64,000 nucleotides of DNA from an uncultured Pelagibacteraceae bacterium. GTDB lineage: Bacteria > Pseudomonadota > Alphaproteobacteria > Pelagibacterales > Pelagibacteraceae. Position 1 is the first letter of the stretch; each line of letters opens with the position of its first letter. This document shows, in pieces, positions 1 through 64,000 of the stretch. Under the pieces are notes generated by a model that saw nothing but the letters and a program-made list of their open reading frames with translations, had not been told where the DNA came from and made no database searches. Position numbers and translations under genes: made by a program. The stretch covers positions 1-64,000 of the forward strand of contig CABZCF010000003.1 in the NCBI GenBank assembly GCA_902524235.1, written 5' to 3'.

Positions 1-391
1 GTTCTTCAGATTTGCTTATTAGAGTTCTCAAAATTTGATTATTATTTAAATATATATCACCATCGATAAATTGAATTATATCTCCAGGTAAACCTACTAA
101 TCTTTTAATGTAATCAGTCCTATTATCTGCAGGAGTTTTAAAAACTATTATATCACCTCTCTTAGGTTTTGAATTAAGAAGTCTACCATCAAATATAGGT
201 GGGCTAAACGGAAATGAGTGTCTGCTATATCCGTAAGATAGTTTTGTAACAAATAATCTATCACCGACTAATAAATTTGGTTCCATTGATGACGAAGGTA
301 TATAAAAAGGTTGTATTAATAATGAACGAATTATCACTGCAATAATTAATGCATAAAATAATGTTTTTAAATTTTCAATAAACCATTTCAT
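1..391 (-). CDS. lepB: Signal peptidase I (partial, C-terminus beyond window start)
   Basis: Reverse strand from ATG at 391 reads MKWFIENLKTLFYALIIAVIIRSLLIQPFYIPSSSMEPNLLVGDRLFVTKLSYGYS...KRGDIIVFKTP...DYIKRLVGLPGD: N-terminal TM, catalytic S-S-M-E-P and KRxxGLPGD box. Confidence 0.93.
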   Translation of the reverse strand, partial: MKWFIENLKTLFYALIIAVIIRSLLIQPFYIPSSSMEPNLLVGDRLFVTKLSYGYSRHSFPFSPPIFDGRLLNSKPKRGDIIVFKTPADNRTDYIKRLVGLPGDIIQFIDGDIYLNNNQILRTLISKSEE

Positions 392-783
392 TTTAGCCTT
401 TCATGAAGTATTACGTAAGCAATGGAGTATCTCTTTTCATCAGATATAGACAGATGGATTTGATATTTTTTTATTTTAAATTTTTTCTTTATAAATAGTT
501 GAATTTTTTTTTCTAACTCGATAAATGGCTGGCCTTTGCTATTATTAGTTATTGTAATGTCATTGAATTTAAACCCATTTGATAAACCAGTTCCAATTGC
601 TTTTAAAAAAGCCTCTTTAGCGGCAAACCTTTTGGCAAAATAATTAGTTTTATTTATCTGTTTGTTTTTAGCGATGTCTTTTTCTTTACTAGAAAATATT
701 TTGTTAACAAAATTTTTATTCTTTATAGCTTTTTCTATTCTTCTGTTTTCAACAATATCAACACCGTTTCCTAATATTCTCAT
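388..783 (-). CDS. acpS: Holo-[acyl-carrier-protein] synthase
   Basis: GNGVDIVENRRIEKA...FAAKEAFLKAIGTG motif of AcpS; between lepB and pdxJ. Confidence 0.93.
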   Translation of the reverse strand: MRILGNGVDIVENRRIEKAIKNKNFVNKIFSSKEKDIAKNKQINKTNYFAKRFAAKEAFLKAIGTGLSNGFKFNDITITNNSKGQPFIELEKKIQLFIKKKFKIKKYQIHLSISDEKRYSIAYVILHERLK

Positions 784-784
784 T

Positions 785-1501
785 TTATCTACAAATACTC
801 TTAAATATTCTAATAGTTTTCTTTAACCCAAAAAAAACTGACTCACCTATTATAAAATGTCCAATATTAAATTCTTTTATACCTTTTATTTTAGAAAGAA
901 TTTTAGCTGTTCTATAATCCATGCCATGACCGGCATGAACCTCAATACCTAAATTAACAGCATATCTAACTACTTTAATAATTTTCCTCAGTTCACTTTT
1001 ATAATATTTATTTTTTTTTATTAAATTTGAAATTCGACCTGTATGTATTTCAATACAATCAGCATTTAAGTCTTTTGAAAATCTTACATCTTTAATAGAT
1101 GGATTTATAAACAAACTTGTTCGTATTTTATTATTATTTAAAACATTAATTATTTTTTTAATTTTTTTATTATTATTATTTAAATTTAATCCACCCTCTG
1201 TAGTAATTTCATTTCTTTTTTCTGGCACCAAACAAACAAAATTTGGTTTATTTTTTAAAGCTATTTTTAATATTTTTAAATCAGCTGCCATTTCTAAATT
1301 TAAAGGAATTTTTTTATTAGAAGATATTTTTTTAAAATCTAAATCTTTAATATGCCTTCTATCTTCTCTTAAATGAATAGTGATAGAGTCTGCACCGCAT
1401 TTCATTGCATATGTGGCTGCTTTATAAGGAGCTGGGTGATCCTCGCCTCTAGCATTTCGGATAGTAGCGATATGGTCAATATTTACCCCTAATCTAATCA
1501 T
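785..1501 (-). CDS. pdxJ: Pyridoxine 5'-phosphate synthase
   Basis: RLGVNIDHIATIRNARGEDHPAPYKAA start and HAGHGMDYRTA, typical of PdxJ. Confidence 0.96.
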   Translation of the reverse strand: MIRLGVNIDHIATIRNARGEDHPAPYKAATYAMKCGADSITIHLREDRRHIKDLDFKKISSNKKIPLNLEMAADLKILKIALKNKPNFVCLVPEKRNEITTEGGLNLNNNNKKIKKIINVLNNNKIRTSLFINPSIKDVRFSKDLNADCIEIHTGRISNLIKKNKYYKSELRKIIKVVRYAVNLGIEVHAGHGMDYRTAKILSKIKGIKEFNIGHFIIGESVFFGLKKTIRIFKSICR

Positions 1502-2088
1502 TTTAAGAATCTACTCCCTGGTGCGGTAATCGGAATTTGCTTAAGGCTATAAGGAATATTATTTTTTTTAAAAACAGGCACTTTAATCTTTAATTGAGAA
1601 ATAATTGGCTTACTTTTTATTTTAAGATTTCGTTTTTCCGATCTGTTAATTAATGATGCAAATCCCAATAATTTTGCTTTAGATTTTTTTACTAATTCTG
1701 AACATTCTAAACTAGACCCCCCAGTTGTTATTACATCCTCGACAATTAAAACATTAGAGTTTCTTTTAATGTTAAACCCCCTTCTTAATTTAAATTTGCC
1801 TTTGACCCTTTCAGCGAAAATTGTTTCTATTTTTAAAAGTCTACCTATTTCATATCCAATTATGATACCACCTATGGCTGGTGCTAGAATTAAATCAATT
1901 TTTTTAAATTTTTTCTTAATTTTTTTACTTAAAGATAAACACAGTTTTGATGCCAGATGTGGATGACTCAAAACTTTCGCACATTGAATATAAATTGGAG
2001 AATGTAAACCTGATGATAAAATAAAGTGTCCTTCTAATAATGCATTAGTTTTTCTTAAAACTTTCAAGGAGTTTTTTAAAGAAAGCAT
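1498..2088 (-). CDS. pyrE: Orotate phosphoribosyltransferase
   Basis: LLEGHFILSSGLHSPIYIQCAKVL and PRPP-binding VLIVEDVITTGGSS. Confidence 0.95.
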   Translation of the reverse strand: MLSLKNSLKVLRKTNALLEGHFILSSGLHSPIYIQCAKVLSHPHLASKLCLSLSKKIKKKFKKIDLILAPAIGGIIIGYEIGRLLKIETIFAERVKGKFKLRRGFNIKRNSNVLIVEDVITTGGSSLECSELVKKSKAKLLGFASLINRSEKRNLKIKSKPIISQLKIKVPVFKKNNIPYSLKQIPITAPGSRFLK

Positions 2089-3790
2089 ATTTACTATTTT
2101 TGTGTCTAATTATTTTAAAGCTATATTCTTTTTGTTTTAGCTGACTAATTAGATTTGTAAAGTTTTTCAAATCATTAATAAGTAGATTAAAATGAAAATT
2201 TATCGTACTTTTAGTCTTTTCGACCATTTCTACACTTGTTATATTTACATTATGGCTGCCAATTAGAGTAGTAACTTCTCCTAAAACACCTGGTTTATCA
2301 AAAAGAGATATCCATAGTGTCGTATTATATTTTTTATTCCTAGCAGTTCCGTTTGTTTCTCTATATTGCCAATATCGTCTGATTGCAGCTCTTGCTTTAC
2401 CGGTTTTAGCAGTGCTTACCCAATGCAAAGATGGGGATACCTTTTTGGATGTTATAATTTTTACAACATCTCCATTAATTAAAACGGCTTGCATATCACT
2501 TTCTTTCCCATTTATTTCGCATCCAACTGCCTTATCACCGATTTTTGTATGAACAGCATAAGCAAAATCTATTGGAGTAGCATTTTTAGGCAATTTAATT
2601 ACAGACCCTTTTGGAGTAAAACAAAAAACGTTTTCTTGAAACATTTGGAGTTTTGTAAATTCATAAGAATCCTCTGGGTTTTCATTCTTATCAATAATTT
2701 CTACTAAATCAGCTAACCAGTCATATTCTTTCCATGTTAAGGAACTAAATTTTTCTGATGACTTATATTTCCAGTGAGATGCAATACCTCTTTGTGCATA
2801 TTCATGCATTTGCATGGTTCTAAGTTGTATTTCTATTGGTCTCTTATTAGGTCCAATTACTGCTGTATGTAAAGACTGATAATTATTTATTTTCGGTGAA
2901 GAAATATAATCTTTAAACCTACCTGGTATACAGTTCCAATTACTATGAAATACACCTAACGCTTTATAGCACTGGTCTACATCATCTAATATAACCCTAA
3001 ATCCAATTATATCTGTCATTTGCTCAAGAGATGTTCTTTTTTTTTGAACTTTTTTCCATAATGAAAAAGGGGTTTTTTCTCTTCCAAAAATTTTACAATA
3101 TATATTCTTTTCTGTAAGGAGATTTTTTAATTCGTCAGATACTGTATTAAAATTTATCTCGTTAGCTTCTTTTATATTGCTTAGTCTATCTTTGATTAAT
3201 TTTCGAGCCTGAGGATTTAATACTTCAAAACATAAATCCTCTAATTCATCTTTAATTCTATTCATTCCCATTCTATCAGCTAATGGTGCATAAATTTCCA
3301 TTGTTTCTTTTGCTTTTGTTATTTGCTTATCCTTATTTGTAACAAATTGAATTGTTCGCATATTATGAAGTCTGTCAGCAAGTTTGACCAATAAAACTCT
3401 AATATCTTTTGAAGTGGCTAGGATTAATTTTCTAAAATTCTCAGCTTTAGAATTTGATGCAGCTTGGTTTTCAAAAACAGAAATTTTAGTAACCCCATCA
3501 ACTAAATCAGCAACCTCTTTTCCAAATTCTTTTTCTATAGTTTTATAAGTAGCATGTGTATCCTCAATGGTGTCATGTAACAAACCTGTAGCAATTGTTG
3601 CGCTATCTAATTTTAATTCTGTCAATATATTTGCAACAGCCACAGGATGAATTATGTATGGTGAACCCTCGTCTCTTTTTTGCTTCTCGTGAGCTTTTAA
3701 TGCAAAATCATATGCCTTAGATAAAGTCTCAGGATTTAAGAACCTATTGTAGGATTTTACCTTATTTATTAAATCATCTGGTTTAAGCAT
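2045..3790 (-). CDS. Bifunctional (p)ppGpp synthetase/hydrolase, RelA/SpoT homolog, short form
   Basis: HD hydrolase (LLHDTIEDT), synthetase (GRFKDYISSPKINNYQSLHT), TGS (CFTPKGSVIKLPKNATPIDFAYAVHTKIGD) and C-terminal ACT-like region (DKPGVLGEVTTLIGSHNVNITS). Confidence 0.94.
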   Translation of the reverse strand: MLKPDDLINKVKSYNRFLNPETLSKAYDFALKAHEKQKRDEGSPYIIHPVAVANILTELKLDSATIATGLLHDTIEDTHATYKTIEKEFGKEVADLVDGVTKISVFENQAASNSKAENFRKLILATSKDIRVLLVKLADRLHNMRTIQFVTNKDKQITKAKETMEIYAPLADRMGMNRIKDELEDLCFEVLNPQARKLIKDRLSNIKEANEINFNTVSDELKNLLTEKNIYCKIFGREKTPFSLWKKVQKKRTSLEQMTDIIGFRVILDDVDQCYKALGVFHSNWNCIPGRFKDYISSPKINNYQSLHTAVIGPNKRPIEIQLRTMQMHEYAQRGIASHWKYKSSEKFSSLTWKEYDWLADLVEIIDKNENPEDSYEFTKLQMFQENVFCFTPKGSVIKLPKNATPIDFAYAVHTKIGDKAVGCEINGKESDMQAVLINGDVVKIITSKKVSPSLHWVSTAKTGKARAAIRRYWQYRETNGTARNKKYNTTLWISLFDKPGVLGEVTTLIGSHNVNITSVEMVEKTKSTINFHFNLLINDLKNFTNLISQLKQKEYSFKIIRHKNSKYAFFKKLLESFKKN

Positions 3791-3809
3791 AATTACTTAT
3801 ACCATTAAA

Positions 3810-4376
3810 TCACATAACTTTAATACCTGTTATGCTACTTAATGGTAATTTTGATATTAATTCTGTTATTTTTTGCTTAGTTTTAGGATGCTTCCAATGA
3901 TTACAAATTTCAAAAAGTGGTAATAATACAAAATTTCTAGCTGACAATCTTGGGTGAGGTACTATCAAAAAGTCTTTTTTAATCTTAATCGAATAATTTT
4001 TTTGATTGTAATCTATTATATCTATATCACAGACTCTAGGTGAATTTCTTGGACCTGGAGTTCTTCCAATTAATTTTTCAATATTTTTTAAATTTAAAAA
4101 AAGATTTGGAAGGGATAAATCCGTATTAATTTTTAGAACAATATTTAAATACTTTGGAAGCTTTGTGTTTGGCCATGATGGGGTTTCATAAAATGAAGAA
4201 CTTTTTAAAATATACATTTTATGAAATAGTATTAAATTTTTTGTCTTCTCAATATTTATGATACGATCTCCCAAATTAGATCCTATGGATAAATATGCCG
4301 TATTAACTACTTTTTCTAAAATATCTTGCTTTTTCTCTATTCCAGTCTCTGGTTTTTTTTGTTTGTCTTTTATCAT
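3810..4376 (-). CDS. folK: 2-amino-4-hydroxy-6-hydroxymethyldihydropteridine pyrophosphokinase (HPPK)
   Basis: [12 protein letters not shown]...[10 protein letters not shown]...[21 protein letters not shown]...[16 protein letters not shown]. Confidence 0.93.
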
Positions 4377-4773
4377 GCATTTTTTTTCCTTTAGCTACTG
4401 CAATTTCAACTTTTGCTTTACCTTTCTTAAAGTACATTTTGGTAGGAACCAATGTAAATCCATCTTCATTCATTCTTCCAATTAGCTTATTAATTTCCTT
4501 TTTATTAAATAATAATTTTCTCTCAGCATATGGATTATGGTTTATGTAACTAGCAGCTTTATATAATGGAATATGTGAATTGATAAGATAAATCTCTCCT
4601 TTTTTTTCTACTGCATACGACTCGGCAATATTAACTTTACCTTGTCTTACAGATTTTATCTCAGACCCTTTTAAAACTATTCCCGCTTCAATTAGATCAT
4701 TAAAGAAATAATTAAAACTAGCTTTTCTATTATATGAAATTATCTTTAAACCATTATTGGTTTTTTTTTTCAT
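4303..4773 (-). CDS. smpB: SsrA-binding protein
   Basis: [36 protein letters not shown], and tail [26 protein letters not shown]. Confidence 0.96.
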
Positions 4774-5654
4774 TATATCAATTCTGCAAACTTTAATGCT
4801 TTCTTTACCACTTCCTCTGTATCTTTTTTAATATTTACTAGTGGTAATCTTATTTCATCACTACACAAGCCTAGAAGTTTTGCTGCATACTTAACAGGTG
4901 CGGGATTGCTTTCAATGAAAAGTGATTTATGCACAGGTTGTAAAATTTTGTCAATTTTTTGGGCTTCTTTTAACTCGTTATCTAAATTTGATTTAGAAAA
5001 TTTTTGCATATCAGAACATAACTTTGGTGCAATATTTGCGGTAACAGAGATAACACCCACACCACCTCTTTTATTGAATTCTAAAGCTAAACCATCCTCA
5101 CCAGTTAGCTGAATAAATTCATTTCCTAATTTTTTTATTGTTTTATCTAATCTCTCTAAATCACCTGTAGCATCTTTAACTCCAGCAATATTTTTTAATT
5201 CAAATAATCTTGCCATAGTGTCAACAGACATATCGATTACACACCGACTGGGTATATTATAAATTATTATTGGTAGATTGGTATTATCATTAATTTTTTT
5301 ATAATGTTGATATAAACCTTCCTGAGTAGGTTTATTGTAATATGGTGTTACTACAAGCACTCCGTCAGCACCTGCTTTTTCAGAGTGTTTAGTTAAAGCA
5401 ACAGCTTCTTCAGTTGAATTTGAACCTGTTCCAGCAATTACAGGAATTTTTCCATTTGACTCCTTAATACAAATTTCAATGACTTTCTCGTGTTCATCAT
5501 GACTTAAGGTTGGAGATTCACCGGTTGTGCCTGCTGGAACTAAACCATTTGTTCCATTTTCCAAATGAAAATTAATTAGTTTTAAATAAGCTTCTTCATC
5601 TAGCTTATTATTCTTAAATGGGGTAACAATAGCAACATTTGATCCTTTAAACAT
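4773..5654 (-). CDS. dapA: 4-hydroxy-tetrahydrodipicolinate synthase
   Basis: [17 protein letters not shown]...[14 protein letters not shown]...[18 protein letters not shown]...IYNIPSRC...GVKDATGD. Confidence 0.95.
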
Positions 5655-5694
5655 AAATATTTATAACATAGTTTGTAGAATCGTTTGATATTTT

Positions 5695-7920
5695 ATGAAA
5701 GATAAATCTAAGAAAATATTGTTAATAATCCTTATTTTTTTAATTATACCTCATACATCGACTTCAGCAGACTTAATTATTCCAAAGAAAAAACCCTATA
5801 TAACTAAAGAAAATTTAAAAAAAAATAAAATTAGCAATTTTTTAATACCCTTAAAAAAACCATCACAAAAACAAATAGATAAAGACATTTTAATTACAAA
5901 ACAAGAAAAAAAAGAGCAAAAAAAAATTGTAGGTGGGATAATTTTACCAAAATCCAAACCCCTGGTTGTTAAGAAAGATAAAGCGGTAGCCCAAAAAAAA
6001 TCAAAATATTTTTCCGAAAAAGATTTTAATTATGCAAGACAGGCTTTTAAACTTATGGAAAAAAGAAATTGGGTTGAGGCTGAAAAAATAGCAAAGAAAG
6101 CAAAAAGTAAATCAATATATAATTTTATACAATGGAGACACTTGATCACAACAGGAAATACTGCCACGTTTTTTGATTATAAAAATTTTATTGAAAGAAA
6201 TGGTGATTATCCAAGAATGGGAAGAATAAAATATCTTTCAGAACACAAATTATCAACAGAGATAATGTCACCAAAAAAAATAATTAAGTATTTTGAAATA
6301 GAGAAACCTTTGAGTGGCTTCGGAGAAATTATTCTTGGCGAGAGCTATATTTCTATTGGAGAAACAAATAAAGGTACTGAGTTGATTAAAAAAGGCTGGA
6401 TTACTGCAGATCTTTCAAAAACAGAATTAAGATCTTTTAGAAAAAAATATAAAAAATATTTAACTAAAGAAGATTATATTAAGCGAGCTGATTACCTGGC
6501 ATGGGAAAATAAATATTGGGATCTTAAGAGAATGTTAAGATATTTACCCAAAGATGAACAATTATTATATACGGCAAGACAACTTTTGATGAGTAAATCT
6601 TACGGTGTAGATAATGCAATTAAAAATGTTCCAACACATTTAAAAAATGATGCTGGTTTGAATTATGATAGGTTAAAATGGAGACGTAAAAGAGGAAGAG
6701 TTGACAGTTCTTTAGAAATTTTAACGAAAATTAAAAATACTAAAGACTATATGGTTAGACCTGACAAATGGTGGAAGGAAAGATCAATAATAGCAAGATC
6801 ACTAATTTATAAAAAAAAATTTACAACTGCTTACAAATTAACAAGCAAACATGGATTAACCGAGGGTCCTGAATTTGCCGATGCTGAATGGATGAGTGGG
6901 TGGATAGCATTAAGTTTTTTAAATGATCCATTGCTTGCAATCGATCATTTCACAAAATTTTATGAAAATGTGGGATATCCTATAAGTTTATCAAGAGGAG
7001 CTTATTGGTTAGGGAGATCAAATGAAATTTTAGGAAATGATAATGAAGCAAATAAATGGTATAAAGAAAGTTCTAAATTTTTAACCACATATTATGGACA
7101 ATTGTCTCACTTAAAAATTTCCCCTAATAAACCTTTCGTTTTAAACGAATTGATGGAAGTAGATAAAAATTTAGCAGAAAATTTTTACAAAAAAGATTTG
7201 GTAAAAATAGTATATTTGCTAGATGAATTAAATAAAGATAAATACACAAAACATATATTAAGATTTCTAGCAAATGAAAATGTTGAATTAGGTAGCGAGG
7301 TGTTAGCAGCTAAACTAGCTACTGATATATCAAGATTTGATTTTGCAATTCAAGTTTCAAAAATTGCTTCTTATCAAAAAAGATTTCATAATAAATATAA
7401 TTATCCAATTATAAGCACTCCTAAATACATAAATAAAAGAAAAATTCCTGAGTCTGCATTTATATTATCTATTATAAGGCAAGAGAGTGAATTTGATACT
7501 TCAGCAAATAGTTCTGCTGGTGCGAGAGGATTAATGCAATTGATGACTTACACTGCTAAAACTGTAGCAAAGCAAGCGAACATGTCTTACTCTAAATCTA
7601 GATTAACAAAGGATCCAGAGTACAATATAAATCTTGGTTCGCATTATATAGCTGGCCTAATACTTGAATATGATGGAGCTTATCCATTTGCTATAGCAGC
7701 TTACAATGCTGGACCTAAGAGAGTCAAATACTGGAAAAAAATAAATAAAAACCCTCAAAAGGGACAAATAGATTACGTTGACTGGATAGAATTAATTAAG
7801 TTTAAAGAAACTAGAAATTATGTTCAAAGAGTATTAGAGAATTATAATGTTTATAGATACATTTTGGAGCAAAAACCAATATTAGTTAAAGACTTTTTTA
7901 AAAGCGAACCTTTGTACTAG
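5695..7920 (+). CDS. slt: Soluble lytic murein transglycosylase (Slt family)
   Basis: Signal peptide, helical superhelix region, C-terminal SLT domain: IIRQESEFDTSANSSAGARGLMQLM...AIAAYNAGPKRVKYW. Confidence 0.92.
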   Translation: MKDKSKKILLIILIFLIIPHTSTSADLIIPKKKPYITKENLKKNKISNFLIPLKKPSQKQIDKDILITKQEKKEQKKIVGGIILPKSKPLVVKKDKAVAQKKSKYFSEKDFNYARQAFKLMEKRNWVEAEKIAKKAKSKSIYNFIQWRHLITTGNTATFFDYKNFIERNGDYPRMGRIKYLSEHKLSTEIMSPKKIIKYFEIEKPLSGFGEIILGESYISIGETNKGTELIKKGWITADLSKTELRSFRKKYKKYLTKEDYIKRADYLAWENKYWDLKRMLRYLPKDEQLLYTARQLLMSKSYGVDNAIKNVPTHLKNDAGLNYDRLKWRRKRGRVDSSLEILTKIKNTKDYMVRPDKWWKERSIIARSLIYKKKFTTAYKLTSKHGLTEGPEFADAEWMSGWIALSFLNDPLLAIDHFTKFYENVGYPISLSRGAYWLGRSNEILGNDNEANKWYKESSKFLTTYYGQLSHLKISPNKPFVLNELMEVDKNLAENFYKKDLVKIVYLLDELNKDKYTKHILRFLANENVELGSEVLAAKLATDISRFDFAIQVSKIASYQKRFHNKYNYPIISTPKYINKRKIPESAFILSIIRQESEFDTSANSSAGARGLMQLMTYTAKTVAKQANMSYSKSRLTKDPEYNINLGSHYIAGLILEYDGAYPFAIAAYNAGPKRVKYWKKINKNPQKGQIDYVDWIELIKFKETRNYVQRVLENYNVYRYILEQKPILVKDFFKSEPLY

Positions 7921-8150
7921 GAGTTAGCGGTACACTCTACCCGAGGCTATCTCAAACTACATCACACTATTTATGAGGACTATTTAACTTTCATTAAAAA
8001 TAAATCAATTAAAGACTCGTCAATTTAACCAACAATCTAGAACATAGACTAGATCATTTGGAGATAGAACAAGGATTGGACTATTGTAAACAAAGAAAAC
8101 GCAAGTAAACTGTGGAAAATTATTCAGGAAGCTGGCGATTATATTAATGG

Positions 8151-8241
8151 CGGAAGGAGAGGGATTCGAACCCTCGGTACACCATTATAGCGTACGACAG
8201 TTTAGCAAACTGTTGGTTTAAACCAGCTCACCCATCCTTCC
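8151..8241 (-). tRNA. tRNA-Ser(GCU)
   Basis: Revcomp GGAAGGA...ACAGT-TTGCTAA-ACTGT...long variable arm...GGTTCGAATCC...TCCTTCC-G; anticodon GCT; class II variable loop. Confidence 0.95.
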
Positions 8242-8305
8242 ATAGTTTATGTGTAACTTGAAACCATTGAATATTCAATATTTATACAGTATTTATGATC
8301 AAAAT

Positions 8306-9559
8306 ATGAAAAATAAATATTCAATATTTTCGTTAATAAAAAACGCTTTAAGTGGACATGAAAATTGGCAAAGAGCTTGGAGAGATCCAGAACCAAAAAA
8401 AGAATATGATGCAATAATTATTGGTGGTGGTGGCCATGGATTAGCAACAGCTTACTATTTGGCAAAAAAGCATAAATTGATAAATATTGCAGTTGTGGAA
8501 AAAGGATGGATTGGTGGAGGAAATACCGGTAGAAACACAACTATTATAAGATCAAATTATTTGTGGGATGCTAGTGCAGGGCTTTACGATCATGCTTTAA
8601 AAATTTGGGAAGGTTTATCTCAAGAACTTAATTATAATGTAATGTTTAGTCAGAGAGGAGTTATGAACCTTGCACACAATCTTCAAGACGTAAGAGATTT
8701 AAAAAGAAGAACACATGCAAATAGATTAAATGGAATTGATGCGGTATGGTTAAATACAGAGGAAGTTAAAAAGTTTTGTCCAATTATTAATACTTCACCT
8801 AATATAAGATATCCAGTTTTAGGTGGAACATTACAAAAAAGAGCTGGAACCGCTAGACACGACGCAGTTGCATGGGGGTATGCTAGAGGTGCTGATGCTA
8901 TGGGAGTTGACATCATCCAAAATTGTGAAGTAAAAGGAATTAAAAGAAATGGTGATCAAGTAGAGGGAATAGAAACAACAAAAGGTTTTATCAAATCAAA
9001 AAAAATTGGAGTAGTTGCAGCTGGTCACTCAAGTGTAATAGCTAACATGGCTGGTATAAGATTACCCTTAGAAAGTAAGCCACTTCAAGCCTTAGTATCA
9101 GAACCCGTAAAACCAATTATTGATACGGTTGTTATGTCTAATGCTGTACATGCTTACGTAAGTCAATCAGATAAAGGCGAATTAGTTATTGGAGCTGGTA
9201 CTGACTCTTATATTTCATATACTCAAAAAGGAAGTCACAATATTGTAGAGGAAACCTTAAGAGCAATTTTAGAATTATATCCAATATTTAGTAGAATGAA
9301 AATGTTGAGACAATGGGGAGGAATTGTTGATATTTGTCCTGACGCAAGTCCAATTATTAGTAAAACTCAAATTAAAGGTCTATATTTTAATTGTGGATGG
9401 GGTACCGGGGGATTTAAAGCAACACCAGGCTCAGGCGATTTATTTGCTCATACAATTGCGAACGATGAACCACATAAATTGAATGCAGCTTTCAATCTAA
9501 ACAGATTTGTAAGTGGAGATCTTGTTGATGAACATGGTGCTGCTGCTGTTGCACACTAA
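8306..9559 (+). CDS. soxB: Sarcosine oxidase beta subunit-type FAD oxidoreductase
   Basis: [52 protein letters not shown]. Preferred start MKNKYS at 8306 rather than ORF-track start 8249, which lies 7 bp from tRNA-Ser. Confidence 0.9.
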
Positions 9560-9834
9560 TGTTTATAATTAATTGTCCTTATTGTGGTGAAAGAGATCAA
9601 ACAGAATTTTCGTGTGGTGGTGAAGCTCATATAGAAAGACCAAAACAGCCAACTGAGTTAAGTGATGATCAATGGGCTGAATATCTATTTATGAGGAAAA
9701 ATATTAAAGGTGTGCAGTTTGAAAGATGGAACCATGCTCATGGATGTAGAAAGTGGTTTAATATGGTTAGAGATACTTCTAATGACAAAATTCAAGCGGT
9801 TTATAAGATGGGTGAAAAACCTCCAGTTAAATAA
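9559..9834 (+). CDS. soxD: Sarcosine oxidase delta subunit-type protein
   Basis: INCPYCGERDQTEFSCGGEAHIERP, typical SoxD zinc-binding start; between soxB and soxA. Confidence 0.93.
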   Translation: MFIINCPYCGERDQTEFSCGGEAHIERPKQPTELSDDQWAEYLFMRKNIKGVQFERWNHAHGCRKWFNMVRDTSNDKIQAVYKMGEKPPVK

Positions 9835-9836
9835 TT

Positions 9837-12800
9837 ATGTCAAAAAATTTAAGAATAAATAAAAATAATTTTATAGATCAAACAACAAGAATTTCATTTA
9901 AATTTAATGGTCAAAAACTCTTTGGATATAAAGGTGATACATTGGCATCAGCATTGTTGGCTAATAATATTCATCTAGTTGGTAGAAGTTTTAAATACCA
10001 TCGTCCTAGAGGAATAATGACATGCGGCTCAGAGGAACCAAACGCAATAGTACAAATTGGAAATGATCCTTCATTAACAGATCCTAACGTAAGAGCAACT
10101 GAGATTGAACTATATGAGGGTTTAGATGCATCAAGTCAAAACTGTTGGCCAAGTGTAAATTTCGATATTGGAGGAATAAATAATTTTCTATCCCCTCTAC
10201 TGCCTGCTGGATTTTACTATAAAACTTTTATGTGGCCTGCAAGTTTTTGGGAAAAATATGAGTATTTTATTAGGCACTCTGCTGGTCTTGGTAAAGCACC
10301 TACAAAATCCGATCCAGATATTTATGATCATCAGTATTCACATTGTGATGTATTAGTTGTTGGCGGAGGTATTTCAGGAATTATATCAGCAAAATTGTCG
10401 GCAGAAAAAGGTTTAGATACAATCTTAATCGATGACAAAAGTTTCTTAGGGGGTTCAACGATATATCAAGAAAATGAATGCTATAAAATTAACAGTGTTA
10501 ATTCAAATAAATGGTTAGCTAATGAAATAGAAAGTTTGAAAAACTATCCAAATTTGCTTGTTAAGAATAGAACTAGTCTTGCAGCGTTTCATGGATATAA
10601 TTACTTATTAGCTAGAGAAAGTTTAACTGATCATTTAAGTGTTAATGAGAGAAAAGGCAAAGTAAGACAAAGATTGTGGAAAATCAGAGCTAAAAAAGTA
10701 ATTATAGCATCCGGATCTATTGAAAGACCATTAATATTTAGTAACAACGATAGACCTGGAATTATACTTTCATCCTCAATAAAAAAATATATCGATTATT
10801 ATGGTGTTAAAACTGGAGAAAATATTTCACTTTTTACTAACAATGACAGTGCATATGAAGCTGCAATATCTCTTTATAAAAGTGGAGTTAAAGTAAATGT
10901 GATTGTGGATATTCGTAAAAATTCAGACTCCTTAATTGTAAAAGAAGCATTAGAGTTGGGATTAAAAGTATTATGGGAGTCAAGCGTAGTAGATACTCAA
11001 GGATATAAAAGAATTAAATCATTTGAAGTAATGAAACTCTCAGATGACGGTTATAATGTTGTAGGAAATAGATCTAAATATAGTTGTGATTGCTTAGGTA
11101 TTTCAGGTGGTTGGACTCCTATGGTTCACTTATTTACACAATCTGGTGGAAAATTAAAATTTAGAAATGAAGATAATGTGTTTATACCTGATGAAAATAA
11201 AACTCCTTCAAATCAAATCAGTGTTGGGTCATGTAATGGTGAATTTAAATTAAATGAAATCGTAGTTAACACTATTGAAAATTTAAAAAGCTTTCTAAGT
11301 TTAAATAACTCGTGCTACGATGGAATTAAAATTATTTGTCCAGATGAAAAATCAAAAAGAAATATTTGGCTACTACCCTCAGATAAACCTATTGGAAAAA
11401 CAAAACCATTTTTAGATTTTCAAAATGATTCTACTGCTAAAGATGTTAAACTTGCGTTACGAGAAGGATTTAAATCAATAGAACATGTAAAAAGATATAC
11501 AACTACTGGAATGGGTACTGATCAAGGAAAATTATCTAATATGCATGCATTAGGTATTATCGCAGATACTACAGGCACAAATATGGGTGAACTTGGAACT
11601 ACAACTTTCAGACCACCTTATACACCTTTAACATTTGGAGCAATTGTAGGAAGAAATGTCGGAAAATTTTTTGACCACACAAGAAAAACTGCAATCCATA
11701 ACTGGCATGTAAAAAATAAGGCAGAATTTGAAAATGTAGGTCATTGGAAGCGACCTTGGTATTTTCCAAAAAATGGTGAAAATATGCACCAAGCAGTTCA
11801 AAGAGAAAGTAAAGCAGCTAGAGACAGCGCCGGTATATTAGATGCATCCACCCTAGGAAAAATTGATATCCAGGGAACTGATTCTTCGGAATTTTTAAAT
11901 AGAATTTATACCAATGCTTGGTCAAAACTTGAAATAGGTAAATGTAGGTATGGATTAATGCTTAATGAAGACGGTATGGTTTACGATGATGGTGTAACAA
12001 CAAGACTTGGTGAAAATCATTATATAATGACAACAACAACTGGAGGAGCAGCAAATGTTTTATCTAAGTTGGAAGATTATCTACAAACAGAGTGGCCAGA
12101 ATTAGATGTTTATTTGACTACAGTAACTGATCAATACTCAACAATTAGTATTTGTGGTCCTAATTCAAAAAAAATACTTGCTAAAATTGTTCCAGGTCTT
12201 GATTTATCAGACAATAATTTTCCTCATATGTCATTTAAAAATACTAAAATAAGTAATGTTAATTGCAGAATAATGAGAATAAGTTTTACAGGAGAACACA
12301 GCTACGAGATAAATATTCAATCAAATTATGCAGAAGATGTGTGGATTAAATGTATGGAAGCTGGAAAAGAATTTAATTTAACACCTTACGGCACTGAAAC
12401 AATGCACCTTTTAAGAGCTGAAAAAGGATTTATAATTACAGGTCAAGATACTGATGGAACATTAACCCCTTCAGATTTACAAATGGATTGGATTATAGGA
12501 AAAAGGAAATTTGATTTTATTGGTAAGAGATCACTTTATAGAAGTGATACAATTAGAGAAGATAGGAAACAATTGGTTGGTCTTTTAACAGAGGATCCAA
12601 AAGAAGTTTTGGAAGAAGGAGCGCAATTAGTTGAAAATATTAACAAAAAGCCTATCGAAATGTTAGGGCATGTCACCTCTAGTTATTTCAGCCCTAATTT
12701 AAATAAATCAATAGCCCTTGCGGTTGTAAAAAGTGGAAAGAAACTTAAAGGCAAAAAACTTATAGTGCCGATGGAAAATAAAAATATAAATGTAACAATA

Positions 12801-12848
12801 ACCGACACCGTGTTTTACGATAAAGAAAATAAGAGACTAAATGCTTAG
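9837..12848 (+). CDS. soxA: Sarcosine oxidase alpha subunit-type protein (FAD/NAD domain plus GCV_T-like domain)
   Basis: N-terminal FKFNGQKLFGYKGDTLASALLANNIHLVGRSFKYHRPRGI, dinucleotide-binding DVLVVGGGISGIISA, C-terminal aminomethyltransferase-like region. Confidence 0.92.
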   Translation: MSKNLRINKNNFIDQTTRISFKFNGQKLFGYKGDTLASALLANNIHLVGRSFKYHRPRGIMTCGSEEPNAIVQIGNDPSLTDPNVRATEIELYEGLDASSQNCWPSVNFDIGGINNFLSPLLPAGFYYKTFMWPASFWEKYEYFIRHSAGLGKAPTKSDPDIYDHQYSHCDVLVVGGGISGIISAKLSAEKGLDTILIDDKSFLGGSTIYQENECYKINSVNSNKWLANEIESLKNYPNLLVKNRTSLAAFHGYNYLLARESLTDHLSVNERKGKVRQRLWKIRAKKVIIASGSIERPLIFSNNDRPGIILSSSIKKYIDYYGVKTGENISLFTNNDSAYEAAISLYKSGVKVNVIVDIRKNSDSLIVKEALELGLKVLWESSVVDTQGYKRIKSFEVMKLSDDGYNVVGNRSKYSCDCLGISGGWTPMVHLFTQSGGKLKFRNEDNVFIPDENKTPSNQISVGSCNGEFKLNEIVVNTIENLKSFLSLNNSCYDGIKIICPDEKSKRNIWLLPSDKPIGKTKPFLDFQNDSTAKDVKLALREGFKSIEHVKRYTTTGMGTDQGKLSNMHALGIIADTTGTNMGELGTTTFRPPYTPLTFGAIVGRNVGKFFDHTRKTAIHNWHVKNKAEFENVGHWKRPWYFPKNGENMHQAVQRESKAARDSAGILDASTLGKIDIQGTDSSEFLNRIYTNAWSKLEIGKCRYGLMLNEDGMVYDDGVTTRLGENHYIMTTTTGGAANVLSKLEDYLQTEWPELDVYLTTVTDQYSTISICGPNSKKILAKIVPGLDLSDNNFPHMSFKNTKISNVNCRIMRISFTGEHSYEINIQSNYAEDVWIKCMEAGKEFNLTPYGTETMHLLRAEKGFIITGQDTDGTLTPSDLQMDWIIGKRKFDFIGKRSLYRSDTIREDRKQLVGLLTEDPKEVLEEGAQLVENINKKPIEMLGHVTSSYFSPNLNKSIALAVVKSGKKLKGKKLIVPMENKNINVTITDTVFYDKENKRLNA

Positions 12849-13404
12849 TTTTAATTCACCAATTAAAGAAGAAAAAAAATATAATGATTTGAAAATTGTA
12901 GAAATTGAGCCAACTATAAAAATTAATTTAAGAAGTAATAAAAGAGAATTTTCAACAAAGATTGGAAAAATATTGTCTATTTTACCTCCTAACGAGGCAA
13001 ATACTTCATCAGGTAATGAAAATTATAATTTTCTATGGTTAAGCCCTGATGAATGGCTTGTATATTCAAACAATATCAATCACACATTAGATAATCAAAT
13101 AGAGTTAGAGAATAATTTATTTAATGAAATATCTAAGCTAAATCAAGGAGCTGTTACTAATGTATCTGACAATTGGGTGATGATTAATTTAAAAGGTAGT
13201 AAAACCTTTGATTTACTTTCAAAAAGCTGTCCTTTTAATTTTAAAGATTTCAAAAATAAGAAAGGCTCAGTGGTTCAAACTGTTTTAAACCATGTAGATG
13301 TAATATTACATAACAAAGATGAGAATGATTTAAACCTATTCGTAAGAAGATCTTTCTCACAAGATTTATGGTTGTGGATTAACGATAGCGCTCGTTTTCT
13401 CTAA
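12841..13404 (+). CDS. soxG: Sarcosine oxidase gamma subunit-type protein
   Basis: Operon position after soxA; ILPPNEANTSSGNENYNFLWLSPDEWLVYS and C-terminal LFVRRSFSQDLWLWINDSA typical of SoxG. Confidence 0.87.
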   Translation: MLSFNSPIKEEKKYNDLKIVEIEPTIKINLRSNKREFSTKIGKILSILPPNEANTSSGNENYNFLWLSPDEWLVYSNNINHTLDNQIELENNLFNEISKLNQGAVTNVSDNWVMINLKGSKTFDLLSKSCPFNFKDFKNKKGSVVQTVLNHVDVILHNKDENDLNLFVRRSFSQDLWLWINDSARFL

Positions 13405-14727
13405 TCTTGATTTTAAATAATAAACAATAATAGCAAGAAATATCGCAGAGAAAATCCAATTAACTACAGTCCAAATCCAGAAAAAAGTTTCAAAGCTAGC
13501 ATTTATGTATTTTGCAAATAAATAAACCATAAGTGGATTAAAAATGTTTCTGAATATATTAGATATCATGGCATATTCTGATTTTTTTAATGCCATAAAC
13601 AATCCATTTGAAAGAAAAAAAATTGGATAAGCAGGTAAAATAAATGCACAGATTTTTAAATAATTGGATCCAAATTTTATAACTTCAATGTCATTTGAAA
13701 AGAAGCTCATTATAGAATTTGATAAAATAAATAAGAAAAAACCAGAAATTAACATTATTAAAAATGAATATTTAATAGAGGTAAAGTATGTCTCTTTTAC
13801 TCTGTTAAGATTTCTTGCTCCAAAATTTTGGGAAATAATTGAAATTATTGCTGTATTAATTCCCAAAATTGGTAATAACACAACTTGCTCTATTCTTGTA
13901 CCAGCACCATAACCTGCTACCGCATACTCACCTGTGATACCTACATAAGCAATAACTATTGCTGCCGTTATTGAATACGCAAAAATTGAAATTACGATTG
14001 GCATTGATGTAAAAAAAATATTTATAAAGTAAAATAATTTAGGTTTTAGATAATGTTTAGTAATCTCTTTTACGATTTTATTCCTTAAAACTTTCCAGAG
14101 AATTGCTAAAAAAACCACCGACTGAGCAATTATTGTTGCAATAGCTATTCCTTTTACACCAAGAGCTGGTATAAAAAAAAGCCCAAAAATTAAAATTGGA
14201 TTTAATATTAGATTTAAAAAAAAAGATAGTATCAATAAATTTCTGTAGGTTTTTGTATCACCTTCTGCATGTAGAAGAGAATTTAATGCTACAATTAATA
14301 TAAATAATATAGACCCTTTAAATATAATATCAGTGTATTGTAATCCCAGATCTGTTACTTCACTGGTAGTTACCATCAACAAAAAAAAATTATCCGTTAA
14401 ATTTAAACCTATAAAACTGATTATAATCGATATTAAAATCGCAAAATAGATTATATGAGTAAAATAATTAAGAATATTTTTTTTATTATTCTCCCCAATA
14501 CTATTTCCAATTAAAGATGTTCCAGCAACAGTGACACCAATGGACGAAGCAACAATAACAAAATACATTGGAAAAGCTTTACTTAAAGCTGCTAAGGCTT
14601 CTGGAGATATCATGCCTGCATAAAATGTATCAACTATATTATATAAAGTTTGAAAAAACATTCCTACCATTGCTGGTAATGCAAGCTTACGAACTAAAAA
14701 TGGAATCTTATCTTTCAGTAAATCCAA
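13366..14727 (-). CDS. MATE family efflux transporter
   Basis: Multi-TM; PAMVGMFFQTLYNIVDTFYAG, GTSLIGNSIG, GAGTRIEQVVLLPILGINTA. Confidence 0.9.
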   Translation of the reverse strand: MDLLKDKIPFLVRKLALPAMVGMFFQTLYNIVDTFYAGMISPEALAALSKAFPMYFVIVASSIGVTVAGTSLIGNSIGENNKKNILNYFTHIIYFAILISIIISFIGLNLTDNFFLLMVTTSEVTDLGLQYTDIIFKGSILFILIVALNSLLHAEGDTKTYRNLLILSFFLNLILNPILIFGLFFIPALGVKGIAIATIIAQSVVFLAILWKVLRNKIVKEITKHYLKPKLFYFINIFFTSMPIVISIFAYSITAAIVIAYVGITGEYAVAGYGAGTRIEQVVLLPILGINTAIISIISQNFGARNLNRVKETYFTSIKYSFLIMLISGFFLFILSNSIMSFFSNDIEVIKFGSNYLKICAFILPAYPIFFLSNGLFMALKKSEYAMISNIFRNIFNPLMVYLFAKYINASFETFFWIWTVVNWIFSAIFLAIIVYYLKSRLEKTSAIVNPQP

Positions 14728-14728
14728 C

Positions 14729-15628
14729 TTAAATCTCCCTTTGATAAAAATAATTTTTACCAGATTTTTTTGCTATTTTTATTTGTTTTTGTCGCATTCT
14801 AAACTTTTGTAACTGCTTGTTTGTCAATTTATTATAACAATTTGGGCATGATACACCCTCCTCGAAATTTTTAGACTTAGTATCATTTTTTGTAATAGGT
14901 TCTCTGCATCCTGCACAAATACTTAGGCTGCCTGGTTTTAGACTATGTTTAATTGAAACTCTATTATCAAAAACAAAACAATCCCCTTTCCAATAACTAT
15001 TTGTTTTTTTTATTTTATTTAAGTAATTTATTATGCCACCCTTTAATTGATAAACATTTTTAAATCCTTTATTTCTCAAATAATAACTTGCTTTTTCACA
15101 TCTGATTCCACCTGTACAAAACATACCAATTTTTTGATTTTTTTTAAGTATTTTAAAAAATTTTGGAAACTCTCTGAAACTGTTTAATTTTGGATTAATA
15201 GACCCTTTAAATGTACCGACTTTAAACTCAAAGTTTTTTCTAGTATCAATTAATATGGTATCTTTTCTTTCAATAAATTTATTCCATTCGTGTGGCGTTA
15301 ACTCATTGTCTGAAATCTTTTTCTTAATTTTTATACCTAAAGGGACTACTTCTTTTTTAATTTTAATTTTACCCTTATGAAATGGTTGAAATTTATACTT
15401 AGTTAAGTTTTCGTTATTAAATTTATTAATATTAAAAATTTTTTTTAAAATTTTAATAATATTATCAAATTTATTTATTTTAAAACTTATAGTTCCATTT
15501 AATCCTTCGTTTGATATTATAATTGTTCCTCTGATATCATTTTTTGTAAATAAACTATCCAAAGATTTTTTTTTTGACTTTAAATTAGTTAATTTTTTGA
15601 ATTTATAAAAACCAAATATGCTATACAT
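14729..15628 (-). CDS. trhO: tRNA uridine(34) hydroxylase (rhodanese-like, TrhO/YceA)
   Basis: GTIIISNEGLNGTIS, rhodanese loop MFCTGGIRCEKAS, Cys motif CAGCREPI...CPNC. Confidence 0.88.
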   Translation of the reverse strand: MYSIFGFYKFKKLTNLKSKKKSLDSLFTKNDIRGTIIISNEGLNGTISFKINKFDNIIKILKKIFNINKFNNENLTKYKFQPFHKGKIKIKKEVVPLGIKIKKKISDNELTPHEWNKFIERKDTILIDTRKNFEFKVGTFKGSINPKLNSFREFPKFFKILKKNQKIGMFCTGGIRCEKASYYLRNKGFKNVYQLKGGIINYLNKIKKTNSYWKGDCFVFDNRVSIKHSLKPGSLSICAGCREPITKNDTKSKNFEEGVSCPNCYNKLTNKQLQKFRMRQKQIKIAKKSGKNYFYQREI

Positions 15629-16284
15629 TACTTTTTTCTACAAACAGATAAACCATCACCAATTGGCAAAATTAAACTCTCTACGCGATTATCATCTTTT
15701 ATAAATTTATTAAATTCTCTTATTTTTAGTGTTAGTCTATCATTTTTATTTTGATCAGCAACATCACCATACCACAGAACATTATCAACAACTATAATCC
15801 CATTATTATTTAATATATTAAGAGAATTATTAAAATAATTTATATAATTTTCTTTATCTGCATCTATGAATATAAAATCAAATTTTTTTTTTTGATTAAG
15901 TAAATCGTCTAAAGATACAGTAGCGTTATTTATTAAAAGATTAATTTTATTATCTATCTTCGCTTTTTTAAAAAAACTTTTAGCTACATCAGAAGTTTCT
16001 TTATTTTTATCTAAAGCTGTTAATTTGCTATTTTCATCCATCGCTAAAGCCATTGTTAAAGAACTTAAGCCTGTAAATGTTCCAATTTCTAAAATATTTT
16101 TAGGTTTAATAATTTTGACAATTAAATGTAAAAAGTGGCATTGACTTATAGAAATTTGCATTTTTTTTATTTCACCAAGAGTTTCATTGTATTTAATTAT
16201 TTCATATTGGACTGGATGTAGTTTAACTGAGTGACTATTAATATATTCTTCGATTTGATAGTTTAGATTTAGATTTGAACCCAT
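15628..16284 (-). CDS. SAM-dependent O-methyltransferase (methyltransferase_3 family)
   Basis: NILEIGTFTGLSSLTMALA, FDFIFIDADKENY, GGIIVVDNVLWYGDV. Confidence 0.9.
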   Translation of the reverse strand: MGSNLNLNYQIEEYINSHSVKLHPVQYEIIKYNETLGEIKKMQISISQCHFLHLIVKIIKPKNILEIGTFTGLSSLTMALAMDENSKLTALDKNKETSDVAKSFFKKAKIDNKINLLINNATVSLDDLLNQKKKFDFIFIDADKENYINYFNNSLNILNNNGIIVVDNVLWYGDVADQNKNDRLTLKIREFNKFIKDDNRVESLILPIGDGLSVCRKK

Positions 16285-16285
16285 A

Positions 16286-17752
16286 TTAGTTGAGCTTTTT
16301 CTTTAAAATTTCATTAACTAGCTGAGGATTTGCCTTTCCATTAGATTGTTTCATAACTTGACCTACAAAAAAACCGAATAATTTATCTTTTCCTGATTTA
16401 TATGCTTCAACGTTTTTAGGGTTATCTATAATAACTTTATCAATAATTTTCTCCAATTCTTTAGGATCACTTTGTTGCTTTAAACCTTTTTTCTCAACTA
16501 TGTTTTTTGGATCTTTGCCACTATCAGCCATAATTTCAAAAACAGTTTTTGCAATTTTTCCTGAAATAGTTCCATCTTTTATTAGATTAATAAGTTTTGC
16601 TAAATTTTCTGATGTAATAGGGCTTTCTGTAATTTCTATACTTTTATTATTTAATAAGGCAAATAATTCTCCGGTGATCCAATTTGTTGCAAGTTTAACA
16701 TCAGATTTTTTTGAAACATCCTCAAAATATTTTGAAGTCTCTATATCAGATACAAGAATATTAGCCTCATACGGTGATAAATTAAATTTTTCAATAAACC
16801 TTTTCTTTTTTTCATCTGGTAATTCAGGAATTTCTTTTTTGATTTCATTAATAAAGTCATCATTTAACTCCAAAGGTAAAAGGTCAGGATCTGGAAAATA
16901 TCTATAATCATGTGCGTCTTCTTTTGTACGCATTGATCGGGTTTCATTCTTTTTTGTATCAAATAATCTTGTCTCTTGATCTATTGATCCACCTTCTTCT
17001 ATTATATCAACTTGTCTATTTGCTTCATAATCAATTGCCATCTGCATAAATTTAATAGAGTTTACATTTTTAATTTCACACCTAGTGCCAAGTTCAGTTT
17101 CGCCTTTTTTTCTTACAGATACGTTAACATCAGCTCTTAAAGAACCCTCCTGCATATTTCCATCACAAGTGCCAAGATATCTCATAATTGATCTTAATTT
17201 TTTTATATAGGCATTAACTTCATCTAAGGATCTTAAATCGGGTTTACTTACTATTTCCATTAATGCTACCCCAGATCTATTTAAATCGACCAATGTATTT
17301 TGAGGGTCAATATCATGTATGCTTTTGCCAGCATCCTGCTCTAAATGTAGTCGCTCAATTCCTATCATTTTTTCTCCATCCGGCATATCTAATGTGACAG
17401 AACCCTCTCCTACTATTGGATTTTTATATTGGGAAATTTGATAGCCTTGTGGTAAATCGGCATAAAAATAATTTTTTCTATCAAATATTGATTTATTATT
17501 TATTTTAGCATTTAATCCAATTCCAGTTTTAATAGCTTGTTTGATACAAAATTCATTTATTACCGGCAACATTCCTGGAAAGGCAGCGTCTACTAAACTA
17601 ACTTGTGTGTTTGGTTCTGAACCAAACTTTGTTGGCGATGATGAAAATAATTTAGATTCTGATAGTACTTGCGCGTGCACCTCGAGACCAATTATTACCT
17701 CATATTCATTATTATCTCTTAAGATTAAATATTCTTTATTTTGATCACTCAT
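16286..17752 (-). CDS. gatB: Asp-tRNA(Asn)/Glu-tRNA(Gln) amidotransferase subunit B
   Basis: [27 protein letters not shown]...[17 protein letters not shown]...[12 protein letters not shown]. Confidence 0.97.
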
Positions 17753-19206
17753 TTAATCCACCAGTCGTTTATATGATTTTTATACCCAATATTTTTTTCA
17801 ATTGAATATGCAATATTCAAAATATTTTGTTCATCAAATGCCTTTCCAATAATCTGTAGTCCTAAAGGAAATCCATTATTATCATGACCTGCAGGGATTG
17901 AGATTGCAGGTATGCCAGCTAAATTTATAGGAACGGTGAAAATATCATTTAAATACATTGAAACAGGATCATTTAATTTTTCTCCTATTTTAAACGCTGA
18001 ACTAGGTGTAGATGGGGTTAAAATAGCGTCTACTTTTTTATAAGCCTCATCAAAATCATTTTTAATTAATCTTCTTACTTTTTGTGCTTTAAGATAATAA
18101 GCATCATAATAACCAGAGGATAATACATATGTACCAATCATAATTCTTCTTTTAACTTCGTCACCAAAACCCTCTGATCTTGTTTTTTCATACATATCAA
18201 TTAAATTTTCACCTTTAGATCTAAAGCCATATTTAACACCATCATATCTAGCTAAATTTGAAGAGGCCTCTGCAGGTGCAACAATATAATAAGTGGGTAA
18301 TGCGTAGTTAGTATTTGGAAGCGATATATCTATTACATCACCTCCATTATCTTTAATAATTTTAATTCCTTTCTCCCAAAGATCCTCTATTTCTTTTGGC
18401 ATTCCATCGACTCTATACTCTTTTGGTATACCAATTTTTTTACCCTTTATGTTTTCGTTTAAATCATTTAGGTAATCACCTCTTGTAAATTCAACAGAGG
18501 TGGAGTCTTTTGTATCAAAAGAGCTCATTACTTCTAAAAGCAATGCACAATCTTTTACATCCTGTGTCATAGGTCCTGCTTGATCTAAAGATGAAGCAAA
18601 AGCAACTATTCCATATCTGGAACAACTACCATAAGTTGGTTTTAGGCCAACAGTTCCGGTGAAAGATGCAGGTTGTCTTATAGAGCCGCCTGTGTCAGTT
18701 CCAATTGTGGCAGGTGTTAATTTGGCCGCAAGTGCTGCAGAAGATCCACCAGATGATCCTCCCGGTACTAAATTTTCTGAGATAGGATTCTGAACATTGC
18801 CATAATTGCTTGTTTCATTTGAAGAACCCATTGCAAATTCATCACAATTTAATTTTCCAATTATTATACCGCCATGATCTATGATATTTTGTGTTACGGT
18901 TGACTCGTAAGTAGGAATAAAATTTTCTAAAATTTTACTCCCTGCTGTAGTCCTCAAATTTTTAGTACAAAATAGATCTTTGACTGCTAAAGGGATACCA
19001 GGTATTTTTTTATTAAAGTCTGGTTTTTCATCAAACTCTTTGGCGCGATTTAAGGCATTATCAAAATTGTCTGTAATATAAGAATTTAATTTACTAGATT
19101 TTTTCGATCTATTAATAAACGCCTCGGTTATTTCTTTTGAAGACAATTTTTTATTTTTAATTTTATCTACTAGATCACATAATTTTAAATTATTTATTTC
19201 AGACAT
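17749..19206 (-). CDS. gatA: Asp-tRNA(Asn)/Glu-tRNA(Gln) amidotransferase subunit A
   Basis: Amidase signature [45 protein letters not shown]. Confidence 0.97.
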
Positions 19207-19493
19207 TACTCAACTACCTTAGGTACTACAAAAAAATCTTTATTTTTTTCTGGAGAATTTTTTAAAATATCCTCTCGAATATTTTTAGATTCAATTTTAT
19301 CTTTTCTTAATTTTAAAGTTGTTTCTGCTACTGAGGTTAAAGGTTCAGTCTTGCTTGTATCTAACTCGTTTAATTTTTCAATAAATTTAAATATTGAGTT
19401 TAGATCATTAGTTAGCCTTTTTGCTTTCTCCTCTTCTATTGATATTCTTGAAAGTTTTGAAATATGCTTTACTGTTTTAAGATCTATTGTCAT
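19206..19493 (-). CDS. gatC: Asp-tRNA(Asn)/Glu-tRNA(Gln) amidotransferase subunit C
   Basis: VKHISKLSRISIEEEKAKRLTNDLNSIFKFIEKLNELDTSKTEP; adjacent to gatA. Confidence 0.94.
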   Translation of the reverse strand: MTIDLKTVKHISKLSRISIEEEKAKRLTNDLNSIFKFIEKLNELDTSKTEPLTSVAETTLKLRKDKIESKNIREDILKNSPEKNKDFFVVPKVVE

Positions 19494-19538
19494 ATGATAA
19501 GAATATTGAAAACTACCATTTAATCTAAAAAATACAAT

Positions 19539-19994
19539 ATGGTCACTTTAGATGAACTTAAAGATAAATTAGCAAGTAACGCTAGATTAATCGGTTTAGA
19601 TTTAGGAACAAAACGCATAGGTATAGCTATATGTGACGATAAAAGAAAAATAGCATCTCCATACAAAACAATTGAATACAAAAATATGGAGTATTTGGTG
19701 AATGAATTAAAAAATATTATAAAAGACAACAATATTTTTGCAGTAATAATTGGAAATCCTATTAATATGGATGGTTCCTTTGGAAAAAGCGCTCAGTCAA
19801 TAAACGATAAGGCAAAAGTTATCGAGAAAGAATTAGATTTGATAATTGCCATGTGGGATGAAAGACTTTCAACGTCCGGTGCATTTAATATATCAAGCAA
19901 TTTAGATATAAATTTTTCTAAAAAGAAAAAAAATATAGATGAAAAAGCTGCAGCTTTTATACTTCAGGGAGCTTTAGATTATTTAAATAATTAA
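19539..19994 (+). CDS. ruvX: Holliday junction resolvase-like pre-16S rRNA nuclease (YqgF/RuvX)
   Basis: LIGLDLGTKRIGIAICDDKRKIASP...VIIGNPINMDGSFG...WDERLST. Confidence 0.93.
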   Translation: MVTLDELKDKLASNARLIGLDLGTKRIGIAICDDKRKIASPYKTIEYKNMEYLVNELKNIIKDNNIFAVIIGNPINMDGSFGKSAQSINDKAKVIEKELDLIIAMWDERLSTSGAFNISSNLDINFSKKKKNIDEKAAAFILQGALDYLNN

Positions 19995-20036
19995 AGCTTG
20001 CACTAATCTATTAATAGAGTTATAGAGTTTGTTTTA

Positions 20037-20975
20037 ATGGCAATATCAAACAAAGCTATTAAAATTTCTCAAAAACACTTGTTAGGTATTCAAGATCTAT
20101 CAATTAAAGATATTAATTACATTCTGGACGAAGCTAAAAACTTTATTACATTAAATAAAAGTAAAAGTAAGAAAATCGACATACTAAGAGGAAAAACACA
20201 AATTAATTTATTTTTTGAACCTTCAACTAGAACACAAAGTTCCTTCGAATTAGCTGGTAAAAGATTAGGTGCGGATGTGATGTCAATGAATATTACAAAT
20301 TCAGCAATTAAAAAAGGAGAAACATTAATTGATACAGCTATGACACTAAATGCAATGCATCCAGATATAATTGTAATTAGACATCAAGATTCTGGTGCAT
20401 GTAATTTATTATCACAGAAAGTAAATTGTGCTGTATTGAATGCTGGTGACGGAAGGCGTGAACATCCAACACAGGCATTATTAGATGCGTTGACAATCAT
20501 TGATCGTAAAAAGAAAATTGAAGGGCTTAAGATTGCAATATGTGGAGACATTCTTCACTCAAGAGTAGCAAGATCAAATATATATTTATTAAATATGTTA
20601 GGAGCAGAGGTAAATATAATTGCGCCATCAAACTTAATGCCTAGGGACTTGGATAAACTTGGAATAAACAAATTTACAGACATGAAAAAAGGTGTCACGG
20701 ATTGTGACATCGTAATGATGTTAAGATTACAAAACGAGAGAATGACAAGTTCGTTTCTTTCCTCAAATAGAGAATATTATGAATACTATGGACTTACACC
20801 AGACAAACTTAATTTTGCAAAAGATGATGCTTTAATTATGCATCCTGGTCCAATGAATAGAGGAATAGAAATAGACACTAAACTAGCAGATGATATGAAT
20901 AAAAGCGTAATAAAAGAACAAGTTGAACTGGGTGTAGCTGTAAGAATGGCTTGTTTAAAACTTTTTTGTGAATGA
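20037..20975 (+). CDS. pyrB: Aspartate carbamoyltransferase catalytic subunit
   Basis: [53 protein letters not shown]. Confidence 0.96.
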
Positions 20976-22261
20976 TGAAAAAAAAATATTTTTTGAATGC
21001 TCATATTATTGATCCAAAAAACTCCTTAGATGAAGTTGGTGGTTTAATAATTAATGAAAATGGAAAAATTGATGCTGTTGGGAAAAAAGTGAATAAAAAC
21101 AATATTCCATCGAGAGAAAAATATATAGATTTAGGAAATAAACATTTATTCCCAGGTATAGTTGACATGAGAGTTTTCGTAGGTGAACCAGGATACGAAT
21201 ATAAAGAAAACTTTAAAACTTTAAGTAACGCGGCTCTATCTGGAGGGGTTACATCAGTAGTGACTATGCCTAACACCTCCCCTATTATTGATAATGTTTC
21301 AATTGTTGATTTTTTGAAGAGAAGAGGAAGAGATAAATCAAAAATAAACATATACCCAACTGCATCATTAACAAAAAATCTCGAGGGAAAAAATATGACT
21401 GAGTTTGGTTTATTGCAAAAAAAGGGAATCATTGGTTTTACAGACGGTATCAAAACAATTCAAAATTCAAGATTAATGTCACGGATAATGAGATCCGCAT
21501 TTGATTTAAGCTCACTTGTTATGCAGCACGCAGAGGATATTGATCTAGCAGAAAATGGAACTGTAAATGACGGCATAATATCAACAAAACTTGGTTTACA
21601 GGGAATTACTGAATTAGCTGAAAAAATAATAATTGAAAGAGATCTGAGTTTATTAGAGGATTTTAATTGCAGATATCATATTTCACAAATTTCATCTTCA
21701 AAATCAGTAGAGGTAATAAAAAAGAGAAAAAATGAAGTTAATTTTACCACAGGAGTATCTATAAACAATTTATCATTAAATGAAAATGATATAGGTGACT
21801 TTAGAACATTTTTAAAATTATCACCTCCTTTAAGAACAGAAGATGATAGGTTATCATTATTAGAGGCACTTAACAAAAATCTGATTGATGTTATTGTTTC
21901 TGACCATAAACCTGAGGATGAAGAGTCTAAAAGACTAACTTTTGCTCAGGCTGCAACAGGTGCAAGTGGTGTTGAAACTTTGTTGCCGCTAGCTTTGGAA
22001 TTATACCATAATGAGTCCGTAAAACTTTTTAAAATAATTGAAACCTTAACAAGCAACCCTGCAAAAATTCTCAATATTGATAAAGGAAATTTATCTATAG
22101 GTAATGACGCAGACTTTTGTGTTGTCGACATAAATAAACCTTGGATAGTTAAAAAAGAAAAGCTTATTTCAAAATCAAAAAATACAAGTATAGAGAATAA
22201 AAAACTTCAAGGAAAAGTTTTAAATACCTACATAAAAGGCGAAGAGCTTTATAAATTATAA
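20972..22261 (+). CDS. Dihydroorotase-like protein (PyrC'/PyrX type, likely non-catalytic)
   Basis: Amidohydrolase fold ([41 protein letters not shown]), adjacent to pyrB; usual HxH in D-x-H-V-H-x-R-E-P-G replaced by R-V-F. Confidence 0.9.
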
Positions 22262-22861
22262 ATGGAAGATATATATAGTATTAAAGATTTAGTTATAATT
22301 ATTATTTTTTCTTATATATTGGGATCTATCCCTTTTGGATACGTTCTATCAAAATTATTTTTAGGTAAAGACATAAGAAATATTGGATCTGGCAACATAG
22401 GAGCAACTAATGTTCTTCGAACAGGAAATAAATTTATTGGATATTTAACTCTTTGTTTAGATATATTTAAAGCAGTAATACCTGTTATAATTATAAAAAT
22501 TTATTTTGTAGAATACATATATATATCATCATTAAGTGTGTTTTTAGGGCATGTTTTTCCTATATGGTTAAAATTTAAAGGAGGCAAAGGTGTTGCTACG
22601 TATGTAGGTATTTTATTTTGTTTAAATATATATTTAGGAGTTTTGTTTGGACTAGTTTGGTTGGCAACTTTAATACTTTTTAAATATTCATCTTTATCAT
22701 CTTTAATTGCTAGTATATCGATACCATTTATAAGTTACTTTATATTTGATAATCAAAATTACTTTTTTTTCGGAATAATATTTATATTAATTTTATATAA
22801 TCACAGAGATAATATTAAAAGGCTTAAGAATCACGAGGAAACTAAAACAAAAATTTATTAA
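22262..22861 (+). CDS. plsY: Glycerol-3-phosphate acyltransferase PlsY
   Basis: YILGSIPFGYVLSKLFLGKDIRNIGSGNIGATNVLRTG, HVFPIWLKFKGGKGVATYVG. Confidence 0.95.
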   Translation: MEDIYSIKDLVIIIIFSYILGSIPFGYVLSKLFLGKDIRNIGSGNIGATNVLRTGNKFIGYLTLCLDIFKAVIPVIIIKIYFVEYIYISSLSVFLGHVFPIWLKFKGGKGVATYVGILFCLNIYLGVLFGLVWLATLILFKYSSLSSLIASISIPFISYFIFDNQNYFFFGIIFILILYNHRDNIKRLKNHEETKTKIY

Positions 22862-22901
22862 TTTGACTATCAACGTAATTTTTAGTTTAGTTTATTAAAA
22901 A

Positions 22902-25445
22902 ATGAATCTTGTAATAGTTGAAAGCCCAGCAAAAGCTAAAACTATAAACAAATATTTAGGTAATGAATATACTGTTTTAGCTAGTTATGGTCATATTAGA
23001 GATCTACCATCCAAAAATGGATCAGTTAGCCCAGAAGAAAAATTTAAGATGATATGGGAAATAGACAGCTTCTCAAAAAAATACTTAAAAGAGATTACAG
23101 ATGTAGCCAAAATTTCTAAAAAAATTATTCTTGCAACTGATCCCGATAGGGAGGGCGAGGCAATTGCATGGCATGTAAAAGAGTATTTGAATGAAAAAAA
23201 ACTTTTAAAAGATAAAACCGTTGAAAGAGTTGTGTTTAATGAGATAACAAAAAAAGCAGTAACCAATGGAATTGACAATCCTAGAAACATAGAATCAAAT
23301 CTTGTAGATGCATATATGGCTAGAAGAGCATTGGATTATTTAGTAGGCTTTAATATTTCTCCTATTCTTTGGACTAAATTACCTGGATCAAAATCAGCCG
23401 GCAGAGTTCAATCAGTTGCATTGAGACTGTTGACAGAAAGAGAACATGAAATTGAATTATTTAAGCCAGAGGAATTTTGGACATTAAATGTTATATTTAA
23501 AACTTCTAGTGGCGATCTTTTGAATTCGAACGTAGTTTTAATTGATAGCAATAAAATCGAAAAATTTTCATTTAGGAATAAAAATGATATTTCAATCGCC
23601 TTAGAAAAAATTAAAAAAAAAAAATATAAAATTGTCGATATAAGTTCAAAAACCTACACAAGAAATCCGCAAGGACCTTTTACAACATCTACACTACAGC
23701 AAACAGCATCCAGTAAATTAGGGTTTGGTGCTTCAAGAACAATGCAAATTGCACAAAGATTATATCAAGGTATTGATATTTCAGGTGATACCGTAGGTCT
23801 AATTACGTATATGAGGACTGACGGAACAAATATTTCAAAAGATGCAATAGAGGATTTTAGAAAATTTATTCATAATTCATACGGAGAAAATTATTTACCA
23901 AAAGAAGCTAATAATTATTCCGGTAAAAAAGCTAAAAATGCACAGGAAGCCCATGAGGCTATAAGACCTACAGATATAAAAAGAACCCCAGAGGAAATGA
24001 AAAAGTTTCTAAGTACAGATCAAATTAAACTTTATGAATTAATATGGTCTAGAGCCTTATCATCACAAATGGAGCCAGCAAAATTTGACAGAAAAACAAT
24101 AACTATAGCTTCTGAAGACAATTTAGATCAATTTAAATGTTCTGGCTCTACATTAAAATTTGATGGATTTTTAAGAGTTATTAAACAGAACGAAAATGAA
24201 GATGAAACAATACTTCCTAATGTTAAAGAAGAGAAAGTGGAAATTAATAATTTTGTAGATGAACAACATTTCACACAACCACCTCCAAGATACTCTGAGG
24301 CAAGTCTTGTAAAAAAGTTAGAGGAACTTGGTATAGGAAGACCTTCAACTTATGCTAGTATAATATCTGTAATATCTAATAGAGGTTATGCGGATATTGT
24401 AAACAAACGTTTTTTTCCTACTGACAGAGGTAAATTGTTATCAGCATTTTTGGAAAAATTATTTACAAAATATGTAGACTACAGATTTACAGCAGATTTG
24501 GAGGATCAACTCGACAATATTACTGCTGGTAAAGAAGACTGGATTAAAGTGTTAGAAAAATTTTGGAATGACTTTAATGTTAATGTATCTAATGTGAAAG
24601 AAAAAAGAACAAGAGAGGTTCTTGATCTTTTAAATGAAAGTTTAGGAGAACTTATTTTTGAGTCAAATAATGGAGAGATCGACAGAAAATGCAAATTATG
24701 CACAAACGGTGAGTTAAGCTTAAAAAACAGTTTTCGGGGTGGTGCATTTATTGGTTGCTCTAATTATCCAGAATGTAAGTTTACTAGACCTCTATCTAAA
24801 GCGAAGGCTAAGGATCAAATTGCTTTATCTGAACCAAAATTAATCGGATCTAACGATAAAGGTAAAGAAATATTTTTAAAAAACGGAAGATTTGGTCCAT
24901 ATTTACAATATGAAATAGATGATAATAGTGATGTATTAAAGAAAAAAAAGAAAAAAAAAGAAAACGACAACTTAAAAAATGTATCTATTCCAAAAGGTAT
25001 AGACATTGAAACTATAGACCTAGATAAAGCAAAATATTTATGCTCATTACCAATGATATTAGGTCAACATCCTGACAGTGGAAAAGATATTACAGTAAAT
25101 TCTGGTAGATTTGGTCCATATCTTAAATGTGAAAATAAATCTGCTAGATTAGAAAATGTGGAGGAGTTATTTACTATTGGATTAAATAGAGCAATAACAT
25201 TAATAGCAGAAGCTAAACCTGGAAGAATGTCGTCTTCATTAATTAAAGATTTAGGAGATCATCCTGAGGATAAAAAACCAGTTCGAATCATGAAAGGTCA
25301 ATATGGTCCATACATCAAATATAAATCATTAAATGCAACTATACCTGAGGAAAAAGATCCGATGGAACTGACTATGGAGGACGCTTTAATTTTGATTGAG
25401 AAAAGAAGAGAATACGATAAAAAAAAGAAAAAAGGAAAAAAATAA
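22902..25445 (+). CDS. topA: DNA topoisomerase I
   Basis: NLVIVESPAKAKTINKYLG, ATDPDREGEAIAWH, active-site GLITYMRTDGTNIS, Cys4 zinc finger, Lys-rich C-terminus. Confidence 0.97.
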   Translation: MNLVIVESPAKAKTINKYLGNEYTVLASYGHIRDLPSKNGSVSPEEKFKMIWEIDSFSKKYLKEITDVAKISKKIILATDPDREGEAIAWHVKEYLNEKKLLKDKTVERVVFNEITKKAVTNGIDNPRNIESNLVDAYMARRALDYLVGFNISPILWTKLPGSKSAGRVQSVALRLLTEREHEIELFKPEEFWTLNVIFKTSSGDLLNSNVVLIDSNKIEKFSFRNKNDISIALEKIKKKKYKIVDISSKTYTRNPQGPFTTSTLQQTASSKLGFGASRTMQIAQRLYQGIDISGDTVGLITYMRTDGTNISKDAIEDFRKFIHNSYGENYLPKEANNYSGKKAKNAQEAHEAIRPTDIKRTPEEMKKFLSTDQIKLYELIWSRALSSQMEPAKFDRKTITIASEDNLDQFKCSGSTLKFDGFLRVIKQNENEDETILPNVKEEKVEINNFVDEQHFTQPPPRYSEASLVKKLEELGIGRPSTYASIISVISNRGYADIVNKRFFPTDRGKLLSAFLEKLFTKYVDYRFTADLEDQLDNITAGKEDWIKVLEKFWNDFNVNVSNVKEKRTREVLDLLNESLGELIFESNNGEIDRKCKLCTNGELSLKNSFRGGAFIGCSNYPECKFTRPLSKAKAKDQIALSEPKLIGSNDKGKEIFLKNGRFGPYLQYEIDDNSDVLKKKKKKKENDNLKNVSIPKGIDIETIDLDKAKYLCSLPMILGQHPDSGKDITVNSGRFGPYLKCENKSARLENVEELFTIGLNRAITLIAEAKPGRMSSSLIKDLGDHPEDKKPVRIMKGQYGPYIKYKSLNATIPEEKDPMELTMEDALILIEKRREYDKKKKKGKK

Positions 25446-25447
25446 TA

Positions 25448-25669
25448 ATGAAAAAAATAATATTTATAGTATCAATTTTATTTATGTTTAGTTCTGCAAC
25501 TTACTCTGAGGAGAATAATTGTGAGGATAAAAAGTTAGTAAGTAAAATACTTTGTAAATCTGTTGGATTAGGCAAAGATTCTTCGAGTAAACTCTCAAAT
25601 GTAGAATTGGATACCTCAAATATTAAAGAAAAAAAATATATTTCTGACTGGTTTAAAAAAAAAGAATGA
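25448..25669 (+). CDS. Small secreted/periplasmic protein of unknown function (73 aa)
   Basis: Signal peptide MKKIIFIVSILFMFSSATYS; two Cys in mature part; 2 bp after topA stop and overlapping the ridA-like start. Confidence 0.65.
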   Translation: MKKIIFIVSILFMFSSATYSEENNCEDKKLVSKILCKSVGLGKDSSSKLSNVELDTSNIKEKKYISDWFKKKE

Positions 25670-26127
25670 GTCCAGAAGAAAATTTAAAGAAAAATAATAT
25701 AAATTTACCCAAAGCATCAGATCCTGTTGGATCATACTTATCATGTAAAAAAAGCAGCAATTTTTTATTTATTTCAGGACAAATTTCAATAGATGAGAAA
25801 AACACTTTAATAAAAGGTAAACTTGGAAAGGATCTTACTACGGAAGAAGGATACGAAGCTGCAAAACGATGTGCATTATCATTAATAGCTCAAGCAAAAA
25901 AGTTTTGCGAAGGGGATTTAAATAAAGTTAAATCTTGCATTAAATTAACAGGGTATGTGAATTCAGTTCCAGAATTTACTGAACAACCAAAAGTTATAAA
26001 TGGAGCATCCGATCTAATTTTTTTAATTTTTGAAGATAGTGGCAAACACTCGAGGGCGGCTGTTAGTGCAAACAGTCTACCTCTTGGTGTAGCTGTTGAA
26101 GTTGATGCAATTTTTGAGATAATTTAA
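25666..26127 (+). CDS. RidA/YjgF/YER057c/UK114 family protein
   Basis: LFISGQISIDEKN..IKGKLGKDLTTEEGYEAAKRCALSLIAQ, SRAAVSANSLPLGVAVEVDAIFE. Confidence 0.9.
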   Translation: MSPEENLKKNNINLPKASDPVGSYLSCKKSSNFLFISGQISIDEKNTLIKGKLGKDLTTEEGYEAAKRCALSLIAQAKKFCEGDLNKVKSCIKLTGYVNSVPEFTEQPKVINGASDLIFLIFEDSGKHSRAAVSANSLPLGVAVEVDAIFEII

Positions 26128-27425
26128 ACAGCTCTTCCTACAGCGAAATACTTTATATTATTTAGCTTCATTCTTTTTGGATCATATATATTTCTCATGT
26201 CATAAATTTTAAAATTATTTTTTTTCACTATTTTTTTAAAATCTACAAATTTAAATTCATTCCACTCAGTGTGAATAATTATTAAATCACTTTTAAGACA
26301 TGCAGAACTAATATTTTTACAATATTCTATATTTTTGTTATTAAAAACTTCTTTTTTTCCAGATGGATCAAAATATTTTACTTTGACACCTTTTCTAACC
26401 AAATAAGGAATCATATATAAACTAGTAGCTTCTCTCATGTCATCAGTGTTTGGTTTAAATGTTACTCCCAGAAAAGTTATTTGTTTATTTTTAATTTTAT
26501 TTCCCAAAATAGTATGAATTCTTTTTGTTAACATTTTCTTTCTATTTTCATTTGATTCCACCACAGTTTTAACGATTGTAAGATCAGTTCTAAAATTCTT
26601 GCCAGTATCAATTAAAGCTCTTGTATCTTTGGGAAAACAGGACCCACCGTAAGCAGGTCCTGCTCTTAAAAATCTTTCACCAATTCTCGCGTCTAAGCCC
26701 ATCCCTATTGATATATCTTTAATATCAACACCTGTTTTTTCACATAAATTAGCTAGTTCATTTATATATGAGATTTTTGTTGCTAAAAATGCGTTTGAAG
26801 CATATTTAATCAGTTCTGCTCCTCTTCTGCTTGTTTTTATATATCTACTATTTTTTTTTACGATTGGCTGATAGAGTGATCTTAAAATTTTGTTTGCTCT
26901 CTTACTATTGGTACCAACAACTACTCTATCAGGATTAATAAAATCTCTAATTGCTTCACCTTCTCTTAAAAATTCGGGATTTGAAACAATATCTACAAGT
27001 TTTTTTTTCTTTAATACGGAAAAGATCTTTTCAATTTGATCTCCAGTTGAAACAGGAACTGTAGATTTGGTTACTATTATTTTATATTTTTTAATAAATT
27101 TTTTAATTTCTTTAGCAGCGCTAAATACATATCGGAGATCAGCTGAATTAGTATTTTTTTTGGTTGGTGTCCCAACGCATATAAAAATTATATCCGATTT
27201 AGTTACAGCATCTTTTAAATTGTCAGTAAATTTTATTCTATTTTGTTTAAAATTTCTTTTTAATATTTCTTCAAGACCCGGTTCATAAATTGGAATAATA
27301 TTTTTATTTAGTGCATTTATTTTAGATTTGTCTTTATCAACACAAATAACATTGTTTCCAAGATCCGAAAAACATACGCCACTTACCAAGCCAACGTATC
27401 CAGTGCCAATCATACATAGTTTCAT
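26124..27425 (-). CDS. ugd: UDP-glucose 6-dehydrogenase
   Basis: MKLCMIGTGYVGLVSGVCFSDLGNNVICVDKD, GPAYGGSCFPKDTRAL, LGVTFKPNTDDMREA. Confidence 0.94.
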   Translation of the reverse strand: MKLCMIGTGYVGLVSGVCFSDLGNNVICVDKDKSKINALNKNIIPIYEPGLEEILKRNFKQNRIKFTDNLKDAVTKSDIIFICVGTPTKKNTNSADLRYVFSAAKEIKKFIKKYKIIVTKSTVPVSTGDQIEKIFSVLKKKKLVDIVSNPEFLREGEAIRDFINPDRVVVGTNSKRANKILRSLYQPIVKKNSRYIKTSRRGAELIKYASNAFLATKISYINELANLCEKTGVDIKDISIGMGLDARIGERFLRAGPAYGGSCFPKDTRALIDTGKNFRTDLTIVKTVVESNENRKKMLTKRIHTILGNKIKNKQITFLGVTFKPNTDDMREATSLYMIPYLVRKGVKVKYFDPSGKKEVFNNKNIEYCKNISSACLKSDLIIIHTEWNEFKFVDFKKIVKKNNFKIYDMRNIYDPKRMKLNNIKYFAVGRAV

Positions 27426-28237
27426 AACTTAGAAATCCTATTTGATGAGTTAATATATCCATCCATTGTACCACAATCTAAATATTCACCTTCAAAGTTG
27501 TGACCAATAAATTGATTTCCCTCATTTATCAAACTTCTTATCGAGTCGGTAATATGAATCTCTCCACCCTTCCCTTTTTTTTGTTTTTTTAATTTAGAAA
27601 AAATTTCATTTGGCAAAATGTATCTACCAATAACGGCATTTCTTGATGGAGCCTCTTTAATTTTAGGTTTTTCAATTACATCCTTGATATAAAAATTATT
27701 TTTATCTATCTTTGAACTAACAGAATAAATGCCCCATCTACTTACATTGTTCTTTTTTACAATCATACTAGCCATTATTGAACATTTCTTTTTTTTGAAT
27801 ATTTTAATCATATCTTTTGAACAATTTTTCTTAACAATCAAATCATCAGGTAATAGCATCAGGAAATGTTTGTCTTTTATATATTTTTTTGTTTTCAAAA
27901 CAGCATCACCAGTGCCTTTGGGTGTGTTTTGATAAACAAATTTTATCATTTTTCTATAATTTAAAATTTTTTTATATTCGCTGATTATTCTTTTATCTTT
28001 TTTTTTTTTAAGAATTTTTTTATAAAATTTATCATTATAAAAATATTTTTTAATAATATTTTTTTTTTTCGAGATTATAAATACTATCTCCTTAATGCCT
28101 GCTTGCATGCATTCATCTAAAATATATTCAATTCCTGGCTTACCGTTAATTGGAAGCAGTTCTTTTGCAAATACACTAGTTAATGGTAAAAGTCTTGTGC
28201 CTAGACCTGCAAGTGGTATTATTGCTTGTTTAATCAT
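27422..28237 (-). CDS. galU: UTP-glucose-1-phosphate uridylyltransferase
   Basis: MIKQAIIPLAGLGTRLLPLTSVFAKELLPINGKPGIEYILDE; start at 28237 preferred over ORF-track 28264 because the fold begins at MIKQAIIP. Confidence 0.93.
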   Translation of the reverse strand: MIKQAIIPLAGLGTRLLPLTSVFAKELLPINGKPGIEYILDECMQAGIKEIVFIISKKKNIIKKYFYNDKFYKKILKKKKDKRIISEYKKILNYRKMIKFVYQNTPKGTGDAVLKTKKYIKDKHFLMLLPDDLIVKKNCSKDMIKIFKKKKCSIMASMIVKKNNVSRWGIYSVSSKIDKNNFYIKDVIEKPKIKEAPSRNAVIGRYILPNEIFSKLKKQKKGKGGEIHITDSIRSLINEGNQFIGHNFEGEYLDCGTMDGYINSSNRISKL

Positions 28238-28266
28238 GTTTAAATATAATTTATCAAGTATCATAA

Positions 28267-29076
28267 ATGATAATTTTTAAAAGTATTAATAAATTAAATA
28301 AGTACATAGAAACTAATGATAATATTGGGTTTGTACCTACAATGGGTTCAATTCATAACGGACATGGTTCACTTATTAAAAAAAGTAAAAAAATATGCAA
28401 AAAAACATTAGTGAGTATTTTCGTTAATCCTAAACAATTTAATAATAAAAAAGATTTTATAAATTATCCAAGAAATACAAAAAAAGATGTTCGTATCTTA
28501 AGAAAATTAAAAGTAGATTATGTTCTTTTACCAAAATATTCGGACATATACGGTGCTAAAGAAAATAGGTTAGTTAAAATTCCAAAGATTAATAAAATCT
28601 TATGTGCAAAATATAGACCGGGGCACTTTGAAGGTGTATTAAAAGTAATAAACCAATATTTAATTAAAATAAAGATTCAAAAAATTTTTCTTGGGGAAAA
28701 AGATTATCAGCAACTCAAAATTATTAGCAATTTTGTTAGAAAAAGATTTGATGTAAAAATAGTTGCTTGTAAAACTATCAGACACAAAAATACTTTTGCA
28801 TTATCATCAAGAAATCAGCTTCTAATTAAGGAAGATCTTTATAAATTAAGCCAAATTTTTTTAATATTAAAATCATTTAAATTAAGATTAAAAAAAAATT
28901 TTAATTATAAATACGAAATTTCCAATGTTAAGAATTTAATATGCAAAATTGGCGTCAAATTGGAATATTTAGAACTACGTAATAAACATACACTTAGTAA
29001 AAATTGTAATAAATCAAATTTTAAAATATTTATTTCTTATTATTATAATAAAATTCGTTTTATAGATAATGTTTAA
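28267..29076 (+). CDS. panC: Pantoate-beta-alanine ligase
   Basis: IGFVPTMGSIHNGHGSLIKKSKK...VSIFVNPKQF...FLGEKDYQQLKII...ALSSRNQLL. Confidence 0.93.
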   Translation: MIIFKSINKLNKYIETNDNIGFVPTMGSIHNGHGSLIKKSKKICKKTLVSIFVNPKQFNNKKDFINYPRNTKKDVRILRKLKVDYVLLPKYSDIYGAKENRLVKIPKINKILCAKYRPGHFEGVLKVINQYLIKIKIQKIFLGEKDYQQLKIISNFVRKRFDVKIVACKTIRHKNTFALSSRNQLLIKEDLYKLSQIFLILKSFKLRLKKNFNYKYEISNVKNLICKIGVKLEYLELRNKHTLSKNCNKSNFKIFISYYYNKIRFIDNV

Positions 29077-30452
29077 TTATAAAAAAAATAAGCTCCAACA
29101 CCTAAAAACGATAAAAATCCAATCACATCTGTTATTGTTGTCACAAAAACACTTGACGCAATAGCAGGATCAATTTTAATTTTCTTTAAAGTTATAGGTA
29201 CTAAGATTCCAAAAAGTCCTGCAACAATCATATTTAAAACCATTGAAATGGATATAATTAATGACAAGGTTATATCATTAAACCAAAAATAGACTACAAA
29301 AGCACTTATGATTGCAAAAATTATTCCATTTAAAATTCCAATTAAAAATTCTTTTAAAACATTTTGAGTAAAATTATTTTTTGTTAATTGATTTGTTGCA
29401 ATAGTCCTAATTGTGACAGCTAGAGTTTGCATGCCAGCATTTCCTCCCATTGAGGCAACAATTGGCATCAAAACAGCTAAAGCGACCACTTTTTCGATAT
29501 CTTCTTTAAAGAAACCAATAACAATAGATGCAAGAATTGCTGTCAATAAATTTAATAAAAGCCAATTAAATCTTCTTTTGGTTTTTTTTAATACACCATC
29601 TGTTATTTCCTCATCACCAACACCTGCTAAACGAAGTGCATCTTCCTCTGCTTCTTCTTTTAAAACTGTTAATACATCATCACTTGTTATCATCCCTACT
29701 AATTTGTTATTTTTATCTACAACGCACGCAGAATTTAAATTATAATTTTCAAACATGTTAGCAACCTCTTCTCTATCCATTTCAACTGGTATGGTTAATT
29801 GACTCTCATTCATAATAGATTGCATTTTAGTTTCCCTAGGTGTTCTTAAAACCTTAGAAGATGGAACAGATCCAATTGGTTTAAATTCGTTATCTACTAT
29901 AAAAATTTCTAAAAACTCTTCAGGTAAATCCTTGTTTTCTCTTAAATAATCTATCGTTTGTCCAACAGACCAATTACTTGGTATTGCAGTGAATTCTCTC
30001 TGCATTATTCTAGCTGCTGAGTCCTCTGGGAAGCTTAAACTTTCTAGTAGAGCAAATTTATCTTTAGGGGGTAATGAACTTAAAATATCATTTTTATTAT
30101 TTTCATCAAGATTTTCTATTATCTTAATTGCATCATCAGATTCAAGATTTTTTAATATAAAAACTACTGAGTCTGTCGACAAATACTTTATTATTTCAGC
30201 TTGAATAGACTCGTTTAATTCAACAAAAACTTCTGGCTCAACTTTAAAGTCGTTTATTTTTACAAGTTTCTCTCTATCGCTTTCATTTAAATGTTCAATT
30301 ATATCTGCTGCATCAGCTGGATGCATTTCTTTAAATGACTTGCTAATAAATTCATTATCATTAGTAGAAATTTTATCAGTAAGTACATTTATGTACTCTT
30401 TATTAAATTCAAAATTTACTTTTTTATCTTTTATTTTTTTTACTAATGTCAT
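29073..30452 (-). CDS. mgtE: Magnesium transporter MgtE
   Basis: MHPADAADIIEHL, tandem CBS region, C-terminal TM PIVASMGGNAGMQTLAVTIR. Confidence 0.95.
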   Translation of the reverse strand: MTLVKKIKDKKVNFEFNKEYINVLTDKISTNDNEFISKSFKEMHPADAADIIEHLNESDREKLVKINDFKVEPEVFVELNESIQAEIIKYLSTDSVVFILKNLESDDAIKIIENLDENNKNDILSSLPPKDKFALLESLSFPEDSAARIMQREFTAIPSNWSVGQTIDYLRENKDLPEEFLEIFIVDNEFKPIGSVPSSKVLRTPRETKMQSIMNESQLTIPVEMDREEVANMFENYNLNSACVVDKNNKLVGMITSDDVLTVLKEEAEEDALRLAGVGDEEITDGVLKKTKRRFNWLLLNLLTAILASIVIGFFKEDIEKVVALAVLMPIVASMGGNAGMQTLAVTIRTIATNQLTKNNFTQNVLKEFLIGILNGIIFAIISAFVVYFWFNDITLSLIISISMVLNMIVAGLFGILVPITLKKIKIDPAIASSVFVTTITDVIGFLSFLGVGAYFFYN

Positions 30453-30512
30453 AAAAATGTTTATTTTTTCTATGGCACTATTAAAGGATAATTCTTAGAA
30501 TACAAATTTAAA

Positions 30513-31139
30513 ATGATTATAGAAACAAAAATATCAAAAAAACCAGTAATTTATAAAAAAGCTATTAAAATATTGGAAAATAGGTTTACAAATGTACTAA
30601 AAAATAAAAAACCCGAATTGATATGGATTTTAGAGCATAGCAATGTTTATACAGCAGGAACCAGTTTTAAAGTTTCTGATATAATTGATAAATCTATTAA
30701 AATAATTAAAACCAATAGAGGTGGAAAGATCACATTTCATGGTAAAGGGCAAATAATATTTTATTTTGTAATAAACCTAAATAACAGAAAAAAAGATATA
30801 CGTTGGTTTATAAATATTATAGAAAAATCGATAATATGTTCGCTTAAAGAATTTGGTATAAATTCATATAATGATAAAAAAAATATTGGGATATGGATTA
30901 ACCATAAATCCAGAATAAAAAAAATTGCAGCAATAGGTATTAAAATAAAAAAATGGATCGCTTATCACGGATTTGCAATAAATTATTCAGTAAATTTAAA
31001 TAATTTTAAGAAAATTATTCCTTGTGGTATAAAAGATAAGGGACTAATAAATATTTCACAATTAAAAAAGATAGAAAAAAATAAATTTATAAAAATATTA
31101 ATTAAAAATTTTATTAAATGCTTAAATAATTTAAGTTAG
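30513..31139 (+). CDS. lipB: Lipoyl(octanoyl) transferase
   Basis: LIWILEHSNVYTAGTS, RGGKITFHGKGQIIFYFVINL, IAAIGIKIKKWIAYHGFAINYSVNL. Confidence 0.93.
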   Translation: MIIETKISKKPVIYKKAIKILENRFTNVLKNKKPELIWILEHSNVYTAGTSFKVSDIIDKSIKIIKTNRGGKITFHGKGQIIFYFVINLNNRKKDIRWFINIIEKSIICSLKEFGINSYNDKKNIGIWINHKSRIKKIAAIGIKIKKWIAYHGFAINYSVNLNNFKKIIPCGIKDKGLINISQLKKIEKNKFIKILIKNFIKCLNNLS

Positions 31140-32013
31140 TTGATTTTAGGAATTTTAAAAAATGATCAGGTAAATTTGCACTATATTCCAAATTTTTACC
31201 ATTTATTATAAATTTTATGCTACTTGCGTGTAACATAAGTTTTTTTGTTTTTTTTTGAGTAGTTGAATATTTATCATCGCCCACAATTGGATGTCCAATT
31301 AATGATGTTTGTTTTCTTAATTGGTGTTTTCTACCTGTTAAAGGTTTTAATTCAACTAAACTAAATTGAGAGTTTTTATTAAGAACCTTGTAGTTAGTAA
31401 TAGCCTTTTCGTAGATTTTTTTATTATTTTCTTTTTTTTCTAAATTATCAACTAAGATGCCCTTTATATTTTTAATTTCACCGATGCATATAGCCAAATA
31501 GGTTTTGTGAATTTTTCTAATTCTAAATAAAGAAGTAAATAGCTGAGCATATTTTCTATTTTTGGCAATTATCATCACTCCAGATGTTTCTTTGTCTAGT
31601 CTATGTACTGTATATGGCCTCGAATTTTCAAAAAATTTGCTTTTAGAATAAATATCTATTAAATTTTTAAATGATTTTGTGCCACCCTGTACAGCAACTC
31701 CTGGGCTTTTATTTATAACTATATAATCATTATTATTGAAAATAATTTCATTTTCTTTTGATTTGACCAATTCTTTAGATGGTAGAAATAAATTTTTTTT
31801 TAAATCGTTTTTTATATTGATGTCATATATATAAACTTTATCATTTTTATATAATCTATAGTTATTTTTAACCTTTTTTTTATTAACCTTGATTTTGCCT
31901 AAACGTAAAAATTTCTGAATTAGACTTTGTGGTGTTTTTGAAATATTTATTTTAAACCAACGATCTACTCGAATATTATCATGATCAGGTTTGACTTTAA
32001 AAATCCTTATCAT
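31114..32013 (-). CDS. rluC: RluC/RluD-family 23S rRNA pseudouridine synthase
   Basis: S4-like N-terminus; YTVHRLDKETSGVMIIAKNRKYAQ; LKPLTGRKHQLRKQTSLIGHPIVGDDKYS. Confidence 0.9.
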   Translation of the reverse strand: MIRIFKVKPDHDNIRVDRWFKINISKTPQSLIQKFLRLGKIKVNKKKVKNNYRLYKNDKVYIYDINIKNDLKKNLFLPSKELVKSKENEIIFNNNDYIVINKSPGVAVQGGTKSFKNLIDIYSKSKFFENSRPYTVHRLDKETSGVMIIAKNRKYAQLFTSLFRIRKIHKTYLAICIGEIKNIKGILVDNLEKKENNKKIYEKAITNYKVLNKNSQFSLVELKPLTGRKHQLRKQTSLIGHPIVGDDKYSTTQKKTKKLMLHASSIKFIINGKNLEYSANLPDHFLKFLKSTNLNYLSI

Positions 32014-32026
32014 GTAGTGAAATACG

Positions 32027-32476
32027 TTATGATTTTTCTTTATTATCTTCTTTTTTGTCTTTTAGATCTTTATCTTTAGGTAAACTCTTTTCTTTCTTAT
32101 CAATTTTTTTTGCGTTTAAATCTCTGTCTACAAATTCTATAATTGCTATAGGAGCATTATCACCAAATCTGTATCCAGCTTTTATTATCCTGGTATAGCC
32201 ACCCTTTCTATCTTTATATCTTTTAGATAGTGTATTTCTAACTTTTTTTGCTAATTCTTTATTTTGAAGTTTGGATATTATAGTTTTTGTATTATGTAAT
32301 GTATCTTTTTTGCCTAAAGTGATTATTTTTTCTGCAACAGGTCTTAAAACTTTTGCCTTTGGTAATGTAGTTTTAATTTGCTCGTATTTAATTAGAGAAC
32401 CTAACATGTTCTTAATTAAAGCTTTTCTATGCTCAGAGGTTCTATTTAATTTTTTATAACCAATTTTATGACGCAT
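32027..32476 (-). CDS. rplQ: 50S ribosomal protein L17
   Basis: [42 protein letters not shown]; Lys/Asp-rich C-terminal tail. Confidence 0.96.
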
Positions 32477-32478
32477 TA

Positions 32479-33507
32479 CTAGATGCTTTCTTCAAGTTTT
32501 TTTGATAATTCGGCAATATTATCAGGGGGCCAATTAGGTATTTCCATGCCTAAATATAACGACATTCCAGTTAAAACCTCTTTAATCTCGTTTAATGATT
32601 TCCTTCCAAAGTTAGGAGTTCTTAACATTTCACCCTCAGATTTTTGGACCAAATCACCTATATAAATTATATTATCATTTTTGAGACAATTCATTGATCT
32701 GACAGATAACTCAAGCTCATCAACTTTTCTAAGTAAATTTTTATTAAATTCAGGCTCAGTTGGTTTATCTCTTACAATTACCTCCTGTGGCTCATCAAAA
32801 TTTACAAACATTCCAAGTTGATCTTGGAAAATTCTTGCTGAATAAGCAACTGCATCCTCCGCGGATATTGAGCCATTGGTCTCTACTTCCATCGTTAATT
32901 TATCATAATCTAATGCTTTTCCTTCTCTAGCAGTACTAACTGAGTATGATACTTTTTTAACTGGACTAAAAAGTGAATCTATAGGTATTAAACCTAATGG
33001 AGGTTCTTCAGGCTTATTTAAATCAGCTGAAATGTAACCTTTACCAGATCCAATAACCATTTCCATGTGGAAATTAGTGTTTTCATCCAAATTACATATT
33101 ACTAAATCAGGATTTAATATTTCAATATCTGTTGCGGGAGTTATATCTGATGCTTTAATTTCACCAGGTCCCTTTGCATCTAAAATTAATTTTTTTGAAG
33201 TATCAGTGCTACACTTAAGTGCTAATGATTTAACATTTAAAACTATATCTGTTACATCTTCCCTTACACCTTTTATTGATGTAAATTCATGTAATACACC
33301 GTCAATTTGAATTGCAGTAACTGCCGTTCCTCTAATAGATGAAAGCAATATTCTTCTTAATGAATTCCCTAAAGTAAGTCCATAACCTTTCTCTAAAGGT
33401 TCGGCAATAATTTTTGCATATGATTTATCATCACTAAGTTTCACATCTAATTTTGAAGGTTTAATTAATGATTTCCAATTTTTTATATTTACGTTAGCAT
33501 TTTCCAT
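32479..33507 (-). CDS. rpoA: RNA polymerase alpha subunit
   Basis: [43 protein letters not shown]; alpha-[21 protein letters not shown]. Confidence 0.98.
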
Positions 33508-33954
33508 TTATACTCTCCTTTTTTTTGGTGGTCTTGTTCCATTATGTGGTAATGGTGTTGTATCTTTTATAGATAAAATTTTAAAACCCCTAGACTGAAG
33601 TGCTCTAAGAGCAGTTTCACGACCAGAACCAGGACCTTTAATTTCAACCGTCAATACTTTCATTCCATACTCGAGAGCTTTAGCTGCTGCTGAGTCAGCT
33701 GCAACTTGGGCAGCATAAGGTGTTGATTTTCTAGAGCCTTTAAATCCCTTTTGTCCTGAAGAAGCCCAAGATATAACATTGCCGTTAGTATCTGCTATTG
33801 ATACTATAGTATTATTAAATGTAGATTGCACATATGCAATTCCATTTGTTATTACTTTCTTAATCTTTTTTTTTTTTGAATAAGAACTTTTTTTAGCAAT
33901 CTTACTTTTATTTTCTAAATCTTTTTTTTCGTCAACTTTTTTTTCTTTTGGCAT
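33508..33954 (-). CDS. rpsK: 30S ribosomal protein S11
   Basis: [46 protein letters not shown]...PPKKRRV. Confidence 0.97.
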
Positions 33955-33955
33955 T

Positions 33956-34339
33956 TTATTTCTTTAATGGGGTTAGTTTTTTCCCAGCTATAGCTATAGC
34001 TTTTCCTTTTCGAGTTCTAGCATTACATCTAGTTCTTTGACCTCTTACTGGAAGTTTTTTTTTATGTCTTAATCCTCTATATGAGGCAAGATCAATTAAT
34101 CTTTTAATACTAAAAGATTTATCTCTTCTTAAATCACCTTCTACAGTGAAGTTTTTATCTATGTATTCCCTGATTTTTAATATTTCCTCGTCAGTTAATT
34201 CATTAACTCTTTTTGAACTTGGTATTGAAAGTGACTTACATATATCATTTGAAAATTTATCTCCAATGCCATAAATATAAGTTAATCCGATTTTTACGAG
34301 TTTATTCTGAGGAATGTTTACACCTGCGATACGAGCCAT
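33956..34339 (-). CDS. rpsM: 30S ribosomal protein S13
   Basis: [26 protein letters not shown]...[14 protein letters not shown]. Confidence 0.97.
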
Positions 34340-34393
34340 ATACTTGTGATAAATTTAGCCTTTTATATAAGAAGATGTTTTAATGTCAATGTG

Positions 34394-34957
34394 TTAAACA
34401 TTAAGTATTTCCTCAATTTTTTGAGATATATTGATTATTTCCATCGATCCATCTAATTCATGAAAATTATTATTTTTTGAATAATATTTTAAGACTGGAT
34501 TTGTCACTTCCATATATGTATCGTATCTTTTTAAAATAGTTTTTAAGTCATCATCGGAACGTTTTTCTAAAATTTTTCTTTTTTCAATTCTTTTTATAAT
34601 TGCATCTTTTTTAACATTTAAAAAAAAAACAAAATCTACTTTTTGATCTGAGCTATTTAATAGTTTCTCAAGATTTTTTGCTTGATTAATAGTTCTTGGA
34701 TAACCATCAAATATTAGTCTATTTTTTTTAGTGTCATCAAATACTATTTTTTCAAGAAGTTTATTAACAATATCATCGTCTACAAATTTACCATTATTCA
34801 TATTGTTGACAATTTTTTTTCCAATATCTGTGTCTTTTTTAATTTCCTCTCTCAAAATTTCTCCAGTTGATATTTGAAAACTATTTAATTTTTTAACAAG
34901 TTTTTTTGCTTGCGTGCCTTTGCCAGCACCCGGTGGTCCAAAAATTATTATATTCAC
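34394..34957 (-). CDS. adk: Adenylate kinase
   Basis: MNIIIFGPPGAGKGTQAKKL, LIFDGYPRTINQA. Confidence 0.96.
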   Translation of the reverse strand: MNIIIFGPPGAGKGTQAKKLVKKLNSFQISTGEILREEIKKDTDIGKKIVNNMNNGKFVDDDIVNKLLEKIVFDDTKKNRLIFDGYPRTINQAKNLEKLLNSSDQKVDFVFFLNVKKDAIIKRIEKRKILEKRSDDDLKTILKRYDTYMEVTNPVLKYYSKNNNFHELDGSMEIINISQKIEEILNV

Positions 34958-36234
34958 TATCTTCCAAACTTAGTTTTTTTTATTAATTGCTCGTATTGTG
35001 AACTCATTAATCTGGTTTGTATCTGTGTCACTGTATCTATAGCTACCACAACAACAATCAAAATTGATGTTCCCCCTAAATAAAAAGGGATTGGATAATT
35101 TGCAATTAAAAACTCTGGCATTAAACAAACTAAAGTTAGATATAATGCACCAATTGTAGTTAGTTTTGTTAAAATATTGTCAATATAAAGCGCTGTACTT
35201 TCTCCTGGTCTTATACCAGGTATAAAACCACCATACTTTCGTAAATTTTCTGCTGTCTCATTGGGATTAAATGTTATTGATGTATAAAAAAATGTAAAAA
35301 AAATTATACCTGAAGCATATAAGAGCATATACAAGGGCTGTCCTTGAGAAAAAAAAGAACTTATATTCAAGAAAGTTTCGCTTTCTGAAACATTAAAATT
35401 TGAAAATGTAACAGGTAATAATAAAAGAGCAGATGCAAAAATCGCTGGTATTACTCCAGCTGAATTAATTTTTAAAGGTAAATGGGAAGACTCACCTCCA
35501 AACATCTTATTACCCATTTGTCTTTTAGGATAATTTATTAAAATTTTTCTTAAAGCTCTTTCCATAAAAACAATAAACATAATCGTTGCCACTAATAAAA
35601 TAAAAATACCTATAATCATAGTAGTTGATATTGCTCCTGTTCTACCTAATTCAAATGTCGTAACTAATGCTCTAGGAATTTCAGCAACGATACCTGAAAA
35701 TATAATTAATGATATTCCATTACCTATTCCTCTTTGTGTTATCTGTTCACCCAACCACATCAAAAAAATTGTACCAGCAACTATAGTAGTAACTGTTGAA
35801 ATTTTAAAAAATAATCCAGGATTTATAACTAAATTTGCAGAAGACTCTAATCCAACAGCTAAACCAAATCCTTGTATTGTAGCTAAAAGAACTGTTCCGT
35901 ATCTAGTAATTTGAGTTATTTTCTGTCTACCTGTTTCACCCTGTGCTTTAAGGTTTTTAAAATAATCTGATACACCTGTTAGCAGCTGTACGATAATTGA
36001 TGAAGAAATATATGGCATAATGCCGAGTGCAAAAATAGCCATCCTGCTTACTGCACCGCCTGCAAACACATTAAACATGCCGAGTAATCCTTTTTGATTA
36101 CCCTCCATTAAAATTTTTAATTGTTCTGGATCAATTCCTGGAAGTGGTATAAATGTACCTAATCTATATATTGATAAAACTAAAATTGTAAAAAGAACTC
36201 TGTTTCTTAAATCATTATTTGATGAGGTACTCAT
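34957..36234 (-). CDS. secY: Protein translocase subunit SecY
   Basis: LRNRVLFTILVLSIYRLGTFIPLPGID...FGGESSHLPLKINSAGVIPAIFASALL. Confidence 0.97.
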   Translation of the reverse strand: MSTSSNNDLRNRVLFTILVLSIYRLGTFIPLPGIDPEQLKILMEGNQKGLLGMFNVFAGGAVSRMAIFALGIMPYISSSIIVQLLTGVSDYFKNLKAQGETGRQKITQITRYGTVLLATIQGFGLAVGLESSANLVINPGLFFKISTVTTIVAGTIFLMWLGEQITQRGIGNGISLIIFSGIVAEIPRALVTTFELGRTGAISTTMIIGIFILLVATIMFIVFMERALRKILINYPKRQMGNKMFGGESSHLPLKINSAGVIPAIFASALLLLPVTFSNFNVSESETFLNISSFFSQGQPLYMLLYASGIIFFTFFYTSITFNPNETAENLRKYGGFIPGIRPGESTALYIDNILTKLTTIGALYLTLVCLMPEFLIANYPIPFYLGGTSILIVVVVAIDTVTQIQTRLMSSQYEQLIKKTKFGR

Positions 36235-36692
36235 TAACTAATTGTTTTGATTGATACAGAACAACCAAGTTTATCCAATTTAATTTTTGCACTTTTTGAA
36301 ACAAAATTTGCCTCAATATTTAATTTTGTTTTTAAATCACCACTTCCAAGGATTTTTAACCTGTTAAAAGTTTTTTTAATTAATTTATTTTTAATTAAAT
36401 AATCAAGATTAATAGTATCATCTATTTTAATTTTGTTTTTCTCAATCAAATTTTGTAACTTATCTAAATTAAAAGTTGCAATTTTAGTATTTGAGATAGA
36501 ATTAAATCCTCTTTTAGGTAATCTTCTAAATAAAGGCATTTGACCACCTTCAAAGCTTTTTATGGCAACTCCTGACCTTGATTTTTGGCCTTTTACTCCT
36601 CTACCAGATGTTTTGCCTTTTCCAGAACCTATGCCTCTACCAACTCTTATTTTCTTTTGTTTAACCTTCAATGTTGAGTTCAATGATGTCAC
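36234..36692 (-). CDS. rplO: 50S ribosomal protein L15 (GTG start)
   Basis: (V)TSLNSTLKVKQKKIRVGRGIGSGKGKTSGRGVKGQKSR; GTG at 36692 overlaps the rpsE TAG stop (TAGTG) and follows a GAGG-like SD; ORF-track ATG at 36785 lies inside rpsE. Confidence 0.93.
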   Translation of the reverse strand: MTSLNSTLKVKQKKIRVGRGIGSGKGKTSGRGVKGQKSRSGVAIKSFEGGQMPLFRRLPKRGFNSISNTKIATFNLDKLQNLIEKNKIKIDDTINLDYLIKNKLIKKTFNRLKILGSGDLKTKLNIEANFVSKSAKIKLDKLGCSVSIKTIS

Positions 36693-37192
36693 TATCCTCT
36701 TTTCTCCACAATTTCTGAAACTTTCTTGTTTCTTAAATTTGATATATTCTTTGGTGAATTTTGTTTTGAAAGCGCTTTCATGCATGCGCGTATAACATTG
36801 TGAGGATTAGATGTTCCTATTGATTTAGCGACTATATCTTTTATTCCCAGAACCTCACATACTGCTCTAACAGGACCTCCAGCAATAATACCTGTTCCCT
36901 TTGGAGCTGATCTTAGCTTAATTTTACCTGCACCATCTTTTCCGTAAATATCATGATGTATAGTTCTACCTTCTCGCAATGGAATTTGTATAAGATTTCT
37001 TTTAGCTAAATCATTTGCCTTTTTGATGGCATCAGGAACTTGTTTTGCTTTGGCGTGAGCTATACCAATTTTTCCATTTTGATTGCCAACTACGACCAAT
37101 GCTGAAAATCCAAATCTTCTACCACCTTTTACAACTTTTGTAATTCTGTTTATGTGTACTAGTTTTTCTAAAAATTCGTTATTTTTTTCCAT
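36692..37192 (-). CDS. rpsE: 30S ribosomal protein S5
   Basis: [43 protein letters not shown]. Confidence 0.97.
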
Positions 37193-37195
37193 TAA

Positions 37196-37549
37196 TTAAA
37201 ACTCCATACCATTTTTTCTAAGCGTATCTGCAAATATTTTAACTCTTCCGTGATATTTATAAATACCTCTGTCGAAATAAATTTTATTAATTTTTAATTC
37301 TTTTGCTTTTTTTGCAAGGTTTTCGGCTACAATAGTTGAGACTTCACTTTTGGTTTTTTTAATATTTTTTAAAGATTTTTGATTTGACGTAGCCGATAAC
37401 AAAGTTATTTTTTTTAAATCATCAATAATTTGTGCACTAATATTCTTGGAAGATCTAGATACAGTTAATCTATACCTATTGACTGATGAGTGCTTTTTAA
37501 GTTTATTTCTAACTCTAAATTTCTTTCTTTGTGATGTTGATAACTTCAT
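37196..37549 (-). CDS. rplR: 50S ribosomal protein L18
   Basis: [20 protein letters not shown]...[26 protein letters not shown]. Confidence 0.95.
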
Positions 37550-38091
37550 TATTTTTTTTTGCCTTCTTTTCTAAGTATATATTGTCCTTTTTCTTTAATT
37601 CCCTTGCCTTTATAAGGCTCAGGCGGTCTAATAGATTTAATTTTTGATGCTGTCATTCCAACTAACTGTTTGTCACTACCAGTTATTTTAATTATTGTTT
37701 GTTTTTCAACTGTAATTTTTAACTCATCTGGTATATCAAAATTAATATCGTGACTGAAACCAAGTTGTAAATTTAAAATTTTTCCTTTAATAGCAGCTCT
37801 ATATCCTACACCAGAGAGCTCTAAAATTTTTTCATATCCAGTACTAGCACCTATGATTGCGTTATTAAGTAAACTTCGGTTCATTCCCCAAAGTTTTTTT
37901 GTATTTTCGTCGATAATTTTTGGTTTAATCGATACCTCCTTGCCTTCCAAAATATTTAAATCAAATATTTTGAGATCTAAGTTTAATACTTTTTTTCCTA
38001 ATGGGCCCTCAATATTTAAAAGATTGCCATTTAAAGCAACTTTTACTTTTTCTGGAATTGATATACTTAATTTACCTATTTTAGACATCAA
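37549..38091 (-). CDS. rplF: 50S ribosomal protein L6
   Basis: [17 protein letters not shown]...[33 protein letters not shown]. Confidence 0.97.
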
Positions 38092-38483
38092 AACACCTTA
38101 CAAATTATTTCACCACCGATTTTTTGCTTTCTTGCATTAACATCACTCATAACGCCTTTTGGAGTAGAAATTATAGCTATTCCTAATCCGTTGTTAATTT
38201 TTGGCAAACTTTCGGCACTTGAGAAAATTCTTCTTCCAGGTCTTGATACTCTTTCAATAGTATTAATAACAGGGCTTCCAGAGCTATATTTTAAATAGAT
38301 GTTAATTTCTGATTTATTATTCTCATCAATGATTTTATGATCCTTTATAAATCCTTCATTTTTTAAAACCTCAGCTATTTTTACTTTAAATTTAGATGAT
38401 GGCATTTTTACTATCTTGTGAGATCTCATTTGAGCGTTTTTAATCCTTGCTAACATATCTCCAATTGGGTCACTTAAGCTCAT
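38088..38483 (-). CDS. rpsH: 30S ribosomal protein S8
   Basis: SLSDPIGDMLARIKNAQMRSHKIVKMPSSKFKVKIAEVLKNEGFI. Confidence 0.97.
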   Translation of the reverse strand: MSLSDPIGDMLARIKNAQMRSHKIVKMPSSKFKVKIAEVLKNEGFIKDHKIIDENNKSEINIYLKYSSGSPVINTIERVSRPGRRIFSSAESLPKINNGLGIAIISTPKGVMSDVNARKQKIGGEIICKVF

Positions 38484-38495
38484 ATTATATCCTTT

Positions 38496-38801
38496 CTACC
38501 AACTTGATTTTACCATTCCAGGGATTTTACCCTCTAAGCCTAATTTTCTAAGAGCTATCCTTGATATCTTTAATTTTCTGTAAACACCATGAGGTCTTCC
38601 TGTAATTTGACATCTATTCATGACTCTTGTTTTTGATGAATTTCTTGGGAGTTTAGACAGTTTTTGTTGTGCCTTAAATCTTTCCTCTAAACCAAGTTTT
38701 TTATTCATAATAATTTTTTTTAGATTTTTCCTTTTTTTATAGTATTTATCTGAAAGTTTTATTCTCCTATTATTTTTATTAACTGAGCTTAGTTTTGCCA
38801 T
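38496..38801 (-). CDS. rpsN: 30S ribosomal protein S14
   Basis: [43 protein letters not shown]. Confidence 0.97.
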
Positions 38802-38802
38802 A

Positions 38803-39357
38803 TTAATTACCTTTGCTTTCTAAAAATGGAAAATTAAATTTTTTTAATAATTCAAGGCTATCGTTAACACTTCTGCTTTTTATAACAATGGTAATATCTA
38901 GTCCTCTGATTTTATCAACCTTTTCAAAATTTACCTCTGGAAATATAATATGTTCCTTAACTCCAAAAGTATAATTTCCAAACTTGTCAAATCCATTTAA
39001 TTTTAATCCTCTGAAATCTTTAATTCTTGGAAGTGCAATATTTACTAATCTATCAATAAATTCATACATTTTATTTTTTCTTAAAGTTGTTTTAATACCC
39101 GCATTGGTATTTTTTCTTGTTTTAAAATTTGAAATTGACTTTTTAAATTTTGTAACTACTGGTTTTTGACCTGTAATTTTTGACATATCATCTTCACAGC
39201 TTTTTAAAATTTTGTTATCATTTCCATCTAATCCAAGCCCCATATTTATAACAACTTTTTTTATTTCAGGAACCATATAAATATTTTTATATCCTAGATT
39301 ATTTTTTAACTCTTGCTGTATATATTTTTTAAATATTTCTTTTAAACGTGGTATCAT
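38803..39357 (-). CDS. rplE: 50S ribosomal protein L5
   Basis: [14 protein letters not shown]...[21 protein letters not shown]...[12 protein letters not shown]. Confidence 0.96.
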
Positions 39358-39599
39358 TTTTTATTCTCAATTTTTTTTTGTTTATTATCATCAGTAATTT
39401 TAAGATTTGAAAAATGAATAAAGTTTTCTTTATCAAAAATGCCACCTTTATTCTCTTTCGTGGTTTTTACATGTTTTTTTATTATGTTTAATCCTTTAAC
39501 TTTAGCTCTAAAATTACTTCTATCGAGTTCAATAACGTCTCCTTCTTTATTTTTATCTTTCCCTACCAACACTTTAACTTTCATACCTTTTTTTATCAT
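39354..39599 (-). CDS. rplX: 50S ribosomal protein L24
   Basis: [44 protein letters not shown]. Confidence 0.94.
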
Positions 39600-39968
39600 T
39601 TAAAGAACCTCCGGTGCCAAAGATATTATTTTCATTTGACCTTTGTTTCTTAATTCTCTAGTTACAGGACCGAATATTCTTGTGCCGATAGGTTCGCCTT
39701 TATCGTCAGTCAAAACAGCTGCATTATTATCAAACTTAACTTTAGATCCATCATTTCTATGAATCCCCTTTTTAACTCTTACAACAACGGCTTTATGCAC
39801 AGATCCTTTTTTAACTTTTCCCTTTGGAATTGCTTCTTTAATTGCAACTACTATTGTATCACCTATACTTGCGTATCTCCTTTTTGATCCACCTAAAACT
39901 TTAATACACTCAATTCTTTTTGCCCCTGTATTATCTGCAACCATTAATTCTGTCTGAACTTGTATCAT
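39600..39968 (-). CDS. rplN: 50S ribosomal protein L14
   Basis: [33 protein letters not shown]. Confidence 0.97.
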
Positions 39969-40201
39969 TTATTATCTCCCATTACCTCAAATTTTTTGGT
40001 TTTAGAGTAAGGTTTGCACTCTATTATTTTAACCTTATCTCCATTTTTAAATTTATTCTGCTCATCATGGACGTTATATTTTTTTTTTGATTTTATAACC
40101 TTTTTAAGAAGGGGATGTTGATATTTTCTTTCAACCAAAACTGTTATAGATTTATTTGGTTTATCACTTATTACGACACCTGATAATATTTTTTTAGGCA
40201 C
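39965..40201 (-). CDS. rpsQ: 30S ribosomal protein S17
   Basis: [44 protein letters not shown]. Confidence 0.95.
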
Positions 40202-40379
40202 TATTTTTCTCCAAAAAAGTTTTTAATTTTGCTATAGATCTTTTTGTTTCAGAAACTTTAGCATAATTTTTTAACTGACCATTAATTTTTTGAAATCTGA
40301 AGTTAAATAAATCTTTTTTTAACTTATCTATTTCTTTAATTGCTTGATCTTTTGTAAATTGTTTTATTTTTTTTTTCAT
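40194..40379 (-). CDS. rpmC: 50S ribosomal protein L29
   Basis: IDKLKKDLFNFRFQKINGQLKNYAKVSETKRSIAKLKT; position between rplP and rpsQ. Confidence 0.93.
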   Translation of the reverse strand: MKKKIKQFTKDQAIKEIDKLKKDLFNFRFQKINGQLKNYAKVSETKRSIAKLKTFLEKNSA

Positions 40380-40380
40380 T

Positions 40381-40788
40381 TTATATTCTTTTAATAAACT
40401 TACATTTTATTGGTAATTTAGCAGACGCTTTGTATAATGCCTCTTTAGCAATTTGCTCTGAAACACCATCAACCTCAAACAATATTCTGCCAGGCTTTAC
40501 TCTACATGCCCAATATTCAGGAGAACCTTTTCCTTTACCCATTCTAACCTCTGTAGGTTTTTTAGAAATTGGTATATTTGGAAAAATTCTTGTCCAAACC
40601 CTCCCCTGTCGCTTCATGTGTCTTGTTAAAGCTACTCTTGCTGCCTCAATCTGCCGTGAAATTACTCTTTCGGGCTGTAAAGCTTTTAGCCCAAAAGAGC
40701 CATAATTCATTATATTACACCTTGAGGCGTTTCCATGTATCCTGCCTTTGTGTGCTTTTCTAAATTTTGTTCTAGTTGGTTGTAGCAT
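40381..40788 (-). CDS. rplP: 50S ribosomal protein L16
   Basis: [19 protein letters not shown]...[27 protein letters not shown]. Confidence 0.97.
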
Positions 40789-40791
40789 AAT

Positions 40792-41451
40792 TTATTTTTT
40801 ATTTGTCTCCTGACTAAATTCTTTAGTAAAAATTTCTCCTTTATAAATCCATACTTTAATGCCCAATATTCCATAAGTAGTTAATGCTTCAGCTTCAGCA
40901 TAGTCTATATCTGCTCTTAAAGTATGAGATGGAATACTTCCTTCTCTTAACCATTCAGTTCTTGCAATTTCATTTCCACCAAGTCTACCACTTATCGAAA
41001 CTTTAATTCCTCTAGCACCAAGTCTTAAAGCTGATTGCATTGCACGTTTCATTGCTCTTCTATAGGAAACTCTTTTAACAAGTTGTTGTGCTATATTTTC
41101 TGCTACTAGATAACTGTTAGTTTCTGGTTTCTTTATCTCTTTGATATTTAAAACAACTTCATTTGACGTAATTTTTGATATTTTGCCTTTTATTTTCTCA
41201 ATGTCGCTTCCCTTTTTCCCAATCACGAATCCAGGTCTTGAAGTATAAATTGTTACAAAACACTTTTTAGATGTTCTTTCTATCATTACTTTTGAAACAC
41301 CAGAATTTACTACATTTTTTTTGATGAAGTCTCTTATTTTATAGTCTTCAATTAAATAATTACCAAAATCTTTTTTTTTTGCATACCAAACTGAGTCCCA
41401 GCCTCTATTAATACCGAGTCTTAGTCCAACTGGATTAACTTTTTGGCCCAT
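40792..41451 (-). CDS. rpsC: 30S ribosomal protein S3
   Basis: [24 protein letters not shown]...[31 protein letters not shown]. Confidence 0.97.
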
Positions 41452-41836
41452 GTTTAACCTCTTTATTTTGCTTTTCAGATAATATAATTGTTAAATTCGA
41501 ATATGGTTTAAGTATAGGGGCTGCTCTTCCTTTAGCTCTAGCTCTAAATCTTTTCATAATAACTTGTTTTCCACAATAGGCCTCTTTTATAAATAGTTTA
41601 TCAATATCATATTGAAAATTATTTTCAGCGTTTGCAACAGCTGATGAAATAGTTTTTTTTATATCTTTTGTTATCCTTTTTTCTGAGAAGGACAAATTTC
41701 TTATAGCTATTTCAACTTTTTTACCAACTAAAGATTTCAATATAGGATTTAATTTTCTCACACTTGATCTAATATTTTTATTTATTGATCTCACTTCTTT
41801 AAGGTTATTGTCCATTTTTTTTAATTTATTTTTCAT
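41435..41836 (-). CDS. rplV: 50S ribosomal protein L22
   Basis: [55 protein letters not shown]. Confidence 0.94.
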
Positions 41837-41838
41837 AA

Positions 41839-42144
41839 TTATTTTTTATCCCCAGCCTTACTATCTTCTGCTTTTGCTTTTTTATCTGCTGGAGTATGTC
41901 CAAAAAATTGTCTTGTAGGTGCAAATTCTCCAAACTTGTGACCTACCATATCTTCAGATACTGTTAATGGTATAAATTTTTTTCCGTTATATATTAAAAA
42001 ACTAAATCCCACGAAATCAGGTATTATTGTAGATTTTCTAGACCATGTTTTAATTGGTTTTCTATTTGGATCGTTTTTTGATTTATCTACTTTTTTGATT
42101 AAACTTTCTTCAACAAATGGACCTTTCCAAACTGATCTAGCCAT
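41839..42144 (-). CDS. rpsS: 30S ribosomal protein S19
   Basis: [19 protein letters not shown]...[46 protein letters not shown]. Confidence 0.97.
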
Positions 42145-42147
42145 TTC

Positions 42148-42981
42148 CTATTTTCCCCTTTTCTTTCGTCTTCTAATAATAAATTTGTCTGTTCTTTTAT
42201 TATCTCTGGTTTTTAATCCTTTTGCAGATTGCCCAGTTGGGGATACGGGATGTCTGCCACCTGCAGATTTTCCTTCACCGCCTCCATGAGGATGATCAAC
42301 TGGATTTTTAACAACGCCTCTTGTATGAGGTCTAATTCCCAACCACCTCGATCTACCTGCTTTTCCGATTTTTATATTTTTTTTATCAGGATTTGATAAA
42401 ACTCCAATAGTGGCCATAGACCTAGAGTCTATTTTTCTTATTTCACCTGAAACCATCTTAATAATAGAGTAATTGCCATCAATTCCAGAAATTGTTACTG
42501 AAGAACCTGCTGCTCTTGCAATTTTTCCGCCAGAACCTGGTTGAATCTCTACATTGTGAATATCCATTCCTGTTGGTATGTCTTTAAGCGCCAAAGAGTT
42601 TCCAGGTTTTATCTCTGCGTTAGAACCATTCTCAATAGTATCGCCAACTTTTACATTTTGAGGCGCCAAATAATATTTCATTTCATTATCTTCAAATTTA
42701 ATTAACATTATGTAACAAGATCTATTAGGATCATATTCAATCCTTTCAACCAAACCTTTAATACCAATTTTACCTCTATAAAAGTCAATAATTCTATACT
42801 TGTGTTTGTGACCACCACCGTGGTTTCTAGAGGTAATTCGACCAAGGTTATTTCTACCTTTTGAAGATCTATTAATTGATGTAAGAGGCTTATAAGGCTT
42901 TCCTTTCCACAGACCCGATTTATTAATTAAAACAGTGCCTCTTGTAGATTTTGTATATGGTTTAAAAGTTTTTAGCGTCAT
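42148..42981 (-). CDS. rplB: 50S ribosomal protein L2
   Basis: KGRNNLGRITSRNHGGGHKHKYRIIDF...NPVDHPHGGGEGKSAGGRHPVSPTG. Confidence 0.98.
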   Translation of the reverse strand: MTLKTFKPYTKSTRGTVLINKSGLWKGKPYKPLTSINRSSKGRNNLGRITSRNHGGGHKHKYRIIDFYRGKIGIKGLVERIEYDPNRSCYIMLIKFEDNEMKYYLAPQNVKVGDTIENGSNAEIKPGNSLALKDIPTGMDIHNVEIQPGSGGKIARAAGSSVTISGIDGNYSIIKMVSGEIRKIDSRSMATIGVLSNPDKKNIKIGKAGRSRWLGIRPHTRGVVKNPVDHPHGGGEGKSAGGRHPVSPTGQSAKGLKTRDNKRTDKFIIRRRKKRGK

Positions 42982-42985
42982 TTTT

Positions 42986-43282
42986 TTATAATCCTGTGCT
43001 TAAATCAATACTTTGGCCCTTCTTAAGTGTAACTATTGCTTTCTTGTAACTTTTTTTTTTTATTTTTTTTCCTCTAGAGACTTTAATTCTAGCTTTCTTG
43101 TTTACGATGTTTACTTTTGTAACATTTACTTTAAATAATTTTTCAATACTTTTTTTAAGACTTTTTTTGTTTGAGCTTAAAGGCACTTTAAAAGTAACTT
43201 TATTAAATTCAGACATATTTGTAGATTTCTCAGTTACTACTGGAGACAATATTTTATCGTAGATGTTAAATTTATTTTTCAT
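42986..43282 (-). CDS. rplW: 50S ribosomal protein L23
   Basis: YDKILSPVVTEKSTNMSEFNKVTFKVPLSSNKKSLKKSIEKLFKVNVTKVNIVN. Confidence 0.95.
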   Translation of the reverse strand: MKNKFNIYDKILSPVVTEKSTNMSEFNKVTFKVPLSSNKKSLKKSIEKLFKVNVTKVNIVNKKARIKVSRGKKIKKKSYKKAIVTLKKGQSIDLSTGL

Positions 43283-43902
43283 GAATATTTTTTTTCCAAT
43301 TCTTTTATCGAGCTTAGTGTTAAAAGTAGTTTTTTATATTTAGTAATGTCATATGAGCTGAAGTGATTAATATCAGTCACTTTAATATTTGGTATATTCC
43401 TTGAAGATCTAAATATATTTTTTTTTGAGGATTTATCCAATAATAAAAGAGAATTGCTAGCATTCAAACTATTTAAAATACTATATATCTCTTTTGTTTT
43501 TTTTATCTCTTTTTCAAAATCGTCTATTACGATTAAATTATTATCTTTATTTTTTTCTGTTATTAATGATGTAACGCTTAATTTCTTCTCACTTTTATTG
43601 AGTTTTCTAAATTTATAATTACTTTCTCCTTTAGGTCCGTGTGCAACTCCACCACCTACAAATATTGGAGCTTTTCTGCTTGCGTGTCTAGCATTACCTG
43701 TACCTTTTTGTGCGTAAATTTTAGAGGTCGATCCAACAATTTCGTTCTTTTGTTTGGTCTTAGCTTTTCGACCCTTAAAATTTGCATTTGATTTATAAAG
43801 AACTTGACTAATCAGATCTTTATTAATCTTGCATCCAAAGACTTTATCTGCAACTTCAATAGATTGTTTATTTCCTTTAATGTCTATTTTATCTATTTTC
43901 AT
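43279..43902 (-). CDS. rplD: 50S ribosomal protein L4
   Basis: KTKQKNEIVGSTSKIYAQKGTGNARHASRKAPIFVGGGVAHGPK. Confidence 0.96.
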   Translation of the reverse strand: MKIDKIDIKGNKQSIEVADKVFGCKINKDLISQVLYKSNANFKGRKAKTKQKNEIVGSTSKIYAQKGTGNARHASRKAPIFVGGGVAHGPKGESNYKFRKLNKSEKKLSVTSLITEKNKDNNLIVIDDFEKEIKKTKEIYSILNSLNASNSLLLLDKSSKKNIFRSSRNIPNIKVTDINHFSSYDITKYKKLLLTLSSIKELEKKYS

Positions 43903-44613
43903 TTATTTTTTTTTCTTATCAGGTATTTTTCTCATTTTTTCTTGCTTATCTATTTTCTCCGCTAAAGTTAGCTTCGAAATGTTTTTCACTGCTTCTTTAA
44001 CAATTACTTGAGTATTCTTTGAGCCAGGTATTGAGCCTTTAAGATATAATAAATTGTTATCTATATCTGACTTAATAATCTCAATATTTTGCATCGTTCT
44101 AATTTTATCACCCATCTGTCCAGCCATTTTTTTATTTTTAAAAACCTTTCCAGGATCCTGTCTTTGACCAGTTGATCCATGTGATCTATGCGATATAGAA
44201 ACACCATGTGTTGCTCTTAAACCTCTAAAATTATGTCTTTTCATTGCTCCGGCGAAGCCTTTACCTATTGTTTTTGATTTCACGTCAACAAATTTTGTTT
44301 CATTAAATATTTCCAAACCAAGTTCGTTTCCTTCTTTATAATTTGAAATATCTTTAACCTTAAATTCCTTTAAAACTTTTTTTGGCTCAGTATTTTTTTT
44401 TGCAAAATATCCTTTTTTGGACTTTGAAAGTTTTGATGCTTTGATATTGCCAAAACCAATCTGTATTGCTTTATATCCTCTTTTATCAATATTAATTATT
44501 TGAATAACTCTACCTTTTTCCATTTTTACTACTGTAACGGGGACAGATTGACCTGATTTAAGAAATTCTCTAGTCATTCCAATTTTTTTTCCTATTAAAG
44601 CTATCTCATTCAT
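43903..44613 (-). CDS. rplC: 50S ribosomal protein L3
   Basis: ALIGKKIGMTREF...GFAGAMKRHNFRGLRATHGVSISHRSHGSTGQRQDPGKVFKNKKMAGQMG. Confidence 0.97.
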   Translation of the reverse strand: MNEIALIGKKIGMTREFLKSGQSVPVTVVKMEKGRVIQIINIDKRGYKAIQIGFGNIKASKLSKSKKGYFAKKNTEPKKVLKEFKVKDISNYKEGNELGLEIFNETKFVDVKSKTIGKGFAGAMKRHNFRGLRATHGVSISHRSHGSTGQRQDPGKVFKNKKMAGQMGDKIRTMQNIEIIKSDIDNNLLYLKGSIPGSKNTQVIVKEAVKNISKLTLAEKIDKQEKMRKIPDKKKK

Positions 44614-44615
44614 AT

Positions 44616-44924
44616 TTAAATTTTTATTTCAACATCAACACCTGAAGCTAAGTCTAGTTTCATTAAAGCTTCAACTGTTTGAGGGGTTGGTTCAATTATA
44701 TCAATTAATCTTTTGTGTGTTCTTGTCTCAAATTGTTCACGACTTTTTTTATCAATATGAGGAGATCTTAAGACCGTATATCTTTCAATTTTTGTTGGCA
44801 AAGGTATTGGTCCTTTAATATTTGCACCAGTTCTTTTAACGGTGTTAACAATCTCTTCAGTAGATTGATCCAAAACTTTATTATCATAAGCTTTTAATTT
44901 AATTCTAATATTTTGTTTATCCAT
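44616..44924 (-). CDS. rpsJ: 30S ribosomal protein S10
   Basis: [63 protein letters not shown]. Confidence 0.97.
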
Positions 44925-44925
44925 T

Positions 44926-47001
44926 TTACCCTGTCTTTTTTATTACTTCATCTTGAACATTTTGTGGAACTTTATCGTAATGATCGAAAAACATTGAATA
45001 TTGTGCTCTACCTTGTGACATTGATCTTAAGCTATTTATATAACCAAACATATTTGCTAGTGGCACCATAGCCGTTATAACTGTAGCATTTCCCCTTTGT
45101 TCTTGTGTATTAATCTGTCCTCTTCTACTATTTAAATCTCCAATTACGTCACCCATATAATCTTCTGGTGTTACCACCTCAACTCTCATTATAGGTTCTA
45201 AAAGTTTTAAATTACCTTTTGCACAAACTTCTTTAAAACATTGTCTTGAAGCTAATTCAAACGCCAATACACTAGAGTCAACATCATGATGTAGTCCGTC
45301 TAAAATAGTAACTTTATAATCAATTATTGGGAAGCCTGCTAATATTCCTGAGTCTGCTATTGTCTCTACCCCTTTTTCTACACCGGGTATAAACTCTTTT
45401 GGTATAGCACCTCCCTTAATCTTACTTTCAATTTCTCTTCCTTTTCCAGGTTCTAATGGTTCGATTGACAATTTAACTCTAGCAAATTGTCCCGCACCAC
45501 CACTTTGTTTTTTGTGTGTGTAATCAAATTCTGCTGGATTTAAGATCGTTTCTCTGTAAGCGACTTGCGGTGCACCAACATTGGCTTCTACTTTAAATTC
45601 TCTTTTCATTCTATCTACAATTATATCTAAATGAAGTTCACCCATTCCTTTAATAATAGTTTGTCCAGATTCTTCGTCTGAAGAAACTCTAAAGGAGGGA
45701 TCCTCTTTAGCCAATCTACCTAAGGCCTCTCCCATTTTTTCTTGGTCACCCTTTGTTTTTGGCTCAACAGCAATCTCTATGACCGGATCTGGGAACTCCA
45801 TCGGTTCTAACAAAACAGGAGTGTCTTCATCTGAGAGCGTGTGTCCTGTAATGGTGTGCTTTAATCCTGCTAAAGCTACTATATCTCCAGAATTTGCTTC
45901 CTTAATATCTTCTCTTGAATTAGCATGCATTAACAGCATTCTACCAACTCTTTCTTCCTTTTCTTTTGAGGTATTATAAATTCCTGTTCCAGATTTAAGT
46001 GTACCTGAATATATTCTTATAAAAGTTAAAGAACCAACAAAAGGATCATTTGCAACTTTAAATGCTAATGCAGAAAATGGTGCACTATCCTCAAATTTCA
46101 TGATGATTTCCTCATCAGAACCAGGTTTTGTACCCTTAATTAATCCAATATCTTTAGGACTAGGTAGATAATTTACAACTGCATCTAATAAAGGTTGCAC
46201 ACCTTTATTTTTAAAAGCTGATCCAGTTAAAACCGGTACAAAGCTGAAATTTAAACATCCTTTTCTTACACACGAAACAAGATCTTCATTTTTAATTTCT
46301 TCACCGTTTAAATATGCTTCCATAAGTTTTTCGTCTTGTTCTACAGCAGTTTCTACAAGTTCTTGACGATATTTATTTGAAATTTCTTTTAAATCATCTG
46401 GTATTTCTTTTTCTTCCCAATCTGCACCTAAATCCTCGTTTTTCCACTCTACTGCCTTCATTTTAATTAAATCAACAACTCCTTTAAGGGATGCCTCTAT
46501 ACCTATTGGAATTTGCATGACAAGCGGCTTTGCGCCTAATCTTTCTTTTATCATATCGACACATCTAAAAAAATCTGCACCTGTTCGGTCAAGTTTGTTT
46601 ACAAAACAAATTCTTGGGACTTTATACTTGTCAGCTTGTCTCCAAACAGTTTCTGATTGAGGCTCTACACCAGCAACTCCATCAAAAACAGCAACAGCTC
46701 CATCTAATACTTTCAATGATCTTTCAACCTCAATAGTAAAATCAACATGACCAGGAGTATCGATGATATTTATTCTATGATCATTCCAAAAACAAGTTGT
46801 AGCTGCAGAGGTAATTGTTATACCTCTTTCCTGTTCTTGCTCCATCCAATCCATTGTTGCAGCACCGTCATGCACCTCACCTATTTTATGACTTTTTCCT
46901 GTGTAGTACAAAATTCTTTCTGTTGTGGTTGTTTTTCCAGCATCGATGTGTGCCATGATACCAATATTTCTATATTTTTCTAATGTGTGAGATCTAGACA
47001 T
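44926..47001 (-). CDS. fusA: Elongation factor G
   Basis: [59 protein letters not shown]. Confidence 0.98.
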
Positions 47002-47007
47002 ATTATT

Positions 47008-47478
47008 TTACCACCTAAAATGCGCGAATGCTTTATTGGACTCTGCCATTTTATGAGTGTCCTCTTTTTTCTTAATTGCAGATCCACGGTTTTGATAAGC
47101 ATCAAATATTTCATTAAAAATTTTATCTGACATTTTTTTATCTTTTCTTTTTCTTGAAGCATCAATCAACCACCTTAATGCTAATGCTTGTGATCTCTTT
47201 GACTTTACTTCTACTGGCACTTGGTAAGTTGCACCACCAACACGTCTAGATCGAACTTCTACAGTTGGTTTGATATTGTTAATTGCTTCGTTGAAAACAA
47301 TGATTGGTTCTTCCTTTGATTTTGATTTTATTTTATCAATTGCATCATAAACTATTTTTTCAGCAATAGTTTTCTTACCATCATACATTATCGAATTTAT
47401 AAGTTTAGGTATAACAACTGATTTATACTTAGGATCAACTATAGGAATTTTTTTTGGTAATTTTCTTTTTCTTGACAT
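47008..47478 (-). CDS. rpsG: 30S ribosomal protein S7
   Basis: MSRKRKLPKKIPIVDPKYKSVVIPKLINSIMYDGKKTIAEKIVYDA. Confidence 0.97.
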   Translation of the reverse strand: MSRKRKLPKKIPIVDPKYKSVVIPKLINSIMYDGKKTIAEKIVYDAIDKIKSKSKEEPIIVFNEAINNIKPTVEVRSRRVGGATYQVPVEVKSKRSQALALRWLIDASRKRKDKKMSDKIFNEIFDAYQNRGSAIKKKEDTHKMAESNKAFAHFRW

Positions 47479-47481
47479 CTC

Positions 47482-47853
47482 TTATTTACCTTTTTTTGTA
47501 CCGTATAAAGATCTTCTTTGTTTTCTATTTGCTACACCTTGTGTATCAAGATTTCCTCTTAAGATATGATATCTTACTCCTGGTAAATCTTTTACTCGTC
47601 CACCTCTGATTAAAACAACAGAGTGTTCTTGAAGATTATGTCCTTCACCTGGTATATAGGCAGTGACTTCAAAACCATTTGACAATCTTACTCTTGCAAC
47701 TTTTCTAAGTGCAGAATTAGGTTTTTTTGGAGTTGTTGTATAAACTTTTACACAAACACCTCTTTTTAAAGGTTGTTTTTCAAGCGCAGGAACTTTATTC
47801 CTAGACAAAGGCTTGTATCTTTTTTTTCTTAATAACTGGTTTATTGTAGGCAT
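47482..47853 (-). CDS. rpsL: 30S ribosomal protein S12
   Basis: [13 protein letters not shown]...[63 protein letters not shown]. Confidence 0.98.
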
Positions 47854-47967
47854 AATAATATATTTTTTGAGTGAAAATAACTGTCAGGGTTAATGGCAGC
47901 GTCTAGCACTTAGTGCTACTTTCCAACCAAAATATCGACAAAATACTCATTAATTTAAATTTGTCAA
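47854..47967 (-). promoter_or_regulatory. Putative rpsL-operon promoter and structured 5' leader
   Basis: Minus strand: TTGACA (47962-47967), 16-nt spacer, TATTTT (47940-47945), then ~80-nt leader with perfect hairpin TAGCAC-TAA-GTGCTA and imperfect hairpin CTGCCA...TGACAG before rpsL ATG. Confidence 0.5.
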
Positions 47968-47996
47968 ATTAATATATGAGAACAAAAGTGAAATTA

Positions 47997-50900
47997 TTAT
48001 TGATTTACTTGATCTTTTGAGGTCTCAAGTTTTTCTTGTTGTGATAAAAAATTTTCATCATCTTTATGAGCCATTTTATTCCATAAATTTTTAATTGAGC
48101 CAGTTCCTGCAGGCACAAGTCTTCCAACAATAACATTCTCCTTAAGTCCAGACAATTTATCTACTTTCCCTTTAATTGCTGCATCAGTAAGGACCCTGGT
48201 AGTTTCTTGGAAAGAAGCAGCTGAGATAAACGACTCTGTTTGTAATGATGCTTTTGTTATACCCATCAAAACTCTCTCGCCTTTAGCTTCTTTTTTTCCA
48301 TCTTTTACCAAATCTTCATTCATGTTTAAAAATCTAATTCTATCTACAATTTCACCAGGAAGTAAATTAGAGTCACCTGTATCTTTAATCTCAACTTTTT
48401 TAAGCATTTGTCTAAGTATTACTTCAATATGTTTATCATTTATTATTACACCCTGTAGCCTATAAACTTCTTGTACTTGATTTACAAAATATTCAGTTAA
48501 CTCCTCAATACCTAATATACGCAATATATCGTGAGGTAAAGGTTGGCCATCAAGCAAGTATTCTCCTTTTTTAATCTTTTCACCTTGATTAAAGTTAATA
48601 TGTTTGCCTTTAGGAATTAAATAAGACGAAGTTTCGCCATTTTCAGACTCAATAGTTACTCTTTGTTTTCCTCTAACCTCTTTTCCAAAAAGAACTTTTC
48701 CATCATTTTCTGCAATTATTGCACTATCTTTAGCTTTCCTAGCCTCAAATAGTTCAGCAACTCTTGGTAGTCCCCCTGTTATATCCTTGGTTTTGGAAGT
48801 TTCTTTAGGTAACCTAGCTATAACATCGCCAGCAAATATTTTTTGTCCATCTTTCACAGACAAAATAGAATCTGGTACTAAATAATATCTAGCCTCATTA
48901 TCGTCTGCTTTTTTTATTACATTACCCTTTTCATCTCTTAAAGTAATCCTTGGTTTTAAATCAGTATTTTTAGATTGTGTTTTCCAATCAATTACCGTTT
49001 TAGTAGAAATACCCGTAGCATCGTCAACAGTCTCGGCCAATGATATACCATCTGTTAAGTCAACAAAATTTACTATACCGCTAGTTTCTGCTATTACTGG
49101 AGTTGTATATGGGTCCCATTCGCATATCTTAGTATTTTTTTTAATTTTATTGTCGTTTTGGAAAAATAATTTTGAACCATAAGGAACTTTATAGACCGCT
49201 TTTTGTAATCCGTTTTCATCCTCTATAGAAAGCTGAGTATTTCTCCCCATAACAACAAGATTTTTTTTAGAATCCTCTATTAAATTTGTATTAATTATCT
49301 TTAATATTCCATCGGTTTTAGAGACAATTTGAGAGTCTTGTTTAATGGATGCTGTACCACCGACATGGAACGTTCTCATTGTTAATTGGGTACCAGGCTC
49401 TCCAATTGATTGTGCTGAGATCATGCCTATAGCTTCTCCAACATGAACCATTTGACCTCTAGATAAGTCTCTGCCATAACATTTTGCACAAACACCTTCT
49501 TTAGAGCTACATGTAATAACTGAATAGACATTTATAATTTTTACTCCAGCAGCATCTATTTTTTCGCATGCCGCCTCATCTATCATTTCATTTTTTTTAA
49601 TTATTACTTCACCATTAATTGGATTTTTAACGTCAGAGGCAACGACCCTTCCTAAAGATCTTTCAGATAAACTTACTATGACATTTCCACCCTCTATTAT
49701 TTCTGATAATCTTATAAATCCTGGTTTTTCACATTCGTTTTTTGTAATTGTTAGATCTTGTGCAACGTCACATAATCTTCTCGTTAGATAGCCTGAATTA
49801 GCAGTTTTTAATGCAGTATCAGCTAATCCTTTTCTAGCACCATGAGTTGAGTTAAAATATTCCAAAGCAGTTAAACCTTCTTTGAAATTTGAGGTAATCG
49901 GTGACTCTATTATTTCTCCAGATGGTTTAGCGATTAAACCTCTCATTCCTGCAAGTTGCTTCATTTGTGCTGCAGAACCTCTTGCGCCACTATCTGCCAT
50001 CATAAATACTGAATTTATTTTTAGACCTTCTTTAGTCACTTCTGTTGCTGAGATCCTTTTCATCATTTCAGAGGCTACTTTATCTGTACATTTTGACCAT
50101 GCATCAACAACCTTATTATATCTTTCACCTCTCGTAATAAGGCCCTCTGAGTATTGATTTTCATAGTCTGCGATTAATTTTTTTGTCTCCTCGATTAATT
50201 GTTCTTTATTTTCAGGAATAATTAAGTCATCTTTTCCGAAAGAAATTCCTGCTTTAAATGCATGTTTAAATCCAAGGTCCTTTAACTTATCGCAGAAAAT
50301 AACAGTATTTTTTTGTCCGGAAAACCTGAAAACATGGTCAATTATTTCTGAGACAACTTTTTTTGGTAATAATCTATCTATTAATGAAAATTTATTATTG
50401 TGATTCTTTGGTAATAAATTTGCAAGTAAAAATCGACCTGCGGTACTAATATGTTTTTCAAATTTCTCTTTTCCATTCTCGTCTATAGTTGCAAATCTAG
50501 AAACTATTCTTGAATGAACCTTAATTTTACCAATTTCAAGAGCGTGTTCAATTTCAGATGTATTTACAAAATACCCTTCAACTTTCTCTGATTGGTAGGG
50601 TGGTTGTGACAAGTAATAAATTCCTAGTATCATATCCTGGCTTGGTACAATTATAGGTTTTCCATTTGATGGGCTTAAAATATTGTTAGTTGACATCATT
50701 AAAACTCTTGCTTCCAACTGAGCTTCTAAACTTAAAGGAATATGAACAGCCATTTGGTCACCGTCAAAGTCAGCATTAAACGCTGCACATGTTAGTGGGT
50801 GTAATTCTATAGCGTCTCCTTCAATTAGTTTTGGTTCAAATGCCTGAACTCCTAACCTATGTAAAGTTGGAGCTCGATTTAGTAAAATAGGATGTTCTCT

Positions 50901-52160
50901 AACTATTAGTTCTAATGAATCCCAAACTTCAGGCCTTTCTTTCTCAACAAATTTTTTTGCTTGTTTAATAGTTGATGCTAGACCCAGTTTATTCAATCTT
51001 GCGTATAAAAAAGGTTTAAATAATTCTAAAGCCATTTTTTTTGGTAGACCACATTCGTGTAATTTTAAATCTGGTCCAACAACTATTACTGACCTACCTG
51101 AGTAATCAACCCTTTTGCCTAAAAGATTTTGTCTAAATCTTCCTTGCTTACCTTTAAGCATTTCTGCTAAAGATTTTAATGGTCTTTTACCAGTTCCCGT
51201 AATTACTCTTCCTCTTCTTCCGTTGTCAAACAAAGCGTCTACAGACTCTTGTAGCATTCTCTTTTCGTTTCTTACAATTATATCTGGAGCTTTAAGGTCC
51301 ATTAATCTTTTTAATCTGTTATTTCTATTTATAACTCTTCTGTAAAGATCGTTAAGATCTGAAGTTGCAAACCTGCCACCATCTAGTGGAACCAATGGTC
51401 TTAATTCTGGTGGTATTACTGGAACCGTTGTTAGAATCATCCACTCAGGTTTGTTTCCAGTCTCTATGAATGATTCAATTAACTTTAATCTTTTTATTGA
51501 TCTTTCCTCTGCTACCTTTGATTTAGTCTCTTTTATTGCATTAACTAATTTTGTCCTTTCCTCTTCTAAGTTTATAGATTTTAAAATTTCAAGTATTGCT
51601 TCAGCGCCTATTCCAGCAGTGAAAGACTCCTCGCCATATTGATCCTGATATTTAATAAGTTCTTCTTCTCCAAGTAATTGATTTTTTTTTAAACCTGTTA
51701 GTCCTGGCTCGATAACAATAAAGTTTTCAAAATATAACACTCTTTCAACTTCTTTTAATTTCATATCAATTACTAATGATATTCTACTCGGTAAAGACTT
51801 GAGGAACCAAATGTGGGCAACTGGTGTAGCTAAATTTATATGTCCCATTCTCTCTCTTCTGACGTTTGATTTTGTAACCTCTACACCACATTTTTCACAT
51901 ATTATTCCCCTAAATTTCATTCTTTTGTATTTTCCACAAAGACACTCATAATCTTTAATTGGACCAAATATTCTTGCACAAAATAGACCGTCTTTTTCAG
52001 GTCTGAAAGTTCTATAATTTATAGTCTCAGGCTTTTTAATCTCACCATAAGTCCAGGATTTAATTTTTTCCGGGCTGGCTAATGTAATTTTAATGCTATT
52101 AAAATTCTGAGCATCGCTTATCTCTGTACTTTTAAATAGATCTGATATTTCTTTGCTCAT
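47997..52160 (-). CDS. rpoC: RNA polymerase beta' subunit
   Basis: [16 protein letters not shown], zinc-binding [23 protein letters not shown], 1387 aa. Confidence 0.98.
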
Positions 52161-52161
52161 T

Positions 52162-55100
52162 TTAATTTAACTCCACATTTAAAGCTAATGATTTTATTTC
52201 TTTAACTAGCACATTGAAGGACTCTGGGATACCCGATTCAAAATTTTCTTCTCCCTTAACAATTGTCTCGTATACTTTTACTCTACCAGCAACATCATCT
52301 GATTTAACTGTAAGAATTTCTTGCAATGTGTAAGATGCTCCATACGCTTCTAAGGCCCAAACTTCCATTTCCCCAAACCTCTGTCCTCCTAATTGTGCTT
52401 TACCACCTAAAGGTTGCTGAGTAACTAGGCTGTAAGGGCCTGTGGATCTTGCATGTATTTTATCCTCGACTAAATGGTGTAATTTGAGCATGTAAATAGT
52501 ACCCACTGTTACAGGTCTATCAAATTTTTCTCCAGTTCTTCCGTCCCATAAAAATGTTTGACCTGACTTAGGTAAGTCAGAGATTTCTAACATTTTAGTT
52601 ACATCATCCTCTTTAGCTCCATCAAAAACTGGTGTAGCGATAGGTATTCCGTTTTGAATATTACTACAAAGATCTTTAAATTCATTATCACTTAATTTTG
52701 AAATTTTTTCTTCGTATACATCTTTTCCGTATACCGTTTTTAATATATTTAAAATTTTTTCATTTTTTTCAATTAGTTTATTATTTTCATTTATTAATTT
52801 TTTAATTTTTTCACCTAATTCTGTGCACGACCATCCTAGATGAGTTTCTAATATTTGACCAACATTCATTCTACTTGGTACACCCAAAGGATTTAAAACA
52901 ATATCTACAGGTTTGCCATTTTCTTGATATGGCATATCCTCAACAGGTACTATTTTACTTACAACTCCTTTATTTCCATGTCTGCCAGACATTTTATCTC
53001 CAGGCCTTAATCTTCTTTTAATAGCAACAAATACTTTTACCATTTTCATAACACTTGGCAATAAATCGTCACCTTGTTTAATTTTTAATACTTTATCCTC
53101 AAATCTCTCTAAAATATCTCCTTTTGCTAAATCGTATTGTTCTTTTAATTTATTAAGTGCATCACTTTTATTTTGATCTTGTACTGATAGTTTAAATATT
53201 TCATTTATAGTTAGTTTAAATATTTTTTCTGTTGTTAAATTCTCTCCTTCATTTATTTCCTTAACTTTTTTTAATACTGACAATCCATCAAGAATTTGAG
53301 ATGCTCTTTGTTTAATACTTCTTTCTAAAATTTCTTCCTCAACATTTTTATCTTGCTGAACACTCTCTATTTCAGATCTTTCAATAGTTATAGATCTCTC
53401 ATCTTTCTCAATTCCATGTCTATTAAAAACTCTTACATCTACCACAATTCCACCACTTCCACTTGGCATCTTTAAAGAAGTATCAGTTACATCTATAGCT
53501 TTTTCACCAAATATTGATCTTAATAATTTCTCTTCAGCACCTGATGCGGAATCACCTTTTGGGGTAACTTTTCCAACTAAAATGTCTCCTGGTTTAACTT
53601 CAGCGCCAATATAAACTATACCTGACTCATCAAGATTTTTTAATGCCTCTTCATTCACATTTGGAATATCTCTAGTAATATCTTCCTCACCTAATTTTGT
53701 ATCCCTCGCCATAACTTCATATTCCTCTATATGAATTGAGGTGAATACATCATCAGTAACACATCTCTCTGAAATAAGAATCGAGTCCTCAAAATTATAA
53801 CCTTGCCATGGCATAAATGCTACAGTAACATTTTTGCCTAATGCTAACTCTCCAATTTTTGTAGATGGGCCATCTGCAATTATATCTCCAGATTTAACTC
53901 GATCTCCAACCCTTACTAATGGTTTTTGATTAATACAAGTATTTTGATTAGATCTTTTAAATTTCTGTAAATTATAGATATCAACACCAGATTTAGAATA
54001 ATCTTTGTCATCTTTTGCTTTAATAACTATTCTTTTTCCATCTATTTTGTCAACTATTCCATCTCTTTTTGCTACTATTGTTACTCCAGAGTCTAATGCT
54101 ACATCACTCTCTATACCTGTTCCAACTAAAGGTGCTTCAGGTTTTAATAAAGGCACTGCTTGTCTCATCATATTTGAACCCATCAATGCTCTATTAGCAT
54201 CGTCATTTTCTAAGAAAGGAATTAGTGATGCGGCAACTGAAACAAGTTGTTTTGGAGAAACATCAATATAATCTATGTTATCCGGTTTAGATAATATAAA
54301 ATCTAGGTTCTGTCGACAAGAAACCAATTCTTCTTTAAATTTTCCATTTTTATCAATCACAGAATTTGCCTGAGCAATTGTATACTTTGATTCCTCCATT
54401 GCCGATAAGTATTGGATTTCATCCTGGACAACACCGTTGGTGACTTTTTTATAAGGACTTTCAATAAAACCATATTTATTAATTTTTGAATAAGTTGATA
54501 GACTGTTAATTAAACCGATGTTTGGACCTTCTGGGGTTTCTATAGGGCAAATTCTCCCATAATGGGTTGGATGAACATCTCTAACTTCAAAGCCAGCTCT
54601 TTCTCTAGTTAGACCACCAGGACCTAATGCTGATACCCTTCTTTTGTGTGTTATCTCAGATAAAGGATTAGTTTGATCCATAAACTGAGATAATTGAGAC
54701 GTAGCAAAAAAATCTTTCAATGAAATAGTTAATGGTTTTGCATTTATCAAATCTTGTGGCATTGCAGACTCAACATCTAGCGTGGTCATTTTTTCTTTTA
54801 TAGCTCTTTCCATCCTATAAACACCAATTCTTGCCTGATTTTCAACCAGTTCTCCTACAGATCTCACTCGTCTATTGCCTAGATGATCTATGTCGTCAAC
54901 ATCATCTTTACCATCTCTTAGATCTAGCATTTTTTTAACTATAGAAATTATGTCGTCATTTCTTAAGATAGTTATTTTATCCGAACAGGTTAAGTCTAAC
55001 CTTGAATTCATCTTTACCCGACCTACATCAGACAAATCATACCTTTCGGAACTAAAAAATAAATTATTAAATATTTGCGATGCAATTTCTATTGTTGGGG

Positions 55101-56250
55101 GTTCGCCAGGTCTTAAAACTTTATAAATTTCAGTTATTGAGTCGTTTTTATTATCATTTTTGTCGTTAAGTAAAGACGATAGAATATAAGGACCTTTGTT
55201 TATTGAATTTGTTTTTGAAATTATTATAGTATTTACATCATTTTCTGTAATTTTTTCAATTATAGTTTCGTTAAGTTCTGTGCCAATTTTGAACTCATCC
55301 TCTAATATGTTTAGTTTCTTATGTAAAAATTTACCTCTCAAATATTCGCTTGATACAAGTATTTCTTTTAACCCCTCGCTATGTAACTTTCTAGCTTGGA
55401 GGAAATTAGTTTTTTGCCCAGATTTAATAATTACTTTGTTAGACTTTGCATCAATTACCTCCTCAGAAAAGTTTTTCGATTTATAATTTTCTGGATCAAA
55501 CTTTGTTTTCCACTTTTTTTTATCTTTATCGTAGCTTAATATTTCTTTTTCGTAGAATTCACTTACTATGTCTTCTTTTGAATACCCAAGTGCTTGAAGT
55601 AGCGTAGTCACTAATAATTTTTTTTTTCTATCTATTCTAAAATATAATAAATCCTTGACATCAAATTCGAAATCTAACCATGACCCTCTGTTTGGAATTA
55701 CTCTACAATTAAATAAAAGTTTTCCACTGGCATGAGATTTTCCATTATCGTGGTCGAAAAATACTCCTGGACTTCTATGCATTTGATTAACAACAACCCT
55801 TTGAACACCGTTTGTTATAAATGTACCACTATTAGTCATCATGGGAACTTCTCCCATATAAACCTCCTGCTCCTTCGCTGATAAAATATCTTTAGTGTTA
55901 TCTTCTTGATTAATGTCGAATACTACTAGTCGAAGAGTACATTTTAAGGCTGCCGAATATGTTAACCCTCTTGCTATACACTCATCAACATCAAACTTTG
56001 GTTTTTCAAGTCTATAAGATACATATTCTAATGATGCTTTATCGTTTAAATCATCTATTGGGAAAATACTTTTAAAAACTCTATCAAAACCTTTGACCAA
56101 ATAAGCTTCTACATCTTTTTTGTTTTCTGTTAATTCTTTATATGAATTTTTTTGAACTTCTATAAGATTTGGGATTGATAAACTTTCTTTTAATTTACCA
56201 AAGTTTTTTCTTATATTTTTTTTCTCTGTAAAAGATAATTCCATCAACAA
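52162..56250 (-). CDS. rpoB: RNA polymerase beta subunit
   Basis: [62 protein letters not shown]; 1362 aa. Confidence 0.98.
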
Positions 56251-56296
56251 TCCTGATTTATTTTTTTTATAAACCAGTTCTAATTCTTTATTTAAT

Positions 56297-56668
56297 TTAC
56301 TTAAGTTCTACTTTTGCGCCTGCTGCTTCAAGTTTCTTCTTTATCTCTTCAGCTTCTTGTTTTTTAACACCTGATTTAACTTCTTTTGGTGCTCCCTCAA
56401 CTAAATCTTTAGCTTCTTTTAAACCTAAAGACGTTACGGCTCTAACTTCTTTAATAACATTAATTTTCTTTTCTCCTGCTGCTGCAAGAACAATTGTAAA
56501 TTCATCTTTTTCTTCAGCTGGTGCTGCTGCTCCACCTGCTGCTGGTGCTGCTGCTACAGCAGCCGCTGCTGTAACTCCCCACTTTTCTTCAAGTTGTTTT
56601 GAAAGTTCAGCTGCTTCTACAACAGTTAAACTTGATAATTCATCTATAATTTTGTTTAAGTCCGCCAT
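56297..56668 (-). CDS. rplL: 50S ribosomal protein L7/L12
   Basis: Ala-rich hinge; [33 protein letters not shown]. Confidence 0.97.
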
Positions 56669-56683
56669 ATAATTTTGTCCTGG

Positions 56684-57193
56684 TTATTTTTTTGATTTTT
56701 CGAGCGCTAAAATAGCGATTTTTGAGGCAGGTGCAAGTAAAATACTTGCTAATTTTTGTGCCGGAGATCTCAAAATTCCCACTATTTTTGCCCTTGCTTC
56801 ATCTAAAGTTGGCAATGTAGCAACATTTTGAACACCAACTAAGTCCAAAATATCATTGCCCATGATTCCCCCTAAAATTTTTAGTTTTTCATTTTCCTTA
56901 GAAAATTTTGTTAAAATCTTAGCTGACGTTATTGCGTCATCTGACAATGCTACCGCTGTAGGCCCTTTAAACAAATCTGAAAGATCTTTGCATCTTGTAT
57001 TTTCTATAGCGAGTTTTGTAATTCTATTTTTAGTGATTTTGAATTGAATACCATGTTCACGCATCTTAGATCTAAGTTCGTCTAACTGTGATACGGTTAA
57101 ACCTTGGTAGTGAGCCACAATGACAGCTTCAGACTTATCAAAGTTTGTTTTCATTTCTTGAATATAAGTCTGTTTTTTTGCTTTACTCATCAT
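56684..57193 (-). CDS. rplJ: 50S ribosomal protein L10
   Basis: EAVIVAHYQGLTVSQLDELRSKMREHGIQFKITKNRITKLAI. Confidence 0.96.
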   Translation of the reverse strand: MMSKAKKQTYIQEMKTNFDKSEAVIVAHYQGLTVSQLDELRSKMREHGIQFKITKNRITKLAIENTRCKDLSDLFKGPTAVALSDDAITSAKILTKFSKENEKLKILGGIMGNDILDLVGVQNVATLPTLDEARAKIVGILRSPAQKLASILLAPASKIAILALEKSKK

Positions 57194-57195
57194 AA

Positions 57196-57882
57196 TTAAA
57201 TACTCTTCTCTAATTTAAGTTTAAATGATCTTCCCATAGTTGAGGTTATAAAACTGTTTTTTATCAAATTTCCTTTAACATTATTATTTGATTTTTCTTT
57301 ATCTAAAGCATCCAAAATAGCATTTAAATTTTTTGTTAGATTTTCATCACTGAACGATTTTCTTCCAATACTTACTCCTATATTGCCATCTTTGTCATTT
57401 CTAATTTCTACTTGACCAGACTTAGCATTTTTTACAGCCATTGAAATATCATCACTAACTGTTCCTAGTTTAGGATTTGGCATTAAACCTTTTGGGCCTA
57501 ATACTTTTCCCAATTTAGCTAATTTAGGCATCATCATAGAAGTGCAAATTAACTTATCAAAGTTTAGGTCACCAGATTTAATTTTTTCAATCAATTCATC
57601 TCCACCTACGATCTCAGCACCTGCATCTTTTGCATTTTGTTGTTTTGTGCCTTCGCAAACGACGCCTATCTTAATAGACTTTCCAGTTCCACTCGGTAAA
57701 TTTACAGAAGTTCTTATATTAATCTCACTTTTTTTTTGCTTATTATGAATTTGCAAACTCAAATCAATTGATTCGTCAAATTTAACTGTGCAATTGTTTT
57801 TAATTTCAGATATCAATTTTGAAAATATATCACCTTTTACGTTTATATCTTCGGTAAGTTTTTTGTATCTTTTTGAACTCAT
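57196..57882 (-). CDS. rplA: 50S ribosomal protein L1
   Basis: VNLPSGTGKSIKIGVVCEGT...LGKVLGPKGLMPNPKLGTVSDDI. Confidence 0.97.
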   Translation of the reverse strand: MSSKRYKKLTEDINVKGDIFSKLISEIKNNCTVKFDESIDLSLQIHNKQKKSEINIRTSVNLPSGTGKSIKIGVVCEGTKQQNAKDAGAEIVGGDELIEKIKSGDLNFDKLICTSMMMPKLAKLGKVLGPKGLMPNPKLGTVSDDISMAVKNAKSGQVEIRNDKDGNIGVSIGRKSFSDENLTKNLNAILDALDKEKSNNNVKGNLIKNSFITSTMGRSFKLKLEKSI

Positions 57883-58310
57883 TAATCTTTTACCTCTATA
57901 CCCATAGATCTAGCAGATCCTGCAATTATTTTTGATGCTTCTGTTATATCATTTGCATTGAGATCATTCATTTTCTTTTTTGCTATTTCTTCTATTTGTT
58001 TCATGGTTATTGATGCAACTATATTTCTACCTGGCTCACTTGATCCACTTTTTAATTTTACAGCCTCTTTTATAAAGTGACTTGCTGGAGGTGATTTAAT
58101 AATAAAATCAAATTTTTTATCTTTATATACCGTTATGATAACTGGAACTGGTTTTCCCATGAATGCTTTTGTTTTTTCGTTAAAAGCTTTACAAAATTCC
58201 ATAATATTAATACCCCTTTGACCAAGTGCTGGTCCAACAGGTGGTGCTGGATTGGCTTGACCACCGTTTATTTGTAATTTTACATATCCTGCTATCTCTT
58301 TTTTTGCCAT
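57882..58310 (-). CDS. rplK: 50S ribosomal protein L11
   Basis: [37 protein letters not shown]. Confidence 0.98.
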
Positions 58311-58843
58311 TAACTTACCTTCTCTACTTGGTTATATTCAAGATCAACAGGTGTGGGCCTACCAAATATTGAAACTGATACTTTTAATCTTAATTTTTCC
58401 TCATCTATATCCTCAACCAACCCACTAAATGACGCAAATGGTCCGTCTATCACTTGTACCTTTTCTCCAACGTTATATTCTATGCTTGATTTAGGCTGTG
58501 CAACTCCATCTTTAATTTGTCCTAATATTTTTTCAATCTCTTTATCTGAAACTGGCACAGGTGTTCCCTTTGATCCTAAAAAACCGCTAACTTTTTTTAT
58601 ATTTTTAATCATGTGATAAATGTTATTGTCCATTTCACTCTTGATCAATACATAGCCAGGAAAATATTTTCTTTTTCTTTGTACTCTTTTGCCTCTTTTT
58701 ACCTCTGTTATGTCATGAGTAGGAACAATTATTTCCTCAATTTTCTCTGAAATTTTTGCTTTTTCTGCCTCTTCTTTTATGTTTTGTGCAACCTTATTCT
58801 CAAAACTCGAATAAGACTGAACTATATACCAATTTTTCATCAA
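58310..58843 (-). CDS. nusG: Transcription termination/antitermination factor NusG
   Basis: [19 protein letters not shown]...[15 protein letters not shown]...[17 protein letters not shown] (KOW). Confidence 0.97.
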
Positions 58844-59031
58844 AAATTTACCTTTAATATAATGTCTAAAAAAAACTTAAAAATTTGATCAACTAGTAAA
58901 AAAAATAAAGACGCAATTATAGCCATTGCTGCAACCATAAGTGTGCCTTGCAAGGTCTCTTTTTTTGTAGGCCAAGTAATTTTAAATGCTTCTTGTTTAA
59001 CTTCTTGAATAAATTTTAACGGGTTTTTCAT
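58840..59031 (-). CDS. secE: Protein translocase subunit SecE
   Basis: 63 aa; PLKFIQEVKQEAFKITWPTKKETLQGTLMVAAMAIIASLFFLLVDQIF. Confidence 0.94.
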   Translation of the reverse strand: MKNPLKFIQEVKQEAFKITWPTKKETLQGTLMVAAMAIIASLFFLLVDQIFKFFLDIILKVNF

Positions 59032-59051
59032 ATCATATGCACATTAATTAT

Positions 59052-59127
59052 TGGCAGGAGCGGAGGGAATCGAACCCCCAACCTCCGGTTTTGGAGACCG
59101 GCGCTCTACCAATTGAGCTACACTCCT
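59052..59127 (-). tRNA. tRNA-Trp(CCA)
   Basis: Revcomp AGGAGTGTAGCTCAATTGGTAGAGCGCCGGTCTCCAAAACCGGAGGTTGGGGGTTCGATTCCCTCCGCTCCTGCCA; anticodon CCA; encoded 3' CCA. Confidence 0.97.
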
Positions 59128-59140
59128 TTTATAGTGGAGC

Positions 59141-60331
59141 TTACTCTATAATCTTTGTTACTACTCCAGCTCCTACTGTTCTTCCACCCTCTCTAATTGC
59201 AAAATTTAACTTTTCACTCATAGCTATTGGTGTAATTAGTTTCACGGTAAATTTAGCGTCATCACCTGGCATTACCATTTCAGTTCCTGATGGCAATTCT
59301 ACTTCACCTGTTACATCAGTTGTTCTAAAATAAAATTGTGGTCTATATTTGGTAAAGAAAGGCGTATGTCTGCCACCTTCTTCTTTTTTGAGAACATATG
59401 CTTGCGCCTCAAATTTAGTATGAGGTGTAACAGAACCTGGTTTTGCAAGAACTTGTCCTCTCTCAACGTCTGTTCTTTCAATACCTCTTAATAGTGCACC
59501 AATATTATCTCCCGCTTCACCTGTATCAAGAATTTTTCTAAACATTTCTACACCTGTACAAACGGACTTTTTAGTATCTCTTATACCAACTATCTCAATC
59601 TCTTCTCCTGTCTTCACAACACCTTGCTCTACTCTACCTGTAACAACAGTACCTCTTCCAGAGATAGAAAAAACATCCTCAACTGGCATAAGGAAAGGTT
59701 TATCTTTTGGTCTATCTGGTTGAGGAATATGTTCATCAACAGCTTTCATTAGTTCCATTATTGCATTTTTTCCAACTGCTTCATCTTTCCCTTCAACGGC
59801 TGCTAAGGCTGAGCCTTTGATTATTGGAGTTTTGTCACCCGGAAATTTATATGAATTTAATAAATCTCTAATTTCTTCTTCAACTAATTCAATCATCTCT
59901 TTATCATCCACTTGATCAACTTTATTTAAAAAAACTACAATTGCTGGAACTCCAACCTGTCTTGCAAGAAGAATATGTTCTCTTGTTTGAGGCATAGGAC
60001 CATCTGCAGCATTAACAACTAATATTGCTCCATCCATTTGAGCAGCGCCAGTTATCATATTTTTTACATAATCAGCATGACCCGGGCAATCTACGTGAGC
60101 GTAATGTCTTTTTTCAGTTTCATATTCAACATGAGCTGTTGAAATTGTAATTCCTCTCTCTTTTTCTTCCGGTGCTTTGTCAATTTGATCATAAGCTACA
60201 AATTGTGCTCCTCCAGCTTCAGCTAAAACTTTTGTTATTGCTGCTGTTAGAGTTGTTTTACCATGATCCACATGTCCAATTGTACCAATATTACAATGTG
60301 GTTTACTTCTATTAAATTTTTCCTTCGACAT
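59141..60331 (-). CDS. tuf: Elongation factor Tu
   Basis: [28 protein letters not shown]...[28 protein letters not shown]; 396 aa. Confidence 0.98.
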
Positions 60332-60367
60332 TACTTTATATACCTCACTTATTAGTTTTGTTTAAAT

Positions 60368-60441
60368 TGGAGCGGGTAAAGGGAATCGAACCCTTACATC
60401 CAGCTTGGAAGGCTAGCGTTCTACCATTGAACTACACCCGC
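60368..60441 (-). tRNA. tRNA-Gly(UCC)
   Basis: Revcomp GCGGGTGTAGTTCAATGGTAGAACGCTAGCCTTCCAAGCTGGATGTAAGGGTTCGATTCCCTTTACCCGCTCCA; anticodon TCC; encoded CCA. Confidence 0.97.
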
Positions 60442-60479
60442 GTCACCCAAGTTTAACACTCCGTTGTAAACATTTTGAA

Positions 60480-60565
<86 letters not shown>

Positions 60566-60573
60566 ATATAGTA

Positions 60574-60613
60574 GGGGAAGCGCCCCCATGTTCAATACAT
60601 TAAACAACATGGG
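60574..60613 (-). promoter_or_regulatory. Hairpin(s) in putative 5' leader of the tRNA-Tyr/tRNA-Gly/tuf transcript
   Basis: 8-bp inverted repeat CCCATGTT (60585-60592)/AACATGGG (60606-60613) overlapping an alternative GGGG-AAGCG-CCCC stem (60574-60586); a minus-strand TTGCAA-16-TATAAA promoter-like pair lies just upstream. Confidence 0.4.
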
Positions 60614-60694
60614 TTTTATATATTTTTATTGTATAATTGCAATACGTGAAATAGAGGTAAAAAATGATGCAAATTAAAGAAAAATAGTAAATTA

Positions 60695-61436
60695 ATGAGT
60701 AATAAGTCATCTTTTTTTTATAGTTGGAAAACACGCTGTTATAGAGGCTTTAAAAAACCCTAATAGAAAAATACTAAGAGTTTTTTTAACAGAGGAGAGT
60801 AAGAAAATAATACATAGAAGTAGCCCTAATAAAAATCTTTTATCTAATAATAAAGTCCATTTTAAAACTAAGAAAGAGCTAGATAAGTATTGTTCAAAAG
60901 AAGATCTACTTCACCAAGGCTTTGTTGCTGAAATTGAGCATATTGAAAATATAAACTTAAAAGAATTTATTAAAAACAAAAAGAATATAAATTTTGTATG
61001 TCTTGATGGAGTTAGCGATCCAAGAAATATAGGTTCGATAATAAGAAGTGCAGTATCTTTTAGAATAGATGGATTGATAGTAAAAGAAAGAAACTTTCCT
61101 AAAGAAAGTAAGCTTATGTTTAAATCGGCAAGTGGTTGCATGGAATACATTAATATATTTCAGGTACCTAATATAAAGACAACAATGAAATTTCTTAAAG
61201 AAAAAAACTTTTGGGTTTATGGTTTTGACTCAAAAAGTAAAAAAAATTTTATTGATGTAGAATGGAAAGGCAATAATATATTATTATTTGGATCTGAAGG
61301 AGAAGGAATTAAGAAACATACTGAAAAGTATGCAGATTTTTTAGTAAAAATTGATATGAATGAAAAAATAGAGAGTTTAAATATTTCAAATAGTGCTGCG
61401 ATAGTATTTCATCACATAAACAGATATCAAAAATAA
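60695..61436 (+). CDS. rlmB: RlmB/TrmH-family rRNA 2'-O-methyltransferase with apparent 1-nt frameshift
   Basis: Frame from 60720 reads IVGKHAVIEALKNPNRKILRVFLTEESKK...FVCLDGVSDPRNIGSIIRSAVSFRIDGLIV...NILLFGSEGEGIKKH...LNISNSAAIVFHHI. ATG at 60695 (MSNKSSFF) is one nt out of frame across an 8-T run (60712-60719). Confidence 0.85.
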
Positions 61437-61473
61437 CTTGATAATATTTATTTTCATATTAATAAGTAAATAT

Positions 61474-61549
61474 GCCCTTGTAGCTCAGTTGGTAGAGCAA
61501 TTGATTTGTAATCAATAGGTCCGCGGTTCGAGTCCGTGCGGGGGCACCA
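61474..61549 (+). tRNA. tRNA-Thr(UGU)
   Basis: GCCCTTGTAGCTCAGTTGGTAGAGCAATTGATTTGTAATCAATAGGTCCGCGGTTCGAGTCCGTGCGGGGGCACCA; anticodon TGT; encoded CCA. Confidence 0.97.
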
Positions 61550-61557
61550 CTAAAAAA

Positions 61558-62592
61558 TTATTCTAAAGCTTTTCCAACAATTGTTGCAGAACCTTCTAAT
61601 CTCTCGATAGACTCAATATAAACCTGTGTTTGACTTTTACCACCAAGTGGTGCCAGTGTGCCTGTACCGGCTTCAAGGTCATGTGCACCCTCAATAATGA
61701 TCTGTCCATTTCCTGTTGATCCAGAAGCATCAACAGTTGTAAATTTCCCGTAGAAAAATAATCTTTTATCTGCATCAGTGTTATTTGTGTCATGGTTATA
61801 CCAGTCCATTAACTCTTGTTTACTTTTACAACCAGTATCGCAAGTGTAGTTAGCTGCAAGTTCAGTTGGTGAAATTTGCATTGATGAATTTACATCTACA
61901 AATTCGTCGAAGTCGGTGTTTCCATCTGACTTTAACCCTCTAACCGTAGATGCTACAACTGGTAGAGAGGTTATACCTGCTGAGCCTGTGTTCCATTCAT
62001 GTTGAACTTGTGATGCACCTTTTAAAGTTATTCTTGTATACATATCGGCACTCATTTCTTTTTTGTTAAAGTTAACATAAACTTTTCCTCTTCCCTCTTG
62101 AACTGCATCTGCAAATACATCTGAAGTAGATGGTTTATTATAAGTTAATCCATTAGACCCAGTCTCAACTCTTTCTAGTGTAAACCAACCTGAGTCATAA
62201 ACAACTACATCTTGGTCTAATGTCATTACATAGTCTTGATCTTTTTCTTCGATGTTATCTTTCATCTTTTCCATTTCTTTAGCAATTTCTTTAGAGTCTG
62301 ATGACACATTAGACAAAGCTGATAAAGCACCCTCGTCGACTTTTAAATCTAATTTTTCAGCATTTTCTTTTATATCTTGTTTTAAATTTGTTGAATTTAT
62401 TAAATTAGATGTAACATTTTGAGAGTTGTTTATAACATTGCTTGAATTAACTACGGAATGACTCATTGAACTGGACATTTGATTTACTATGTTTGTTGTG
62501 GCGGGAGTTGGTGTCGATACCACTGCATAAGAATAGCTAAAATAGGTAGCAATAAATAAAATAGATTTAAATATAATTTTAAAATTTTTCAT
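61558..62592 (-). CDS. Secreted protein of unknown function (344 aa, Asn/Ser-rich N-terminal region)
   Basis: Signal peptide-like MKNFKIIFKSILFIATYFSYSYA, then Asn/Ser/Thr-rich segment and a predicted beta-rich C-terminal half; starts 1 nt from the FecR gene stop. Confidence 0.75.
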   Translation of the reverse strand: MKNFKIIFKSILFIATYFSYSYAVVSTPTPATTNIVNQMSSSMSHSVVNSSNVINNSQNVTSNLINSTNLKQDIKENAEKLDLKVDEGALSALSNVSSDSKEIAKEMEKMKDNIEEKDQDYVMTLDQDVVVYDSGWFTLERVETGSNGLTYNKPSTSDVFADAVQEGRGKVYVNFNKKEMSADMYTRITLKGASQVQHEWNTGSAGITSLPVVASTVRGLKSDGNTDFDEFVDVNSSMQISPTELAANYTCDTGCKSKQELMDWYNHDTNNTDADKRLFFYGKFTTVDASGSTGNGQIIIEGAHDLEAGTGTLAPLGGKSQTQVYIESIERLEGSATIVGKALE

Positions 62593-63162
62593 TTAATTTT
62601 TTATCATTGCTTGAAAACCAGGTTTGGTTATATCAGTCATATTTATTCCGTCTGTAAGTTGAATATTGCCTGGGATCATTCCTAGTGTGTTATTTGGACC
62701 AGGGCCTAATAATAATACTGTACTTTCCTTATCTGAATTTGAAGATACAAGAAATTCTGTCCCTCTTGCACCTAATGTTCCAGCAGGCATTTTAACTTCT
62801 AAGTTATCTGGATTTTTCTTGCTGATTTTACCAGTAATAAACTTTACTGTTCCTGACTTTATATTTGTAACAAAATTTCCATCATCAGTTTTTGGGTCAT
62901 AAACAAAATCATCTATTGTTAATTCAGTATTTTCTCCGACAGTCATTACTGTTTCATCTAAAAATAATATTTGAGCATTAGATTTTGAGCTTACAAATAT
63001 TGTATCACCAAAAAATACTTTAGAACCGTTTATTAATTTTTCATTTTTTTGATTATTTATATCTCCGACAGCAACCCCTATCACTCCTATGAATTCACTA
63101 CTAATAGATTTAGTTATAAAGCTTAAAAAAATAAAAATTGTTAATAAAAATTTTTTAGTCAT
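62593..63162 (-). CDS. FecR-domain secreted protein
   Basis: Signal peptide; GSKVFFGDTIFVSSKSNAQILFLDETVMTVGENTELTIDDFVYDPK...NIKSGTVKFITGKISK..PDNLEVKMPAGTLGARGTEFLVS matches FecR family pattern. Confidence 0.83.
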   Translation of the reverse strand: MTKKFLLTIFIFLSFITKSISSEFIGVIGVAVGDINNQKNEKLINGSKVFFGDTIFVSSKSNAQILFLDETVMTVGENTELTIDDFVYDPKTDDGNFVTNIKSGTVKFITGKISKKNPDNLEVKMPAGTLGARGTEFLVSSNSDKESTVLLLGPGPNNTLGMIPGNIQLTDGINMTDITKPGFQAMIKN

Positions 63163-64000
63163 TAAAATTTAGTCTTTTTGTTATCCCAATTGTTTTAAAT
63201 GCTCTTTTAATTTCGTAGTTGGGTAAGCTAGAATTTACATTAGATTCTCTAAAACTTAAAGTATAAAAGGTTGTATTATCCTTATTTATTTTTCTTAAAA
63301 AAGGTAATATTTGATTGATATCACCTCTCAAAGAAATATTTGTTACTAAACTTCTGTCATTTCTATAACGCAACATTGATATAGCATTATTTTTGGCTTG
63401 ATAAGCATTATATAAATAAGTAGCTGACGCTGACAAAGTTCCAAAAGAAAAAATTCTAGAGGCTCGAAAATTTACACCATTAGACTCGTAACTATGAAAT
63501 TCTTTTGCATGATCTGTTTTGCCATATATTAATTTTGTACTTATTTGTGTTCTATTAGATATGTTATGATTTAGTCTGATTGATGCAGAATAAGCTTCGT
63601 TATTGTTATTATCACCTGCCTCTTTAAACAATTGAATACCACCAACAACAGGATTTGGTCTTGAATGATATCTTGAGTCTGAATAACTCAAAGCATAATT
63701 TAAATTAAATTTATCATTAAAAATATATGTATTATTAATTCCTACCCCTTTTACTTGATAGTCCTCTTGCATTCTATAATTTGGATTATTGAAATAAACA
63801 TATGGTGAAAAATAATGATTTTTATAAGCTTTAAAATAACTTATTGAGCTTGAATATATATCACTCTCACCTTTGTGTTTTTTGTTGTTAGTATTAAAAT
63901 TAGATCCAAGATTTAAATACAAAGAAGAAGTTTGATCTAAAATTCTTCCTATAGTAAGTGAGGTTCCCCTTGTGTAAGTTTTATCGTATTCCATAGTGCT
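63155..64000 (-). CDS. Outer-membrane beta-barrel protein, C-terminal part; possibly surface lipoprotein assembly modifier (SlipAM/DUF560)-like (partial, N-terminus beyond window)
   Basis: Alternating amphipathic strands and aromatic/Phe-rich C-terminal strands (FYTLSFRESNVNSSLPNYEIKRAFKTIGITKRLNF); frame open to window edge; overlaps FecR gene start by 8 nt. Confidence 0.6.
   Translation of the reverse strand, partial: STMEYDKTYTRGTSLTIGRILDQTSSLYLNLGSNFNTNNKKHKGESDIYSSSISYFKAYKNHYFSPYVYFNNPNYRMQEDYQVKGVGINNTYIFNDKFNLNYALSYSDSRYHSRPNPVVGGIQLFKEAGDNNNNEAYSASIRLNHNISNRTQISTKLIYGKTDHAKEFHSYESNGVNFRASRIFSFGTLSASATYLYNAYQAKNNAISMLRYRNDRSLVTNISLRGDINQILPFLRKINKDNTTFYTLSFRESNVNSSLPNYEIKRAFKTIGITKRLNFND

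Follow-up and report, generated by a model that had tools for sequence, protein, structure and literature searches.

A Slam-like outer-membrane barrel and a FecR-domain protein beside CHASE2 enzymes suggest a link between surface display and signalling in SAR11 and other Alphaproteobacteria

Which function might join an outer-membrane barrel, a FecR-domain protein and a secreted protein of no known family in a single operon of a SAR11 bacterium? The window analyzed here is a stretch of 64,000 nucleotides from an uncultured Pelagibacteraceae genome, and three minus-strand ORFs of this kind lie at its edge (Table 1). A sequence-only reading had described them as tightly coupled and had proposed a minimal surface-display unit consisting of an exporter barrel, a FecR-fold partner and the 344-aa protein as cargo. 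The coordinates and junctions of that reading agree with ours: the barrel and FecR ORFs share 8 nt (63155-63162), while the gap between the FecR and 344-aa genes equals 0 nt. It had also taken the barrel gene to be cut by the window edge, and the full gene was found on the same contig with its start at position 64537, outside the window, and a product of 460 aa. The window contains only residues ~180-460 of this product, the TPR-coding part being located outside.

The operon transcript may start further up, because another ORF is located only 44 nt upstream of the barrel gene; this ORF carries a GGDG motif, which is typical of NAD kinase. At the opposite side, a convergent tRNA-Thr gene was found 8 nt from the end of the 344-aa gene (window 61474-61558). 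Past this tRNA gene the gene content varies among the close sisters L096, L097 and L098, and this side of the operon is a possible variable-insertion site. A further ORF at window positions 59037-59333 (+), with the start MHINYWQERRESNPQPPVLETGALPIELHS, is likely spurious, since it overlaps a tRNA-Trp gene on the opposite strand (59052-59127).

Table 1. Features of the operon in window coordinates
Feature	Position	Strand	Basis
TPR + 14-strand outer-membrane barrel (predicted), C-terminal part (residues ~180-460, strands 2-14)	63155..64000	-	AlphaFold, Foldseek, SlipAM profile homology
Periplasmic protein with FecR domain (189 aa); has type I signal peptide, lacks lipobox Cys	62593..63162	-	PF04773, barrel adjacency
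FecR domain, residues 53-149	62716..63006	-	PF04773 match
344-aa secreted FecR partner	61558..62592	-	homologous to C-terminal part of FecR-fused proteins, 15 SAR11 loci
Signal peptide of 344-aa protein, residues 1-24, missing from fused proteins	62521..62592	-	alignment; cleavage position inferred from sequence
C-terminal domain of 344-aa protein, residues ~120-344, predicted beta domain, candidate cargo barrel	61561..62235	-	AlphaFold

The full-length barrel protein carries a signal peptide and a TPR domain. Its predicted architecture comprises TPR-like helices and, after them, 14 long strands (AlphaFold, pLDDT 85), the model having been built from 54 relatives with the L096 protein, a 97% identical orthologue of the window barrel, as the first row. 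A TPR domain with about 14 strands had been named beforehand as support for the likeness to SlipAM (Slam) barrels, and TPR_19 matches were detected in 29 of the 54 family members. With the Pfam profile, the window barrel does not match PF04575 (SlipAM) even at E 10, and its nearest Pfam family is DUF2860, just under the cut-off; however, PF04575 is matched directly by four of the 54 members (best E-value 5e-6). Profile-profile comparison by hhalign aligned the SAR11 barrel family with the SlipAM proteins outside it over 371 columns of the full length at E 4e-16 (prob 98.7), and the barrel portion alone at E 1.4e-12, whereas the reversed, column-shuffled and unrelated autotransporter controls all remained at E >= 0.03. 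Based on these E-values and the negative controls, the barrel family belongs, as judged from sequence profiles, to the SlipAM superfamily, of which it would be a remote but specific branch. The closest solved folds according to Foldseek are the 14-strand OmpG and CymA, with BcsC also among the matches. An assignment to plain porins or to OmpG/CymA was nevertheless rejected, since by sequence profile the barrel is linked with SlipAM but not with the autotransporter control.

The FecR assignment of the second gene was confirmed by a PF04773 match at E 2e-12. Its product has a type I signal peptide and lacks any Cys; no lipobox Cys was found near the N-terminus of either this protein or the 344-aa protein. 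Relatives were collected by a scan of GTDB genomes, which yielded 198 relatives, of which the best 80 loci were kept, nearly all of them named Pelagibacteraceae or Pelagibacter. In 15 SAR11 loci among these best 80 of 198, FecR and the 344-aa protein make up a single polypeptide of 511-534 aa, in which '...GFQAMIQN' runs straight into 'VVS...', with which the mature 344-aa protein begins. Because the junction falls exactly at the mature N-terminus, the split and fused forms differ by the second signal peptide. In the tree, the split forms are placed on deep branches and all 15 fusions within one clade. As the sequences of the fused proteins indicate, FecR and the 344-aa protein form one unit. 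In more distant SAR11 copies FecR is fused to other C-terminal regions. Two further arrangements were noted among the collected loci. The first is a tandem (L127:3183-11996) that begins with a type-2 barrel and its FecR, continues with a CHASE2-SpoIIE gene and ends with a type-1 barrel accompanied by FecR and by two 344-aa protein paralogues. In the second (L087:973-4365, genome G074), the barrel is followed by an Ala/Glu-rich repetitive secreted protein with no recognizable FecR domain, which is cut by the contig end.

The C-terminal region of the 344-aa protein (residues ~120-344) is modeled with about eight main beta strands (AlphaFold, pLDDT mostly 70-95), and known cargo proteins of the type 11 secretion system (T11SS) share a C-terminal eight-strand barrel (PMC8406197). 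Soluble, unlipidated T11SS cargo with an SPI signal is also known (PMC8406197). The 344-aa protein was assigned to no family by a Pfam scan of 33 members, and it gave no significant match to cargo barrels in hhalign comparisons with FecR C-termini or in a PDB profile search, so that a TbpB-type barrel was rejected as a conclusion from sequence. Foldseek placed PsbO at the top and LbpB/TbpB lower, at TM ~0.2, which is too weak for evidence, and no PDB fold was assigned with confidence. A cargo barrel is not apparent in many other FecR partners, namely the K-rich tails of SAR11 type 2. Support for the cargo proposal comes from relatives instead. A profile of the C-terminal domains found on FecR partners in Alphaproteobacteria matches the structures of NHBA (GNA2132) at E 4e-9. 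Sub-cutoff matches were also obtained to the NCBIfam family slam_lipo ('Slam-dependent surface lipoprotein'; one domain, 1e-9) and to TbpB_B_D (two domains, 2e-4 and 4e-4). By these profile matches, several alphaproteobacterial FecR partners have at their C-terminus an NHBA/TbpB-like barrel, which is the fold that Slam cargo adopts. The cargo role proposed earlier is thus backed by the relatives and not by the 344-aa sequence itself, and its C-terminal domain is a candidate cargo barrel.

The gene neighborhoods extend the module beyond the three genes. At the 80 best loci from the 198 relatives, FecR adjoins 79 of 81 barrel copies, and a CHASE2-SpoIIE phosphatase (PF05226 + PF07228) occurs at most two genes away from 46 of the 81; some other loci are cut by contig ends. 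Genes for the barrel, FecR, the 344-aa protein and CHASE2 are all close to one another at L101 and L115, and L099 and L101 carry natural fusions of FecR with the 344-aa protein. In 197 Pelagibacteraceae genomes, the barrel was found in 24, FecR in 27 and both in 22 (Fisher p 3e-22), while CHASE2 co-occurs with the barrel at p 9e-20 and with FecR at p 7e-25, although these p-values overstate independence because the genomes are related. The expected co-occurrence of barrel and FecR genes was observed in Pelagibacteraceae, and neither of the outcomes named beforehand as refutations, a barrel with no SlipAM similarity or a lack of co-occurrence in related genomes, was seen. No sigma factor or FecI partner is present among the operon genes, as had been noticed before, and by gene neighborhood the missing partner of the operon would be CHASE2, not FecI. 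The second type of SAR11 locus is located in a type IV pilus cluster, with genes for a secretin, T2SSE, T2SSF, pilin-like proteins, STAS, HATPase_c_2 and further SpoIIE phosphatases near the barrel. In a sister SAR11 genome (G197:C2:1-45000, L218-L220), genes for STAS, HATPase and three SpoIIE phosphatases lie within a type IV pilus cluster. Many type-2 loci also encode a fusion protein in which an ammonium transporter is joined to a SpoIIE/PP2C phosphatase (L072:3660-5813 (+); PF00909 E 5e-114 and PF07228 E 5e-34), which adjoins the barrel-FecR-CHASE2 genes and, by its domain content, is a candidate ammonium transceptor.

A similar association was observed outside SAR11. Barrel profile matches were found in 54 of 385 alphaproteobacterial genomes. 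Of 40 non-SAR11 barrel loci examined, 29 have FecR, 19 have CHASE2 and 33 have either of them within 3.5 kb. All three CHASE2 proteins outside SAR11 that were checked by Pfam carry a nucleotide cyclase. When SlipAM-positive proteins were drawn from 190 alphaproteobacterial genomes and split by the SAR11-barrel profile, six scored 45-79 bits and the rest at most 16 bits. FecR and/or CHASE2 neighbors occurred in 6/6 of the examined loci of the barrel family but in 0/11 of the others.

Taken at its broadest, the explanation that we judge somewhat probable is that the operon is an instance of a module spread across the class Alphaproteobacteria, which couples a Slam/type 11-like outer-membrane protein to envelope signaling. 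The TPR-barrel is predicted to reside in the outer membrane, its TPR domain facing the periplasm, and FecR and its C-terminal partner, which many relatives make as a single polypeptide but which are two exported polypeptides here, would form a periplasmic complex, as suggested by the fusion. The barrel may be required for display of the FecR partner, and FecR may contact an inner-membrane CHASE2 receptor and report the state of the complex to it. In other Alphaproteobacteria the CHASE2 output would be a nucleotide cyclase. In SAR11 it would be a SpoIIE-type phosphatase, and gene order suggests that the signal likely passes through the STAS and HATPase partner-switching genes of the type IV pilus cluster and may reach the pili. 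The display unit suggested by the sequence-only reading is retained here in its SlipAM homology, the unity of FecR with the 344-aa protein and the cargo-type barrels of relatives, but not as a stand-alone minimal unit, since the module goes with CHASE2 receptors. A more specific version, which we put forward tentatively, is that this Slam/type 11 branch is part of a transmembrane signaling device. In such a device CHASE2 would read the surface state of a tethered FecR-cargo protein that is threaded as far as the outer membrane or across it. The SAR11 read-out would fall to a partner-switching phosphatase encoded among the type IV pilus genes, which would make the whole a circuit for surface sensing.

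The same neighbors could also serve a barrel that is a receptor and not an exporter, with a ligand bound on its loops, the periplasmic TPR touching FecR and FecR switching the CHASE2 enzyme. This reading has precedents in the outer-membrane beta-barrel NsrA of Sinorhizobium meliloti, on which the perception of signals by way of CHASE2 cyclases depends (PMC7529298, PMC13001267), and in the clustered CHASE2, FecR and TPR genes of Campylobacterota (PMC9239204), and it is equally compatible with the co-occurrence of barrel, FecR and CHASE2. However, it explains neither the SlipAM kinship of the barrel nor the NHBA-type domains on FecR partners, and it gives no reason for the further exported region so often joined to FecR. 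We therefore regard a receptor as unlikely, if less so than the two proposals that follow.

Polysaccharide export through a PgaA/BcsC/EpsL-like TPR-barrel, regulated by FecR-CHASE2, would fit sub-cutoff EpsL/TIGR03016 matches in the last ~100 residues of one alphaproteobacterial barrel relative (E ~5e-8), a weak BcsC match within the TPR of the window barrel and the BcsC structure among the Foldseek matches; some PgaA proteins belong to PF04575 as well, though they are 16-stranded (PMC8406197). The predicted barrel has 14 strands versus 16 in polysaccharide exporters, and the SAR11 loci lack a glycosyltransferase or synthase as a constant neighbor, on which grounds assignment to the PgaA/BcsC class was rejected and the proposal appears improbable. 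It is just as doubtful that the window copy is an orphan paralogue which lacks a functional CHASE2 partner and has kept a residual function or taken on another. Neither CHASE2 nor SpoIIE was found in the assembly of the window genome, and the window operon is located away from the pilus cluster and next to tRNA-Thr. Yet three near-identical sister genomes (barrel 95-97%) carry CHASE2-SpoIIE elsewhere, and in the one read closely it adjoins a second barrel-FecR pair. The 20 kb searched from beside the CHASE2-SpoIIE region of a sister, which are the first 20 kb of G197:C2:1-45000 and include ilvC- and mreB-like ORFs, are absent as a block from the window assembly. The absence of CHASE2 thus points to an assembly gap, because the neighboring block is missing too, and its loss was not accepted as a biological fact.

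Among known systems, Slam proteins (DUF560/T11SS, PF04575) are the nearest to the proposed module, with a TPR and 14-strand outer-membrane barrel, full-length profile homology and exported proteins as neighbors, some of which end in an NHBA/TbpB-type barrel in certain lineages. In contrast, the present family is tied to FecR and CHASE2 instead of TonB/haem genes, comprises putative exporters, and includes a window barrel below Pfam detection. FecR and cyclases are not mentioned in the main text of the T11SS papers (PMC8406197, PMC12282271), nor is CHASE2 in that of the 2025 T11SS survey. CHASE2, FecR and TPR are also grouped in the Campylobacterota cluster of a CHASE2 cyclase, a phosphodiesterase, a FecR outer-membrane protein and a TPR protein (PMC9239204), but no Slam link was reported there and its output is a cyclase rather than the SpoIIE phosphatase of SAR11. 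The BiofilmReg operon of Burkholderia pairs LysM-FecR with a CHASE2 histidine kinase (PMC5192318); it has no outer-membrane barrel or reported Slam link, and its output is the histidine kinase. NsrA of Sinorhizobium meliloti acts upstream of the CHASE2 receptors CyaD1/D2/K (PMC7529298, PMC13001267), whereas its barrel occupies residues 600-1200 of a larger protein, and the likeness is by description, not sequence. FecA-FecR-FecI signaling shares a FecR domain and an outer-membrane barrel. However, the classical system was rejected for this operon, which has no FecI sigma factor or TonB-dependent receptor, has a small exported protein as its FecR, and has a predicted 14-strand barrel with TPR rather than a 22-strand plugged one.

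The module is best filed as a signaling-linked variant of the Slam/type 11 family, and the combination of a Slam-like barrel, FecR and CHASE2 appears to be undescribed in the open-access literature. To our knowledge, the signals recognized by CHASE2 domains are largely unknown, and we know of no cargo for most T11SS clusters. We offer FecR-cargo proteins as possible T11SS substrates and FecR as a possible periplasmic partner of CHASE2. The occurrence of Slam-like barrels and FecR beside CHASE2 enzymes across Alphaproteobacteria suggests that surface display and signaling are connected in a way not described before. SAR11 cells are thought to have few display or signaling systems of this sort. 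In some of them, protein display and envelope signaling would adjoin type IV pilus genes, which, if true, would give these streamlined, free-living ocean bacteria a circuit for sensing surfaces.
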